Positions 1-64,000 of a stretch of DNA of 64,000 bases are shown piece by piece (the first letter of the stretch is position 1; the number at the start of each line of letters is the position of its first letter). The notes below the pieces were generated by a model. The model had not been told where the DNA came from. It was given only the letters and a program-made list of their open reading frames with translations, and searched no databases. Source of the stretch: Candidatus Bacteroides merdigallinarum (lineage in GTDB: Bacteria; Bacteroidota; Bacteroidia; Bacteroidales; Bacteroidaceae); the NCBI GenBank assembly GCA_019116285.1, contig DXBX01000026.1:1-64000 (forward strand), read 5' to 3'. The position numbers and the translations under genes were made by a program.

Positions 1-111
1 AAAATTTTCAAGACTACTCTTGCTCATTTTAAAAAGAGTGATTATCTTTGTCGCAACAAATCCCGCCCGCTTCCCGTAAGATCAGCGTACCCAGCGGGAC
101 ATTTTTATTTT

Positions 112-1023
112 ATGGGAGCAAGATACACACATCAAGCCATAACGACAGAGCAGCAAATCGAAATTCTTAAGCAGAGAGGTTTGCTTATCGATGATGTCCA
201 ATTAGCAAAAGAAACCTTTGACATCATTAGCTATTTTCGCCTTGCCAGTTATTGGAGACACTTGGAGAAAGACCATGCTACACACCTATTTAAAGAGGGT
301 AGCCGTTTTGCAGATGTTGTTAAACTTTATTCTTTTGATAAACAACTTCGGGCTTTACTATTTGCAGCAATTCAAACCATTGAAATTTCCGTCCGTACTA
401 AAATAATCAAACATTTCGCCCATGATTTCGGCGCATTCTGGTTTATGGATGAGCAATATGCTACAAATAAAACCCGTTTCACGGCAAACCTGGCTGTTAT
501 TCGTAAAGAGGTTTCCCGTTCCCATGACGATTTCATCGTTGAGCATTTTCGTAAATATAGCGAACCTGATCTTCCACCTGTATGGAAAACCCTAGAAGTC
601 GTTTCTATGGGTACGCTTTCCAAACTTTATTCCAACTTTTCAGATGCCGCAGCTAAACACGCTGTAGCAAGAGAGTTTGGATTAAATCATCACAAGTTTT
701 TGAGAAGTTGGTTGGAATGTCTTGCTGTGCTTCGTAACTGTTGCGCTCATCATTCAAGGCTTCTAAACCGAGTTTTCCCTATTAAACCTAAAATGCCAAA
801 GCGTATGCCCAATGCGTGGATAACAGACTTTTCTTTTCAGGAACAGACCCTATATCCGCAACTTTGCTATATGGTGTATTGGCTTAACTCTATTTCTCTT
901 GACAATACTTTTGTTCACGATTTCAAACGGCTTTTAGAGGAATATCCTGTGGTTCAACCACGCTTGTTAGGTTTTTCTTCTAATTGGGAACAGGAGCCTT
1001 TGTGGAAGCAGATTTACAATTGA
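112..1023 (+). CDS. Abi family protein (Abi_2 / AbiD-AbiF-like)
   Basis: 303 aa; N-terminal QIEILKQRGLLI, SYFRLASYW, and C-terminal RNCCAHHSR (Rx4H HEPN-like motif) typical of Abi_2. Confidence 0.85.
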   Translation: MGARYTHQAITTEQQIEILKQRGLLIDDVQLAKETFDIISYFRLASYWRHLEKDHATHLFKEGSRFADVVKLYSFDKQLRALLFAAIQTIEISVRTKIIKHFAHDFGAFWFMDEQYATNKTRFTANLAVIRKEVSRSHDDFIVEHFRKYSEPDLPPVWKTLEVVSMGTLSKLYSNFSDAAAKHAVAREFGLNHHKFLRSWLECLAVLRNCCAHHSRLLNRVFPIKPKMPKRMPNAWITDFSFQEQTLYPQLCYMVYWLNSISLDNTFVHDFKRLLEEYPVVQPRLLGFSSNWEQEPLWKQIYN

Positions 1024-1119
1024 TAACAAAGATATCCTGAGAAATCGACATTAACCTCTCTAAACAAGGTCTGGAGCGAAAAATCGAGAGCATAATACAA
1101 CTCATTGGAAAATAGCGTG

Positions 1120-1227
1120 ATGAAATATGTTTTATATGCAATCATAGGATGGTTGGCCCTATGTGCTTGCCAGCCGAAACCGGCAGACACGGTGAAAGCC
1201 TATATATTCACCGATATTATTCGGTGA
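1120..1227 (+). CDS. Very short lipoprotein-like ORF (35 aa, MKYVLYAIIGWLALCACQPKPADTVKAYIFTDIIR), possibly a remnant
   Basis: ATG, hydrophobic leader, lipobox-like LCAC; the stop lies inside an inverted repeat. Confidence 0.3.
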   Translation: MKYVLYAIIGWLALCACQPKPADTVKAYIFTDIIR

Positions 1228-1250
1228 AAAGATTGTTTATTCACCGAATG
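1201..1250. promoter_or_regulatory. Three alternating TTCACCGA / TCGGTGAA half-sites forming two mutually exclusive dyads
   Basis: TTCACCGA-TATTAT-TCGGTGAA and ATTCGGTGAA-N11-TTCACCGAAT share the middle arm. Confidence 0.55.
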
Positions 1251-1281
1251 CTATCTAATTTTGTACCAAACTGAATGTGCT

Positions 1282-1809
1282 ATGCGATATATCCACGGCT
1301 ACAAAAAGACCAAAAAGCTAGGAATCATCCTGCTGGCAATCATTGTAATACCCTTGCTAATCCCGCAAAGTCTGGAGATGCCGGTGCAGGGGGCGACAAA
1401 CGCGGACTTTAATCTGCAAACATTCTGGTATCATCCTTGGGGAAGCTCCATCGTGCACAAAGGGGTGGACATCTTTGCCAAACGGGGAACAAGCATACAT
1501 GCTGCCACCAGGGGCATTGTCCTGTTTACGGGAAGTCTTGGGAAAGGCGGAAACATAGTGTTGGTGTTGGGGCCGAAATGGCGGCTTCATTATTACGCAC
1601 ATCTGGACGAAGTACGCACCTCGGCATTTTCCTTGGTAGGGAACGATACCGAAATAGGCACGGTAGGCAATACGGGAAATGCCGCCACAACACCGGCGCA
1701 TCTGCATTATGCAATCGGAACGTTTATTCCTTATCCTTGGCGGATAGATTCATCTCCCTTAGGCTGGCAGAAGATGTTCTATCTAAATCCCATACAATAT
1801 TTGAAATGA
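1282..1809 (+). CDS. M23 family metallopeptidase (truncated/short LytM-like)
   Basis: HKGVDIFAKRGTSIHAATRGIV, KWRLHYYAHLDEV, THLHY-like AHLHYAIG; ATG at 1282 preferred over TTG at 1261. Confidence 0.85.
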   Translation: MRYIHGYKKTKKLGIILLAIIVIPLLIPQSLEMPVQGATNADFNLQTFWYHPWGSSIVHKGVDIFAKRGTSIHAATRGIVLFTGSLGKGGNIVLVLGPKWRLHYYAHLDEVRTSAFSLVGNDTEIGTVGNTGNAATTPAHLHYAIGTFIPYPWRIDSSPLGWQKMFYLNPIQYLK

Positions 1810-1847
1810 GAAGGACGTGTGTGTCATACTGGCACACACGCCGTCCA

Positions 1848-3179
1848 TCACCGCCTGCCTGCCCTCCGCCGCATATACCAGAAGCATATCACCAACGAAG
1901 CCAGCGTGGCGAGCGGCGAGGCGAATCCCATCCAGAAGAGGGACGTCGGGTCTATCAGGCTGAACAGCCACGACAGGGGAATACGGAAGAGGAAGGTCGC
2001 TATCAGGCTATGTATCATGGGAAACAGCGAATTGCCCTGTCCGCTAAAGTAGGAGTTGATGCAGAAGACGAAGCTGACCATGATGCAGTCGATGCTATAG
2101 CCGTGCAGATAGCCCGAGCCCATCTTGATGACGGCTTCCTCGTTCGTGAAGATGCCGGTCAGCGTGTCCGGCAGGAACTGAGCATAGATACAGAAGCTGA
2201 TGCCGAACACCAGGGCCATGCCGATACCCGACCACAGGCAACGGTTCATGCGCTCGGTCAGGCCTGCCCCATAGTTCTGCGCCGTCATGGCAGCAATGGC
2301 AGAGGACATAGCCGCCGGCGGCAACATGGCAAAGATGATGATCTTCTCCACCACGCCCAGTCCGGCCGAGGCAATGACCCCCATCCCGTTGACAATGACC
2401 GTAATGATCAGGAAAGAGATGTTGATCAGCGCATCCTGCAAGGCAATGGGAGCGCCCAAGGTCAAGACCCGCTTGGACAGCCGTCCGTCCAGCCGGATAT
2501 CCCGGCGCGTGAACTCGAAGCGGAAGCCTCGGCGATGCAGATACCACAAGGCTGTCAGGAAGCTGATGCCTTGCGAGGCTACCGTGGCGATGGCCGCTCC
2601 CATGGCCCGCAGATGGAAGCCGCCCACCAGCAGGAAGTCCAGCAAGATATTGATGACGCAAGCCAACGCCACGAAGTAGAGCGGCGTACGCGAATCGCCC
2701 AAGCCGCGCAGGATGCCGCACACAACATTGTAGCCGATGATGAACGGGATGCCCAGCGAACAGATGAGCAGGTAATGCTCCGTGTCGCGCAGGGCCTCGA
2801 CGGGCGTATGCATTAACAAGGCAATCGGATTGTGCAAGATTGTCATGAGCAATGTCAGACATACGCCCACGATGCCGAACAGCCAGACGGACGAGCCGAT
2901 GATGGAGGCCAGCTCGCGATAGTTGCGCGCCCCGGTGGCAATGCCTATCAGCACGGTGATGCCCGTGGTCAGTCCCAGGATGATGCCCGTGACCGTCTGC
3001 ATCACCTGGCTGCCGATGGCTACGCCCGCCACACTGGCCGCATCGTCAAACTGCCCCACCACAAACAGGTCGGCACCGCCATACAAGGCCTGCAAGATAT
3101 TGGCCAGCAGATAGGGCATGGCAAACTGAAGCAACACGCGGGGCACACTGCCCTGCGTCAAATCAAGTTCTTTCTGCAT
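1848..3179 (-). CDS. MATE family efflux transporter
   Basis: 443 aa multi-TM; SVPRVLLQFAMPYLLANILQALYGGADLFVVGQF. Confidence 0.9.
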   Translation of the reverse strand: MQKELDLTQGSVPRVLLQFAMPYLLANILQALYGGADLFVVGQFDDAASVAGVAIGSQVMQTVTGIILGLTTGITVLIGIATGARNYRELASIIGSSVWLFGIVGVCLTLLMTILHNPIALLMHTPVEALRDTEHYLLICSLGIPFIIGYNVVCGILRGLGDSRTPLYFVALACVINILLDFLLVGGFHLRAMGAAIATVASQGISFLTALWYLHRRGFRFEFTRRDIRLDGRLSKRVLTLGAPIALQDALINISFLIITVIVNGMGVIASAGLGVVEKIIIFAMLPPAAMSSAIAAMTAQNYGAGLTERMNRCLWSGIGMALVFGISFCIYAQFLPDTLTGIFTNEEAVIKMGSGYLHGYSIDCIMVSFVFCINSYFSGQGNSLFPMIHSLIATFLFRIPLSWLFSLIDPTSLFWMGFASPLATLASLVICFWYMRRRAGRR

Positions 3180-3416
3180 ACGTCTTATACCTATTATATA
3201 TATTATACAAAATTGCCGGACAAGCTGATTGGTTTTACCCAGTCATCTTATCCGGCACTTATCTTCGGCCCTCCGATGAGGATTACAAAACGCTATCCCA
3301 TATTTTGCGGGTGCAAAGGTGGGACAAAGGTTTGAGGTATGCAAGTTTTTTCGCCGGGAAATACAGAGACTTATTTTTTTCAGCATTAGCCGAAGCACTT
3401 CCGATTTCTTTTTCCT

Positions 3417-3424
3417 ATTTTTGT
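3417..3424 (+). promoter_or_regulatory. Bacteroidetes -7 element TATTTTTG upstream of the TPR gene
   Basis: TAnnTTTG match ~28 nt before the start codon. Confidence 0.5.
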
Positions 3425-3451
3425 AGCCGTTAAGCATTAGAAAAAACCTCT

Positions 3452-4885
3452 ATGATAAACAAAAACCTGCTATCGGGACGAGACAGAGAATTGGCGGAAC
3501 TGGCCGAACAATACGAGAGAGCCAAGGCCGAGAACCGCAGCATTTACATGGATGCGGAGGATATAGCCGACGTGGCCGACTGGTATAGCATCCGGCAATA
3601 CCCCAATCAGGCCATGGAAATAGTGGAGTATGGCCTGAAGCTACATCCGGGCAGCACTGCCTTGCTGGTCGAGCAAGCCTACTTATACCTGGACGACTAC
3701 GACACCGTCTCCGCGCAAAACATCGTGGACGGCCTGAGCGACCGGATACCGGAAGTCAAAATCCTGCAAGCACAGATATACATCATCCTGGGCAAGGAGA
3801 AGGAAGCCAAACAGTTGCTCGGCACCCTCGTGCGCAACGGAGAAGCCCCGAGCCTGGAACTGATGACAAACGTGGCCTATATGTACATCAATGCCCGCCT
3901 GCCCGAAGAGGCATTGAAATGGCTGGAAACCGGCATCGGACGTTATGAAGATGACGAGGCTTTCTTGGGCGTACTGGCCGATTCACTCTACGGCGTAGGC
4001 CGAGGAGACGAAGCCATGGAACGCTACAACAAGCTGATAGACATGAATCCCTATTCGGCTCCCTACTGGTACGGCCTGGCGCGCTGTTACTTCGACAAGC
4101 AGATGTACGACAAAACCATCGAGGCCTGTGACTATGCCATCGTGTCGGATGAAGAATTTGCGGACGCCTGCATCATGAAAGGCCACGCCTACTTCTACCT
4201 GCACAATGATGAGAAGGCATTGGAATGCTTCCGGGAGGCTGCCAGGCTGGGCGCGGTGTCCGACAGTTTCGTCGATACATTCATCGGCTTGGGGTACATC
4301 GCCGAGGCGGCGTGGGAAGAAGCCTACCAGCACCTGCAAAACGCCTTGGACCATTACGACTACGAAGAAGGGGATGCCATCATCACCCTCTCCATGCTTT
4401 ATGCCAATACGGCCTTCTGCCTGCGCAAGATGGGACAGAAACGGAAGTCCAACCAATACTGGAAGAAAGCGCACGAAGAAGACCCCGAAGACGTGGAGGC
4501 CTACCTGCTGGAAGGGAAAATGTACTTTCAGGAAAAGAACTACGACAAGTGCGAGCAATGCTGGGAAAGGGCCCTGCACTATTCTCCCACCGCCCTCACC
4601 TGGTATGAAATCGGCATAGCCTGCCTGGAGAATGGCGGACTGAAACAAGGACGGAAAGCTTTCGAGAATGCCAGACAGTTAGATCCGAACTTCTATGGCA
4701 TCAACGAAAAGCTGGCCACCATATGTCTCCTGCAGAAAGACAAGGAGGGTTTCATGAAATACAATGAGCTCTGCCAGCATCCCATCACCCTGGAAGACCT
4801 CCAACGGGTGCAGAAAATGTTGGAGGACGAAAAAGAGGAGAACTTGCTGCGTGCCATGAACAATATCCTGAGAACCCTGCAATAA
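3452..4885 (+). CDS. Tetratricopeptide repeat protein
   Basis: 477 aa with repeated TPR helices (e.g. EALKWLETGIGRYEDDEAFLGVLADSLYGVGRGDEAMERYNKLIDMNP). Confidence 0.9.
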   Translation: MINKNLLSGRDRELAELAEQYERAKAENRSIYMDAEDIADVADWYSIRQYPNQAMEIVEYGLKLHPGSTALLVEQAYLYLDDYDTVSAQNIVDGLSDRIPEVKILQAQIYIILGKEKEAKQLLGTLVRNGEAPSLELMTNVAYMYINARLPEEALKWLETGIGRYEDDEAFLGVLADSLYGVGRGDEAMERYNKLIDMNPYSAPYWYGLARCYFDKQMYDKTIEACDYAIVSDEEFADACIMKGHAYFYLHNDEKALECFREAARLGAVSDSFVDTFIGLGYIAEAAWEEAYQHLQNALDHYDYEEGDAIITLSMLYANTAFCLRKMGQKRKSNQYWKKAHEEDPEDVEAYLLEGKMYFQEKNYDKCEQCWERALHYSPTALTWYEIGIACLENGGLKQGRKAFENARQLDPNFYGINEKLATICLLQKDKEGFMKYNELCQHPITLEDLQRVQKMLEDEKEENLLRAMNNILRTLQ

Positions 4886-4910
4886 GGTATTCATTCCCCC
4901 GGGAAATGAC

Positions 4911-4962
4911 GGAGCGGATGAAAAAGTGGGTGTTGCCCTGCTTTTTCATCCGCTCCTTTTTC
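4911..4962 (+). terminator. Rho-independent terminator
   Basis: Perfect 16-bp stem GGAGCGGATGAAAAAG/CTTTTTCATCCGCTCC followed by TTTTTCT. Confidence 0.88.
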
Positions 4963-4979
4963 TATAAATGGACAGCCCC

Positions 4980-6368
4980 TTAACGAGCCAAATCCTCTAT
5001 CACTTTCATCACCTGGCGGCCAATCTCTTCTGCCTGCTCCTGGGTGGATGCCTCGCTATACACGCGGATGATGGGTTCCGTATTGCTCTTGCGCAGGTGT
5101 ACCCACTTGTCGGGGAAGTCAATCTTCACGCCGTCGATGTCCGTTATCTGCTCCTTCTTATAAAGCTCTTTCACCTTGGCCAGGATGGCATCCACATCGG
5201 TGTCGGGCGTCAGGTCCACCCGGTTCTTGGCCATGAAGTAGGCGGGGTAGGTGGCACGCAGCTCGCTCACCTTCTTTCCTTCGTGTGCCAGGTGGCTCAA
5301 GAAGAGGGCAATGCCCACCAGTGCGTCGCGTCCATAGTGGCTGGCCGGATAGATGACACCGCCGTTGCCTTCGCCGCCGATGACGGCACCCACTTCCTTC
5401 ATCTTGGTCGTCACGTTCACCTCGCCCACGGCAGAAGCGTAGTAAGACTGACCATAACGGGCCGTCACATCCCGCAGGGCACGGGTCGAGCTGAGGTTGG
5501 ATACCGTGGTGCCGGGCGTATGCTTCAGCACATAGTCGGCCACGCTGACCAACGTATATTCCTCGCCATACATGCGGCCGTCCTCGCAGATGATGGCCAG
5601 ACGGTCCACGTCGGGGTCTACCACAAAGGCCACATCGTTGCCGCCCTTCGCCATCAGGCCCATGATGTCGCTCAGGTTACGCTCCAGGGGTTCGGGATTG
5701 TGCTGGAAGTTGCCGGTAGGCTCGCAGTAGAGTTGTTCCACGTGCTGCACGCCCAACTGCTTCAGCAGCTCGGGCAGGATGATGCCTCCCACCGAGTTGA
5801 CACAGTCGATGGCCACGTGGAAGTCGGCCTTGCGGATAGCCTCCACATCCACCAGGTCCAGTGCTAGGACACTGTCTATGTGCTTTTGATTATACGACAA
5901 GTCTTTGCGGTACGTGCCCAGGCGGTCTACCTCGGCATACTCGAAGGCTTCGGCCTCGGCGATGCGCAACACTTCGTTGCCCTCCTCCTTGTTGAGGAAC
6001 TCGCCCTTCTCGTTCAGCAGCTTCAGGGCGTTCCATTGTTTGGGATTGTGCGAGGCGGTCAGGATGATACCTCCGCTGGCACCTTCCATGGTCACGGCCA
6101 GCTCGGTGGTGGGAGTCGAAGCCAGGTCGATGTCTACCACATCCCAGCCCATGCCCATCAGGGTGCCGACCACCACGTTCTTCACCATTTCGCCGGAGAG
6201 GCGGGCATCGCGCCCCACTACGATTTTATTACTCTTTACCGTGCAAGTCTTGCGGATCAGGGTTGCGTAGGCAGACGTGAATTTCACGATATCCAGCGGG
6301 TTCAATCCCTCGCCGGCCTTTCCGCCGATGGTGCCGCGGATGCCTGAAATGGATTTGATTAGTGTCAT
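4980..6368 (-). CDS. glmM: Phosphoglucosamine mutase
   Basis: 462 aa; TASHNPKQWNALK active site, DPDVDRLA metal loop, KSNTEPIIRVY. Confidence 0.9.
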   Translation of the reverse strand: MTLIKSISGIRGTIGGKAGEGLNPLDIVKFTSAYATLIRKTCTVKSNKIVVGRDARLSGEMVKNVVVGTLMGMGWDVVDIDLASTPTTELAVTMEGASGGIILTASHNPKQWNALKLLNEKGEFLNKEEGNEVLRIAEAEAFEYAEVDRLGTYRKDLSYNQKHIDSVLALDLVDVEAIRKADFHVAIDCVNSVGGIILPELLKQLGVQHVEQLYCEPTGNFQHNPEPLERNLSDIMGLMAKGGNDVAFVVDPDVDRLAIICEDGRMYGEEYTLVSVADYVLKHTPGTTVSNLSSTRALRDVTARYGQSYYASAVGEVNVTTKMKEVGAVIGGEGNGGVIYPASHYGRDALVGIALFLSHLAHEGKKVSELRATYPAYFMAKNRVDLTPDTDVDAILAKVKELYKKEQITDIDGVKIDFPDKWVHLRKSNTEPIIRVYSEASTQEQAEEIGRQVMKVIEDLAR

Positions 6369-6396
6369 ATGCTTTTGTTTTTAAAGGATTGGCAAA

Positions 6397-7020
6397 TCAA
6401 TAAATCTGATAACGGATGTCATAATAATAGGGGACTACCGCGCTCATGGCCGTGCTGCTGCCCATGTCCGAGGGAATGATCAGCTTCACATGCGCCCGGT
6501 TGCAGATATAATCCCAAGGCACCAGCCAGCCGGCGGGTACAGCCGTGCTGCCGAAGATATAGGAATAATAGCTCTCTCCCATGAAGATGCCCGCAATGGA
6601 AGAGGAAGACTCCGTATAGCGGAAACTGTCCACGATGGTGGGCACTCCCAGGTTGGAATACGTCAGGTAGTTGTCCAGGATGTTATATTCGGTGAAACGG
6701 ACGATGATCTCGTCGTTGTTCTTCACCGTGTCTCCCTCGATGCCCCGGTCCACAATCTGCATGTAGACGCCGCTGGCCAGTTGCACGAACTCATTGCGGC
6801 TGACATCCGTGACGGAGTCCTGCGCATAGAATTCGCTCTGCGAGATCACCACGATATTACTGTCCCTGAGGAAGGCACCGATGGCATCATCTTCTCTTTC
6901 TTTCATCTCGGCATAGGTCATGGTGTCATCACACGCCTGGAAGCCCATACAGAGTGCCATCACTGCCAAAAAGAATAAGGTAAGTTTCTTCATTATCTGT
7001 CTATCTGAATTATGCGACAA
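6397..7020 (-). CDS. DUF4827-like lipoprotein
   Basis: Lipoprotein leader MKKLTLFFLAVMALCMGFQAC; FKBP-like character; position between glmM and the DHH gene as in Bacteroides. Confidence 0.7.
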   Translation of the reverse strand: MSHNSDRQIMKKLTLFFLAVMALCMGFQACDDTMTYAEMKEREDDAIGAFLRDSNIVVISQSEFYAQDSVTDVSRNEFVQLASGVYMQIVDRGIEGDTVKNNDEIIVRFTEYNILDNYLTYSNLGVPTIVDSFRYTESSSSIAGIFMGESYYSYIFGSTAVPAGWLVPWDYICNRAHVKLIIPSDMGSSTAMSAVVPYYYDIRYQIY

Positions 7021-7095
7021 AAGTATCTGATTTCGGGGAAACGCAGAAGGATACGCCGCTAATGTTCGTATCTTTTAACCTTTCCCGACGGGGTT

Positions 7096-8136
7096 TTAGG
7101 ATTTGGCCTCGATAAGCATTGGCTTATACTCCGCCAAGGCCGCCTCGAAGAGCTCCCGGGCCTCCTCCAGGGTGCCGTAGAACTCGCCGCCCGAGGCATT
7201 GAGATGCCCGCCCCCGTTGAAGAACTCGGCTGCCAGCCGGTTGCAGGGGAAGTCGCCCACCGAGCGGAGCGAGATCTTGATCATCGGCTTCTCCGTGTCC
7301 TCGCGCAGGAAGCAGGACAGCACCACGTTCTTGATGCTCAGCGGGATGTTGACAAAGCCCTCGCTGTCGCCCCGGATATAGTTGAAGCGGCGCTGCTCCT
7401 TCTTGGTCAGCGTGATGAGCGCGGCGCGGCAGTCCGTGTAGACGCGCATCTGGCTGAGGACATAGCCCATCAGGCGCAGGCGGCTCTCGGAATAGGTGTT
7501 GAACACCTTGCGGTAGATCGCGTCCTTGTCAATGCCCTTGGTCAGCAGCTCGCTGATGATGAAATAGATTTCGCGGTTGTTGGAGTTGTAGGTGAAGCCG
7601 CCCGTGTCCGTCATCATGCCCGTGTAGATGCATTCGGCCCCCTCCTTGGTGATTTCGTTGAAGTAGCCCATGCGGCAGATGAGGCGGAACACCAGCTCGG
7701 ACGTGGAGGAGATCTCCGGGTGCGAGATGATGATCTCCGCAAACTGTTCCGGGTCCAAGTGATGGTCCACGAGAATCTTGCGGGCCGGCGAGGCCAGCAC
7801 GGCGTCGCCCATCGCGTCGATGCGGTGGATGGCGTTGAAGTCCAGGCAACAGATCACGTCGGCCTCGGCAATGAGCCGGTCGGCAAAATCCTTGTACTTG
7901 TCATACTGCAGGATATCCTTGCTGCCCGGCATCCACTTCAGGAAGTCGGGGAAGGCATTGGGCACGATGACCGTGGCCGTCTTGTCCTGCGAACAGAGGA
8001 AGTGCCACAGCCCCAGCGAGGAGCCGATGGCATCGCCGTCGGGCGAGATGTGGGACACGATGACGAACTTCTCGCCACGCTCCACCCACTTGGCAAAGTG
8101 GTCTATGTCAGCTTGTTTGATAATCTTGCTCAGCAT
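7096..8136 (-). CDS. DHH-family bifunctional oligoribonuclease/PAP phosphatase (NrnA-like)
   Basis: ISPDGDAIGSSLGLWHFL, LDFNAIHRID, LVDHHLDPE, GGGHLNASGG; start taken at ATG 8136 (MLSKIIKQADIDHF), the upstream extension to 8469 looks non-coding. Confidence 0.9.
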   Translation of the reverse strand: MLSKIIKQADIDHFAKWVERGEKFVIVSHISPDGDAIGSSLGLWHFLCSQDKTATVIVPNAFPDFLKWMPGSKDILQYDKYKDFADRLIAEADVICCLDFNAIHRIDAMGDAVLASPARKILVDHHLDPEQFAEIIISHPEISSTSELVFRLICRMGYFNEITKEGAECIYTGMMTDTGGFTYNSNNREIYFIISELLTKGIDKDAIYRKVFNTYSESRLRLMGYVLSQMRVYTDCRAALITLTKKEQRRFNYIRGDSEGFVNIPLSIKNVVLSCFLREDTEKPMIKISLRSVGDFPCNRLAAEFFNGGGHLNASGGEFYGTLEEARELFEAALAEYKPMLIEAKS

Positions 8137-8222
8137 TACGGATGTCTTTTTGGAATGAGGAGGCAAAAATACAAAAAGTTTGGGACATAAGCGACGCTCC
8201 CCTCCGCTTTCTGCAAAAGAAT

Positions 8223-8248
8223 GGGGCTGCCCGTCCTCGGACAGCCCC
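8223..8248 (-). terminator. Candidate terminator hairpin downstream of the fimbrial cluster
   Basis: GGGGCTG...CAGCCCC stem followed on the minus strand by ATTCTTTTG. Confidence 0.5.
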
Positions 8249-8350
8249 GCAAACAAAACAAACAAACGGTATCTTGCATTGCTGCAAGAGTGCAACCCCG
8301 CCTCGCATAGGCGGAGGTGCGGTGGCGCCTCACGGCGGCACAAGGTTTTA

Positions 8351-10615
8351 TTATGGATTTTGAGGGGCCTTGCGCACGGCACGTACATTATGCGTTTCAA
8401 GTCTTCTATAGTAAGTAGAAAGGTCATATCCTTCCGATTCCCCTCGATTGTCCATTGCTTCTTCACCATTTTCTGCAGCTTTGGCTACTTTAGTATAATA
8501 ATAATCTCCATTTGGATTTTCAACCCAATCCCTAAATAAAAGTTCCCATGCCACATATACAATGCCCGCTATAATCTTATCCCAAGTTGCATTGTCATAC
8601 CAAGATTGAAAAGGATTTGTTTCGACTTCATTCCTTGTCGGCACACTTGAACTCCAATAAGTCTTATCAATCATAGTTTCTGGAGACCATATTGCTGAGG
8701 TAGCTGTTACAGCGCTTGTTAATGGCATTAATTCATTAATAGCCGGCAAATACCAATTATTTTCTATTACTTGACCGAGTTCATTCCGCTTATTTTTATA
8801 ATAACAATACCGTGCAGCATAGTCATTATACAAAGAACTTTCTTCAAAGTTCCCCGGATTTCCATCAGTACCAATAATCGTTTGTGTATTATCAAAACCC
8901 GTATCAGAATCATAAACCCCGATAAGTGTTCCATGCCATCCCCACTGCAAACCTGCAACCGCATGCACATCCGGGTCAACAGTCAGGTTCATTCCGTATT
9001 CCTCATAGCTCTCGACATATACACCATTCACTTCTATCAATCCGGCTTGAGTGTAAGTGTAATAGCGTATCACCGGGTCATTGACAATCTCTGAACTCTC
9101 CGGCGCAGGAGTATGCGTTACTTTCAGCACAGCAGAACGGGATTGCGTAGAAACATTCTCATCCGTATAGATATAAAGAGTTTTGCTGTCTACATCCGCA
9201 TAGCTAAATGATTTCCCTGTGCTTTCGTCCGGATCAATATCTATATTATACGTATCCTTTTCGGACAAAACAATCCAAGAATCACTTGTCAGCGGGTTCG
9301 TACCGGCTTCCGCATCTGCTTGCGTAGGATATAATTGCAAATCTACCTTACCGGCAGAAGCCAGAATATTCAGATACCGCTTGTCATAATGAGCATCCAC
9401 ACTCTCACAATACGGGGCAGTAATTTGCAGGGCATAACCTTTATGAACCCGCGAATCGAAAGCATCTACCGTAATGTCATCATAATGTACGCCATTGATA
9501 TGTATGTTATAGATATAATTGTGATTGCGCAACAGATTATAGTCATTTGTATTGTTGGCTCCCAAAGCTATTTTATAAGCAAAGGAAGTGACATTCTGCG
9601 TATCCTTCTCACGTATCAGTCCGGACAAAGTAATAAATGATGCGTCATCCGGAGCATATAATGTTTTAAATTTCGGACTGTTGGAGTTATCTGTAAGTCC
9701 TTTGATATCCTCTGCATAATCGCCGGCTTCGCCTTGCAGATTATCCGGATTAGGTGACGCACTCCTATTGCCACGCCGATTCTCATAAGTATAAAAGCCA
9801 TAGGTTTTGGGCTCCATATCTGACAACCACTCTCCTATATCGTATCTTACAAGCTGTGTTTCTGTGTTATTGGTAGGATAATATAGATCATAACCAGCAG
9901 GAGAGGTATTATCATCGGCCCAGTCAGCGTCATGGGGAAGTACATAGGAATAACGCGGCAAACTTTCCACCGACCATTCATTAAAATAGAACTCCAAATT
10001 ACCATTCGGCACGTCTATCGTAAAGGTTACCCTGGCCATCACGCGCTCCATGCTGATTGAAACAGGGTTGTCTATTGAGGTGGGCTGGGTCATGTTGACT
10101 CCTTCTGCTTTGCCTGTCATAGCCAGGCAATCACGTTGAGACAATTGACTTCCCTGCAACAAACGATAACCATAGGCATTCTCCAAATCTGAAAGAGTTT
10201 TCACCGTTTCAAAGTCAAAAGAAGAAGCCCCTTCCCAAACGCCGGCATTGGCGATAACCCAAATGGTACAACTGGTATATTCAGCTCCTGTTTGCTTCAT
10301 CAAGCCCAAAGCCTGAGAGGCCTGATAAGGAGTTTTGGTATCATAACCATTATAAACTTCTTTATTGTAAAAGCAATTCTGATTGCTATCAAAAGCCAGC
10401 AAACGGACTATATATATGTTTTTTTCCAACTCGGTAGCTTCAGCACGCGTCACTACAATATCGTCTGTCTCTGGCAAATTCATACTTAACCAAATCTGAT
10501 TATCTTCCGTCTGCCAGGAAATATCCTCAAGCAATTCATCTTTTTGGCAAGCGGAAAACAACAATACTCCCAGCAACAGACAAGCCATGCCTATAAATGC
10601 TCTTCTCGTTTCCAT
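8351..10615 (-). CDS. DUF4906-like fimbrial tip/adhesin lipoprotein
   Basis: METRRAFIGMACLLLGVLLFSAC lipoprotein leader; NNWYLPAINELMPL...YWSSS C-terminal region; start at 10615 preferred over 10699. Confidence 0.7.
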   Translation of the reverse strand: METRRAFIGMACLLLGVLLFSACQKDELLEDISWQTEDNQIWLSMNLPETDDIVVTRAEATELEKNIYIVRLLAFDSNQNCFYNKEVYNGYDTKTPYQASQALGLMKQTGAEYTSCTIWVIANAGVWEGASSFDFETVKTLSDLENAYGYRLLQGSQLSQRDCLAMTGKAEGVNMTQPTSIDNPVSISMERVMARVTFTIDVPNGNLEFYFNEWSVESLPRYSYVLPHDADWADDNTSPAGYDLYYPTNNTETQLVRYDIGEWLSDMEPKTYGFYTYENRRGNRSASPNPDNLQGEAGDYAEDIKGLTDNSNSPKFKTLYAPDDASFITLSGLIREKDTQNVTSFAYKIALGANNTNDYNLLRNHNYIYNIHINGVHYDDITVDAFDSRVHKGYALQITAPYCESVDAHYDKRYLNILASAGKVDLQLYPTQADAEAGTNPLTSDSWIVLSEKDTYNIDIDPDESTGKSFSYADVDSKTLYIYTDENVSTQSRSAVLKVTHTPAPESSEIVNDPVIRYYTYTQAGLIEVNGVYVESYEEYGMNLTVDPDVHAVAGLQWGWHGTLIGVYDSDTGFDNTQTIIGTDGNPGNFEESSLYNDYAARYCYYKNKRNELGQVIENNWYLPAINELMPLTSAVTATSAIWSPETMIDKTYWSSSVPTRNEVETNPFQSWYDNATWDKIIAGIVYVAWELLFRDWVENPNGDYYYTKVAKAAENGEEAMDNRGESEGYDLSTYYRRLETHNVRAVRKAPQNP

Positions 10616-10628
10616 AAGTTTCTTTCGT

Positions 10629-11642
10629 TTATTCCATATCAATATCTTCATAGCCGGAATTACCATCCATCCAATCACCAACCGTAAGCACCAACGCAAT
10701 ATGTTGAGGACTGATAATGATGGTATAGGCCAATGCTTCGCCTGCTCCCCATGACGTGACCGATGCGTTTGTCAAAGGAATATCCACCTCATTCTCCAAG
10801 AACTGATAAGCTGGATCTGTCGCAGGCTTGTTATTTTCCAGCTTATAACTTATATGGACGTAATGAACTTGGTCAACCATATCTTGAGGTATCATTAATA
10901 AATCATGATTTTCAGTTATGTTTACCGCTTCATTAGTTGCTCCTGTGGCTATTATATCGGGATGATTTTGCAATGTCTCACTCCCGATTTCATAGTTTTT
11001 TAGAGATTTATCGACAACTGACCAGCTTGCGTCGGAGTTTATACTTTGCGTCATATTTCCTTGAGAGTAAGCCCTGAATGACAAATTATTGACACTTACT
11101 TTATAACCTGCAGGCATATCATCGGCCAACTTGATGGCAAAAGACAAACGGGTAAGAGCATGATTAAACGTAAATGCCACCAACTCCGGACTACTTCCGC
11201 TCATCTCCCCGCTCTGTGCCGTCATCAAGTCCACAGCATCCTTTCCGGTCTTCGAGGCATCAAAATCCGTAACGGTAATCGTTCCATCCTCGGCAACCTC
11301 AGTTTTTACCGCTGTCGGATACACCGCATAGAACCGATACGACTTCCCGGCAATCCAATACTGATAGGGCGAGTATGTCCATGAGCCGTTACTGTTCGTC
11401 ACAGTCACATCATCAAATACATTTGTAGCGCCGTTATCATACCAGCCCCACACAGAAAAGGCATCGCCATCGTTGAAACCGGTCACCACCGCCTTCGTCA
11501 CCTCCGCCGTGCGGAACGTGATGGGCGACGCACTGCCCGGCAGGGCCTCGTCCGTCACCTCGGAGGTGCAGGCGGCCAGCGGAAGGGCCAGGGCGAGGAG
11601 ACGCCACAGGCGGGAGGGGAAATGTTGTATCTTGTTCATCAT
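10629..11642 (-). CDS. Fimbrillin family protein (Mfa-like)
   Basis: Lipobox LPLAAC; SPITFRTAEVTKAVVTGFNDGDAFSVWGWYDN, PYQYWIAGKSYRFYAVYP. Confidence 0.85.
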   Translation of the reverse strand: MMNKIQHFPSRLWRLLALALPLAACTSEVTDEALPGSASPITFRTAEVTKAVVTGFNDGDAFSVWGWYDNGATNVFDDVTVTNSNGSWTYSPYQYWIAGKSYRFYAVYPTAVKTEVAEDGTITVTDFDASKTGKDAVDLMTAQSGEMSGSSPELVAFTFNHALTRLSFAIKLADDMPAGYKVSVNNLSFRAYSQGNMTQSINSDASWSVVDKSLKNYEIGSETLQNHPDIIATGATNEAVNITENHDLLMIPQDMVDQVHYVHISYKLENNKPATDPAYQFLENEVDIPLTNASVTSWGAGEALAYTIIISPQHIALVLTVGDWMDGNSGYEDIDME

Positions 11643-11682
11643 TATTGCTTGAATCGTTTTTTGTACGGATTTTTATTTTGGT

Positions 11683-11819
11683 GTCGTTTAAATACCCTAT
11701 TTAAACGTCATTTAAATACCCTATTTAAACGTCGTTTAAATGACTATTTAACGGTCCGTTAAACGGGTATTTAATCGTCCGTTAAACGGGTATTTAACGG
11801 TCTGCTGAATGAGTATGTC
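11683..11819. repeat. Array A: six tandem units, spacing 24,24,23,23,23 bp, AT-rich dyad (GTTTAAATA-cccT-ATTTAAAC type)
   Basis: gtc(c)-aligned unit starts at 11683, 11707, 11731, 11754, 11777, 11800. Confidence 0.9.
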
Positions 11820-11936
11820 TTCGTGGACGTAGTGGATAGTCAGACGCGGAAGCCGCGGATGGCACGAATCAGTTGCGTAGAAAATGAAAAGCCGCGCCCG
11901 CCGCCCTGTCCGCGTCTGTAGTCCTTATGCCCGGGG

Positions 11937-12764
11937 TTATCCATAGGTGCCTTCCTCGCCTTCTTCCTCACCACCGCCGGGTTGCGTAGGTTCGGACACT
12001 TCGCCCACCGTGATGGGGTGCGGAAGGATAAAGGTACGCGGTTCTTTCGTCTGATATTTTCCTCCGGCATAGCAGGTGGTCACCTGCACCGTCCATTCGC
12101 CCTCGGTCACTCCGGCAGGCAGCACGAACTGCAGCTTCTTGGGCTGGTTGGGTGAGACTTTGGATGCGGGGATGAAGAACGTGGTGTCGGGGTTGCTGAC
12201 GGAGGTGAGGGTGATGCCCACCGTGGGGTCGTCGCCCACCAGCTTCAGGCCGTTGCCCGTCAGGACCACCATCTCCGAGGCGGCCAGCGGGGCGGGGGCC
12301 TTGGTCTGCGCGTCGATGAAGGCGCTGGTCATGCCGGCGATGTAGGGGCCGGTGGTGGCGGGCTGGAGGAAATATTGCAGTTTGGCCCGCTGAAGGGCCT
12401 CGGTCACGGCGGGGCCTTGACGGAAGGAAGCGTAGACACGGACCTCGTCGCGGTCGACGGGCTGGGACAGCTCGCTCTCCAGCACCACGCCGGTGGCCAC
12501 GGGGCGGGCGTAGAAGGCGTCGGTGGAGACGCAGTAGCCGCTGGCGACGGCGAGGCTGACTTCTTCGAAGAAGATGTTGAGGATGCTGCGCACCTTGGCG
12601 GGCTCTTCGGCCAGGCGCTCGGCCACGGAGTCGGCGATGTCGTCCTGGGTCAGCGGGGTGCTCTGGGTGTGCACCTTGACGGTGTAGTCGTTGTCCACAT
12701 CGGGCGTCAGCTCGTTGGGATAGGCCTTCAGATTGAGGTCGAGGGTGTATTTCAGTTGGGCCAT
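11937..12764 (-). CDS. HU-like DNA-binding domain plus DUF4469 (Ig-fold) protein
   Basis: MAQLKYTLDLNLKAYPNELTPDVDNDYTVKVHTQST...; C-terminal LTGNGLKLVGDDPTVGITL...FVLPAGVTEGEWTVQVTTCYAGGKYQTKEPRTF. Confidence 0.8.
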   Translation of the reverse strand: MAQLKYTLDLNLKAYPNELTPDVDNDYTVKVHTQSTPLTQDDIADSVAERLAEEPAKVRSILNIFFEEVSLAVASGYCVSTDAFYARPVATGVVLESELSQPVDRDEVRVYASFRQGPAVTEALQRAKLQYFLQPATTGPYIAGMTSAFIDAQTKAPAPLAASEMVVLTGNGLKLVGDDPTVGITLTSVSNPDTTFFIPASKVSPNQPKKLQFVLPAGVTEGEWTVQVTTCYAGGKYQTKEPRTFILPHPITVGEVSEPTQPGGGEEEGEEGTYG

Positions 12765-12813
12765 AAGTTGGTTCTCCTATACGGTTAAGTGAATGAATTA
12801 CTTGTTGTTTACG

Positions 12814-12832
12814 ATAAGGGAAATTCCCTTAT
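12814..12832. promoter_or_regulatory. 19-bp palindrome ATAAGGGAA-A-TTCCCTTAT upstream of the HU-like/DUF4469 gene
   Basis: 9-bp perfect arms with a 1-nt centre. Confidence 0.45.
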
Positions 12833-12845
12833 TCCTTTAATAAGT

Positions 12846-13190
12846 CTACGGGTGCAAGCGTTGTATCTTTTGCAGGTCTTCGCTGTATGCCAGCATTATC
12901 TCTTCCAGCTTTGCACATAGCTCCGCCACGGTTCGCACGCTTCCATCGAAATTCTGCAGGCTCTTGTCTGTGCTCACGTAAAAGGCGCCCGTGCCCGGAT
13001 AGTGCTCGTCGAGGTCAACCACCGTGACGGGAATGTTATCCAGCAGCGTGGTCGCATAGGCTTGTTTATATAATACACCATCGACGGAACGAGGAATTTG
13101 CTCGAAACCGGGCAGATCCCGCATCAGTTTGTGGGTCAAACGTGCATCCTTGTCAGAAGCTATTTTGAGTAAATCGTAAATGCTGCACAT
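12846..13190 (-). CDS. Hypothetical protein (114 aa)
   Basis: ORF with start ATG, same strand as neighbours, no recognisable domain. Confidence 0.5.
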   Translation of the reverse strand: MCSIYDLLKIASDKDARLTHKLMRDLPGFEQIPRSVDGVLYKQAYATTLLDNIPVTVVDLDEHYPGTGAFYVSTDKSLQNFDGSVRTVAELCAKLEEIMLAYSEDLQKIQRLHP

Positions 13191-13222
13191 GGTTGTTATT
13201 CTATTTATAAACAGGTTGATGG

Positions 13223-13393
13223 GTAATCAATTCCCCTCCTCCTGGGAGGTTGCTCTCCCCCGATAACGGGGGAGTCCGGAGGGGGTTGGTGCCCAACGGG
13301 CGGGGTGGTAGAGAAAGTATAAACAACTCTTTATAGCCGCTACCACCTCCCCCTTCGGGTACTCCTCCTCCCCGGAGGAGGAGAATTGAGTTA
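13223..13393. repeat. ~170-bp element with imperfect terminal inverted repeats (GTAA-TCAATTCYCCTCCTCC-GGGAGG) and nested internal hairpins; MITE-like
   Basis: Left GTAATCAATTCCCCTCCTCCTGGGAGG vs reverse complement of right end GTAACTCAATTCTCCTCCTCCGGGGAGG; internal CTCCCCC/GGGGGAG and GGTGGTAG/CTACCACC. Confidence 0.6.
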
Positions 13394-13421
13394 CCTGCTA
13401 TGGTTTGATATAGCTTGTTTA

Positions 13422-14391
13422 TTAATCAGTAGGAAGAATTGTTCCATCATCACCCATAGTAGCATTCTGCCAACCAGCAACGCTTGTTACTGTAAATTCA
13501 ATTGGCTTCAACTGGTCATTGATATTTGAGCCATTGACAGTGGCAGTATAATTGTAGCAATAACCCGGCTTCCAACCTTCCGTATCAGGAGAAGTCAAAT
13601 CCAATGTGAACACTTTCTCATTAGTAGGTCCAGCAGTCAAGCCCGCGCCACTGATAGCAGCTTTAAAAGTCACTTGAATCTTGTTGTTATCAGAAGGAAG
13701 GGGCTGAGGAATAACCAATTTATATTGTTGATGATCCTTGCCGTCTGCAATGTCCGCTATGTTTTCATAAGTATATGCTGCATCAGTTTCTGCTGTTCCT
13801 TCCCACTTAATTTCTGAAGGCGTAAAAGTACCCTTTGCAGTCTTAACAGCCTTAAGTATCTTGATATCAGAAATCGCAATGGTATATTCATCACCATCTT
13901 GTGTCTTAAATGTGAAGCCGACTTGAGCTAACATGTGACTAAATGATAAGGAAACCTTGTCAGCAGGAATGCTTGCAGAAGCATCACCTGTACCAATAGC
14001 TGCAACCAAGTCTTTTGCATCATCAGGGGTATAGCTTTCAAACTCCAATGTTTGCGTGCTCGCAATAAATTTAGCGTTGTCTATTTTCCCATTAGCTCCG
14101 TTTGCATATGCACCAAAACGATAGTAATTACCTTGCTGCCAATAATAGCGCTCTGTGCTCAATTCGTTATTGAACACCTGTCCTGTCCATGTAGATTGGT
14201 CAGTACCAAAATTACCAAATACATAGAAATCACTTGTCAAAGATTCTACAGGAGTAACAGCCTTTGTATTGTTATTTACAAAGGTATTAAACCCGATGGC
14301 ATTGCCTTTGAGCAATCTCCGTCACCTCTTCATTCGTACAGCTTGCCAAGGCTGCTACAGCCATACCAAGCACAAATAAACTTTTCTTCAT
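13422..14391 (-). pseudogene. Fimbrillin family protein with the leader out of frame by 1 nt
   Basis: 13422-14315 encodes a fimbrillin lacking a leader and opening with TTG; 14391 starts MKKSLFVLGMAVAALASCTNEEVTEIAQ in another frame; removing one A from CAAAGGC joins them as ...TEIAQGNAIGFNTFVNNNTKAV. Confidence 0.8.
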
Positions 14392-14440
14392 AATCCATCA
14401 AAATTTAAGTAAAACATATTATTGAATAAATCTCTCTCGC

Positions 14441-15463
14441 TTAATCCAGGGGCAGGGGGATGTCGATGTATTCTCCCCAGCCTTCTACGTCCACATCGAA
14501 GCCGCCACTGCCGGCCGTGCCGTCCTCGTCGGACACCTCGATGTCCTGCACGATGATGACACCGCCACGGGGCTGTGCCTCCACTTGGGCAGTCACGTCA
14601 AATTCATAATCCAGTATCTTGCCGTTGGTCAGGCGCACTTCCAGGTTCAGCGTGTAGGGACGGTCGGCGCGGGTGTAGCCCTCGCCCGGGTAGTTGGGCA
14701 CGCCGAAGGTCTGTACCTGTGCCTCGGCGCCGTAGCTCTCCAGCGTGCAGTCGTAGAGCACGGTGGCGGCTGCCTCGTCCGTGTGGCCGTCCTGCAGGTA
14801 GACGCTCTCCGCCATGCCGGCCAGGGCACCGCGTGCCAACGCCACGTATTCCAGGCCGTGGCTGAATTCGTAGCGCACCACGTAGGTGTAGACCAGCGGG
14901 CGCATGGTCAGCAGCAGTTCCACGGGCTCCACCGTGCGCTCGGCCACGTATTCATCGATGTACGTGCCATACAGTATGTCCGGCTCGTTGATGGTGCGCT
15001 CTTCCGCATGGGCCCCCGTGCCGGTGAAGGTGGAGCGGGTGCGGGTGCGCGTGGTGGCCGAGGCCGAAGCCGAGGCGTCCAGGTCGCTGAAGACGATGTA
15101 TTCCGTATCGTTGTTGTAGAACAGCAGGGTGTTGGTGCCCTCCTGCATGGGCAGGCGTCCGCCGGTGGACTCCAGGTTGTATTCGCTATAGTCGCCGCCC
15201 TCGTCGGCATAGACCAGGGCACGGATGCCGTCGGCCACCTCGGGGCGCAAGTCGTCGTATCCGCAGCTGAAGTCCTCCAGCCAGTTCTGCTCCCAGTCCA
15301 TATCATGCATGCGCTCCCACTCTTGCTCCCAGTCGGCCACGATGTCCACCTTCACCGAGAAGGAGTGTTCGTCGTGGTTGTAGCACAGGTCCTTGCGGCA
15401 GCCCGTCAGGAAAATGAAAAATGAAAAATTAAGAAGTAAGAAATAGGGCTTGAACCGTTTCAT
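14441..15463 (-). CDS. DUF5119-like / Mfa2-FimB-type fimbrial anchor lipoprotein
   Basis: MKRFKPYFLLLNFSFFIFLTGCRKDLCYNHDEHSF leader; ATGA overlap with the upstream gene; start at 15463 preferred over 15862. Confidence 0.75.
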   Translation of the reverse strand: MKRFKPYFLLLNFSFFIFLTGCRKDLCYNHDEHSFSVKVDIVADWEQEWERMHDMDWEQNWLEDFSCGYDDLRPEVADGIRALVYADEGGDYSEYNLESTGGRLPMQEGTNTLLFYNNDTEYIVFSDLDASASASATTRTRTRSTFTGTGAHAEERTINEPDILYGTYIDEYVAERTVEPVELLLTMRPLVYTYVVRYEFSHGLEYVALARGALAGMAESVYLQDGHTDEAAATVLYDCTLESYGAEAQVQTFGVPNYPGEGYTRADRPYTLNLEVRLTNGKILDYEFDVTAQVEAQPRGGVIIVQDIEVSDEDGTAGSGGFDVDVEGWGEYIDIPLPLD

Positions 15464-16623
15464 CGCTTGCCTCCTTTCTCCGCCCAGCGGCCGATGTTCC
15501 ATACCAATGCAAACTTTAACTTCAGCGGCCCGAAGTAGTTCAGGCGGCTGCTCTGCTGGTAGACGTAGTGCCCGTCGATGGGCAGGTATTCCTCGTACCA
15601 GGTGTGCATGACTCCCACGCCGATGCCCGCCTCGAAGGCGAAGTACTTGCCCACGGGGAACATGTAGCCGTAGCTCACGCCTGCCAGGATGCCTTCGCCC
15701 TTGTAGCCGCGGTCGCCGTTCTCCAGGTCGTACCATCCGCCGCCGAAGAAGAGGCCCACGTAGTGGCCCCGGCGGTTGCCCTGCGGCTTGAACCAGTAGC
15801 GCGCCTCGGGGATGATGGTGGCCAGCTGGTAGTACTTGTGCTTGCCGTTGTTGTGCCACCACGCCATGTTGCCCTCCACGCCGGCCGACCAGCGGTCGTT
15901 GAAGCGGTAGGCCACCTCCAGCGAGGGCATCAGCACGGCGTCATACACCAGGTTGCTCTTGAGGTACCAGGGGGTGAAGACATACTCGCGCTCGACAGGC
16001 ATATTCTCCACAGTCTCGGCAGATTCCAAGACCGGGGCAGGCTCCAGCACTTCGGCGGTCTCCACGGGTGCCAGGGTGTCGGCCCCGGCCAGAGCGGAGA
16101 GGGTATCTTTGGGGGCTATTGCCACTGTATCGGCCTCGACCGGCAGCTGTACCGGCGGGCGCGGCGGCTCGTAGCCCTCGACATATTCGATGCCTACCAG
16201 GGCCACTACGTCCTTGATGCCATTATAAGAATAGGTGGAATTGCGGGTGCGGTAGTACTCCTCCTTCATGCCGTGATGGGTGATGAACCAGGACTTCACC
16301 TGGTTGGTGCGGTTCTTGGCCGCAGCTAAATTGGCCGCCCGCGTGCCGAAGGAGCCGCAGAAGCCGCGGACCGACACATAGGCGTGACCCGCCTCGATGG
16401 CCTCGCGGTGTTGCGCTATCAACGCAGCCGCCCGGCGGATGGATACATCGTTGCCGCCATAGGGCGAGAAGAACATCCGCTTGCCGGGCACAAAGCGGAA
16501 AAGGATAGCAGTGTCCTGCCCGGCCTCTTCCGGAGTGGGGAAGACGGGGACTGCAGAGATGTGCGATATTTGAAAAAGGCACACCAATAATGCTATGGAA
16601 TAGATTCGGAAGGTTTGCGCCAT
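15460..16623 (-). CDS. DUF3575-domain fimbrial accessory outer-membrane protein
   Basis: FTPWYLKSNLVYDAVLMPSLEVAYRFNDRWSAGVEGNMAWW...KHKYYQLATIIPEARYWFK, KRMFFSPYGGND. Confidence 0.8.
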   Translation of the reverse strand: MAQTFRIYSIALLVCLFQISHISAVPVFPTPEEAGQDTAILFRFVPGKRMFFSPYGGNDVSIRRAAALIAQHREAIEAGHAYVSVRGFCGSFGTRAANLAAAKNRTNQVKSWFITHHGMKEEYYRTRNSTYSYNGIKDVVALVGIEYVEGYEPPRPPVQLPVEADTVAIAPKDTLSALAGADTLAPVETAEVLEPAPVLESAETVENMPVEREYVFTPWYLKSNLVYDAVLMPSLEVAYRFNDRWSAGVEGNMAWWHNNGKHKYYQLATIIPEARYWFKPQGNRRGHYVGLFFGGGWYDLENGDRGYKGEGILAGVSYGYMFPVGKYFAFEAGIGVGVMHTWYEEYLPIDGHYVYQQSSRLNYFGPLKLKFALVWNIGRWAEKGGKR

Positions 16624-16684
16624 GATCGTTCCTACTGTTGTTATTGCTTGTTCACGTTATTTAGGTTTTCCTTAAATAACCGTG

Positions 16685-16717
16685 CAAAGTTACTCCTAAC
16701 CTTTGGAGTAACCAAAA
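16685..16717 (-). promoter_or_regulatory. Bacteroidetes promoter (TTTTG -33, 20-nt spacer, TAACTTTG -7) with the dyad GTTACTCC-N8-GGAGTAAC running from its spacer into the -7
   Basis: Minus strand CTTTTG GTTACTCCAAAGGTTAGGAG TAACTTTGC; ~60 nt upstream of the DUF3575 start. Confidence 0.7.
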
Positions 16718-16760
16718 GAATAGTGTTAAAAATTAAATTTATTTCAACGGATATGCATAG

Positions 16761-18896
16761 TCACATATCCGAAGTAACCCTATCCCTCCCGCGGAGTCCC
16801 GCCATCGGCACCCACAATGCTCCCTCCTTGTCTAAGGCATGGCAAGGAATCCCCCGCTGGAGGCATTCTTCCTCCAGCCGACGGCTATAGAAGCCCGTGA
16901 AGGAGGCGTCAAACACCACGAAGCGCACGGCAAAGAGACGGTCCAAATCGGCCAAGGTGCCTTTGTAGCCCCGGCAGACATAGAGGTAATCCACCGGCAG
17001 GGGGACGGAGGCGGACTTATTCGCCCAGCGGTCATCGTGCAGGATGCAGATGCGCAGGCCTCCATACTGCAATAAACCGTTGTCCACGGCAAGGTTGGCA
17101 TCGGCATAGCCATCGGCCACAGGCAGGGGAGGCGTCAGCCGCAAGTGTCGCCAGTGGGTCTCCAGCGAGCGGGCGATGCGCCGCACGTCGGGCAGGGTGT
17201 CCGTGCCCACCAGCCAGGAGCGGGAACCCGCCGTCAGGCAATGCACGGCAGGGGCACGGTTGACATGGTAGAAGGCAATGCCCGGCTCCGGACGGGAGGC
17301 GAGCAGGGAGACTGCCTGCCACGACACCAAGGCCAGGAGGGAGATGAGCATCCACTTCACCCGGCGGGGCGTGAACCAGCAGAGGCAGGCATACAGGCAT
17401 CCTAAGAAAAGATAAAACAAAACCACCTCCACGCCGTCCACCCAAATGTTGTCGAAGGAAGCGTAGGGCAACCGCGTGATGCCCCGCAAACCCTCATTCT
17501 GCAAGAATACCAGGCGATCCAACATCCCCGCAAAAGCAGCCTGGAGAGCGGGAAACGGCGTGAGCAAGAGCAGCAACACCGCCGCATAGAGTATCAGCGA
17601 AGCCAGCGGCACCACCCACAGATTGCTGAGCAGGAAGTGGGTGGAGAAGCGGCCGAAATATAGCAACACCAAGGGCGCCGTGCCCACCTGCGCCGCGACG
17701 GACACCGTTATCAATCCCCAGGCATAGCGCAACAGTCGGTTGCGGGGCGTCCAAAGCCGATACAGCGGAGGTTGCAAAAGCAAGATGGCGGCCAGCGAAA
17801 GGAAGGACAGCTGGAAGCTGACCTCGAACAGCCACAAGGGCCGCGCGAGCAACATCAGGAAGGCGGCGGCCAGCAGGGAGTTCATCGTCAGCAGCCGCTC
17901 GGATTGCAGGGAGGCCAACGCCAGGAAGGAGCACATCGTGACCGAACGCACCACCGGCGAGGCCAGGCCGGTGAAGAAGGCAAACGCCCACAAGGCAAGC
18001 ACAATGCCGAACATCAGCGGCACCTGCAGCCAACGCCACTGCCTCCACAAGGGACGGAGAAGGAATACGAAAAGAACATACAGAAAGCCGATGTGCAACC
18101 CCGACAATGACAGCACGTGCATCGCGCCGGAGACGGAGTAGGTCTCCAGCACATCTTCACTGAGGTCGTCTTGTTCGCCCACGGTCAAGGCGGACAGCAC
18201 GCTCAGCTCGTCTCCCCGGAAGCCCAGGCGCCGGTAGAGGGCAATGACCTTGGTGCGGTAATCCAACGCAGCCTGACGGAAGGTGCGCGTAGAGTCATGC
18301 CCCACCACCTGCCAGCGGCCCGCAGGCACGTAGGTCGTGCCGCTTCCGCCACGCCGGCAGAGGAAGCGCTCGTAGTCGAACTCGTCGGGATTGCCCGGGT
18401 TGCGCGGGGGAGAAAGGCGGGCAGAGAGCAGCAATTCGTCGCCCCGGCGCAAACGGGCGGAGGCGGAGTCCTTGGGAAAATACAGGAGAAACAAGGGCGG
18501 ACGCGCCTCGACACGGAAGGTATCGCCCACAAAAACACCCGACACACGCGCGGGGCAAAGGCGGCTGCGCTCCTTGTCCACGGGCGGCTCTACAATTCGC
18601 ACCCGATAGGTGGCCTCCGCAGAAGGGAAGTCGCAAGCCACGGAAGAGCGTTGCACGGCTGCCTGCTGGAAGCCGAAGAAAGCCAGCAGCAGCACCGCGA
18701 CAATCCCATAAAGCCTTGTCCGCATACGCCGGTGGCATCCGTACAGCAGCCCCACGCCACCCGCCGAGAGGCACCAGAAGCATCCCCACGGCAAGGGGTG
18801 AGGGAAGGCATCCCCTCCCACAATCCCTGCCAGCAATGGCAGCAGCAACCTCAGGAAAGGCTGCCGCCGCAGGGCTTCCGACACCTCCGTCCACAC
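16761..18896 (-). CDS. comEC: ComEC/Rec2 family competence protein
   Basis: DUF4131-like N-terminus, LSALTVGEQDDLSEDVLETYSVSGAMHVLSLSGLHIGFLYVLFVFLLRP. Confidence 0.9.
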   Translation of the reverse strand: MWTEVSEALRRQPFLRLLLPLLAGIVGGDAFPHPLPWGCFWCLSAGGVGLLYGCHRRMRTRLYGIVAVLLLAFFGFQQAAVQRSSVACDFPSAEATYRVRIVEPPVDKERSRLCPARVSGVFVGDTFRVEARPPLFLLYFPKDSASARLRRGDELLLSARLSPPRNPGNPDEFDYERFLCRRGGSGTTYVPAGRWQVVGHDSTRTFRQAALDYRTKVIALYRRLGFRGDELSVLSALTVGEQDDLSEDVLETYSVSGAMHVLSLSGLHIGFLYVLFVFLLRPLWRQWRWLQVPLMFGIVLALWAFAFFTGLASPVVRSVTMCSFLALASLQSERLLTMNSLLAAAFLMLLARPLWLFEVSFQLSFLSLAAILLLQPPLYRLWTPRNRLLRYAWGLITVSVAAQVGTAPLVLLYFGRFSTHFLLSNLWVVPLASLILYAAVLLLLLTPFPALQAAFAGMLDRLVFLQNEGLRGITRLPYASFDNIWVDGVEVVLFYLFLGCLYACLCWFTPRRVKWMLISLLALVSWQAVSLLASRPEPGIAFYHVNRAPAVHCLTAGSRSWLVGTDTLPDVRRIARSLETHWRHLRLTPPLPVADGYADANLAVDNGLLQYGGLRICILHDDRWANKSASVPLPVDYLYVCRGYKGTLADLDRLFAVRFVVFDASFTGFYSRRLEEECLQRGIPCHALDKEGALWVPMAGLRGRDRVTSDM

Positions 18897-18898
18897 GG

Positions 18899-19555
18899 TC
18901 AGAGATTCTTCAGCGCCCAGATGGCCTTCATGGGGTCAGTGGCCGAGAATACCGCGTTGCCCACCACCAGGATGTCCGCCCCGGCTTCCACCAGCCGGGC
19001 GCCTGTCTCCAGATTGACCCCGCCGTCCACCTCGATGAGGGCCTCCGAGCCCGTCTGGGTCAGCAAGTCGCGCAGCTCGCGCACCTTGTCCACGGTGTGG
19101 TCGATGAACTTCTGTCCGCCGAAGCCGGGGTTGACGCCCATCACCAGCACCATATACAGGTCGCCCACGATATCCTTCAGCAGGGATACGGGCGTGGCCG
19201 GATTGATGGTGACGGCCGGCTGCATGCCGGCATCGCGGATCTGCTGCACCACGCGGTGCAGGTGCGGACAGGCCTCATAGTGCACGTTCATCACGTGCGT
19301 GCCCAAGGCCTTCACCTCGGGGATGAACTTCTCGGGCTGGACAATCATCAGGTGGACGTCCAGCGGCTTATGGGTCAGGCGGGCTACATGCTTCAATACG
19401 GGGAAGCCAAAGGAGATGTTAGGCACAAAGACCCCGTCCATGATGTCCAGGTGTATCCAGTCGGCCTCACTACGGTTGAGCATATCCATCTCGCCGGCCA
19501 GGTCACTGAAGTTGGCGGAGAGGATGGAAGGAGAGATGATGGGCTTCATAAACAT
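18899..19555 (-). CDS. rpe: Ribulose-phosphate 3-epimerase
   Basis: ISPSILSANFSDLAGEMDML, WIHLDIMDGVFVPNISFG, VMGVNPGFGGQKFI. Confidence 0.95.
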   Translation of the reverse strand: MFMKPIISPSILSANFSDLAGEMDMLNRSEADWIHLDIMDGVFVPNISFGFPVLKHVARLTHKPLDVHLMIVQPEKFIPEVKALGTHVMNVHYEACPHLHRVVQQIRDAGMQPAVTINPATPVSLLKDIVGDLYMVLVMGVNPGFGGQKFIDHTVDKVRELRDLLTQTGSEALIEVDGGVNLETGARLVEAGADILVVGNAVFSATDPMKAIWALKNL

Positions 19556-19588
19556 TGAAAATTGAAAGTTGAAAATTAAAAGAAAGGG

Positions 19589-20557
19589 TTACTCCACCCG
19601 CGCCGGCTCCGCCAGGCGGAAGCCGCGCAAGAGTTCGTCCACATGCAGCCGCTTCTTGCCGGGCAGTTGCAGCGAGCGGAGGCCCACCAACCCGTCGGCG
19701 GCAGCCACGCGGAGGTAGGTCTTGCCGTCGGTCAGCACCGTGCCCACGGGCAGGCCATGCGCACCGGGCAGTTTCTCCGCCTCGAACACCTTCAGTACGA
19801 CGGGTGCCTGGCCGGGCTGGTGAAGCTCTGTCCAGGCAGCGGGATAGGGTGCGAGGCCGCGGATGAAGTCATACACCTGCTTGACGGGGCGGCTCCAGTC
19901 GATGCGGCAGGTATCCTTGAATATCTTCGGGGCGGGGCGCAGGGGTTCGGCCGCTGTCATCTGCTCCTGGGGGATGGAAGTGACGCTGCCGTCCAGGATG
20001 GCATCTACCGTCTCCGTCACCACACGGCCGCCGAGCAGCATCAGGCGGTCGTGCACGGTGCCCGCATCGTCCGTATCGGCAATGGGCACGCGCTCCTGGC
20101 GGATGACCTCGCCGGTGTCAATCTCATGCTTGAGGAAGAAGGTGGTGACCCCCGTCTCCGTATCTCCGTTGATGACAGCCCAGTTGATGGGTGCGGCGCC
20201 GCGGTATTGCGGCAGGAGGGAGGCGTGCAGGTTGAACGTGCCCAGGCGCGGCATGGCCCACACCACCTCGGGCAGCATCCGGAAGGCAACGACTATCTGC
20301 AAGTCGGCCTGCCACGCACGGAGTTGCTCGAGGAAGGTTTCATCCTTCAGCTTCTCCGGCTGCAAGATGGGCAGATTGTGAGCCAGCGCATATTGCTTGA
20401 CGGGCGATTGCTGCAGCTTGTGTCCGCGTCCGGCAGGCTTATCGGGCATGGTGATGACGCCCACCACGTTGTAGCCGCCTTCCACCAGGCAGCGCAGGGC
20501 CTCCACCGCAAAGTCGGGGGTGCCCATATATACGATTCGTAGGTCTTGTTTGTTCAT
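19589..20557 (-). CDS. fmt: Methionyl-tRNA formyltransferase
   Basis: RIVYMGTPDFAV, FNLHASLLPQYRGAAPINWAVINGDTETGVTTF; start at ATG 20557. Confidence 0.95.
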   Translation of the reverse strand: MNKQDLRIVYMGTPDFAVEALRCLVEGGYNVVGVITMPDKPAGRGHKLQQSPVKQYALAHNLPILQPEKLKDETFLEQLRAWQADLQIVVAFRMLPEVVWAMPRLGTFNLHASLLPQYRGAAPINWAVINGDTETGVTTFFLKHEIDTGEVIRQERVPIADTDDAGTVHDRLMLLGGRVVTETVDAILDGSVTSIPQEQMTAAEPLRPAPKIFKDTCRIDWSRPVKQVYDFIRGLAPYPAAWTELHQPGQAPVVLKVFEAEKLPGAHGLPVGTVLTDGKTYLRVAAADGLVGLRSLQLPGKKRLHVDELLRGFRLAEPARVE

Positions 20558-20585
20558 TGTGTAGTATGAGTTAAATGATAATCGA

Positions 20586-20593
20586 CAAAAATA
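20586..20593 (-). promoter_or_regulatory. -7 element TATTTTTG for fmt
   Basis: TAnnTTTG on the minus strand ~30 nt upstream of the start. Confidence 0.45.
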
Positions 20594-20629
20594 CGGCATT
20601 ATTTTCACAATTCATAGCCTGCCCCTGCT

Positions 20630-21103
20630 TTATTCGTGGTGATACGGGCTTCCGTGCAGAATGCTCATCGCCCGGTAGAGTTGCTCCACGAAGATGAGGC
20701 GCACCATCTGGTGGGAGAACGTCATGCGCGAGAGGGAGATTTTCTCCTGCGCCGCGTCGTACACCCGCCGGGAGAAGCCGTAGGGGCCGCCCACCACGAA
20801 GACCAGCCGGCGGCTGACCGTGTTCATCTTCCGCCGCATGTACTCCGCAAATTCCACCGAGCGCATCTCCCGCCCGCCTTCGTCCAGAAGCACCACCACG
20901 TCGCCCGGCTGGAGTGCCTTCAGGATGAGGTCGGCCTCCTTCTCCTTCTGTACGTCGGTGGAGAGACTCTTGGTGTTCTTCAGTTCGGGGATGACCTCCA
21001 CGTCGAACGTCAGGTAGCGGCGCGTGCGCTGGATGTAGTCGTCGATGGCGGCGATGAAATGGGGCTCGACCGTGCGGCCCACTACAAGTAGGGTTGTCTT
21101 CAT
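20630..21103 (-). CDS. rlmH: 23S rRNA (pseudouridine1915-N3)-methyltransferase RlmH
   Basis: MKTTLLVVGRT...LLDEGGREMRSVEFAEYM...FVVGGPYGFS...LSRMTFSHQMVRLIFVEQLYRAMSILHGSPYHHE; start at 21103. Confidence 0.95.
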   Translation of the reverse strand: MKTTLLVVGRTVEPHFIAAIDDYIQRTRRYLTFDVEVIPELKNTKSLSTDVQKEKEADLILKALQPGDVVVLLDEGGREMRSVEFAEYMRRKMNTVSRRLVFVVGGPYGFSRRVYDAAQEKISLSRMTFSHQMVRLIFVEQLYRAMSILHGSPYHHE

Positions 21104-21163
21104 ACGGTGTCGGAGAATATTTTTGCAAATATACGACAAAGAAATGAAATAATCCACGTCCTT

Positions 21164-21346
21164 GCCCGGAGATTCCCGGGGATACATTGGCGGGTATCCC
21201 TGCTCGTGCTCGCGGGAGCCCCCGCTTGTGTTCGCGGGTATCCCCGCTCGTGTCCGTGTAAGCCTTGTCTTTCTCTCGCAAAGGCCCCGTCTTTCTCTCG
21301 CAAAGGTCATGCCTTTCTCTCGCGGAGGCTTGCACTTTGTCCGCAG
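21164..21346. repeat. Array B: eight tandem 22-bp units in the divergent rlmH / DUF4783 intergenic region
   Basis: Aligned positions 21168, 21190, 21212, 21234, 21256, 21278, 21300, 21322; two subtypes, ttcGCGGGtatCCCCGCtcgtg and tcgcAAAGGtcatgCCTTTctc. Confidence 0.92.
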
Positions 21347-21392
21347 ATACACATTTTCTTGCCTTATTTTCTTGTTATTTATAAGAAATGTG

Positions 21393-21400
21393 TACCTTTG
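21393..21400 (+). promoter_or_regulatory. -7 element TACCTTTG upstream of the DUF4783/nadC genes
   Basis: TAnnTTTG match. Confidence 0.5.
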
Positions 21401-21422
21401 TCCATTATTAATGCTTAGGAAC

Positions 21423-21815
21423 ATGAGAAAGCGGATTGTTTTAGTATTGACCAGTCTCTTCGTATGGTTGACCTTCGCTTTCGCGCAAGACGTGCCTGTG
21501 GGGGTGATTGTGGCTCTCAAGAAGGGGAGTCCTCAGGACCTGAACAGATACTTGGGCGAGAAAGTGGATCTGACCATCCAGGACAAGACCGTCAGCGCGG
21601 ACAAGGCGCAGGCGGAAGGAACGCTGACGTCTTTCTTCTCCGGCAATCCGGTGAAGGGCTTCGACGTGAACCATCAGGGCAAGCGGGGCGAATCGAGCTT
21701 CATTGTGGGTACGCTGAGGACCGGCAACGGCCTCTTCCGCGTGAACTGCTTTTTCCGGCGCATACAAAACAAGTATTTCATACATCAAATAAGGATAGAT
21801 AAGACAGAACAATGA
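21423..21815 (+). CDS. DUF4783-like secreted protein
   Basis: 130 aa, signal peptide, FAQDVPVGVIVALKKGSPQDLNRYLGEKVDLTI; 4-nt overlap with nadC. Confidence 0.75.
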   Translation: MRKRIVLVLTSLFVWLTFAFAQDVPVGVIVALKKGSPQDLNRYLGEKVDLTIQDKTVSADKAQAEGTLTSFFSGNPVKGFDVNHQGKRGESSFIVGTLRTGNGLFRVNCFFRRIQNKYFIHQIRIDKTEQ

Positions 21816-22660
21816 CTAAGGAACAAGAATTGATAGACAGGCTGATAGACCTGGCTTTCGCAGAAGACATAGGGGATGGCGACCACACCACGTTGTCCTG
21901 CATCCCCGCCACGGAGATGGGTAAGTCCAAGCTCTTGATTAAGGAGCCGGGCATCCTGGCCGGTATCGAGGTGGCCAAGGAAGTTTTCCGCCGCTTCGAC
22001 CCCACGCTGAAGGTGGAGGTGTTCATGCCCGACGGTTCGGAAGTGAAGCCGGGCGACGTGCCCATGGTGGTGGAGGGCAAGGTGCAATCCCTGCTTCAGA
22101 CGGAGCGCCTGATGCTGAACATCATGCAGCGCATGAGCGGCATCGCCACCATGACACACCGCTATGCCGAGCAACTGAAAGGCACCCATACCCGCGTATT
22201 GGACACCCGCAAGACGACTCCCGGCATGCGCATCCTGGAGAAGATGGCCGTGAAGATAGGCGGAGGCGTCAACCACCGCATCGGCCTGTTCGACATGATT
22301 CTGCTGAAGGACAATCATGTGGACTTTGCCGGAGGCATCGACAAGGCCATCCTGCGTGCCAAGGAGTATTGCAAGGAGAAAGGCAAGGACCTGAAGATAG
22401 AAATCGAGGTGCGCAATCTCGACGAGTTGCAGCAAGTGCTGAACGTGGGCGGTGTGGATCGCATCATGTTTGACAACTTCACGCCGGAGCTGACCCGCAA
22501 GGCTGTCGAGATGGTGGGTGGCCGCTATGAGACCGAATCGTCGGGCGGCATCACGTTCGACACCCTGCGCGACTATGCCGAGTGCGGCGTGGACTTCATC
22601 TCGGTGGGTGCCTTGACGCACTCCGTCAAAGGGCTGGATATGAGCTTCAAGGCCTGCTGA
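21812..22660 (+). CDS. nadC: Nicotinate-nucleotide pyrophosphorylase (carboxylating)
   Basis: DIGDGDHTTLSCIP, RVLDTRKTTPGMRILEKMAVKIGGGVNHRIGLFDMILLKDNH. Confidence 0.95.
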   Translation: MTKEQELIDRLIDLAFAEDIGDGDHTTLSCIPATEMGKSKLLIKEPGILAGIEVAKEVFRRFDPTLKVEVFMPDGSEVKPGDVPMVVEGKVQSLLQTERLMLNIMQRMSGIATMTHRYAEQLKGTHTRVLDTRKTTPGMRILEKMAVKIGGGVNHRIGLFDMILLKDNHVDFAGGIDKAILRAKEYCKEKGKDLKIEIEVRNLDELQQVLNVGGVDRIMFDNFTPELTRKAVEMVGGRYETESSGGITFDTLRDYAECGVDFISVGALTHSVKGLDMSFKAC

Positions 22661-22689
22661 TGGCTGCCTGACCTCCGTAGATTTAGATA

Positions 22690-22758
22690 GGCGCGGATTA
22701 CGCGGATTGCACGGATTCATAAGATTATTCTATCTGTGTGATCCGCGTAATCCGCGCC
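22690..22758. repeat. Long inverted repeat (18-bp perfect arms GGCGCGGATTACGCGGAT / ATCCGCGTAATCCGCGCC)
   Basis: Direct reading of both arms; imperfect pairing continues inward (CACGGAT/ATCTGTG). Confidence 0.85.
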
Positions 22759-22824
22759 AAAGTCTAAGGAGTTTAACTTGTTTTTACACTTTTCTTTGCA
22801 GCATTCTCTCAAGGGCTGCGTCTA

Positions 22825-23421
22825 ATGGATAAACGGCGCGATGAGGCGTTCGAAAAGAATATTTTGGTATTGGACAGTGAAATAGAGTTGGTTGAAGGAT
22901 GCCGGGCAGGGAAGGATTCCGCCCGAAAGGCTCTGTATACCCTCTATGCAAGGAAAATGCTGGCCGTGTGCTACCGTTATGTGGGCGATATGGATGCCGC
23001 GCATGACGTGTTGCACGACGGGTTCATCAAAATCTTCACGCACTTCACTTTCCGGGGCGAATGTCCGTTGGAGGTTTGGGTTCACCGGGTGATGGTGACG
23101 CAGGCCATCGACTACCTCCGGCGCGAGCAACGCTTCAGCTATTTGTCGGTGGAGGAGGGGCAGATGCCGGATATCCCGGATGAGGCTACCTTGGCCGAGG
23201 CCGGCGGTCGTCTTTCGGAAGAAGTATTGATGAAGTTCGTGGCTGAGCTGCCCGACGGATGCAGGACCGTCTTCAACCTCTATGTGTTCGAGGAAAAATC
23301 GCATAAAGAGATTGCCGGCCTGCTTCACATCAAAGAACATTCTTCTACCTCGCAAATGTCTCGCGCAAAAAGTATATTGGCAAAACGAATCAAAGAATAT
23401 CTGGCCCATGAGAGAAAATAA
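22825..23421 (+). CDS. RNA polymerase sigma-70 family (ECF) factor
   Basis: GDMDAAHDVLHDGFIKIFTHF (region 2), YVFEEKSHKEIAGLLHIKEHSSTSQMSRAKSIL (region 4). Confidence 0.9.
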   Translation: MDKRRDEAFEKNILVLDSEIELVEGCRAGKDSARKALYTLYARKMLAVCYRYVGDMDAAHDVLHDGFIKIFTHFTFRGECPLEVWVHRVMVTQAIDYLRREQRFSYLSVEEGQMPDIPDEATLAEAGGRLSEEVLMKFVAELPDGCRTVFNLYVFEEKSHKEIAGLLHIKEHSSTSQMSRAKSILAKRIKEYLAHERK

Positions 23422-24487
23422 TGAATTGACCAATCTGTTCAAGAGCCGTTTGTCGCAGACGGAAATGGAGGTACGCGACGGATTCTGGGAGGCGCTGGAG
23501 CAAGAACTGGACACCTTTGCACCGGCGACACAGAGGAGGCGTGTGCTTTCCCGTCGGATTGTCCGATGGATGGTGGCGGCCTCGGTCTTGCTGGGGGTGG
23601 GGATTACCACTTTCTTGTGGTGGAAGCCCGCGCCTGCCGAGGAGAACGAAACGATGCGGCGTTTAGCATCAGCTTCTTCCGAAGCACTTGGTGGTGGGGA
23701 GGAGGGAGAGGAAGTCTCTTCTTTGCCTGTTCATCGGCAGGCGGAATCCATTGGAAATAGAGGTGTACATCGGCCTGTTTGGAGCAAGACGGTGGCGCAA
23801 GCAGAGGCCCCGGCAGAGGATCCGGTGTCGGTGCATGTTTCCATCACCATTACTCAGCGTCAGTATGGGCATCGTCCGCCTCGTAAGCGGACAGCTTATT
23901 CCCTACATCCGGCCGGAGAAGGTTTTACCGCCGGGGAAGACCGGTCGGTGTGGACGGCTTCTTCGGACGAGCAGGCTTCCATGGAGGATTGCAGTACGCT
24001 TCTGAAGAGTTCCCGCTGGGCGTTGAAGGCCGGTTTGGGCACCTCGTTGCCCAAGGGAGACTATCACGCTCCGTTGACGGTGGGGCTTGGCGTGGAGTAT
24101 CAGTTGAACAAACGGCTTTCACTGGAGGCGGGCGTGCAATATGGCCGCTTGGCTGAGGCAGACGGAGAAAGCCGGCATACGCTGGGCATCCCGCTGCGGC
24201 TGAACATCTTATTGGCCGGAAATTCCAAGGTGGATTTCTATGCTTTGGCCGGGGGAGCGGTGGAGAAATGCGTGGCGGGTGCGCCGGACAATGGTTTCGA
24301 TGCCGAGCCTGTGCAAGGCTCTGTGATGGCAGGATTGGGTGTGCGCTACAAGATGAGCGACCGTCTGGCTTTGTTTGCCGAGCCGACCGTATCCCATCAT
24401 TTTGATACGGATGCTTCCACTCCCTCCCTGCATACGGAGCGACCGACGAACTTGAATCTCTTATGTGGCTTGCGCATGGCCTTCTAA
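23408..24487 (+). CDS. Membrane-anchored outer-membrane beta-barrel-like protein paired with the sigma factor
   Basis: Single N-terminal TM (RWMVAASVLLGVGITTFLWW), C-terminal barrel-like YQLNKRLSLEAGVQYGRL; overlaps the sigma gene end. Confidence 0.65.
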   Translation: MRENNELTNLFKSRLSQTEMEVRDGFWEALEQELDTFAPATQRRRVLSRRIVRWMVAASVLLGVGITTFLWWKPAPAEENETMRRLASASSEALGGGEEGEEVSSLPVHRQAESIGNRGVHRPVWSKTVAQAEAPAEDPVSVHVSITITQRQYGHRPPRKRTAYSLHPAGEGFTAGEDRSVWTASSDEQASMEDCSTLLKSSRWALKAGLGTSLPKGDYHAPLTVGLGVEYQLNKRLSLEAGVQYGRLAEADGESRHTLGIPLRLNILLAGNSKVDFYALAGGAVEKCVAGAPDNGFDAEPVQGSVMAGLGVRYKMSDRLALFAEPTVSHHFDTDASTPSLHTERPTNLNLLCGLRMAF

Positions 24488-24500
24488 ACAGAATTGGACT

Positions 24501-25055
24501 ATGGAAAAGAAAAACTGGATTGAAAAATTATATCGGTGGGGATGTCTGATAGGAATCGTTCTTCTCTTCCTGCCGTTTGCTTCCTGTACGGAAGAGGTAT
24601 TGGATTATGAGCATCCCGATGTGGAGCTTTTTGTGAAGCAGCTGAAAGACGGAAATCTGGCGGCTTCTGCTCCGGACGGCATTGTCGGTATGCCTAAGTT
24701 TACCATGCAGGATATAGGGAAGTTGTTGGAATATGCCGACGACCTGAGCGTCATACCTTCTTTCCCCCTGGCACCGGTATCCTATTCGGCCGGCGGAAAA
24801 TTGCGTTTGGGCGAATGTCTGCTTTGGACGGTGGAGACCATCCGGCTGGGGCATAACGCTTCGATGGGCTGTAAGATGGTGCACGTGGATGCGGACAATT
24901 ATGAAGGCATCTATTTTCTTTCGGATGAAGAAGTGAAGGATGCGGTGGCCCGTTATAGGCATTGGTGGGAGAACCGGAAGTTGCCACGGACGATGTGGAC
25001 CATTGACCCTTGTAGGGATGAACCGCTCTGCGGAAGCGGTTATATGTGGTGGTGA
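24501..25055 (+). CDS. DUF4943-like lipoprotein
   Basis: Lipoprotein leader LFLPFASC; DYEHPDVELFVKQLKDGNL. Confidence 0.55.
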   Translation: MEKKNWIEKLYRWGCLIGIVLLFLPFASCTEEVLDYEHPDVELFVKQLKDGNLAASAPDGIVGMPKFTMQDIGKLLEYADDLSVIPSFPLAPVSYSAGGKLRLGECLLWTVETIRLGHNASMGCKMVHVDADNYEGIYFLSDEEVKDAVARYRHWWENRKLPRTMWTIDPCRDEPLCGSGYMWW

Positions 25056-25070
25056 CAAGTTGCATCGCAT

Positions 25071-25610
25071 ATGAAGTTTCTGGTCTGTTTATTCGGCCTG
25101 CTGGTGGGCTTGATAAGTCTGCTTTATGCCCAGGATTGGACACCGGAAGACTCCTTGCGTCTCCAACGCTTATTGGAAGGAGACGGGGAAATCAAGCTGA
25201 ATCCCCATGCTTTGGAGGAGTTGGAGCGTAATTTCGGCCGGCCGAAGGCTTCGGAAGAAAAGTCTTGGTTGGAGTTCGACGAGACCCTGCCTCATACCCC
25301 TTCGGAGAAGGAAAAGAAGTCCCGCTTAGTCTTGCGCCCTTATACGGGTTATACACCCTATAATTGGGATCCTATCCGCCAGTGCAAGATAGATATTGAC
25401 AAACCTACGTGGCGGCAGAATATTTTGCGTGGAATGGAGCAGATTGCGGCCGAGACGCCCTCTCCTTCAGGACTTAGTTTTATGGCCATCTTCACCAAGG
25501 AGTTCTGGGACCGCAAAGGCAAGAAGAGGCGGGCCGCCACGCTGGAGGCGTTGAAGGCTTACGGAGATTCAATTACGGTGCATTATAAGGAAAAGCCGTC
25601 TGTGGAGTAA
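25071..25610 (+). CDS. DUF4858-like secreted protein
   Basis: Signal peptide; DWTPEDSLRLQRLLEGDGEIKLNPHALEELE. Confidence 0.5.
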   Translation: MKFLVCLFGLLVGLISLLYAQDWTPEDSLRLQRLLEGDGEIKLNPHALEELERNFGRPKASEEKSWLEFDETLPHTPSEKEKKSRLVLRPYTGYTPYNWDPIRQCKIDIDKPTWRQNILRGMEQIAAETPSPSGLSFMAIFTKEFWDRKGKKRRAATLEALKAYGDSITVHYKEKPSVE

Positions 25611-25662
25611 ACCATTGGCATGTCGAAAGTGTTTCATTGAAAATGAATATAAATAATAAGGT

Positions 25663-26604
25663 ATGGACAATAGAATTACTTCTTTATTTGGTATAGAGCA
25701 TCCCATTATCCAAGGTGGCATGGTGTGGTGCAGTGGTTGGCGATTGGCATCGGCTGTGAGCAATGCCGGCGGATTGGGCTTGTTGGGGGCAGGTTCCATG
25801 CATCCCGAAACCTTGCGCGAGCATATCCGAAAGACCCACCTTGCCACGTCGAAGCCTTTCGGCGTGAATCTCCCCCTGATGTATCCGCAGGTAGATGAGG
25901 TGATGCAACTCCTGGTGGATGAGGGTGTCAAGATTGTGTTCACCTCCGCCGGAAGTCCCAAGAAATGGACGGGATGGTTACACGCGCATGGCATAACGGT
26001 GGTGCACGTGGTGTCCTCTTCTACTTTTGCCAGGAAGGCGGAGGAAGCCGGAGTGGATGCCATCGTGGCGGAAGGTTTTGAAGCCGGAGGCCACAACGGG
26101 CGTGAGGAGACTACAACGCTTTGCCTGATACCCGCCGTGCGTCGGGCCACGGAGCTTCCCTTGATTGCTGCCGGAGGCATCGCTACGGGCGAGGCCATAT
26201 TGGCCATGCAGGTCTTGGGGGCAGAAGGCGTGCAGATAGGTACCCGTTTTGCCTTGACCGCGGAGAGCTCGGCCAGCGAAGTGTTCAAAGAATATTGTTT
26301 GCATCTGGAGGAGGGAGACACCCGTCTGTTGCTGAAAAAGTTGGCTCCAACCCGTCTGGTGAAAGGCAAGTTCCTGGACAGTGTTACAAAAGCTGAGGAT
26401 GCAGGCGCCACTCCCGACGAGCTCCGTGCCCTACTAGGGAAAGGACGCGCCAAACTGGGTATCTTCGAAGGAAACCTGGACGAAGGAGAGCTGGAAATCG
26501 GACAAATCGCTTCGCTGCTGAAGGGGAAAGGCATCCAGACGGTAGCCGAGGTGATGCAGGAACTGACAGAGGGTTATGAGAGGGCGCTGGCGGGACTGAA
26601 ATAA
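25663..26604 (+). CDS. Nitronate monooxygenase / FabK-like flavoprotein
   Basis: GIEHPIIQGGMVWCSGWRLASAVSNAGGLGLLGAG, EGFEAGGHNGREETTTL, LIAAGGIATGEAILAMQVLGAEGVQIGTRF. Confidence 0.9.
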   Translation: MDNRITSLFGIEHPIIQGGMVWCSGWRLASAVSNAGGLGLLGAGSMHPETLREHIRKTHLATSKPFGVNLPLMYPQVDEVMQLLVDEGVKIVFTSAGSPKKWTGWLHAHGITVVHVVSSSTFARKAEEAGVDAIVAEGFEAGGHNGREETTTLCLIPAVRRATELPLIAAGGIATGEAILAMQVLGAEGVQIGTRFALTAESSASEVFKEYCLHLEEGDTRLLLKKLAPTRLVKGKFLDSVTKAEDAGATPDELRALLGKGRAKLGIFEGNLDEGELEIGQIASLLKGKGIQTVAEVMQELTEGYERALAGLK

Positions 26605-26762
26605 AGAGATTAGTGGATGACAGTTGGCATAAAAAACGAGAAATTTCTCTCCGAAAAAGCGTAACTCTTGTCATTCATTTTGGATAAAGTAAATATTTGT
26701 TCCCATACATCGGCGTTTTTCATTAACTTATGCACACCTTTTATGCATCCTTTTCTGCGCCC

Positions 26763-26839
26763 TTTCCGAAAGAGACCAAAAAGAGACCAAAAAGAGAGGA
26801 GAAAGAGAGGAGAAACGAAGGGATAACGAATGGACGACA
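26763..26839. repeat. Array G: seven 11-bp direct units (gaccaaaaaga x2, gaggagaaaga/gaggagaaacg, and related)
   Basis: Units at 26763, 26774, 26785, 26796, 26807, 26818, 26829. Confidence 0.85.
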
Positions 26840-27032
26840 GATAAGAATTAAATTCTTTACATGAAATAATATATATCATTGAATATTATTATTTTGCGAG
26901 ATTTGTCATCTGATATTTTTTTGTCATAATACACCCACTTAAGAGATGGTTTTCTCCTAAATGTCTTCGTTTGTTATGTTAATTTAATTATTAATATAGA
27001 ATGGTATTTGTAAAAAAGTATGCTATATAAGA

Positions 27033-27120
27033 CGAGGGCATGTCGAAACACAAGTAAGTTTTCAATCCCCTCCTTCTTGAAGGAGAATTAGGTTACTGAC
27101 AGCGTTTCGGCACACCCTCT
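27033..27120. repeat. 88-nt nested near-palindrome (GAGGGCATGTCGAAAC ... GTAAGTTTTCAATCCCCTCCTTC-TT-GAAGGAGAATTAGGTTAC ... GTTTCGGCACACCCTC)
   Basis: Core resembles the ends of the 13223-13393 element placed back to back. Confidence 0.65.
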
Positions 27121-27162
27121 TTGATTTTGGAAGCTACGTTTTCTTCAATGTGACTCAAATAA

Positions 27163-27204
27163 AAAACCGTTCCCCCAGAATAGACAAGGAGGGAACGGTT
27201 TTAC
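27163..27204. terminator. Bidirectional terminator-like hairpin
   Basis: AAAACCGTTCCC...GGGAACGGTTTT; flanked by A- and T-rich sequence, between convergent genes. Confidence 0.7.
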
Positions 27205-27432
27205 CACAAACAAACATAAACAGGACTGCTACTAATACTAACTTTTTAGTGAAAACTCATTTATTCGTAATAACAAAAGGGGTATGTTTTGATTAAGAAT
27301 CATCGTTTTCCTTAAAATCACTATTCAAATCCTGTGCCAAAGCTATTTCTTTGTTTATAGGTAGGGGTAGACTGTGGAAACTTGTGGAATGTGTGGAGTG
27401 AGATGGGGAATTATTCCACACTATTTCTTGTC

Positions 27433-28767
27433 TTAAACCTCTATGCCATATAGCTTCAGTTTGTTGTATAACGTCTTGCGATCAATGCCCAAGAGGATAG
27501 CAGCCCGGCTTTTGTTATGCCCGGTTTGTCGCAGGGCTTCGATGATGTGTTGTTTTTCTGTCTCTTCGTTACGCAAAGGCAGGGTGGCGGGCGAAGAGTA
27601 TGCTTCATTCCGGGTGCTAAGTTCGCTCAGTTCATCGGGAGTGATGTAGGGACCTGTGGCCAGCAAGGTGGCACGCCGAATGATGTTTTTCATTTGTCGC
27701 AGGTTGCCCGGCCAGGTATAATCCAATAACAACTGGCAGGAACGATTGTCGAAACCGATGAGTTGCTTGTTCATTTCACGGTTGGCCTGGTCCAGGAAGA
27801 GGTTGGCAAAGAGCAGGATGTCTTCGCGGCGGTCTTTCAGTGCAGGGATGCGGAGGGTGAACTCATTGATGCGGTGGTAGAGGTCCTCGCGGAAAGAGCC
27901 TTTCTCGATGGCTTGCTCCAGGTTCTCGTTGGTGGCCGACACCAGGCGCACGTCCACTTGAATCTCCTTGTTGGAGCCGATGGGGCGTATCTTCCGTTCC
28001 TGCAAGGCGCGGAGCAGTTGCACTTGCACTTCGTAGCTCAGGTTTCCTATTTCGTCCAGGAAGATGGTACCGCCGTTGGCTTCCACAAAGGCACCCGTTT
28101 TGTCGTTCAGCGCACCGGTGAAGGCTCCTTTCACATGGCCGAAGAATTCCGATGCGGCCAGCTCCTTGGGGATGGAGCCGCAGTCGATGGCGATGAAGGG
28201 GCGATGGGCACGCTTGCTCAGTTGGTGGATGCGGTGGGCGACGTATTCCTTGCCGGTGCCGCTGGCACCGTTGATGAGGACAGACATGTTGGTGGGCGCT
28301 ACCAGCTTGACATAATTGTAGAGTTGGCGGGCTGCGTCGCTCTCGCCTTCCAGGAAGTCGGTCGGCTCGGTGGTGGAGGTATTCGTGGATTCCGGTAGTC
28401 GGGGGGAGGAGGCATTCAGTGCCTCACCTATTTTTTTCAGCAGTTCGTCGGGATTGATGGGCTTGGCGATGTAGTCGCGGGCCCCCAGTTTCATGGCCTG
28501 TACGGCAGATTGAATATCGGCGTAGCCCGTCATGATGATGAGCGGGATGGGGAGCTTGTTCTCGGTCAGCCAGCGGAGGAGGTCGGTGCCTTCGTGGTCG
28601 GGCAGGCGCAAGTCGGATAGGATCAGGTCCACGTTTTCCGTCTCGATATGCTTGCGGGCACGGGCTACGTTGCTGGTCGAGGCCACGGAGAATCCCTTCT
28701 TTCCCAGCCATGTTTTCAGCATCATGCCGTATGTAATGTCGTCTTCTACGATTAAAATGGATTTCAT
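27433..28767 (-). CDS. Sigma-54-dependent response regulator (NtrC/ZraR-like)
   Basis: REC SILIVEDD...LILSDLRLPDHEG; AAA+ GASGTGKE, GAFTGA; Fis-type HTH KSRAAILLGIDRKTLYNKLKLYGI; start at 28767. Confidence 0.92.
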   Translation of the reverse strand: MKSILIVEDDITYGMMLKTWLGKKGFSVASTSNVARARKHIETENVDLILSDLRLPDHEGTDLLRWLTENKLPIPLIIMTGYADIQSAVQAMKLGARDYIAKPINPDELLKKIGEALNASSPRLPESTNTSTTEPTDFLEGESDAARQLYNYVKLVAPTNMSVLINGASGTGKEYVAHRIHQLSKRAHRPFIAIDCGSIPKELAASEFFGHVKGAFTGALNDKTGAFVEANGGTIFLDEIGNLSYEVQVQLLRALQERKIRPIGSNKEIQVDVRLVSATNENLEQAIEKGSFREDLYHRINEFTLRIPALKDRREDILLFANLFLDQANREMNKQLIGFDNRSCQLLLDYTWPGNLRQMKNIIRRATLLATGPYITPDELSELSTRNEAYSSPATLPLRNEETEKQHIIEALRQTGHNKSRAAILLGIDRKTLYNKLKLYGIEV

Positions 28768-28825
28768 TGTCCTCGCTTTAGGTTTCTTTTGCCAGACAAA
28801 GGTAAGCGGTTTTGGCTGAAAGTCG

Positions 28826-28833
28826 TATATTTG
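28826..28833 (+). promoter_or_regulatory. -7 element TATATTTG upstream of the peptidylprolyl isomerase gene
   Basis: TAnnTTTG match 27 nt before ATG. Confidence 0.5.
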
Positions 28834-28859
28834 CAGGCTTAAATTAAACAAAAAGGAAA

Positions 28860-29696
28860 ATGAAGCGAAATATTATTGTCATATTAACCCTGCTGGTCTG
28901 TGGGCTGACCGCCTGCAAGCCGGGAGCAAACCAAGGAAAAATGGAAACAAGACTGAAGATTGAGACCACCGCGGGAGACATCGTGGTGAAGCTCTACAAC
29001 GAGACGCCGAAACACCGTGACAACTTCATCAAGCTGGCCCAGGAAGGCACGTACAATGGCACCCTCTTCCACCGGGTCATCAAGGACTTCATGATCCAGG
29101 CGGGCGACCCCCAGAGCAAGAACGCGCCCAAGGGACAGTCCCTGGGCCGGGGAGACGTGGGCTACACCATTCCTGCCGAGTTTGTCTATCCCCAGTACTT
29201 CCACAAGCGCGGCGCCTTGTCTGCCGCCCGCCAGGGAGACAATGTGAATCCGAAGAAGGAGTCGTCGGGCTGCCAGTTCTACATCGTGACGGGCAAGGTC
29301 TACAACGACCAGTCGCTGCTGAGCATGGAGGAGCAGATCAACCAGATGCACTTGCAAAGTGCCTTCAATGCCTTGGCTCAGAAGCACATGAAGGACATCT
29401 ATAAGATGCGGCGCGAAGGCGACCAGGAAGGCCTGATGAAGCTCCAGGACGAGCTGATAGAGCAGGCCGAGAAGGAGATGGCCGGCAAGCTGCGCTTCCA
29501 GTTCACGCCCGAACAGGTGAAGGCCTATACCACCGTGGGCGGCACGCCCCATCTGGACGGGGAATATACCGTCTTCGGCGAGGTGTTGGAAGGCATGGAC
29601 GTGGTGGACAAGATCCAGCGGGTCAAGACCGACCGCAACGACCGCCCGGAAGAAGATGTAGTGATCAATAAGGTGACCGTCCTTGAAGATAAATAA
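28860..29696 (+). CDS. Cyclophilin-type peptidylprolyl isomerase (lipoprotein)
   Basis: ETTAGDIVVKLYNETPKHRDNFIKLAQEGTYNGTLFHRVIKDFMIQAGDPQ. Confidence 0.92.
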   Translation: MKRNIIVILTLLVCGLTACKPGANQGKMETRLKIETTAGDIVVKLYNETPKHRDNFIKLAQEGTYNGTLFHRVIKDFMIQAGDPQSKNAPKGQSLGRGDVGYTIPAEFVYPQYFHKRGALSAARQGDNVNPKKESSGCQFYIVTGKVYNDQSLLSMEEQINQMHLQSAFNALAQKHMKDIYKMRREGDQEGLMKLQDELIEQAEKEMAGKLRFQFTPEQVKAYTTVGGTPHLDGEYTVFGEVLEGMDVVDKIQRVKTDRNDRPEEDVVINKVTVLEDK

Positions 29697-30921
29697 GCTG
29701 ACACTGGACAATGGCTTGCGGCTGGTGCACCACGAGGACACCACTACGCAGATGGTGGCGCTGAACATCGTCTATGATGTCGGCTCGCGCGACGAGCATC
29801 CGGACCATACCGGCTTTGCCCACCTGTTCGAGCACCTGATGTTCGGCGGGTCGGTACACATCCCCGACTATGACACCCCCCTGCAGCAGGCCGGCGGGGA
29901 GAACAACGCCTGGACCAACAACGACATCACCAACTACTACCTCACCGTGCCGCGCTCCAATGCCGAGATAGGCTTCTGGCTGGAGTCCGACCGTATGCTC
30001 GAGCTGGCCTTCAGTCCGCGGAGCCTGGAGGTGCAGCGCGGCGTGGTGATGGAGGAGTTCAAGCAGCGATGCCTCAACCAGCCCTACGGCGACGTGGCCC
30101 ATCTGATGCGCCCCTTGGCCTACCGGGTGCATCCCTATCAATGGCCCACCATCGGCAAGCAGTTGAGCCACATAGCCGACGCCACGCTGGACGAAGTGAA
30201 GGACTTCTTCTTCCGCCACTATGCGCCCAACAATGCCGTGCTGGCCGTCACCGGCAACCTGTCGTGGGACGAGGCACGCCGCCTGACAGAGAAGTGGTTC
30301 GGCCCCATCCCCCGGCGGGACATAGCCCAACGGTGCTTGCCGCAAGAACCCGTGCAGACCGAGGAACGCCGCCTGTGCGTGGAGCGCAATGTACCTCTCC
30401 ATGCCCTGTACCTGGCCTTTCACATGTGCGGGCGGGGCGAGGCGGACTACTATGCCTTCGATATCCTGTCGGACATCCTGAGCAACGGCCGCTCCAGCCG
30501 CCTGACCCGTCGCCTGGTGCAGGAGCGGAAGCTGTTCTCCAACATTGACGCCTATATCGCCGGCTCGCGCGACGCGGGTTTGCTGAACATCAGCGGGCGA
30601 CCGGCGGCCGGGGTGTCGCTGGAGGAGGCCGAGGCTGCCGTGTGGGAAGAGCTGGCCCGCCTGAAGGAAGAGCCGGTGGATGCCCGCGAGCTGGAGAAGG
30701 TGAAGAACAAGTTCGAGTCCACCCAGATCTTCGGCAACATCAACTATCTGAACGTGGCCACCAACCTGGCCTGGTTCGAGCTGACGGGCGAGGTGGAGGA
30801 CATCGACCGCGAGGTGGACCGCTACCGGGCGGTGACATCCGACCGCTTGCAGGCAGTGGCCCGTCGTGCCTTCCGCCGGGAGAATGCCAATGTGTTGTAT
30901 TATAACCCCCTTTCCAAGTGA
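29683..30921 (+). CDS. M16 family zinc peptidase
   Basis: DEHPDHTGFAHLFEHLMFGGSVHIPDYDTPLQQAGGENNAWTNND (HxxEH); TTG start overlapping the PPIase. Confidence 0.92.
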   Translation: MKINKLTLDNGLRLVHHEDTTTQMVALNIVYDVGSRDEHPDHTGFAHLFEHLMFGGSVHIPDYDTPLQQAGGENNAWTNNDITNYYLTVPRSNAEIGFWLESDRMLELAFSPRSLEVQRGVVMEEFKQRCLNQPYGDVAHLMRPLAYRVHPYQWPTIGKQLSHIADATLDEVKDFFFRHYAPNNAVLAVTGNLSWDEARRLTEKWFGPIPRRDIAQRCLPQEPVQTEERRLCVERNVPLHALYLAFHMCGRGEADYYAFDILSDILSNGRSSRLTRRLVQERKLFSNIDAYIAGSRDAGLLNISGRPAAGVSLEEAEAAVWEELARLKEEPVDARELEKVKNKFESTQIFGNINYLNVATNLAWFELTGEVEDIDREVDRYRAVTSDRLQAVARRAFRRENANVLYYNPLSK

Positions 30922-30922
30922 T

Positions 30923-32272
30923 ATGAACCGATTCTTGCAGACCTACGGGGCCCACTACCGGGCTCTGTTCACGCTGGGGATGCCCATCGTGGTGGGGCAG
31001 TTGGGAGTGATTATCCTGGGCTTTGCCGACACGCTGATGGTGGGGCATCACAGCACCGTGGAGCTGGGTGCCGCCTCCTTTGTCAACAATATGTTCAACC
31101 TCTGCATCATCTTCAGCACCGGGTTCAGCTACGGGCTGACGCCGGTGGTGGGTGCTTTCTATGGGGCACGACGGTATGCCGAGGCGGGGTTATCTCTGCG
31201 GTGCAGCCTGGTGGCCAACGCGCTGGTGGCCCTGCTGGAGATGGCGGTGATGACCGTGCTCTATCTCAACCTGGAGCAGCTGGGGCAACCCGCCGAGCTG
31301 ATACCCCTCATCAAGCCCTACTACCTGGTGTTGCTCGTCTCGCTGCTGTTCGTCATGCTGTTCAATGCCTTCAAGCAGTTCACGGACGGCATCACGGACA
31401 CGCGCACTGCCATGTGGATTCTGCTGGGCGGCAATGCAATGAATATCCTTGGTAACTACCTATTAATATATGGTAAGCTGGGCCTGCCCGAACTGGGCCT
31501 GCTGGGTGCCGGGCTGAGCACACTCTTGTCCCGCATCGCGATGGTGGGGGTGTTCGCCTGGATTGTCCTGCGGGCCCGCCGGTTCCGCCGCTACCGGGTG
31601 GGACTGCTGCGCCAACGCTGGTCGCCCGTGCTCTTCCGACGGCTCAATGCACTGGGTTGGCCCGTGGGGCTGCAGATGGGCATGGAGACGGCCTCGTTCA
31701 GCCTGAGTGTCATCATGGTGGGATGGCTGGGCACCATCGCCCTGGCCTCGCACCAGATCATGCTGACCATCTCGCAGTTTACCTTCATGATGTTCTACGG
31801 CATGGGGGCGGCGGTGGCCGTGCGTGTCAGCAACTTCCACGGTGTGGGCAATGTGCGGGATGTGCGCCGCTCGGCCAACGCCGGGTTCCACCTCATCCTG
31901 ATGATGGCGGTGGTGCTGCTCAGCATCATCTTTGCCTGCCGCTATTCGGTGGCGGGGTGGTTCACGGACAGTGCCGAGGTGGCCGTGCTGGTGCCGGCGT
32001 TATTCCTGCCCTTCCTGGTCTATCAGTTCGGTGACGGCCTCCAGATAACCTTTGCCAATGCCCTGCGTGGAATAGCCGACGTCAGGCCGATGATGCTGAT
32101 GGCCTTCATCGCCTACTTCGTCATCTCCCTGCCGGTGGGCTACCTGTTTGCCTTCGTGCTGGACTGGGGACTGGTGGGTATCTGGGCGGCGTTCCCCTTT
32201 GGGCTGACCACGGCGGGGGTGCTGTTCTGGCTCCGCTTCCGCGCACAGACCCGCGTGCATGCCCCTCGTTAG
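30923..32272 (+). CDS. MATE family efflux transporter (NorM-like)
   Basis: LFTLGMPIVVGQLGVIILGFADTLMVGHHSTVELGAASFVNNMF. Confidence 0.92.
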   Translation: MNRFLQTYGAHYRALFTLGMPIVVGQLGVIILGFADTLMVGHHSTVELGAASFVNNMFNLCIIFSTGFSYGLTPVVGAFYGARRYAEAGLSLRCSLVANALVALLEMAVMTVLYLNLEQLGQPAELIPLIKPYYLVLLVSLLFVMLFNAFKQFTDGITDTRTAMWILLGGNAMNILGNYLLIYGKLGLPELGLLGAGLSTLLSRIAMVGVFAWIVLRARRFRRYRVGLLRQRWSPVLFRRLNALGWPVGLQMGMETASFSLSVIMVGWLGTIALASHQIMLTISQFTFMMFYGMGAAVAVRVSNFHGVGNVRDVRRSANAGFHLILMMAVVLLSIIFACRYSVAGWFTDSAEVAVLVPALFLPFLVYQFGDGLQITFANALRGIADVRPMMLMAFIAYFVISLPVGYLFAFVLDWGLVGIWAAFPFGLTTAGVLFWLRFRAQTRVHAPR

Positions 32273-32305
32273 GGGGGCAGTCAGGCCTATGCGTGTTTCC
32301 CGGTC

Positions 32306-32442
32306 TTTCCCAATGACTGGGAAGATACTTTCCCAACGGCTGGGAAAATGCTTTCCCAACGGCTGGGAAAATGCTTTCCCAACAGCAGGGAAATGGTTTT
32401 CCCAGCTAATGGGAAAAGCCGGTCCCGTATAGGGGAAGATAT
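32306..32442. repeat. Array C: six tandem 23-bp units, TTTCCCA-N5-TGGGAAA-N4
   Basis: Unit starts 32306, 32329, 32352, 32375, 32398, 32421; arms conserved while loops vary. Confidence 0.95.
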
Positions 32443-32495
32443 TGGTTTATACCATGGACTGAATGGTTTAATGTTGTACGCATATAATATAAGGT

Positions 32496-34796
32496 ATGAA
32501 TAATGTATCCCGGTTCAAGGTTATCGTGAGCTTCCTGGTACTGCTGGCAGTGTTATTCTTCTCCCTCTACTTCGTGCATAGGGAGCTGGGTGTCCTGACA
32601 CAGAGTGAGGGGCGCGATGTGCAGTGGATGGACAGCCTCTCCGTGCTGTTGGAGGAGAAGGATGCCAATACGGTCCGTATCCTGCGCACGCTGACAGAGG
32701 CCCATGACAGCCTTATCTCGACGGAGGAGATAGAGGACATAATCACCAGCCGGGACACCCTTGTGCTGCGCCCCCGGATAGAGCGCCGTGTGGTGCACCA
32801 TCGGGATACCGTGGTGACCCCGCCTGCGACCCCCAAGAAGAAGGGCTTCTTCAAGCGGTTGCGGGATGCCTTCTCCTCCTCCAAGCCCGATTCGGTCATC
32901 ATCCGTGAGAAGACCTCGGTGGAATACACCATCGACACCCTGATCAATGTCTACAACCCGATGGACTCCTTGCAAGCCCGCCTGCGCGGGGTGCTGGCGC
33001 GTGAACAGGAGGTGAACGATGCCCTCCGCCGGCGCAAGGCCCGTCTGCAGGCGGTCAATACCCGGCTGACGGCCCGCATCGATACCCTGCTGAAGCATTA
33101 TGAGGAGGAGACCTTGCTGCAGGCGCGGTCCGATGCCGAGCGGCGGCGGGAGTTGCGCCTGCAGTCGGCGCGCACCATTGGAGCCATTGCCGTGGGGGCC
33201 GTGCTGCTGGCCGCCTTCTTCCTGGTACTGATAGGCCGCGACATCGCGCGCAATAACCGCTACCGGCGTGAGCTGGAGGAGGCCCGCCGCAGGGCCGAGG
33301 ACCTGCTGGCCGTGCGAGAGCGGTTGATGCTGGCCATTACGCACGACTTCAAAGCACCGTTGGGGTCCATCATCGGTTATACAGACCTCCTGTCCCGGCT
33401 CACGGTGGACGGGCGGCAGCGGTTCTACCTGGACAACATGAGGCAGTCCTCGCAACACCTGTTGAGGCTGGTCACCGACCTGCTGGACTTCCATCGCCTT
33501 GACCTGCATAAGGCCGAGGTCCACCGCGTGCCGTTCCATCCGGCGCGCCTGCTGGAGGAGGTCTGCATCAGCTTCCGGCCACTGACCTCGGCCAAGGGGC
33601 TGGAGCTGAGGCAGGAGGTGGAGCCGGGGTTGTCGGCCGCCTTCGTCTGTGACCCCTTGCGCCTGCGTCAGATTGTCAACAACCTGCTGTCCAATGCCGT
33701 GAAGTTCACCCGGAAGGGCAGCATCACCCTTTCCGCCGGGTACGATGAGGTGGGGCGGCGGCTGGTTGTGTCCGTGGCCGATACGGGGCAGGGCATGGAG
33801 CCGTCCGACCGCGAGCGTATCTTCCGTGAGTTTACCCGTCTGCCGGGTGCCCAGGGGCAGGAGGGGTTCGGGCTGGGCCTTTCCATCGTGCGGATGCTGG
33901 TTCAGCTGCTGGAGGGTACCATCGATGTGGAGAGCGAGCCGGGCAAGGGCAGCGTGTTCACTGTCCGCATCCCGATGGAGCGGACCACGGACGAGGTGCC
34001 GCCCGAGGCGCAGGAGCCGGCGGCGGCCGAGGGGGACATCCATGAGCCGACGGGAGCCTCCCGCCTGCTGCTGATTGACGATGACCGTATCCAGCTTATG
34101 CTGACGACGGCCATGCTGAAGCAACAGGGTATCCTGTCTGTGTCGTGCCTGCAGGTGGATGAGGTGCTGGATGCGTTGCGCACCGGTCACTTTGATGCGT
34201 TGCTGACGGATGTTCAGATGCCGGCCATGGATGGATTCGAGTTGTTGCGGCTGCTGCGTGCCTCCAATATCCCGCAGGCCCGGACCATTCCGGTGATAGC
34301 CGTCACGGCCCGCAGTGATATGGGGCGGGAGGACTTTCTGGGGCATGGGTTTGCCGGCTGCCTGCACAAGCCCTTCACTGTGACGGAGCTGCGGGACGAG
34401 CTGTCCCGCCTGGAAACGGTGCCTGCCGCCTTGCCGGCGATGCCGGATGCACCCTTAACGGCTCCCCCCTCCGAGGGAGTGGACTTGTCCGCCTTGACGG
34501 CCTTCTCGGGGGATGACCCCGAGGCTGCCCGCTCCATCGTGGAGAGCTTCCTGGAGGAGACCCGCCGGCATCTGCTTCGGATGCGGGAGGCATCGGGCCG
34601 GGGCGATACGGACGAGCTCTCGGCTGTGGCGCATAAGATGATCCCGCTCTTCACGCTGATAGGGGCCGGGCAGACGGTCCGCCTGCTCCGCCGCTTGGAG
34701 GCGGCACAAGGCCAGCCGTGGGACGCAACGCTGCAGGCGGTTGCCACGGATGCGATGGCAGGTGTGGAGGGTGTATTGCGGGCGGTCCGGGATTAG
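32496..34796 (+). CDS. Hybrid sensor histidine kinase/response regulator with HisKA, HATPase, REC and Hpt domains
   Basis: AITHDFKAPLGSIIGYTDLL, NNLLSNAVKFT, GLGLSIVRMLVQLLEG, DALLTDVQMPAMDGFE, AVAHKMIPLFTLIGA. Confidence 0.92.
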   Translation: MNNVSRFKVIVSFLVLLAVLFFSLYFVHRELGVLTQSEGRDVQWMDSLSVLLEEKDANTVRILRTLTEAHDSLISTEEIEDIITSRDTLVLRPRIERRVVHHRDTVVTPPATPKKKGFFKRLRDAFSSSKPDSVIIREKTSVEYTIDTLINVYNPMDSLQARLRGVLAREQEVNDALRRRKARLQAVNTRLTARIDTLLKHYEEETLLQARSDAERRRELRLQSARTIGAIAVGAVLLAAFFLVLIGRDIARNNRYRRELEEARRRAEDLLAVRERLMLAITHDFKAPLGSIIGYTDLLSRLTVDGRQRFYLDNMRQSSQHLLRLVTDLLDFHRLDLHKAEVHRVPFHPARLLEEVCISFRPLTSAKGLELRQEVEPGLSAAFVCDPLRLRQIVNNLLSNAVKFTRKGSITLSAGYDEVGRRLVVSVADTGQGMEPSDRERIFREFTRLPGAQGQEGFGLGLSIVRMLVQLLEGTIDVESEPGKGSVFTVRIPMERTTDEVPPEAQEPAAAEGDIHEPTGASRLLLIDDDRIQLMLTTAMLKQQGILSVSCLQVDEVLDALRTGHFDALLTDVQMPAMDGFELLRLLRASNIPQARTIPVIAVTARSDMGREDFLGHGFAGCLHKPFTVTELRDELSRLETVPAALPAMPDAPLTAPPSEGVDLSALTAFSGDDPEAARSIVESFLEETRRHLLRMREASGRGDTDELSAVAHKMIPLFTLIGAGQTVRLLRRLEAAQGQPWDATLQAVATDAMAGVEGVLRAVRD

Positions 34797-37378
34797 TCCC
34801 CTTCCCCATAGCGCATCTTGACTTGGAGGTCTGTCTGCCCTTCGACGGATACCCTCTCCGGGATATATCCGGCTCTACGGAATGTCAGTATGTCATTGGC
34901 GGGTACTTCGATGCGGTATGTCCCGTCACTCCGGCTATGGCCTATGACGGATGCCTTGGCCTGCGAGTATATCTCCACGCCTTTCACGGGGGTGGCCTGC
35001 ACATCGCGTACACATCCCTCTACCGTTATGACCTGGTCCGAGGCATATGTCGGCCGGGTCGGCTGCTGTGTTATCCGTTTCGGGGGCAGGACTGTGGATT
35101 CCTGTCCGATGAGGAGGGTGTCGCGCAACAGGATATGGTCAGCGGCGTCCCCCAGCTGCCATTCAAATTCCCCCTGTTCCACACGGGTTTCCCCCCTTTC
35201 GTTGGTCAGTGCCAGGTCCTTGATGGCGACATGCAGAGGTATCCTTACGCTCTCACCGGGTTGCAGGCTCACTTTGCCGACGGCCTTCAACTGCTGGACG
35301 GGGGTGGCAACGCTGCTCACCAGGTCACGCACATACAGTTGCGGGACGGCCATGCCTGATCGCTCCCCGGTATTCCGGATGGTCACATATGCCTTGATGC
35401 TATCCCCCTCCTGCCTGATGTCCAGGGCCGTGTAGTCGAAGCGGGTGTAGCTCAGGCCATGCCCGAAGGCCCATAGGGGCTTGGGGGAAGAGAATACATA
35501 GTCCCTCCCGGGCTTGTCCGGCGTGCCTGCCTGCCGGTAGAAGCCCCGGTCGCTTGGCAGGTGGTTGTAGTAGCAGGGCAGATGGCCGGCACTGCGTGGG
35601 AACGATACGGGGAGGTGGCCCGACGGATTTACCCGGCCGAACAGCACGTCGGTAATGGCATTACCGGCCTGCTCTCCTCCGTACCATTGCACCAGGATGG
35701 CAGGCAGGTGTTCCTTTTCCCACGGCAGGGCGAAGGGTTTGCCGGTCACCAATACCAGGACTACCGGCGTGCCTGTCTCGTACACGGCCTGTATCAGGGC
35801 GGTTTGCCCGCCCGTCAGCGACAGGTCGGACAGGTCAAAGCCTTCCCCGCAGTTGACCGCATGGTAGTTGCGGGCCAGTGAGGCACTGGCGCTTCCGCAG
35901 AACAGTAGGGCGATGTCGCTGGCTCGTGCAGCCTCTACGGCAGCCCCCAGGCCGGTGGTGTCGGCCGACATCAGGTCGCACCCCGGGGCGTAGCGTATAT
36001 CCATGTCATACTCTTCGGCCAGGGCCTGTATTCCCTTCAAGGGTGTTACCCCGTCTTCGTTCGAGCGGCTCCAGCTGTAGTCTCCGAACTGCACCTGGTC
36101 CGCGTTAGGGCCTATGACTGCTATGGACTTCGTTCTTGCGGGGTCCAGCGGCAGCAGGTCGTCCTCGTTCTTGAGCAGCACGATGGACTCCTCGGCTATG
36201 CGGCGGGCTATGTGGCTGCTGCGTGAGGAACGCATGTGCTTCTCCTGCGCCTCTTCCCGCCCATATGGGTGCTCGAACAGGCCCAGGCGGAACTTGGCCA
36301 GGAGTACCCGGCGTACGGCCTGGTCGATGAGGCTCTCGTCGAACCGGCCTTGGCGTACCAGCCCGATGAGGTGCGGATAGCATTCACTCGAGGCCTCCAC
36401 GTCCAGTCCGGCAGAGAGGGCCTGCATGGCAGCCTCGGCAGCATTGGCGGCGGTGCGTTGGAAGGTGTGCAGCATGTCTATCGAGCCCCAGTCGGCATAC
36501 ACATACCCCTCGAAGCCCCATTGTCCGCGCAGGACATCCGTCAGCAGGTAGCGGGAGGATGAATTAGGCTGGCGGTTCCAGGCGTTGTAGGCAGACATGA
36601 CGGCCTGGACGGGCAAGGAGGTCACCACCTGTCGGAAAGGTTGCAGGTAGACATCGTGCAATTCGCCCACGCCGCAGTTGACAGAGGCCAGGTTCAGTCC
36701 GCCTTGCGGATTGCCGTGCGGGCCGAAGTGCTTCAGCATGGGCGAGATGCCGTTGTCCAGGTAGCCACGGCTCTCCTCGCAGGCGAAGAGGCTGTTGAGG
36801 AACGGATCTTCGCCGTAACATTCTTCCACGCGTCCCCACCGCAGGTCCCGTACCACGTCGATGCACGGTGCCAGCACCTGGCGGATGCCCTGGTAGTGCA
36901 GGTCGTCCGAGGTGGCTTCGGCACGCTGGTAGGCCAAGGCCGGATGGAAGGTGGCCCCCAAGGCGATGTTTTGCGGGAAGATGGCCGAGCCTTCATGCAC
37001 GGAGCCATGCAGGGACTCGGCCACGGTGAATACGGGTATGCCCAACCGGGTATGGTTCACCATGTATTCCTGGATGCAGCGCATGTGGCGGTGGCAGCTT
37101 TCGCCCGTCAAGGGGAAACCTTCGACGAAGCCCCAACAGAGGTCGCCGACAAAGCTGCGCAGCTTGTCTTCGTCCAGCTCTTGACCGTTGAATAGGTTCC
37201 AGGAGTGGATATGGCGGATCTGGGCGATTTTCTCTTCCAGCGTCATGCGGGCCAACAGGTCGTCCGCACGCTCTTCGGGTGTGAGGCGCGGGTCTTTATA
37301 GGCTTGGGCGAACGCCAAGACCGGCAGGAAGGCCAGCAGTGTGGCCAGGCGAACATAAAACGGGGTGTGTATGGGCAT
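34793..37378 (-). CDS. Glycoside hydrolase family 3 protein with C-terminal carboxypeptidase-regulatory-like domain
   Basis: AESLHGSVHEGSAIFPQNIALGATF, KHFGPHGNPQGG, GYVYADWGSID; FnIII-like; C-terminal CVRDVQATPVKGVEIYSQAKASVIGHSRSDGTYRIEVPANDILTFRRAGYIPE. Confidence 0.9.
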   Translation of the reverse strand: MPIHTPFYVRLATLLAFLPVLAFAQAYKDPRLTPEERADDLLARMTLEEKIAQIRHIHSWNLFNGQELDEDKLRSFVGDLCWGFVEGFPLTGESCHRHMRCIQEYMVNHTRLGIPVFTVAESLHGSVHEGSAIFPQNIALGATFHPALAYQRAEATSDDLHYQGIRQVLAPCIDVVRDLRWGRVEECYGEDPFLNSLFACEESRGYLDNGISPMLKHFGPHGNPQGGLNLASVNCGVGELHDVYLQPFRQVVTSLPVQAVMSAYNAWNRQPNSSSRYLLTDVLRGQWGFEGYVYADWGSIDMLHTFQRTAANAAEAAMQALSAGLDVEASSECYPHLIGLVRQGRFDESLIDQAVRRVLLAKFRLGLFEHPYGREEAQEKHMRSSRSSHIARRIAEESIVLLKNEDDLLPLDPARTKSIAVIGPNADQVQFGDYSWSRSNEDGVTPLKGIQALAEEYDMDIRYAPGCDLMSADTTGLGAAVEAARASDIALLFCGSASASLARNYHAVNCGEGFDLSDLSLTGGQTALIQAVYETGTPVVLVLVTGKPFALPWEKEHLPAILVQWYGGEQAGNAITDVLFGRVNPSGHLPVSFPRSAGHLPCYYNHLPSDRGFYRQAGTPDKPGRDYVFSSPKPLWAFGHGLSYTRFDYTALDIRQEGDSIKAYVTIRNTGERSGMAVPQLYVRDLVSSVATPVQQLKAVGKVSLQPGESVRIPLHVAIKDLALTNERGETRVEQGEFEWQLGDAADHILLRDTLLIGQESTVLPPKRITQQPTRPTYASDQVITVEGCVRDVQATPVKGVEIYSQAKASVIGHSRSDGTYRIEVPANDILTFRRAGYIPERVSVEGQTDLQVKMRYGEGD

Positions 37379-37417
37379 AGGGGAGAATTTACGGTTTCGT
37401 GACTGATCAAATAGGAA

Positions 37418-38851
37418 TCATTCCGCTGCGAAGGCGTGGCGATACCCTTGTACCTTGTTCCAATTGCCGCGTGTGAAGTCCGGTACCTCCACCGGTGCGG
37501 ATCCGTTTTCCAGGGACAATTGGGTCAATGGAATCAGCGCACACCATTCGGCGAGGTCGTAGACGTCCATATCCAGGGGCAGGCCGTTGCGCAGGCAGTA
37601 GATGAGGCGTGTGTCCATGATAAAATCCATGCCTCCGTGTCCTCCCACCTCCTTGGCCGAGGCTTCCATCTCCTTCACGATGGGGTCTTTGTAGAGCTCC
37701 ATCAGTTTGGCCAGTGCTTCGGCGGGCATGTATTCGTGGGCGGTGAAGGTCTTTCCGCCGGTGACGGATTCGGGCAGGTCCTTGCTGTCCAGGGCATATC
37801 CCTCCACGGGGTATTTGTTGGCAAAGCCTTTGGTACCCGTCAGTTGGTACAGGCGGCTGTAGGGGCGCGGCGAGGCGACGTTGTGCTCTATCTGCATCGT
37901 TTTGCCTTTCTCGGTACGGATCAGGGTCAGTGTCACTTCCCCGTTTTGGAAGTTCTCCGCATCCGCTTCGCGTCCGTGTGCCTTCAGATAAGCGGGGATT
38001 GAGACGGGATCACTGTCCATGGCCACGAGGTGTGTCATGCGGTCTCCGCGGTGGATGTTCAGCAACTGGCAGGCGGGACCCATGCCATGGGTGGGGTAGA
38101 CATCCCCACGGTGGGCCATGTTGTATTGCATGCGCCAGTCGGCATTGTAGTCCGTCCAGATGTCTGCCAGGCAATGGTTGTAGGCACCTTTCACGTGCGT
38201 GATGTCCCCAAAGAGGCCTTGTTGCGCCATATTCAGGGTGGTGATTTCAAAGAAGTCGTAGACGCAGTTTTCCAGCATCATGCAGTGCTTGCGGGTACGT
38301 TCGGCAGTGTCCACCACCTTCCAGATATCATCCAGCGTGAGGGCGGCCGGGACTTCGCAGGCAACGTGTTTGCCTTGCTCCATGGCATAAAGCATGATGG
38401 GCGCATGGTTCACCCAGTCAGTGGCTATGTACACCAGGTCGATGTCCGGTCGTTCGCACACTTGTTTCCAGGCATCCTCGCTTCCATAATAAGTGGCGGC
38501 CTGAGGCATTCCGGCCCGTTGCAACATGCGTTGGCAACTGTCCGTGCGGGCCTGGTGAAGGTCGCAGAGGGCAACGACGCGGATCCCCTTCTGATAGGTG
38601 AAGCGGCGGATGGCTTCCGTGCCACGTGCCCCCAGGCCGACAAAGCCGATTCGCACGGTGTCAATGGGCGGACAGGTCAGTCCGATGACATCGCTTTGGC
38701 CGGCCGGACGTTCGGGGGCAGGGACGCTGATGGGGGTGGGCACTTTTTCGGTTTGGGGTGCCTGGCAGGCCAGAAAGGACAAACTTCCGGCAAGGGCCAG
38801 GGTGAGGGCACATACAGTATGGCGGAGTTGGGGGAATCGGTAAGTTCTCAT
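37418..38851 (-). CDS. Gfo/Idh/MocA family oxidoreductase, GH109-like (exported)
   Basis: VRIGFVGLGARGTEAIRRF, DVYPTHGMGPACQLLNIHRGDRMTHLVAM; N-terminal signal/lipobox-like LSFLAC. Confidence 0.85.
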   Translation of the reverse strand: MRTYRFPQLRHTVCALTLALAGSLSFLACQAPQTEKVPTPISVPAPERPAGQSDVIGLTCPPIDTVRIGFVGLGARGTEAIRRFTYQKGIRVVALCDLHQARTDSCQRMLQRAGMPQAATYYGSEDAWKQVCERPDIDLVYIATDWVNHAPIMLYAMEQGKHVACEVPAALTLDDIWKVVDTAERTRKHCMMLENCVYDFFEITTLNMAQQGLFGDITHVKGAYNHCLADIWTDYNADWRMQYNMAHRGDVYPTHGMGPACQLLNIHRGDRMTHLVAMDSDPVSIPAYLKAHGREADAENFQNGEVTLTLIRTEKGKTMQIEHNVASPRPYSRLYQLTGTKGFANKYPVEGYALDSKDLPESVTGGKTFTAHEYMPAEALAKLMELYKDPIVKEMEASAKEVGGHGGMDFIMDTRLIYCLRNGLPLDMDVYDLAEWCALIPLTQLSLENGSAPVEVPDFTRGNWNKVQGYRHAFAAE

Positions 38852-38904
38852 AGAACAGGAAATGTTTGTATATCAATAATATAAAGCGTTGTATATCACC
38901 CGCC

Positions 38905-38992
38905 TGCTCGGGGATACCTCCGAGCGTGTTCGGCGGTATCCCCGCTCATGTTCGGCGGTATCCCCGCTCGTACTCGTCGGTATCCTCAAGTA
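38905..38992. repeat. Array D: four tandem 22-bp units (ttcGGCGGtatCCCCGCtcatg), same consensus as the GC subtype of array B
   Basis: Aligned positions 38913, 38935, 38957, 38979. Confidence 0.9.
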
Positions 38993-39022
38993 AACAGGCG
39001 GGATATAAAGATTGGTTAGGGA

Positions 39023-40573
39023 TTAATTGTAGCCGTCGTTTTGCAACACCAGGCCCTTACCGTCATTGATGGCAGCCAGCGGTAGCGGGTACAGCTTTTT
39101 ATGGTCTGCCGCATAAGAGGTTCCCTTGATGTCGCGGGCGTGCTCCACAAACTTGCCTAGGCGGATGAGGTCGGCCCGATATTGGCCGTTTTCGCACCAG
39201 AATTCGTGGCAACGCTCTTTCAGTATGACTTCGATGAATTGCTCCTCGGTTTGGATGTCGGCCATGGACAGGTCATCCAGCTGGGCACGGTTGCGGATTT
39301 CGTTGATGAGCCGCAGGGCTTCTTCCTTGTCGGCCGCACTGGAACCTGGCTTGCGGTAGAGGGCTTCGGCCAGCGAAAGGTACGCATCGGCATAACGGTA
39401 GATGATAGGGTCTATGGTGCTCTTGCCGCCGTTACCGGTGACGTTGGGGTCGTATCCGTATTTCATCGGGATAGGGCCTACGTCCAAGTGGGTACCGGGA
39501 TTCTGTCGGTCCACCACCTGTCCGGTATTGTCGATGTAGGAAGCCACCAGATAGGTCTTGCGTACATCGTTCGGCTCGAAACTGTCATAGAAAGCCCATG
39601 TGCTGTTGACCGATTCGTAGCCCGACTGCATGCCGTGGTCGGCAAAGTTGTTGGCCAGCGTGAACATGTGCCAGTCGTTCCAGCTAATTTGCTCCAGGGC
39701 GACGGGGATGGCCCAGATGATTTCCGGATTGCTCTTCCCTTGTCCGTCCAGTTCGAACATGGCTGTATAGCTATTTGCCAACCGGTAACCGTAGGAGGAG
39801 TCCATCAGTTCGCGGGCCAGTGTCTCCACCTGTTCATAGTAGGCCGGGTTCGTAGGCGTCTCATGCAGGTAGAGGCGGATGAGCAACATCTTGGCCAGGC
39901 CTTGGCTGAAGCGTCCATATTCGGCTTCGGCAGGGGTGGGCAGGTAGGTCGCGGCGAATTCCAGGTCCTCGCGGATGAAGTCTACCATTTCTTCTTGCGT
40001 CAGGCGTGGCAGTGGTTGTTCTGAAATGGGATTCTCCAATACCTCTATGGGGGCTACCACGATGGGGCCGAACATGTCGTACAAGGTGTAGGAGATAAGG
40101 GCGCGTGCACAGCGCACTTCGGCAGCATAGCGCTGTTTCTTTTCCTCGCTGAGGAAGTTGCTCTGCTCGATGTCCCGCAGGGTAGTCGTACAACGGCTGA
40201 CGTCGTTCACCCATCCGTCGCTGTAGGCATCCGTGTTAGTGTAGTAGAAGCGCGTTAGATCGGCTGTAGTGGGGAAATAGTTCAGGTCCGAGATATCCTT
40301 CAGGAAGCCGGACTTGCAAGATAATATCTCCGTTGTCAGGTCGTTGACCACGGTGACGCCTCGTTCACTGGTGGCGAACAAACCATCAAACCAGCTGGCA
40401 CGGACAGAATAGTAACTGGCGTTTACCAATGACTCGATGTCGGCTTCGGTGGTCGGGAATATCGTGGGATTGATTTCCGAATAGTCCACCGGCTCAAGTT
40501 CTACGCAACTGTTCATGGACAGTGTGCCGATGAACAACGAAGCGATTAGGATGGGTTTATAGAAATGTTTCAT
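39023..40573 (-). CDS. SusD/RagB family nutrient-binding outer membrane lipoprotein
   Basis: ILIASLFIGTLSMNSCVELEP leader; RYAAEVRCARALISYTLYDMFG, RYADAYLSLAEALYR. Confidence 0.92.
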   Translation of the reverse strand: MKHFYKPILIASLFIGTLSMNSCVELEPVDYSEINPTIFPTTEADIESLVNASYYSVRASWFDGLFATSERGVTVVNDLTTEILSCKSGFLKDISDLNYFPTTADLTRFYYTNTDAYSDGWVNDVSRCTTTLRDIEQSNFLSEEKKQRYAAEVRCARALISYTLYDMFGPIVVAPIEVLENPISEQPLPRLTQEEMVDFIREDLEFAATYLPTPAEAEYGRFSQGLAKMLLIRLYLHETPTNPAYYEQVETLARELMDSSYGYRLANSYTAMFELDGQGKSNPEIIWAIPVALEQISWNDWHMFTLANNFADHGMQSGYESVNSTWAFYDSFEPNDVRKTYLVASYIDNTGQVVDRQNPGTHLDVGPIPMKYGYDPNVTGNGGKSTIDPIIYRYADAYLSLAEALYRKPGSSAADKEEALRLINEIRNRAQLDDLSMADIQTEEQFIEVILKERCHEFWCENGQYRADLIRLGKFVEHARDIKGTSYAADHKKLYPLPLAAINDGKGLVLQNDGYN

Positions 40574-40629
40574 ATGGATGATTCTTTATAAGATTAATAT
40601 GTAAGGTCTATGTCGGTCCGTCTTGTCCG

Positions 40630-43600
40630 TCAGAAGGTCACGTCGATACCGAAGCTGAACGTACGTGCATTGGGATAGGCTGCGGCATAGGCATCAGTCT
40701 CCGGGTCCAGTCCGTCGTAGGGAGTGATGACGAAGAGGTTGTTGATGGAAGCGCTGATACGCACATTGCTCAGAACCTTTGTCTTGGCTATCAGAGACTT
40801 TGGCAGGGTATATCCCAGGCTGAGATTCTGCAGCCGGATAAACCATGCCTTCTGATAGAAGAAGTCGCCGGCTGTATAGTTGTGGCCTGTGTTATAGAAC
40901 GAACTGGGGCGTGTAGTGGACGGGTTGTTCGGTGTCCATCGGTCTTGCACGCTGCGCAGCGCATTGTATCCACTGGCGCTGATGCCGCCTCCGCTGATGC
41001 CGAAAGCCATTTCCGTGGGGTCTTGCATGATGCGGTCGAACATGCCGTTGAACATGAAGTTCAGGTCGAAGTCCTTGAACTTGATGATGTTGGTCATGCT
41101 GGCCATCCAGCCCGGGTCGGTGGTACCGATGAGTTTGGTATCCGCATCGTCGATGATGCCGTCTCCGTGTCCCAGCAGCATGAAGCGTCCGTTATCATCC
41201 ACCTTGGGATTGCCGTTCTCGTCGCGGACATAGCCGTCCAGGTCCTTGATGACAATCTGCCCCGGCAACAGGTCCGGTTGAGCGGCGGGAGCCGGTTCGC
41301 CTTCCTGCAAGATGTGGTCGGCGATGCGCGAGTATATCGGGCGGATAGGATCGTCCACCTTCTCATAGACATTGGGCTTCCAGTCGGGAGTGCGTTCCTT
41401 CCAACGGTCTTTGTATTTCGAGAAAGTCAGGGTCGTTGCCCAATAGAAGTCGTTGGTGACGATGTTGCGCGTATTCAGGGTGACTTCAATACCCCGGCTC
41501 TGCGTCTTGCCGATGTTTGCGATGACTTCGGGAACTTCCTGATAGATATTCAACGGCTTGGTGTTCAGCAAATCCGAGATGACGCGCTGATAGAGTTCGA
41601 CAGAACCGCTGATGCGTTCGTTGAAGAAGCCGAAGTCGATACCGAGGTTCCATTCGGTGGTTGTTTCCCATTTCAGATCAGGGTTCTCCAGTTTGGACAA
41701 CATGACTCCCGTTACAGGATTGTAGTCGGCGTTGATCCAGCTGTTTTCTGCCCGATAGCTGGCGAAAGCGTTGGTGCTGATGTCTGCATTACCGGTTTGT
41801 CCCCAGCTGAGGCGCATCTTCAAGTTGGAGAGCCAGTCTACATCTCTCAGGAAGCTTTCTTCGCTCAGCGTCCAGCCCAGTGCCACGGAAGGGAAGTAAC
41901 CCCACTTGTTGTTCTTGGCAAAGACACTGGCACCGTCTGCACGCAGGGTGGCCGTCAGCAGGTAACGGTTCTTGAGAACATAGCCAACCCGGAAGAAGTA
42001 GGACAGCATCTTGTTGACGGTTGCGGCAGATTTCACGATCTTGGTACCCGAACCGGAAGCCATGTTGTTCCACCAGAAGCCGTCGGTCACAAAGTTGTTG
42101 TTGCCGAGTTCGGAGGCATTGTAATTGAATTGCTCGAAAGAGGTACCGGCCAGCAGGTTCAGGCTGTGTATGTCGGCAAACGTGCGCTGGTAGTTGGCCG
42201 TACCTTCCAACAGGTATTGGTCATTAGCTGTGTTGTAGATATAGGCTACACCATTATTGTCCCGACCGTTCAGAGTGGTACGGGGCTGATACGTGTTGCG
42301 GTTGATATTGGCATGATCCAAACCGGCGTTGACACGCAACAACAGGCCTTCTATCGGGCGTGCTTCCACAAAGATGTTTCCCAAGAGGCGGTCGGTGCGT
42401 CCCTTGTCCACATTGTTCAGCAGAGAATAAGGATTGGGCAGTTTGCCAACCAGCGGGTTGAGCGGATAAGTGCCTGTCTCTTCATCATACGCCTGGATGT
42501 GAGGTCCCATTTGGATGGCCGAGCGGATGATGCCCGAGTTCTCAAACTCGCCGGCTCCCAATTGAGTATTATCATTGTCAATGCGGGTCAGCGTCAGGTT
42601 CAATCCGGCTTTGAATATGTCCATGAACTTTTGGTCGATGTTGGTCTTTACGGTATAACGCGTCATACCGGAGTTGCGGACAATACCTTTGTGGTCATAA
42701 TAGTTGAAAGAGAGCATGTATTGCGTGTTCTCACTACCGCCTTGCAGGCTGACGTTGTGCTCTTGGATGTGGCCGTTGCGCGTAATCAGGCCCAACCAGT
42801 CTGTACCGGGACCGGCGGCGGCAATCTGTTCGTCTGTATAAGGACGGCTGTATTGGATGCCATTGTATGGATTAGCCTCTGCCTCCGCAATAGTTTTATT
42901 GCCCCAAGGAGCAACTTTGTTATCCCATAACCATTGCTCCCAGGTGGTGGCATTCTTTTGCACCATCCACTCTTGCAGGTTCAGCAAGTCATACTTGTCC
43001 GTATATTTCTGGAAGGAGTAGTTATAGGAGTAGTTGACGCGGGCTTTCCCGACCTTTCCGCGCTTGGTGGTGATGATAACCACACCGTTGGCGGCGCGGG
43101 CACCGTAGATAGAGGTGGCACTAGCGTCTTTCAACACCTCGATGGATTCTACATCGTTGGGATTGAGGAAGTTGAGGATGCCCTGTGTACCGGGATCCAT
43201 CTTGGCGTCTCCGCCCGTAGCCTGATCCAGTTTGGCGATGGGGAAACCGTCGACGATGTATAACGGTTCGTTGCTGGCGTTGACAGAGCCGGCACCGCGT
43301 ACCAAGATATCCAAGCCGCCACCCGGTTGTGCACTGTTTTGGCGGATGTAAAGACCCGCAGCTTTGCCTCCCAAGGCATGGCCGATGGAGGATACACCGC
43401 TTAAGGAGAGGTCATCTCCCTTCACGCTGGAGACAGCACCGGTCAGGTCGCGCTTCTTCACCGTGCCATAGCCTACCACTACGACTTCGTCCAAAGTCTT
43501 GGTGTCTTCATCCAGATGCACTTGTAGGAAATGCTGCTTGTTGACAATCAGTGTCTTGGTGGTATAACCGATGTAGGAAATGACCAGTTCGCTACCCAAG

Positions 43601-44097
43601 GGAGCATTCAGCCGGAAATTTCCGTCAATGTCTGTGATACAACCGATGCTGGCCCCTTTCACCTGGATATTCGCTCCGATGATGGGGAGGCCGTCGCGGT
43701 CAGTCACTTGTCCTTGTAAGGGATAAGATTGGGAAGTAGAGGGGGTACCTTCCTTTTGGGGAGTAAGCAGAATCCGTTTTTCGGAGACTTGCCATTGGAT
43801 ACCCGTGTTTTTCAAGGCGGCGGTCAGTGCCGAGCGAATGTCGGCATTGTGCAATTCGACAGAGATTTTCTGTCGCACGTCAATTTCTTGTTCTTGATAG
43901 AAGAACTTGAAGTCGGTTTGCTGCTCCACGCTTTGGATAAAGGCGGACAGCGGTTGCTCCCTCAGTTGCAGGGTGATGTTACTTTGTTGTGCATAAGTCG
44001 GGATTGCTAGCAATAGCCCGCTTAGCGCCACTAACCATAGACAGACATTGCGTCTGAGTCCGGCAAGAGATTTGGATGTATACCAGCTTCTTCTCAT
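40630..44097 (-). CDS. SusC/RagA family TonB-linked outer membrane protein with N-terminal STN domain
   Basis: STN region LREQPLSAFIQSVEQQTDFKFFYQEQEIDV, carboxypeptidase-like GQVTDRDGLPIIGANIQVKG, plug VVVGYGTVKKRDLTGAVSSV. Confidence 0.95.
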   Translation of the reverse strand: MRRSWYTSKSLAGLRRNVCLWLVALSGLLLAIPTYAQQSNITLQLREQPLSAFIQSVEQQTDFKFFYQEQEIDVRQKISVELHNADIRSALTAALKNTGIQWQVSEKRILLTPQKEGTPSTSQSYPLQGQVTDRDGLPIIGANIQVKGASIGCITDIDGNFRLNAPLGSELVISYIGYTTKTLIVNKQHFLQVHLDEDTKTLDEVVVVGYGTVKKRDLTGAVSSVKGDDLSLSGVSSIGHALGGKAAGLYIRQNSAQPGGGLDILVRGAGSVNASNEPLYIVDGFPIAKLDQATGGDAKMDPGTQGILNFLNPNDVESIEVLKDASATSIYGARAANGVVIITTKRGKVGKARVNYSYNYSFQKYTDKYDLLNLQEWMVQKNATTWEQWLWDNKVAPWGNKTIAEAEANPYNGIQYSRPYTDEQIAAAGPGTDWLGLITRNGHIQEHNVSLQGGSENTQYMLSFNYYDHKGIVRNSGMTRYTVKTNIDQKFMDIFKAGLNLTLTRIDNDNTQLGAGEFENSGIIRSAIQMGPHIQAYDEETGTYPLNPLVGKLPNPYSLLNNVDKGRTDRLLGNIFVEARPIEGLLLRVNAGLDHANINRNTYQPRTTLNGRDNNGVAYIYNTANDQYLLEGTANYQRTFADIHSLNLLAGTSFEQFNYNASELGNNNFVTDGFWWNNMASGSGTKIVKSAATVNKMLSYFFRVGYVLKNRYLLTATLRADGASVFAKNNKWGYFPSVALGWTLSEESFLRDVDWLSNLKMRLSWGQTGNADISTNAFASYRAENSWINADYNPVTGVMLSKLENPDLKWETTTEWNLGIDFGFFNERISGSVELYQRVISDLLNTKPLNIYQEVPEVIANIGKTQSRGIEVTLNTRNIVTNDFYWATTLTFSKYKDRWKERTPDWKPNVYEKVDDPIRPIYSRIADHILQEGEPAPAAQPDLLPGQIVIKDLDGYVRDENGNPKVDDNGRFMLLGHGDGIIDDADTKLIGTTDPGWMASMTNIIKFKDFDLNFMFNGMFDRIMQDPTEMAFGISGGGISASGYNALRSVQDRWTPNNPSTTRPSSFYNTGHNYTAGDFFYQKAWFIRLQNLSLGYTLPKSLIAKTKVLSNVRISASINNLFVITPYDGLDPETDAYAAAYPNARTFSFGIDVTF

Positions 44098-44281
44098 GAT
44101 AAGTTAGATTTTGATGAATAATAAAGTTTAAAGTTCTCTTTGGTATGCTTGTTCATAATGAAAAGATGCTTCCGATGGTTTGATTTACTCACAGGGAAAT
44201 GCGCATTTTAGAGTATGTTAACAAATAAAGGCCTCATTTGTTCTTTTTCGGGTCATTTAGGCGTGTTTTTAGGGAAGAGTG

Positions 44282-44313
44282 TTTGGCGGTTTGCCGGAAA
44301 AGGCCTATATTTG
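44282..44313 (+). promoter_or_regulatory. Consensus promoter TTTG-N20-TATATTTG for the ECF sigma operon
   Basis: TTTG 44282-44285, TATATTTG 44306-44313. Confidence 0.65.
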
Positions 44314-44389
44314 GGCTCTCTTTGATGTTCTTGCTTGTTTGTCTGATTAATAAGTAGACATATACCTTGAATTAATAAGGAGGAAAAGC

Positions 44390-44989
44390 ATGGAAGAACA
44401 AGTCTTCTACGTAAAAATACAGCAGGGTGATGTGGCCGCTTTCGAGCAGCTTTATAAGAAATATCACCCGAAGGCTTTTGCTTTTTGCAAGAGCATCCTG
44501 CGCGACCCGGACAAGGCGAAAGATGTCGTGCAGGAAGGGTTTGCTGCGTTTTGGGAGCATCGGGCCGATATCGTGGCTACCGAAGCCTTGTCAGCTTATC
44601 TGTTTCGCATCCTGCGGAATGGATGTTTACGTCAATTGCGTCGGGATGCTTTGGCCAACAACTTTCTGAATATCGATTCGGTCACGTTGAGCGAGTTGGA
44701 GCTATGTTATCATACGGAAGAGCAGAATATCCTGAATGACATCTATTTCAGGGATTTGAGCGAACGTTATCAAGAAGCGTTGGACAAGCTGCCCAAGCAG
44801 TGTCGTACCATTTTCCGTATGAATCGCAACTATGGTATGCGTAGCGAGGAGATTGCCGGTGCATTGAACCTGTCTATCCGTACGGTAGAGAACCAACTCT
44901 ATCGCGGGCTGAAGATGATAAAGAAATCTTTGAGAGAATATTTGCCTCTTGGGGTGTTGGGCCTTCTGGGGAGTTTGTTGAACGGATAA
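44390..44989 (+). CDS. RNA polymerase ECF sigma-70 factor
   Basis: FEQLYKKYHPKAFAFCKSILRDPDKAKDVVQEGFAAFW; RSEEIAGALNLSIRTVENQLYRGLKMI. Confidence 0.95.
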   Translation: MEEQVFYVKIQQGDVAAFEQLYKKYHPKAFAFCKSILRDPDKAKDVVQEGFAAFWEHRADIVATEALSAYLFRILRNGCLRQLRRDALANNFLNIDSVTLSELELCYHTEEQNILNDIYFRDLSERYQEALDKLPKQCRTIFRMNRNYGMRSEEIAGALNLSIRTVENQLYRGLKMIKKSLREYLPLGVLGLLGSLLNG

Positions 44990-44995
44990 AATGAG

Positions 44996-46021
44996 ATGAA
45001 GATGGTTATAGATGAAGGCTATTTTGTAAAGTACCTGAAGAATGAACTGACGGAGGAAGAAACCCGCAAACTGGTGGCGTGGGTCAAGGAGAAGCGTGAG
45101 CATGGCGACTTCCTTTTTTCGCTGAAAGAGGCTTATACCTATCTGAACTACGAGAAAGACCGTAAAGAGGCTGATACCGAACGCGAATGGCATCGGTTTG
45201 TGAAGCAGGAAGGCTTGCCCACATGTCCCGAGGCCGGGCACCGTGTCGGGTGGTCTCATTGGCTGTCCTATGCGGCTGTGGCATTGTTGTGCCTATTGGT
45301 GGGGTGGCAACTGAATCGTTTGTATATTGATAGAGCGGATATCGGGGTACCCACGACTTTGGAAACAGAGGTAGGACAGCAGGCAAAGGCCACTTTGCCG
45401 GACGGATCTACCGTACAGTTGAATGCTTGTTCGCATTTGAGTTATTCTGTCGAAGGGTGGGACAAGCAAAGGCATGTGCAGTTGTCCGGCGAAGCTATAT
45501 TTAATGTCCGGCATCATTCGGATGACATTCCCTTTTGGGTTCATACACGTCATTGTGATGTACAAGTATTGGGTACTTGCTTCAATGTATCGACCTATGA
45601 GGGTGAGTCGGAAGATGTGGTTACCTTGAAAGAAGGTAAAGTCGAGATTTATGCGGGAGAAAATGAAGGCATGCCTTCGGTGGTATTGCAACCCGGCGAA
45701 AGTTTTGTGTACGATAATCGGACTCATGCTTATCGGGTAGAGCGCCGTTCTTTGCAACAAGCTTATGCGTGGGGAGAACGGGAAATCATGTTTGAAGGTC
45801 ATACGTTGGAGCAGAAGAGCGGAGAGTTGTTCCGTCATTTTGGTTATCATTTTTATATTTCTCCGGAGTTGCACGATGTACGCTATAAGGCTACTTTGCG
45901 TGAGGAAAGTCTGACTGAATTCCTGCAGTTGCTCAAAAGCATCACCCCTCAAATGCGTTATGAAGTGGATACGGTCAATAAGACAGTGACTCTGACGGCA
46001 CTTAAAACCTCTGCCTCATGA
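44996..46021 (+). CDS. FecR family anti-sigma regulator (DUF4974)
   Basis: TTLETEVGQQAKATLPDGSTVQLNACSHLSY, VLGTCFNVSTYEGE, C-terminal ISPELHDVRYKATLREESLTEFLQLLKSI. Confidence 0.93.
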   Translation: MKMVIDEGYFVKYLKNELTEEETRKLVAWVKEKREHGDFLFSLKEAYTYLNYEKDRKEADTEREWHRFVKQEGLPTCPEAGHRVGWSHWLSYAAVALLCLLVGWQLNRLYIDRADIGVPTTLETEVGQQAKATLPDGSTVQLNACSHLSYSVEGWDKQRHVQLSGEAIFNVRHHSDDIPFWVHTRHCDVQVLGTCFNVSTYEGESEDVVTLKEGKVEIYAGENEGMPSVVLQPGESFVYDNRTHAYRVERRSLQQAYAWGEREIMFEGHTLEQKSGELFRHFGYHFYISPELHDVRYKATLREESLTEFLQLLKSITPQMRYEVDTVNKTVTLTALKTSAS

Positions 46022-47166
46022 CTTCGATACGGACAGCTTGCATAGGATTGGGATACCGCGGCAAACAACTGATTGGTTTGTTGCAGCGGATTCCTTTTTT
46101 TCGGGTAGTGGCGGTGGCCGATCCTTGCTTGGAGGCAAAGAACGTGCCCGATGGCATCGTTTGTTACGACCGGGGTCCCGATGACTACCTGCGGATGCTG
46201 GACGAACAACGGCCGCAACTGGTAGTGGTGGCCTCGCCCTGGGCGTTGCATGTGTGTCATGCCTTGGCTTGTGTCCGGGCAGGTTGTCACGTGGCTCTTG
46301 AAATCAAAGGCGGACTGGCCGAGGGCGAGTACAGCCCGTTGTCCGCCTTGATCCGGCAGACGGGGCTTCGGCTCTTTCCGTTGGAGAATACGCTCTTCCG
46401 GCGGGACATATTGTCTATATATAATATGGTGCAGGCGGGTGTGCTGGGCGAGATTGTCCACATGCGGGGCGGCTACCGGCACGACTTGCGCGACCTGCTC
46501 CTGGACGACGAAGGACACCTGGGCAACCGCAAGAACACGGAGAGCGTGTGGCGGGCCTGTTTCTACCGCGAGCAGAACGCCGATGTCTATCCCACGCACG
46601 GCCTGGCGCCCTTGTGCCTGATAGGCGGCATCAACCGCACCGACCATGTGACGCACCTCACTTCCTTCGCCTCGAAGCCCGCCGGACTGTTGCACCGCAT
46701 CCGCGAGTTGGGGGGCGACGACCGCGTGCGGGTCACTTTGGGCGACGTGGTCATCACCCAGCTGGAGACGGAGCGCGGCGTCCTCGTTACCCTGACGCAT
46801 GACACCACCTTGCCCCGGCCGCGCAGCCTGGACTTCGAGGTGCAGGGCACCCGGGGCTTGTGGCAGGGAGACACCCGCCGCATCTATGTGGAAGGCCCCG
46901 ACAAGGCCGAGCGTTGGGAGGACGACGCTCCCTGGCTGGCCCGTTACGAACATGACTATTGGATCCGTTGGGGCCGGGAAGCCCTGGAGGCGGACCGTCA
47001 CCACGAGGGCATGGACTACGTGATGCTGAAAGCCGTGGAGGAAGCCCTTTCCGGCGGCAGGCCCTATCCGGCGACGGTGGACGACCTGGCCCTGTGGACG
47101 GCGGTGACCCCCCTGTCCGGGCGTTCGATAGCCGGGCGGTGCACGGTGGACTTCCGCTACGTATAG
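46018..47166 (+). CDS. Gfo/Idh/MocA family oxidoreductase, GH109-like, no signal peptide
   Basis: RTACIGLGYRGKQLIGLL; DVYPTHGLAPLCLIGGINRTDHVTHLTSF; ATGA overlap with fecR. Confidence 0.85.
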   Translation: MTSIRTACIGLGYRGKQLIGLLQRIPFFRVVAVADPCLEAKNVPDGIVCYDRGPDDYLRMLDEQRPQLVVVASPWALHVCHALACVRAGCHVALEIKGGLAEGEYSPLSALIRQTGLRLFPLENTLFRRDILSIYNMVQAGVLGEIVHMRGGYRHDLRDLLLDDEGHLGNRKNTESVWRACFYREQNADVYPTHGLAPLCLIGGINRTDHVTHLTSFASKPAGLLHRIRELGGDDRVRVTLGDVVITQLETERGVLVTLTHDTTLPRPRSLDFEVQGTRGLWQGDTRRIYVEGPDKAERWEDDAPWLARYEHDYWIRWGREALEADRHHEGMDYVMLKAVEEALSGGRPYPATVDDLALWTAVTPLSGRSIAGRCTVDFRYV

Positions 47167-49652
47167 ACTGGCTCTTCTATTACCGTGTCATACAGGCCGA
47201 CAGACTCGCCCGCATGGCGGTTGATGCCGGTGTAGTCCAGGCTGGCATCCTCATAGCGTTTGAACTTGTAGACGGCGTCGTTCATCAGCGGGCCGTTGAA
47301 CACGCCGAGCGATACGAGCAACTCGAAGTCCTGCTGCGTCAGGCCCGTCACCTTGCGGAACAGGCCCGGTTCCAACTGTGTGATGACATCCTTCAGGCTG
47401 CGTTCCCGGTAGTCCGTCAGGTACATGAAGACGGGTATGCGCGTGGCAAACTTGATGAGCTTGTCCTGAATCTGCTTGCGCAGGCTCCGGTATTCCTTCT
47501 CTTCCTGCGTCAGTTCCTTTTTCTTTTCTTTGGATAGGTGGGCGTCCGCTTCGCGCTTGGCTTTCTTCACGGCATCAGACTTGTTGATGATGGTCTCGAT
47601 GTCGTGGTTCAGCGTGCGGAAGCCTTCGATGTTCATCAGCGCGCGCAGGGCTTCGGGCGTGTCCATCAGGCGGCGCAGGGTGAGGTTGTCCACGTTCACC
47701 AACAGGGCGCTTTCCCAGCGGCGGGCCAGCAGGGTGGCGCTGGTGCCGCTCAGGGCCATGTCCAGGATGCCGGCTGCGTCTATCTGCTTCATGTGGCTGC
47801 CGTCGTAGGCCAGCACGGGCAGGAATCGTATGAACTCCTCCACCTTTTTCTCCGGGTTGGACTCGTCCACGTTGAGGCGGCAGCTGTATTCGGCTATCTG
47901 GCGCAGGGCGCGATCCGGGGCGAAGTCGAACACGTAGCATTCCTCCTTCAGGATAACGGTGCGGTTGGGCGAGAGCCCGTCCGGGTTTTGCAGCGTCCAC
48001 GGGCTTTGCACGCGGAAGGCAGCCTGGAAGTAGGTTTCCGGGCTGGACGAGTTGCGCAGCATGAAGATGCCAGTCCACGGCTTCACGGTGACGCCCGTGG
48101 TCAGCTTGCCGCAGGACAAGGTGATGGTCTTGCTCTCCAGCGGCCGGGCCATGGCTTCCAGCACCGGGCCCAGGGCTTCTGCGCCGATGCCCCCTTCGCT
48201 GCCGGCCGCCACCACTATCCGGTAGTCGTGGTAGAAGCGGTTCTGACGTTCGGCCAGCAGATTGCGCATGGCGTGGCAGGCGGCCACGCTGGGCAGGAAC
48301 CAGAACGTGTGGTTCAGCACCTCGAGCAGCGGCGCGTGCGAGAACGGCATGGGCGGACGCTCCGCGCGCAGCTTCAGGTCGGAGACCATGTTTTCCGCAT
48401 AGGCGCCGCGGATGAGGTCCAGCCATTTCTGTACCTCGTCCTTGTAGAGGAAGGCGGCCTGGCTGCCTTCGCCCTCGGCCTTGAAGAAGGTGTTGAGGTC
48501 GAACTCGTTGAACTCGCCCGCCAGGGCCACCGAGCGCAGCGCGTCAGGCAGCTGGTAGGTCATCAGCACCATGCGTGGCAGGGCGGCGTAGGGATTGTCC
48601 GGTCCCGTCCAGGCAGCCTTGGCGTGCTGCTCGTCGCTGTAGGTCCAGTTGTAGATTTGCTCTTCGATGAATTCGCCCGAACTGATGGCGCGGAAGGGAG
48701 TGCCGGACAGGTAGAGGTAGGCGTCGGTGGTGATGGGCAGGATGTCTTCGTCGAAGTCGGTCAGTCCTTCTCCCTCGGCAAACTCGCGTTCCCTCCGGTC
48801 CTCGGCGGCAAAGAGGTCCTTGGCGTGCTCGCGCCAGGCTCCGTAGTGATATTCGTCCAGGATGACGCAGTCCCAGTTCCACAGGTGTATCCATTCGTTC
48901 CGTTCCTTGATGCCGCCTGTCCGGTTGCGTCCCAGCAGGTCCTGGAACGAGCCGAAGCACACCACGGGGCGTTCCTTGTCCACGTCCTCTGCCGTGAGGG
49001 TGCCGCCGCGGGTGACGAACTGCCAGCCCTCGAAGTCGCGGTGGGTCAGCAGGTCTGTTTCCCAGGCGTTTCGCACGGCGGGCTTGAAGGTCAGTACCAG
49101 CAGGCGCGTCCAGCCCATGCGTCGGGCCAGCTGGTAGGCGGCAAAGGTCTTGCCGAAGCGCATCTTGCAGTTCCAGAGAAAGTGGGGCGGCTTGTCGGGG
49201 CTTTCGCGTCGGCTGTGCTCGAAGTAGGCGGCGGTCTTCTCCACGGCCTCCTGCTGTTCGGGGCGCATGCGGAAGGTCTCGGTGCGGGCCAGGTCGGTGT
49301 CGTCCCGGCGGCGCACGGCTTCCACGGCCTGTCGCACGTCTTGTACCGTGCAGCGGAACCATTCGCCCGCAGGGTTGTCAACGTTCTTCATGCGGCGCAG
49401 GCGGTCGTGCACGTCGTGGTCGGTGAAGGTGGTGCCGTCTTCGCGCATGGCGGAGGCTTCGTAGCGGACGATGTAGGGCAGGGGGCCGGGGCGCAGCGTG
49501 GGGTATTGCTGGCGGATGCGTTGCTGCACGCCGACGGTGGTGTAGCCTACTTTCAGCAGGCCGCTGTATTGCGGGTTTGTGTCCTCGTAGGCGTATACCT
49601 CGGGAGTTACGTCGGGACGCTGGGGGAAGAAGGTAACAGGTGTCATAAGCAT
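47157..49652 (-). CDS. GIY-YIG/T5orf172-type nuclease domain fused to DEAD/DEAH-like (SF2) helicase, restriction-like
   Basis: GLLKVGYTTVGVQQRIRQQYP N-terminus; Walker A MRFGKTFAAY, CVILDEYH, LSGTPFRA. Confidence 0.82.
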   Translation of the reverse strand: MLMTPVTFFPQRPDVTPEVYAYEDTNPQYSGLLKVGYTTVGVQQRIRQQYPTLRPGPLPYIVRYEASAMREDGTTFTDHDVHDRLRRMKNVDNPAGEWFRCTVQDVRQAVEAVRRRDDTDLARTETFRMRPEQQEAVEKTAAYFEHSRRESPDKPPHFLWNCKMRFGKTFAAYQLARRMGWTRLLVLTFKPAVRNAWETDLLTHRDFEGWQFVTRGGTLTAEDVDKERPVVCFGSFQDLLGRNRTGGIKERNEWIHLWNWDCVILDEYHYGAWREHAKDLFAAEDRREREFAEGEGLTDFDEDILPITTDAYLYLSGTPFRAISSGEFIEEQIYNWTYSDEQHAKAAWTGPDNPYAALPRMVLMTYQLPDALRSVALAGEFNEFDLNTFFKAEGEGSQAAFLYKDEVQKWLDLIRGAYAENMVSDLKLRAERPPMPFSHAPLLEVLNHTFWFLPSVAACHAMRNLLAERQNRFYHDYRIVVAAGSEGGIGAEALGPVLEAMARPLESKTITLSCGKLTTGVTVKPWTGIFMLRNSSSPETYFQAAFRVQSPWTLQNPDGLSPNRTVILKEECYVFDFAPDRALRQIAEYSCRLNVDESNPEKKVEEFIRFLPVLAYDGSHMKQIDAAGILDMALSGTSATLLARRWESALLVNVDNLTLRRLMDTPEALRALMNIEGFRTLNHDIETIINKSDAVKKAKREADAHLSKEKKKELTQEEKEYRSLRKQIQDKLIKFATRIPVFMYLTDYRERSLKDVITQLEPGLFRKVTGLTQQDFELLVSLGVFNGPLMNDAVYKFKRYEDASLDYTGINRHAGESVGLYDTVIEEPVYT

Positions 49653-49675
49653 AAGGTATAGTTTATATTTGTCAT

Positions 49676-49720
49676 TCGGGCAACTACAGAAAGGTAGTCG
49701 GGCAACTACAGACGGAGGGT
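49676..49720. repeat. Array I: two 22-bp units (tcgggcaactacaga...)
   Basis: tcgggcaactacaga at 49676 and 49698. Confidence 0.7.
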
Positions 49721-49734
49721 TGGGCGGGTGCTCC

Positions 49735-51240
49735 TTATTCCATCGGTCGAATCATACTTTCAATGAAGGTGATTTCTTCGTCTGTCAGGGCGTATTTCTC
49801 GTAGAGCATCTCATCGGTCCAAGGGTGGGAGAAGTCTTGGAGAGGGACGAGTTTAAATGTTCGAATTGAAACATCGGGAGAAACAATCGTTACTTGGCAT
49901 AATAGTCTAACGAATTTTGTTTTTATATAGGAAAAACAATTCCTTGCTTCTTCTTCTGTGTCAAATACATCTATAACAACATATGATTCTGTAACTACTG
50001 CATTAGGTTCTACTATGAAAGTTTGGGACATTCTTAAAACTTGTCCGTTATCTTCTTCTGGTACGGAAGTAGATCTTGATGTAACGACCTTCCATTTGTC
50101 TAAAGTATCTATATTTTTCGATATGTACTTTTGTGGAATATATCCAAATCCGGATTTGGATTTCTTGGTATACAGTTTGATTTCTCCATTGTCTTTAAAA
50201 TCCATGAAGTTCGTTCGTAGTCCGTATGGCTTTTGACTGAAAACCTTGGAGGATAACATCATTTCGTTAAGTGAAAGGACCTTCTTGACGATATTTCTTG
50301 TAAATGAGTCTCGTATGAAGAAGTCTAATCCAAATTCCAATTTAGGTCTTATGACTTCGGTGATATGCCTTTCATCATTATGATTGAATACTTTTACATT
50401 GTCGGATGAATAAGTGCTGTCCCAAAGAAAATAACATATACCGCCGCCATTTCTGATGCCAGGAAAACAATCTTGACTCTTCTTGTAGTCGTATATTACT
50501 CTCAGATGTTTGTCCTCCAGCATATTTTTTCTAAAATCATCCAGACCTCTTCCTCCACAATACCAACGGGAAGGAATAATCATGCATAAATAGGTAGGGT
50601 GTAGTTTTTTAGCTTGTTCTACAAATAAATTGTATATAGGTGTGGCACTGGTATTATTTCCTCCATCTTCCAGCTGATACGGCGGATTCCCAATAATCAC
50701 ATCAAACTTCATATTGAATATATTTTCCGGTTGGAGGGTATGAATGAACTGATAGGCATACGTTTCGCTACCCTCTTCGCGTTCGTACACCTCCTGGCTG
50801 GCGCCGCAGAAGCGGCAGCGTCCCCGTTCCCAGGTATGTTGTTGGGGCGTGTAGCGGATGTTTCCCTGTTCGTCGGCGAAGGCGGTGCAGACGGAGTAGC
50901 GTCCGTTGGCCCGCTTGCTGCAATAGAGGCTGCGGCGGGAGAGCAGGGAGGTCAGCTCCGTGATGGGCAGGCCGAAGAGTTGGCGGGTCATGATGTGGTT
51001 CACCCGTTCCTGCACGTCGGGGATTTGCGTGGCCAGGCCCACTATTAGCCGTCGGGCTATCTCGCGGAGGAAAACGCCCGTCTTGCACGCCGGGTCCAGG
51101 AAGGTGGCCTGCGGGTTGCTCCACAGGTCGGGAGGCAGGAGGTCCAGCATGCGGTTGGCCACGGCGGGCGGGGTGAAGACTTCGTCGTTGCTCAGGTTGG
51201 CCAGGCACGACAGGACGTCGGGGTTATAGCGGTTCTGCAT
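49735..51240 (-). CDS. Eco57I-type / N6-adenine DNA methyltransferase with variable C-terminal recognition region
   Basis: Motif I FLDPACKTGVFL, motif IV IIGNPPYQLEDGG, Cys-rich insert CRFCGAS. Confidence 0.87.
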   Translation of the reverse strand: MQNRYNPDVLSCLANLSNDEVFTPPAVANRMLDLLPPDLWSNPQATFLDPACKTGVFLREIARRLIVGLATQIPDVQERVNHIMTRQLFGLPITELTSLLSRRSLYCSKRANGRYSVCTAFADEQGNIRYTPQQHTWERGRCRFCGASQEVYEREEGSETYAYQFIHTLQPENIFNMKFDVIIGNPPYQLEDGGNNTSATPIYNLFVEQAKKLHPTYLCMIIPSRWYCGGRGLDDFRKNMLEDKHLRVIYDYKKSQDCFPGIRNGGGICYFLWDSTYSSDNVKVFNHNDERHITEVIRPKLEFGLDFFIRDSFTRNIVKKVLSLNEMMLSSKVFSQKPYGLRTNFMDFKDNGEIKLYTKKSKSGFGYIPQKYISKNIDTLDKWKVVTSRSTSVPEEDNGQVLRMSQTFIVEPNAVVTESYVVIDVFDTEEEARNCFSYIKTKFVRLLCQVTIVSPDVSIRTFKLVPLQDFSHPWTDEMLYEKYALTDEEITFIESMIRPME

Positions 51241-51916
51241 CTTGGGTATGGATTTTCAGGTAGTGAATCAAGGGATATTCGGCCTTGGGGGTGGGGATGA
51301 AGGCTTCGTCGCCCAGGTCGGAGAAGAGGTTGGGGCCGGCCATGGGCTGGTTTTTGAGGAGCATGTCCAGCTCGAAGTCGCGCCGTTTGATGAGGCCGCT
51401 GCCGTTGACGGCCGTCCACTCGCTGAAGGTGATGGCTTCGTGTCCGTCCGGCGTGCGCAGGGTCAGGGCGTCGCCCCACAGGATGTTGCGGCGGAAGACG
51501 TAGCGGATGCTCCGCAGGTAGTCTCCTGCGGGGTCGGTTGTTGGGAAGAGGGGCAGGTAGGTGTCGCGGAAGAGGGCGTAGAGCCGTTCGCGGCATTCGG
51601 CCACGTTGTCCTCCAGCAGTTCGATGCCATAGAGGCTGGCGGCGGCAATGAGGGCGTAGAGTTCGTAGTCGGGGCGCGAGGCGGCGTGTCGTCGGCGGAC
51701 GACGGCCAGCTTGCGCTCCAGTATCTTGGCAAGGAAATTTCCGTTGCCGCAGGCGGGTTCCAGGAAACGCGAATCGATGCGCTCCGTCTCCTGCTTCACG
51801 AGGTCGAGCATGGCGTTCACCTCGCGGTCGGCCGTGAAGACCTCACCGTAGGTGGACACGCGCTCCTTGGACTTGATCCGCCGGGGAGCGGAGGAAGTCG
51901 GGGTGGATGGGGTCAT
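51224..51916 (-). CDS. N-6 DNA methylase-like protein (motif I only)
   Basis: STYGEVFTADREVNAMLDLV, RFLEPACGNGNFLAKIL; 17-nt overlap with the downstream methylase; no NPPY. Confidence 0.8.
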   Translation of the reverse strand: MTPSTPTSSAPRRIKSKERVSTYGEVFTADREVNAMLDLVKQETERIDSRFLEPACGNGNFLAKILERKLAVVRRRHAASRPDYELYALIAAASLYGIELLEDNVAECRERLYALFRDTYLPLFPTTDPAGDYLRSIRYVFRRNILWGDALTLRTPDGHEAITFSEWTAVNGSGLIKRRDFELDMLLKNQPMAGPNLFSDLGDEAFIPTPKAEYPLIHYLKIHTQDAEPL

Positions 51917-52026
51917 GCGCTAAATCCCTTTCTCTTTTTGTGCGTTGGACTAGCTTATTCTGAAATACAAGTAAAGCCAAATACCAAGAGTTCGGATACA
52001 AAAGAAGCGTGAACTTCCCTTATCAG

Positions 52027-52149
52027 ACTCCGAGGTATTTGGCGAAACCCGTATCCACAAATAAGTTCGGTCCACGCTATGGGTATAGCGCAGACGTTTA
52101 CTGAACTTATTCGTGTGGATACCTCTTCTAATCGCCAAATTTTCGGAGT
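52027..52149. repeat. ~123-nt imperfect nested palindrome (ACTCCGA..TTGGCGA..GTATCCACA..AATAAGTTC..CGCTAT-gggt-ATAGCG..GAACTTATT..TGTGGATAC..TCGCCAA..TCGGAGT)
   Basis: Arms read directly; axis at ~52082. Confidence 0.75.
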
Positions 52150-52196
52150 ATCTCGAATAAATAGCAAACGCTAATTAATACTATGTCAAAAATGTC

Positions 52197-52475
52197 GTGG
52201 CAAAGTTAGCAAAGATTCCCTTACGGCCAATAGCTGTGGGCTATGTTTTAGGAACATTATACAAATTGGCCGGTCTGTCCTCCAAGGATGTATGTGTTGC
52301 TTCTGTGGCGGAGGCTGGATACGATAGAATGAAATGGTTAAATATGATTACATATCAATGCCGAGGTAAAGACCCGGAAGCAGCTTGGGGCGTTGCTGTT
52401 TTGCGAGTGGTTTTCCCTGTCCGATGGCTTATGAGATGCAAGAAGAGGGAAAGATGGTTGTGTGTAAGTGTTTAA
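52197..52475 (+). CDS. Hypothetical 92-aa ORF (GTG start), possibly a remnant
   Basis: Open frame only; no recognised domain. Confidence 0.2.
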   Translation: MAKLAKIPLRPIAVGYVLGTLYKLAGLSSKDVCVASVAEAGYDRMKWLNMITYQCRGKDPEAAWGVAVLRVVFPVRWLMRCKKRERWLCVSV

Positions 52476-52507
52476 TAATCAATGAGATGTTAAATTCCTT
52501 GTGAGGC

Positions 52508-52585
52508 GGTTTCGCTATCTCTTCGTTTCACCTTCGCTTTTCCTTCGCTTTTCCTTTGCTTTTCCTTCGCTACAGGTCTCTTTGG
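52508..52585. repeat. Array H: seven 11-bp direct units (tccttcgcttt consensus)
   Basis: ggtttcgctat|ctcttcgtttc|accttcgcttt|tccttcgcttt|tcctttgcttt|tccttcgctac|aggtctctttg. Confidence 0.85.
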
Positions 52586-52747
52586 GAAGCAGTGAAAAAG
52601 GGGCGTGGAAGGGGAACTGTCCCGAATGGAGAGAAAGTTGTTCAGGATTGATAATATATGTTGACATAGAAAGATTTTCTTTCCCGTCCGCGCCGGATTA
52701 TGGGAAATAATCGTTTACTTTGTGCATCATAAAATGGAAAAAAGGAT

Positions 52748-55700
52748 ATGGCAGAAGAAGAGGTCTTGAAGAAAAAAAGTCCGTGGTTGCGGGCGGCCTT
52801 GTGGGTGCTGCTCACGCCGGTAGCCTTGTTCGTGCTGCTCATGGTGCTGCTCTATGTGCCTCCGGTGCAGGATTTCATCCGTCGCCAGGCGGTGTCGATA
52901 GCGGGCGAGGCCACGGGTATGCAGTTTGCCGTGGAGCGGATAGACCTGCGTTTCCCGCTGGACCTGCTGGTGAGGGGCGTACGGGTGGTACAGCCGGCGG
53001 ACAGCGTGACCGCTGCACCGGACACCCTGCTGACCTTGGGCAACCTGAGCGTGCGTGTGCAGGCCTGGCCTTTGCTGCGGGGACAGGTGGAAGTGGACGG
53101 CGTGTCGCTGGAAGACGTGTCGGTCAATTCGGCCGGCCTGTTGGAGGGGATACGGCTGGAAGGCACCTTGGGACGCTTCTTTCTTCGCAGTCATGGAGTG
53201 GACCTGAACCGCGAAAGCGTGATCCTGAATGAAGTGACATTGGAGGATACGCATCTGCGGATGGCCTTGGCCGATACCACCGCGTCGCCGCCGGACACGA
53301 CTTCTACGCCTGTCCGCTGGAAGGTGTTGCTTCACGCTTTGCGGTTGAAAAATGTTTCCGTGGACCTGCAGATGCCGTTGGATTCCCTGCATCTGTCCGC
53401 CCGTTTGGGGGAGGCCCGCATGAATGAAGCCGAGGCCGACCTGGGGCGTCAGGCATACGGCTGGCAGAAGTTCCTGCTGACCGGCACCAGCCTGGACTAT
53501 GACACCGGCACGCCGCGGGACACCACCGTGACGGCCGCCGGGCTCGACCCCTCGCACCTGTCTGTGCGTGATGTGCGGATAGGCATTGATTCTGTCCGTT
53601 ACGTAGGGCGGGAGATGAATGCCGTTATCCGTGAGTTTTCCCTGAACGAACGTTCCGGCCTCCGTATCGCCTCATTGACGGGGCGTCTGACGGCCGACTC
53701 CACCTTGATACGTGTCCCCTTCCTGCAACTGACCACCCCGCACAGCCAGATTGATTTGGCCGCACAGACTTATTGGGAACTCATCAATATCCCCACTACG
53801 GGTCGTCTGTCCGCCCGTCTGGATGCCCGTATCGGCAAGCAGGACGTGCTGTTGCTGGCCGGTGGCCTGCCGGAGAGTTTCAAGAAGTCTTATCCGTTCC
53901 ATCCGCTGGTAATCCGTGCCGGCACGGAGGGCAATCTGAAACAGATGCAGATCAGCCGCTTTGCCGTGGACCTGCCCGGAGCGTTCTCGCTCAGCGGCGG
54001 GGGTGAATTCTGGAACCTGACGGACAGCCTGTCGCGCAGCGGCAATCTGGACCTGGAGATGCAGACGCGCGACCTGAACTTCCTGACCGCTCTGGGCGGA
54101 CTGATGCCAGACAGCTCCTTGGTCATTCCGGACAGCATGCAGCTGGGTGCCCGTCTGGCCGTGGAGGGTAATGCTTGCACGGCTTCGCTGGACTTGCAGG
54201 AGCATGAAGGCTCCCTGGACCTGGCGGCTGCCTACGACCTGGGCAACGGGCGTTACCAGTTGGAACTGGCTGCCGATTCGCTTCAGATTCATCACTTCCT
54301 GCCCAAGGATTCCCTATATGCCTTGTCGGCCCGGCTGAGGGCTCAGGGGCAGGGCTTTGACCTGGCTTCGGCCCGCACCTCCGCGCAAGTGGACTTGGCT
54401 TTGGGAAGCCTGCAATACGGTCGTCTCAGCCTGACGGATGTCGATTTGCGGGCGGCGTTGCAGGCATCGGTCGCTTCGGTGCGGCTGCACAGCGACAATG
54501 CCCTGCTTCGGATGAAGATGGACGCCGACCTCCGCCTGGACCGCAACTATATGGACGGCAAACTGAATCTGAACGTGCAGGATGTCGACTTGCATCGCTT
54601 GGGGCTGGTTTCCCAAAAACCGGAGCATCCCCTGGCTTTCGACCTGGCCGCCGAAGCACGCCGTGACTCCATCAAGTTGCACCTGGGCTCCGGCGATTTG
54701 GATTTTGATTTCAAGGCCCGCAGTACGTTGAAGACGTTGCTGGAAAAATCTGATGCCTTCATGGCCCTTCTGATGCAGCAGTGGGAAGACCGTCGCCTGG
54801 ACCATGCGGCGTTGCGCCGTATCCTGCCATCGGCGGGCATGCAGCTGACGGCGGGGCACGACAATCCCGCGGGTGACTTGCTGGCTGCGCAGGGAATGGC
54901 CTTCGACCGCCTGAAAGTTCAGTTTGGTTTCACGCCGGAGTGGGGCATCAACGGACGGGCCTCCGTGGAGGGGTTCCGGACCGATTCCCTGCGGCTGGAC
55001 ACGCTCTTCTTTGCCGTCCATCAGGATACGACCCGGATGCAGTTGCAGGGAGGGGTCATTAATGGTCCCCGCAATCCGCACTTTACTTTCCGCAGTCTCC
55101 TGACGGGCGAAATACGCAACGAGGATGCCGAACTGACCGTGAACTATACCGATGCCGAGGGGAATACCGGTATCCTGCTGGGAGTCAATGCCCGTCCCCT
55201 GACCGAGGGACACGGACGGGGTAACGGCGTGCTGTTGCGCCTGACGCCCGACGAGCCGGTTATCGCATACCGCAAGTTCCGTTTTCAGGAGGGTCGGAAC
55301 AGCATCTATCTGCACAAGAACATGCGCGTCTATGCCAACATCGATATGGAGGGCGGCGACGGGATGGGGTTCCGGATGCAGTCCGATGTGGGTGACACGG
55401 TCTCCTTGCAGAACGTCAACGTGGAGCTGAGCCGTTTCCGCCTGAGCGAACTGAGCCGGGTATTGCCCTATTTGCCGCGGCTGACCGGCCTCTTCACCAT
55501 CGAGGCCAATTACATACAGACACCCGAAGCCCTGCAGTTGGCCGCCGAGGCAGATATTGATTCGCTGACCTATGAGGGGCGTCCGGTGGGCGACCTGGGA
55601 GCAGGTGTCACCTGGTTGCCTGCCTCGGACCAAAGCCATTACCTCAGTGCCTACGTGGCCTGCGATGACCGGCAGGTGATGACGGTAGATGGCCTGTTGG

Positions 55701-57355
55701 GCACGGAAACCGATAAGGACGCTCTCTCGTTGGATGCCTCGCTGGAGCGGCTGCCACTGTCCGTGGCCAATGCCTTTGTGCCGGACGGAATGGCTTCTTT
55801 GTCCGGTCATCTGAATGGGGCCGTCTCTCTGCGGGGGACGACGGCGAGACCCGACCTCCGGGGCAGTCTGCAGATGGATACGGCCTCTGTATTCATCCGG
55901 CAGTTGGGGGCACGCTACTATTTCGACGGACGGCCTGTGCGCATCGCCGACAACCGGCTGACGTTTGACAAGTTCTCCCTCTACACAACCAGCCGTAATC
56001 CGTTCGTCATCGACGGTTCGGTCAGCTTTGCCGATCCGGCTCGTCCGTCGGCCGACTTGACCTTGCAGGCCGTCAATTATAATCTGCTGGACGCTCCCCA
56101 TACTCGCGAAAGCCTGGTCTATGGTAAGGTGTTCGTGGATATCAACGCGGCTGTGCGCGGGCCGTTGGATGCCCTGACGATGCGTGGCAACATGAATCTG
56201 CTGGGCAATACCAACGTGACCTATGTCCTGACGGACTCTCCCTTGACGGTGGAGGACCGTCTGAGCGGCCTGGTCACCTTTACCTCCTTTGCCGACAGCG
56301 TGGCGACGGATACGCTGCAAGTAGCTGCCGTCCCCTTGGGCGGGATGGAAATCTACATGTCCCTGCACATCGATGAGGCCGTGCGCTTGCGGGCTGATTT
56401 GACCCCGGCAGGTGATAAATACATCGAACTGGAGGGAGGCGGCGACCTCAACTTGCAATATACGGCCCAAGGGGATATGAGCCTGACGGGACGTTATACC
56501 TTGTCCGGAGGCGTGATGAAATATTCCTTGCCCGTCATTCCCCTGAAGGAGTTCCGTTTCAATACAGGCAGCTACGTGGATTGGCGCGGCGACCTGCTGA
56601 ATCCCACCCTCGACCTGAAGGCGACGGAGCGGATGCGTGCCTCTGTGGCCGACGGAGAGGGAGAAGCCTCGCGCATCGTCAACTTCGACGTCAGCATCGG
56701 CATTACGGGTCGGCTGGAGTCGCCCGACCTCATCTTCGACATCGCAGCGCCTGAGGATGCTACCGTGCAGAACGAGTTGCAGGCCATGGGAGCCGAAGAA
56801 CGCAGTAAGCAGGCCATCGCCATGCTGGCCACGGGCATTTACCTGAACAGTGGTGCCAAGGGGGGAGGCTTGTCCATGGGCACGGCTCTGAACAGTGTCC
56901 TCCAAAGCCAGATTAACGCCTTGGCCGGATCGGCCGTGAAGAATGCCAGTATCAGTGTGGGTGTGGAAGACCGCACGTCCGCCGAGACGGGCAGTACGCA
57001 GACCGACTATAGCTTCCGCTACTCGCAACGGTTCTTCAACGACCGCTTCCAGGTAGTCATCGGCGGCAAGGTGTCTACCGGTGCCAATGCCACCAATTCC
57101 GCCGAATCCTTCATCGACAACATCTCGCTGGAGTATCGGCTGGACAATTCGGGCACGCGCTATATCCGGGTGTTCCATAATAAGAACTACGAAAGCGTGC
57201 TGGACGGAGAGATTACGGAAACGGGCGTCGGCCTCGTGCTGCGCCGCAAACTGGACCGTCTGGGCGAACTGTTCATCTTCCGTAAGAAGAAGCCGCGGAG
57301 CGTCGGGGAGGAGAAGAAGTCCGCCTCGGAGGAGCCTGAATCTTCACCAAGGTGA
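52748..57355 (+). CDS. tamB: Translocation and assembly module TamB-like protein (DUF490)
   Basis: 1535 aa, N-terminal TM, AsmA/TamB-like N-terminus, C-terminal PDLIFDIAAPEDATVQNELQAMG...DRFQVVIGGKVSTG. Confidence 0.9.
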   Translation: MAEEEVLKKKSPWLRAALWVLLTPVALFVLLMVLLYVPPVQDFIRRQAVSIAGEATGMQFAVERIDLRFPLDLLVRGVRVVQPADSVTAAPDTLLTLGNLSVRVQAWPLLRGQVEVDGVSLEDVSVNSAGLLEGIRLEGTLGRFFLRSHGVDLNRESVILNEVTLEDTHLRMALADTTASPPDTTSTPVRWKVLLHALRLKNVSVDLQMPLDSLHLSARLGEARMNEAEADLGRQAYGWQKFLLTGTSLDYDTGTPRDTTVTAAGLDPSHLSVRDVRIGIDSVRYVGREMNAVIREFSLNERSGLRIASLTGRLTADSTLIRVPFLQLTTPHSQIDLAAQTYWELINIPTTGRLSARLDARIGKQDVLLLAGGLPESFKKSYPFHPLVIRAGTEGNLKQMQISRFAVDLPGAFSLSGGGEFWNLTDSLSRSGNLDLEMQTRDLNFLTALGGLMPDSSLVIPDSMQLGARLAVEGNACTASLDLQEHEGSLDLAAAYDLGNGRYQLELAADSLQIHHFLPKDSLYALSARLRAQGQGFDLASARTSAQVDLALGSLQYGRLSLTDVDLRAALQASVASVRLHSDNALLRMKMDADLRLDRNYMDGKLNLNVQDVDLHRLGLVSQKPEHPLAFDLAAEARRDSIKLHLGSGDLDFDFKARSTLKTLLEKSDAFMALLMQQWEDRRLDHAALRRILPSAGMQLTAGHDNPAGDLLAAQGMAFDRLKVQFGFTPEWGINGRASVEGFRTDSLRLDTLFFAVHQDTTRMQLQGGVINGPRNPHFTFRSLLTGEIRNEDAELTVNYTDAEGNTGILLGVNARPLTEGHGRGNGVLLRLTPDEPVIAYRKFRFQEGRNSIYLHKNMRVYANIDMEGGDGMGFRMQSDVGDTVSLQNVNVELSRFRLSELSRVLPYLPRLTGLFTIEANYIQTPEALQLAAEADIDSLTYEGRPVGDLGAGVTWLPASDQSHYLSAYVACDDRQVMTVDGLLGTETDKDALSLDASLERLPLSVANAFVPDGMASLSGHLNGAVSLRGTTARPDLRGSLQMDTASVFIRQLGARYYFDGRPVRIADNRLTFDKFSLYTTSRNPFVIDGSVSFADPARPSADLTLQAVNYNLLDAPHTRESLVYGKVFVDINAAVRGPLDALTMRGNMNLLGNTNVTYVLTDSPLTVEDRLSGLVTFTSFADSVATDTLQVAAVPLGGMEIYMSLHIDEAVRLRADLTPAGDKYIELEGGGDLNLQYTAQGDMSLTGRYTLSGGVMKYSLPVIPLKEFRFNTGSYVDWRGDLLNPTLDLKATERMRASVADGEGEASRIVNFDVSIGITGRLESPDLIFDIAAPEDATVQNELQAMGAEERSKQAIAMLATGIYLNSGAKGGGLSMGTALNSVLQSQINALAGSAVKNASISVGVEDRTSAETGSTQTDYSFRYSQRFFNDRFQVVIGGKVSTGANATNSAESFIDNISLEYRLDNSGTRYIRVFHNKNYESVLDGEITETGVGLVLRRKLDRLGELFIFRKKKPRSVGEEKKSASEEPESSPR

Positions 57356-57591
57356 CGGCGAGATCAAGACCAAGGTGACGATGAGATCGAGACCAAGGTG
57401 ACGATGAGGTCGAGACCAAGGTGACGGTGAGGTCGAGACCAAGGCGACGGTGAGGACAAGACCTCGGTGAGGCTGAAACCTTCGCTATAGTGAACCCGGA
57501 TTCGTCACCCTAGTGACGGTGCTGTCGTCACAGTAGTGACGATGCTGTCACCACAGTAGTGACGGTGCAGTCGTCACAGTAGTGAATCCGG
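57341..57591. repeat. Array E: eleven tandem 23-bp units (tcacc/gaccAAGGTGAc, gtcacagtaGTGAC subtypes)
   Basis: Aligned centres 57349, 57372, 57395, 57418, 57441, 57464, 57487, 57510, 57533, 57556, 57579, all 23 bp apart. Confidence 0.96.
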
Positions 57592-57644
57592 CGTCCTTAC
57601 CAGGTTGCTTTATAAGTTATTGATAATAAGGAATATATAAGTAT

Positions 57645-60020
57645 ATGGTACGAATAGACATACATCGTCTCGGGCGAATCCTATATATAATATTAGGTGT
57701 ATCCCTCCTGGCCGCCTGCTCCACCACGAAGCACCTGCCCGAGGGCGAAATCCTCTACATCGGCCAGCGGCCCACGCTGGTGGACAATCCGCAGCCGACC
57801 TCCGTGGGCGAGACCGCCCTGGAGGAAGTGGAGGCCGCCCTGGCCAAGGCGCCCAACAACTCCCTGCTGGGCAGCACCTCGGTGCGCTTCCCTTTCCCCC
57901 TGGGGCTGTGGGTGTACAATGGCTTCCGGAAGTACGAGAAGGGATTGGGCCGCTGGATATACAACCGGTTCGCCGCCGAGCCCGTGCTCCTCTCCGGGGT
58001 GAATCCAGACATCCGCACCCAGGCTGCCACGAACCTGCTGCACGACTATGGCTACTTCCAGGGGAAGGTGACCCATCAGGTCTTGCCCCATGCCAAGGAT
58101 TCACTCAAGGCCCGCGTGCAGTATGACGTCCGGATGGGGCGTCCCTACTTCATCGACACGGTAGACTACCGCGGCTTCTCGCCCCGCACGCAGGCCATCC
58201 TGAAGTTGAGCCGTCGCCGCTCCCTCATCCGACCGGGCGAGCAGTTCAACGTGCCCGACCTGGACGGCGAGCGCACCCGCATCAGCAACCTGCTGCGCAA
58301 CGTGGGCTGCTACTATTTCCGTCCCGACTACCTGACCTATCAGGCCGATACGACCCTGGTGCCGGGGCGCGTCTCGCTCCGCTTGGTGCCTGTGGCAGGG
58401 ATGCCTGCCGTGGCCGAGAAGCCCTTCCGCCTGGGCCGCAAGTCCTTCTACCTGTTGGGCAAGAACGGCGAGGCGCCCAACGACAGCCTGGTCTACAAGG
58501 ACCTGACCATCCACTATCATGACAAGCTGCGCGTCCGTCCCAACATGATCCACCGCTGGATGGACTATCAGAACTTCCGCTACAAGCGTCAGGTGGAGGA
58601 CAGTGCCGGCATCTCCCGCCAGCGCTCGGCCCGGAGCCTGTACAGCCTCTACCGTCAGACCCGTGTGCAGGAACGACTGGCCAACGTGGGTATCTTCCGC
58701 TACACCGAGATGCAGTTTGTCCCCCGCGACTCGGCCTTGGTGAACGATACGTTGGACGTGCATGTCATTGCCGCCCTGGACAAGCCCTACGATGCCGAGC
58801 TGGACTTCAACGTCAAGATGAAGAGCAATAACCAGACCGGTCCCGGTGCCGTGTTCTCTCTGACGAAGAACAATGTCTTCGGCGGCGGTGAGAAGTGGAA
58901 CGTCGAGCTGAAGGGTTCCTATGAGTGGGCGACGGGGCGCAACACCTCGTCCGCCATGAACAGTTACGAGTTGGGCGTGGCCACGTCCCTCATCTTCCCC
59001 CGCGTGGTCTTTCCGCGGATGGGCGGCAATGAGTACGACTTCCCCGCCACCACCACGTTCCGCCTCTACGTGGATCAGATGAACCGTGCCCGCTACTATA
59101 AGTTGCTGGCCTTCGGCGGGAACGCCACCTATGACTTCCAGCCCAAGCCGACCTCGAAGCACAGCTTCACGCCCTTCCGCCTGACCTTCAACGTGCTGCG
59201 CGACCCCACGGCGGAGTTCCAGCAGCTTCAGGCGGAGAATCCCGCCCTGTACGTCAGCCTGCGCAATCAGTTCATTCCGGCCATGGAATACACCTATACC
59301 TTCGATAACAGCGCAGGACGCCGTCGCCGTCACCCCATCTGGTGGCAGACCACGCTGACCTCGGCGGGCAATGTCACTTCTGTCATCTATCGTGCCTTGG
59401 GCAAACGGTTTGACGAGGAGGGCAAGGAACTGTTGGGAGTGCCCTTCGCTCAGTTCCTGAAGATGAACACCGAGTTGCGCTATAATAATCGCATCGACCG
59501 GAATAACTCCCTGGCTTCCAGGGTGGCCTTGGGTGTCATCTGGTCGTATGGCAATGCCACTACGGCTCCTTACACCGAGCAGTTCTATGTGGGCGGTGCC
59601 AACAGTGTCCGTGCCTTTGCGGCGCGCAGTATCGGTCCCGGCGGTTATCCGGCCGATGATAATGATACCTATTCCTTCATCAACCATGTGGGCGACATCC
59701 GCTTCGAGGCCAATCTGGAGTATCGTTTCCGCATCATCAGCGATCTGCACGGGGCGGTGTTCCTGGATGCGGGTAATGTCTGGCTGATGCGGAAAGACCC
59801 TTCGCGTCCGGGAGGTGACTTCCGTCTGAAGGACTTCCCGAAGCAGATAGCCGTGGGCACGGGCGTGGGCATCCGTTATGACTTGGACTTCCTGGTGTTC
59901 CGCCTGGATTGGGGCATCGCCCTGCATGATCCCTATGATACGGGCAAGTCCGGTTATTACAATGTGCGCAAGTTTATGGACGGTACAGCCCTGCACTTTG
60001 CCATCGGTTATCCCTTCTGA
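57645..60020 (+). CDS. BamA/TamA family outer membrane protein (surface antigen D15-like), lipoprotein
   Basis: Lipoprotein leader ILGVSLLAACSTTKHLPEGEILYIG; C-terminal barrel FYVGGANSVRAFAARSIGPGGY, LDAGNVW. Confidence 0.9.
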   Translation: MVRIDIHRLGRILYIILGVSLLAACSTTKHLPEGEILYIGQRPTLVDNPQPTSVGETALEEVEAALAKAPNNSLLGSTSVRFPFPLGLWVYNGFRKYEKGLGRWIYNRFAAEPVLLSGVNPDIRTQAATNLLHDYGYFQGKVTHQVLPHAKDSLKARVQYDVRMGRPYFIDTVDYRGFSPRTQAILKLSRRRSLIRPGEQFNVPDLDGERTRISNLLRNVGCYYFRPDYLTYQADTTLVPGRVSLRLVPVAGMPAVAEKPFRLGRKSFYLLGKNGEAPNDSLVYKDLTIHYHDKLRVRPNMIHRWMDYQNFRYKRQVEDSAGISRQRSARSLYSLYRQTRVQERLANVGIFRYTEMQFVPRDSALVNDTLDVHVIAALDKPYDAELDFNVKMKSNNQTGPGAVFSLTKNNVFGGGEKWNVELKGSYEWATGRNTSSAMNSYELGVATSLIFPRVVFPRMGGNEYDFPATTTFRLYVDQMNRARYYKLLAFGGNATYDFQPKPTSKHSFTPFRLTFNVLRDPTAEFQQLQAENPALYVSLRNQFIPAMEYTYTFDNSAGRRRRHPIWWQTTLTSAGNVTSVIYRALGKRFDEEGKELLGVPFAQFLKMNTELRYNNRIDRNNSLASRVALGVIWSYGNATTAPYTEQFYVGGANSVRAFAARSIGPGGYPADDNDTYSFINHVGDIRFEANLEYRFRIISDLHGAVFLDAGNVWLMRKDPSRPGGDFRLKDFPKQIAVGTGVGIRYDLDFLVFRLDWGIALHDPYDTGKSGYYNVRKFMDGTALHFAIGYPF

Positions 60021-60066
60021 TGTTTTATTTTAGGGGTCGGGTGGATTATTCTATGAATATATTTCG

Positions 60067-60074
60067 TACATTTG
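60067..60074 (+). promoter_or_regulatory. -7 element TACATTTG upstream of the nucleotidyltransferase gene
   Basis: TAnnTTTG match ~40 nt before ATG. Confidence 0.5.
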
Positions 60075-60112
60075 TGCGGTGTTAAACTATCAACCTTTAA
60101 ATACATAACGTA

Positions 60113-61024
60113 ATGAAACCTACTCTTTTCCTATTGGCTGCCGGTATGGGTAGCCGTTATGGCGGGCTGAAACAGCTCGATGGCCTGGGTCCCAACGGCG
60201 AGACCATTATGGATTATTCTATTTATGATGCCATTCATGCCGGCTTTGGCAAGCTGGTCTTTGTCATCCGCAAGGACTTTGAACAGGATTTCCGCGACAA
60301 GATTATCTCCAAGTATGAAGGACATATCCCTTGCGAGCTGGTGTTCCAATCACTGGATGCACTGCCCGAAGGTTTCACTTGTCCGGAAGGCCGCACGAAA
60401 CCCTGGGGTACGAATCATGCCGTATTGATGGGCGAGGATGTCATTCATGAGCCTTTTGCTGTGATTAACTGCGATGACTTCTATGGACGTGATTCCTTCC
60501 AGGTGATGGGTAAGTTCCTGGCTGCCCTGCCCGAAGGTGCGAAGAACACGTATGCCATGGTGGGCTTCCGTGTAGGCAATACGCTGAGCGAGAGCGGCAC
60601 CGTATCGCGCGGCATCTGCGGCACGGACGAGAAACGTATGCTGACTTCGGTGGTGGAGCGTACCAAGATCCAGCGCATGGACGGCGAGGTGAAGTATCTG
60701 GACGATGACGATCAGTGGGTAGCCACGCCCGAGACGACGCCCGTCAGCATGAATTTCTGGGGCTTTACACCCGACTATTTCGGCTACAGCAAGGAGTACT
60801 TCAAGGGCTTCCTGGCCGACCCGAAGAACATGTCGAACCTGAAGAGCGAGTTCTTCATCCCGTTGATGGTGGACAAACTCATCAAGGAAGGCACGGCTAC
60901 GGTGGAGGTGCTGGACACGACGAGCAAGTGGTTTGGCGTTACTTATCCCGAAGACCGTCCGGCGGTAGTGGCCAAGATCAAGTCGTTGGTAGAAGCCGGC
61001 GAATATCCTGAGAAGCTGTTCTAA
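60113..61024 (+). CDS. Sugar nucleotidyltransferase (NTP_transferase) family protein
   Basis: FLLAAGMGSRYGGLKQLDGLGPNGETIMDYSIYDA; AVINCDDFYGRDSF. Confidence 0.88.
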   Translation: MKPTLFLLAAGMGSRYGGLKQLDGLGPNGETIMDYSIYDAIHAGFGKLVFVIRKDFEQDFRDKIISKYEGHIPCELVFQSLDALPEGFTCPEGRTKPWGTNHAVLMGEDVIHEPFAVINCDDFYGRDSFQVMGKFLAALPEGAKNTYAMVGFRVGNTLSESGTVSRGICGTDEKRMLTSVVERTKIQRMDGEVKYLDDDDQWVATPETTPVSMNFWGFTPDYFGYSKEYFKGFLADPKNMSNLKSEFFIPLMVDKLIKEGTATVEVLDTTSKWFGVTYPEDRPAVVAKIKSLVEAGEYPEKLF

Positions 61025-61058
61025 GCTGACAGATAGCGAACTGTTATAGACTTTTTTG

Positions 61059-61109
61059 ATGCGGACTTGCAGAAGGATGGGCGGATGTCTACCCCTGCAA
61101 AGTCCGCAT
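61059..61109. terminator. Hairpin ATGCGGACTTGCAG ... CTGCAAAGTCCGCAT (terminator-like)
   Basis: 14-15 bp arms with a one-nt bulge, between convergent genes; weak T-run. Confidence 0.5.
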
Positions 61110-61111
61110 AT

Positions 61112-61197
61112 TTGCGATAGGGCTATCGCACGGCATCGATAGAGCTATCGTTAGGCGATGATAGAGCTATCGTTAGGCGATGATAGGGCTTTCATCT
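61112..61197. repeat. Array F: four tandem 22-bp units, CGATAG-rg-CTATCG dyad
   Basis: GATAG at 61116, 61138, 61160, 61182. Confidence 0.93.
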
Positions 61198-61687
61198 CTT
61201 CTCCGTCCTTATCATACTGCTTGCGCTTTCCCGTTGGGGCAGATGTCAGTGTGATACGGACCACGGAGGTGCGGTGCAGGCTTCGGCGGATGGCATCCTC
61301 GAAGGCATCCATGTGTTGGGGCAGGAAGCGCTCGCTGATGGCATGGAGAGCCGTTATTTTTTCTTGTTCGTCCGTGACCAACTCTGCTCGGCCAAAAGCG
61401 ATGGCCGAACGGTACTGGAGAGTGAACGAACCATCCTTGGGGCCTATGGTCGGTGTGCATCGGGTAACGGCTGAAAGGCAGACTTCCGGGTGTACGGCTA
61501 TGGCATCGAGTTTGTCACCCTCCGGGGCACAATGGAAGTACCAGTCCTTGTCATTGGTAGAGGCAAGGGACAAGGGTACACCATACGAAGTGCCGTCCGG
61601 CCGCGTGAAACTGACCGTGATGTATGGCGCTTTATGCATGATTTCCAAGGCCCATTCGGAGGGCATTTCTCTGCTTGTTTTTCTCAT
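61151..61687 (-). CDS. Pyridoxamine 5'-phosphate oxidase family (FMN-binding split barrel) protein
   Basis: EWALEIMHKAPYITVSFTRPDGTSYGVPLSLA, WYFHCAPEGDKLDAIAVHPEVCLSAV. Confidence 0.88.
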   Translation of the reverse strand: MRKTSREMPSEWALEIMHKAPYITVSFTRPDGTSYGVPLSLASTNDKDWYFHCAPEGDKLDAIAVHPEVCLSAVTRCTPTIGPKDGSFTLQYRSAIAFGRAELVTDEQEKITALHAISERFLPQHMDAFEDAIRRSLHRTSVVRITLTSAPTGKRKQYDKDGEEMKALSSPNDSSIIA

Positions 61688-61705
61688 AGGATGCTGGGGA
61701 ATTTT

Positions 61706-62362
61706 TTATTCGTTGGCAACCAGTGTCAGTATTTCTTCCGCCTTGTCCACGATGTGGGCGGGGCCGACTTCTTCCAATTCTGTCCGCGGACGGAAACCCC
61801 ATGTGACGCCACAGGCCTCGACGCCGGCATTGCGTGCCGTCTGCATATCCACACCGGAATCTCCGACATAGAGCACGTCTTTGGAAGAGATTGAGGCTTG
61901 CTTCAGAATGTCGTGTACGATGGCCGGGTCAGGCTTGACGGGGACACCCTCGCGCTGACCCAGGACGGCTGCGAAGCGGATGCCGGGGAAGTAGTGGGCA
62001 ATGAGCTTCGTGGTGGCTTCCTGATATTTGTTGGAGGCTACGGCCAGTTTGACACCCTTTGCCTGCAATTGCTCCAGCAATTCGGGGATGCCGGGGTAGG
62101 GGCGGCTCATGTCGGCGTTGTGAATATTATAATAAGGTATAAACTCGGCGCGGACACGGAGCACGTTTTCCGGTGTTTTCTCGCCTTCGGGCAGGGCACG
62201 CTCGAAGAGTTTGTTGATGCCGTTGCCCACCATCCGGGGGTAGGCAGAGGCGTCGTGAGTGGGGAATCCCAGGGCGTGGAGCGCGTGGTTGGTACTTTGT
62301 GCCAGGTCGGCGATGGTGTTCAGCAGGGTGCCGTCCAAGTCGAATATAACGAGTTTCTTCAT
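61706..62362 (-). CDS. HAD family hydrolase, phosphoglycolate phosphatase-like
   Basis: KLVIFDLDGTLLNTIADL, VASNKYQ, KPDPAIVHDIL, YVGDSGVDMQTARNAGV. Confidence 0.9.
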   Translation of the reverse strand: MKKLVIFDLDGTLLNTIADLAQSTNHALHALGFPTHDASAYPRMVGNGINKLFERALPEGEKTPENVLRVRAEFIPYYNIHNADMSRPYPGIPELLEQLQAKGVKLAVASNKYQEATTKLIAHYFPGIRFAAVLGQREGVPVKPDPAIVHDILKQASISSKDVLYVGDSGVDMQTARNAGVEACGVTWGFRPRTELEEVGPAHIVDKAEEILTLVANE

Positions 62363-62427
62363 TGCGGGTAAATCCTTTAAATTCTTATTTTTGACGGCGC
62401 AAAGATACGATTTACACAGATTCTTCC

Positions 62428-62435
62428 TATCTTTG
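62428..62435 (+). promoter_or_regulatory. -7 element TATCTTTG upstream of fabI
   Basis: TAnnTTTG match ~27 nt before ATG. Confidence 0.55.
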
Positions 62436-62461
62436 CACTCTCAATTTAAGTTAATACGACT

Positions 62462-63319
62462 ATGAGTTACAATTTGTTGAAAGGAAAGAAAGGCATCATC
62501 TTCGGTGCCCTGAACGAGCAGTCCATCGCTTGGAAGGTGGCCGAAAGGGCCGTCGAGGAAGGCGCCACTATCACGTTGTCCAATACGCCGGTGGCCGTGC
62601 GCATGGGCCAGGTCTCTGCCTTGTCCGAGAAGTTGAACGCCGAGGTCATTCCGGCCGATGCCACCAACGTGGCAGACTTGGAGAACGTCTTCAAGCGTTC
62701 GATGGAAGTCCTGGGCGGACAGGTGGACTTCGTGCTTCACTCCATCGGCATGTCGCCCAATGTGCGCAAGAAGCGTACCTACGACGACCTGGATTATGAC
62801 ATGCTGGGAAAGACGCTGGACATTTCGGCCCTCTCTTTCCACAAAATGATCCAGTCTGCCAAGAAGCTGAACGCCATTGCAGAGTATGGCTCCATCGTAG
62901 CCTTGAGCTATGTGGCTGCCCAACGCACTTTCTTCGGTTATAACGACATGGCCGATGCCAAAGCGTTGCTGGAGTCCATTGCCCGCAGCTTCGGGTATAT
63001 CTATGGACGTGAGCACCATGTGCGTGTCAACACCATTTCCCAGTCGCCCACGATGACCACGGCCGGTTCGGGCGTGAAGGACATGGACAAGCTCTTTGAC
63101 TTCGCCAGCCGCATGTCTCCTCTAGGTAATGCTTCGGCCGATGAATGTGCAGACTATTGCATCGTGATGTTCTCCGATCTGACCCGCAAGGTGACCATGC
63201 AGAATCTCTACCACGATGGTGGTTTCTCCAGCATGGGCATGAGCCTCCGCGCCATGAACACCTATCAGAAGGGCTTGGAGGACTATATGGACGAGAACGG
63301 AAATATCATTTACGGATAA
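62462..63319 (+). CDS. fabI: Enoyl-[acyl-carrier-protein] reductase FabI
   Basis: GKKGIIFGALNEQSIAWKVAERAVEEGA, HSIGMSPNVRKKRTYDDLDYD, YGREHHVRVNTISQSPTMTTAGSG. Confidence 0.93.
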   Translation: MSYNLLKGKKGIIFGALNEQSIAWKVAERAVEEGATITLSNTPVAVRMGQVSALSEKLNAEVIPADATNVADLENVFKRSMEVLGGQVDFVLHSIGMSPNVRKKRTYDDLDYDMLGKTLDISALSFHKMIQSAKKLNAIAEYGSIVALSYVAAQRTFFGYNDMADAKALLESIARSFGYIYGREHHVRVNTISQSPTMTTAGSGVKDMDKLFDFASRMSPLGNASADECADYCIVMFSDLTRKVTMQNLYHDGGFSSMGMSLRAMNTYQKGLEDYMDENGNIIYG

Positions 63320-63414
63320 TGCTTTTTTCGGTGATTTGTGGGGTGGGTGGTGAACACCCACTGCCATAAATGCCCAAAATAACTGTGGAAACTGTATCTG
63401 TGGAAAAACAATCG

Positions 63415-64000
63415 ATGACTCCAGCTCTATACCTCCTTCCCGTTACCCTGGGCGATACGCCCATAGACACGGTATTGCCTGCTTATAACAAGGAAGTAAT
63501 TGCCGGCATCCGCCATTTCATCGTGGAGGATGTGCGTTCGGCGCGCCGTTTCCTGAAGAAAGTGGATCGCGAGGCGGACATTGATGCGATGACATTCTAT
63601 CCCTTGAACAAGCATACGTCGCCCGCCGATATTTCCGGTTATCTGAAGCCTTTGGAAGAAGGATTGCCGATGGGGGTCATATCCGAAGCCGGATGTCCGG
63701 CCGTGGCTGATCCCGGTGCGGATGTGGTAGCCATTGCCCAACGCAAGAGTCTGCGGGTGGTGCCGCTCGTGGGGCCATCGTCCATCATTCTTTCCGTGAT
63801 GGCATCGGGATTCAACGGACAGAGCTTCGCCTTCCACGGTTACCTGCCCATCGAACCGGCCGAGCGTGCCAAGAAACTCAAGCTACTGGAGCAACGTATC
63901 TACAATGAGCACCAGACGCAACTCTTCATCGAGACGCCTTATCGCAACAATAAGATGATGGAAGACATCCTCCGCACCTGCCGTCCGCAGACGCGTCTGT
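63415..64000 (+). CDS. SAM-dependent methyltransferase, RsmI-like (runs off the window)
   Basis: MTPALYLLPVTLGDTPIDTVLPAYN...GVISEAGCPAVADPGADVV...LVGPSSIILSVMASGFNGQSFAFHGYLP; not in the ORF track because the frame is open at the edge. Confidence 0.85.
   Translation, partial: MTPALYLLPVTLGDTPIDTVLPAYNKEVIAGIRHFIVEDVRSARRFLKKVDREADIDAMTFYPLNKHTSPADISGYLKPLEEGLPMGVISEAGCPAVADPGADVVAIAQRKSLRVVPLVGPSSIILSVMASGFNGQSFAFHGYLPIEPAERAKKLKLLEQRIYNEHQTQLFIETPYRNNKMMEDILRTCRPQTRL

Follow-up and report, generated by a model that had tools for sequence, protein, structure and literature searches.

The window analysed here, a 64,000-nucleotide stretch of Candidatus Bacteroides merdigallinarum, contains a tamB-like gene followed by an Omp85 gene, and the gap between them is largely occupied by a row of short palindromic repeats, array E, in which tamB also ends. 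Does this array serve the gene pair, or is it one copy of a repeat that is dispersed through the genome? Below, loci and genomes used for comparison carry L and G numbers; G000 is the genome of the window.

Array E and the genes on either side

The junction consists of the following features, all on the plus strand:

52748–57355, plus strand: tamB-like gene, 1535 aa (Pfam TamB PF04357, 1e-41), last codons and TGA in unit 1 of the array
57346–57483, plus strand: array E subtype I, six 23-bp units, consensus ACCAAGGTGACGGTGAGGTCGAG; unit 6 degenerate; tamB stop codon in unit 1
57484–57598, plus strand: array E subtype II, five 23-bp units, consensus ACAGTAGTGACGGTGCTGTCGTC, dyad GTCAC-AGTA-GTGAC
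57599–57644, plus strand: non-repeat spacer of 46 bp from array E to the Omp85 start codon
57645–60020, plus strand: Omp85 gene (BamA/TamA-like, lipoprotein-type N terminus), 791 aa (PF01103, 2.3e-25)

The first-pass annotation had described eleven in-phase 23-bp units after tamB. These are present, with the span corrected to 57346–57598 (57598, not 57591, is the nearer end). Dyad centres fall at 57349.5 + 23n in all eleven units, from 57349.5 to 57579.5, in agreement with the 23-bp spacing of centres first reported, and the subtype change noticed midway does occur without loss of phase, both subtypes sharing one phase and one dyad centre. Unit 1 indeed supplies the end of TamB (GAA TCT TCA CCA AGG TGA, encoding ESSPR and the stop, with TGA at 57353–57355), and the array fills most of the gap, as had been stated: 243 of the 289 bp (84%) between tamB and the Omp85 gene. 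At lag 23, 172 of 230 positions are identical; the best of ∼ 29,000 simulated 253-mers reached 89. Tandem Repeats Finder splits the array into 57346–57470 and 57502–57585. Units 4 and 10 are identical at 15 of 23 positions; the subtypes are diverged forms of one unit. Units 6 and 7 form a degenerate junction. Two units of subtype II, 7 and 11, are of the end type (..GTGAAxCCGG), and since unit 7 resembles end unit 11 (15 of 23 positions alike), array E may be two sub-arrays, units 1–6 and 7–11, joined in phase. End units of the E family (L022, L011, L018) have TTCAC on the left and GTGAA on the right, versus GACC/GTGAC internally, as if these arrays bore marked ends. The sole other relative of array E found in the sampled part of the genome lies at L080:6896–7123 (G000 contig C90) and contains both E subtypes, one inverted with respect to the other. 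Upstream of tamB, an Eco57I-type restriction-modification methylase gene occupies 49735–51240 on the opposite strand.

The tamB–Omp85 junction in relatives

Twenty related loci from Bacteroides or Mediterranea, mostly metagenome assemblies and several of them chicken-named, were compared at this junction. The array is missing in most relatives, and the array-less gaps are mostly plain spacers of 1–76 bp (1–33 bp in many, 27 bp in B. fragilis), some being longer, e.g. 163 bp at L006 and L007. Because relatives space the co-directional pair this tightly, the two-gene operon postulated at the outset is likely. Where an array does occur, the families are unrelated and differ by lineage: L011 and L018 have shorter arrays of the same family as the window; at L003 a decayed start is followed by a GGACTAGTCC array; at L008, several palindrome subtypes share one phase in a long 23-bp array; and the 22-bp array at L012 is weak and differs again in sequence. 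An assembly artefact, which the first-pass annotation had named as a possible refutation, is ruled out, because three other assemblies (L003, L011, L018) have a related array at the same junction. In the CALNEX01 MAG (L002, L003), Omp85 occurs in two differing copies, of which one has an array and the other, like L001, has none; this MAG is probably a strain mixture.

Among the relatives compared, TamB ends in EPESSPR in the window, L011 and L018, is extended in L003 and has other tails elsewhere; array E rewrites this tail. Since array-less relatives have short gaps and no EPESSPR tail, array E is probably a gain of this lineage, arrays of other sequence having arisen at the same junction in other lineages.

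The first reading of this locus also suggested that the array differentially stabilizes or terminates the transcript, a proposal that relatives with plain non-repeat spacers would contradict. Close relatives do keep the gene pair with such spacers, and since these are plain and short in most relatives, array E is not needed for the pair. No terminator-like site (GC-rich stem plus U-run) was found in the array E region. The array is predicted to fold as RNA more stably than its shuffles (z = −3.25), and an incidental effect on the transcript is therefore possible. Across arrays of the kind described below, the sense strand was the more stable in only 27 of 57 cases, and there is no strand bias. 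Strand-neutral folding, the presence of arrays in divergent gaps, the lack of terminator-like sites and the dispensability of the array together argue against a purpose-built operon attenuator, and these sequence comparisons lend no support to a regulatory role dedicated to tamB. It is more likely that a dispersed repeat landed in the operon than that a switch was built for it.

Number, period and turnover of the arrays

In 0.998 Mb of G000, sampled in stretches (∼ 37% of the genome; gene calls from a simple in-house caller), we found 90 tandem arrays, 87 of them not inside coding sequence. Among primary periodic runs at lags 10–60, doubles excluded, 92 of 116 had periods of 21 (16 runs), 22 (52), 23 (17) or 24 bp (7), and all other lags together accounted for 24; the doubles comprised 49 runs at lags 42–48. 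The Markov-simulated genome sample and 100 kb of E. coli K-12 each gave 0 arrays. The 85 arrays that could be classified by gap type (57 tandem, 20 divergent, 8 convergent) are distributed roughly in proportion to intergenic length (58.5, 27.6 and 8.4 kb respectively), divergent gaps included. Their median distance is 29 bp from gene 3′ ends and 97 bp from 5′ ends. Elsewhere in the genus, 200 kb of B. fragilis Q1F2 contains three arrays, one each of period 21, 22 and 23, and other Bacteroides have 22-bp dyad arrays as well; the small samples of other Bacteroidales families gave at most one array each.

A lag-identity scan of the window itself (lags 12–60) showed that every tandem repeat has a period of 22–24 or its double. 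Besides array E, the window contains these arrays of the class:

11664–11826: 23/24-bp array of the same class, unit like CTATTTAACGGTCCGTTAAACGG
21185–21260: 22-bp array of family A (GCGGGTATCCCCGCTCGTGTTC)
21251–21342: adjoining 22-bp array, unit GTCTTTCTCTCGCAAAGGCCAC, dyad not significant
32295–32421: 23-bp array, CTTTCCCAACGGCTGGGAAAATG; the orthologous G015 site has a 23-bp array of different sequence
38896–38999: 22-bp array of family A
52502–52580: 22-bp array, CTTCGCTTCACCTTCGCTTTTC, same class by period, no dyad, upstream of tamB
61104–61207: 22-bp array, CGATAGAGCTATCG, plus spacer; its family has two more loci in the sample

A repeat similar to that at 52502–52580 lies upstream of tamB in L001 (2132–2208). 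An 11-bp tandem repeat at 26769–26808 (AAAGAGACCAA) has half the usual period, and the region around it (26708–26899) is 81% like the array region L069:2922–3006.

The 1 Mb contains 11 multi-member families and ∼ 30 singleton arrays. Family A (22 bp) accounts for 25 arrays per Mb, family B (21 bp) for 10 and the rest for fewer; 62 of the 90 arrays have a relative at another locus, mostly at 75–92% identity. Families are restricted to few close species (E in 3, B in 5 and A in 3 of 61 genomes). Family A comprises the two arrays at 21185–21260 and 38896–38999 of the window and 23 more in L024–L080, with G015 counterparts in L204–L214; its enrichment in divergent gaps is not significant (Fisher p = 0.09). 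In the single-contig Bacteroides genome G044 (L228–L237), ∼ 10 dispersed loci carry a 22-bp family of its own, GAAACTnTAGTTTC. Comparison of the flanks of all arrays with one another gave 16 matches, mostly from adjoining arrays, and no shared flanks for most families.

Turnover was followed in 37 orthologous gaps of G000 and G015, whose flanking genes are ∼ 89% identical. Arrays were present in both genomes at six gaps and in only one at five. In five of the six shared arrays, a small sample, there was no detectable sequence similarity, and yet position and period agreed (23 versus 22 in one case). At several family A sites, compared by eye, G000 has GGTACCGACGAGCACGAGCGTC where G015 consistently has a different but related unit, GGTACGGGTAAGCACGGGCGCA, which seems to reflect concerted replacement across loci. 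In family B, the third arm pair changes from T/A in G000 and G002 to C/G in G015 and G035, also at an orthologous locus.

Possible origins of the arrays

The arrays are dispersed in families, conserve their period, have dyad consensus sequences, are strand-neutral and turn over rapidly between close species. We therefore favour, at a probability of about 0.5, the reading that array E is one member of a Bacteroides class of tandem-palindrome repeats, dispersed and non-coding, and is carried as a BIME/MITE-like passenger. Such blocks, typically ∼ 4–6 units of 21–24 bp and mostly with a dyad, would be tolerated in gene-free DNA, often tight against a gene 3′ end. Copies would spread to new gaps and be homogenized across loci, perhaps by template switching or slippage at palindromes together with ectopic conversion, or by a mobilizer; the sequence itself would not be retained, but the spacing of about two helical turns and the self-complementary arms would. 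At tamB–Omp85, the array would have been gained in this lineage, have taken over the tamB stop codon and have stretched an operon spacer that is otherwise short; any change in Omp85 expression would be a side effect. Against this reading, slippage alone fails to explain the narrow 21–24 bp period, some arrays lack a dyad, the shared arrays at orthologous sites number only six, and family B (below) hints at selection on RNA. Spread by transposition is unproven, because no mobilizer was found in this 81% complete genome and most families have no shared flanks outside the arrays.

An unlikely alternative is that the arrays are platforms for dimeric or filament-forming DNA-binding proteins spaced at two helical turns, each family having its own protein, so that concerted symmetric changes would reflect shifted protein specificity. 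The constancy of the 21–24 bp period across unrelated sequences and species, the family-wide symmetric substitutions, the lack of strand preference and the arrays in divergent gaps are all consistent with it. So are the dyads, which 51 of 90 arrays show beyond a column-permutation null, some arrays having none. In-unit hairpin selection was considered for the whole class: arm covariation was in 9-fold excess by a naive measure and in 5–7-fold excess against a re-optimized column-permutation null, and arm mutations were compensated no more within a unit than with its neighbours. As this last control erased the excess, we do not claim such selection class-wide, and its outcome is as expected for a protein platform. 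The bias of G-T over A-C mismatches was weak (37 versus 27). However, we have no candidate protein, the ∼ 30 singletons and 11 multi-member families per 1 Mb would each require a reader, array presence varies among close relatives, and repeats spaced at 23 or 24 bp gradually leave a single face of the helix.

The arrays could instead act as rows of RNA hairpins in 3′ UTRs and intergenic transcripts, stabilizing the upstream mRNA, stopping transcription or being processed, with array E setting the tamB:Omp85 ratio. We consider this quite unlikely, even though array E folds better than its shuffles and arrays cluster at gene 3′ ends. Evidence for it also comes from family B, a defined element whose four hairpins are 21 nt each. 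This genome has ∼ 30 copies of it, and its loci include the following:

L056:14147–14250: family B
L184–L193: family B
L164–L177: family B
L244:5728–5831: family B

Exactly four units are present in 32 of 38 copies, with inverted blocks rich in A and in T on either side, at 21–22 bp. Of the stem cells, 95% pair on one strand (G-U counted), with 18 compensatory cells versus 5.0 in shuffled controls, and the pairing strand is the sense strand in 12 of 15 tandem contexts. With a covariance model of the element (R1), full-length copies were recovered from 15 of 61 Bacteroides genomes and one, with different arms, from B. fragilis. Family B looks structured, with an intrinsic strand, which hints at RNA-level selection, at least for this family. 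Its compensatory changes, on the other hand, fall mostly at one pair, in few lineages and few independent events, and 16 of 37 copies lie between divergent genes, as do 20 of the 85 classified arrays. The absence of a sense-strand advantage, of in-unit compensation beyond neighbours and of a terminator-like site at array E also weighs against RNA function. Searches of Rfam gave no match above the gathering threshold, only sub-threshold hits to microRNA precursors and other chance matches to self-complementary repeats.

Two described kinds of element come nearest to the class, and each lacks at least one of the defining features tested. REP/BIME elements of Proteobacteria are intergenic, regularly spaced palindromes dispersed in hundreds, with species-specific families and RAYT transposases; they form hybrid clusters, and their palindromes are preserved while the sequence changes, much as here (PMC2817692). 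Their figure of > 100 extragenic, regularly spaced copies per genome is also matched (90 arrays per Mb sampled, 87 of 90 non-coding). The Bacteroides arrays differ in running head-to-tail at 21–24 bp, in belonging to an unrelated phylum and in having no GTAG-type 5′ signature in E, A or B units; GTAG-N-CTAC occurs at chance level in the window and not at all in array E. No cognate RAYT (Y1) transposase (PF01797) was found in G000, although control genomes were positive; at 81% completeness of G000 this absence is not final.

The second is BrickBuilt, a MITE minisatellite of Porphyromonas gingivalis with tandem 23-nt imperfect repeats (1–22.8 units) at 19 dispersed intergenic loci, which forms predicted stem-loops and is a single, species-specific family that has a leader and a tail as well as IS-like terminal inverted repeats (PMC4596501). 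The host order Bacteroidales, the tandem ∼ 23-nt units, the predicted stem-loops and the several dispersed intergenic loci recur here, and the arrays might accordingly be one such transposon-derived element with an internal 23-bp minisatellite. This is very doubtful and already weakened: most family arrays have no common leader, tail or terminal inverted repeats, a genome contains many families and not a single one, at ∼ 90 arrays per Mb and a period of 21–24, and arrays at the same site differ in sequence between close species. Even in family B the inverted A/T-rich flanks are degenerate and the ends are not conserved; a clean empty site sought at L164/L030 was not found, the flanks differing too much.

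Ordinary neutral minisatellites, arising by local slippage and sharing no class, would likewise have head-to-tail units whose copy number and sequence differ among relatives, but this is hardly credible given a narrow period locked at 21–24 bp across unrelated units, the dispersed families, the dyads and a four-hairpin element found across the genus, with none in the E. coli sample.

The class appears to be undescribed: in open-licence papers, our literature search found no description of it for Bacteroides, which is not proof of absence. We tentatively suggest, at somewhat less than even odds, that tandem hairpins or palindromes locked to a period of 21–24 bp form a genus-wide class. Its dispersed loci would change sequence in concert yet retain their spacing and symmetry, which would imply a trans-acting reader or mobilizer dedicated to them; the best-defined form of the class would be family B, from chicken-gut species to B. 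fragilis. If the class holds, a sizeable share of the non-coding DNA in a major gut genus would be one kind of element, missed by standard annotation, Rfam and repeat libraries. Retention of spacing and symmetry while sequence is swapped genome-wide would offer a testable case for a trans-acting protein or mobilizer. Arrays in operon gaps and stop codons, such as array E, call for caution before they are read as gene-specific regulation without testing.
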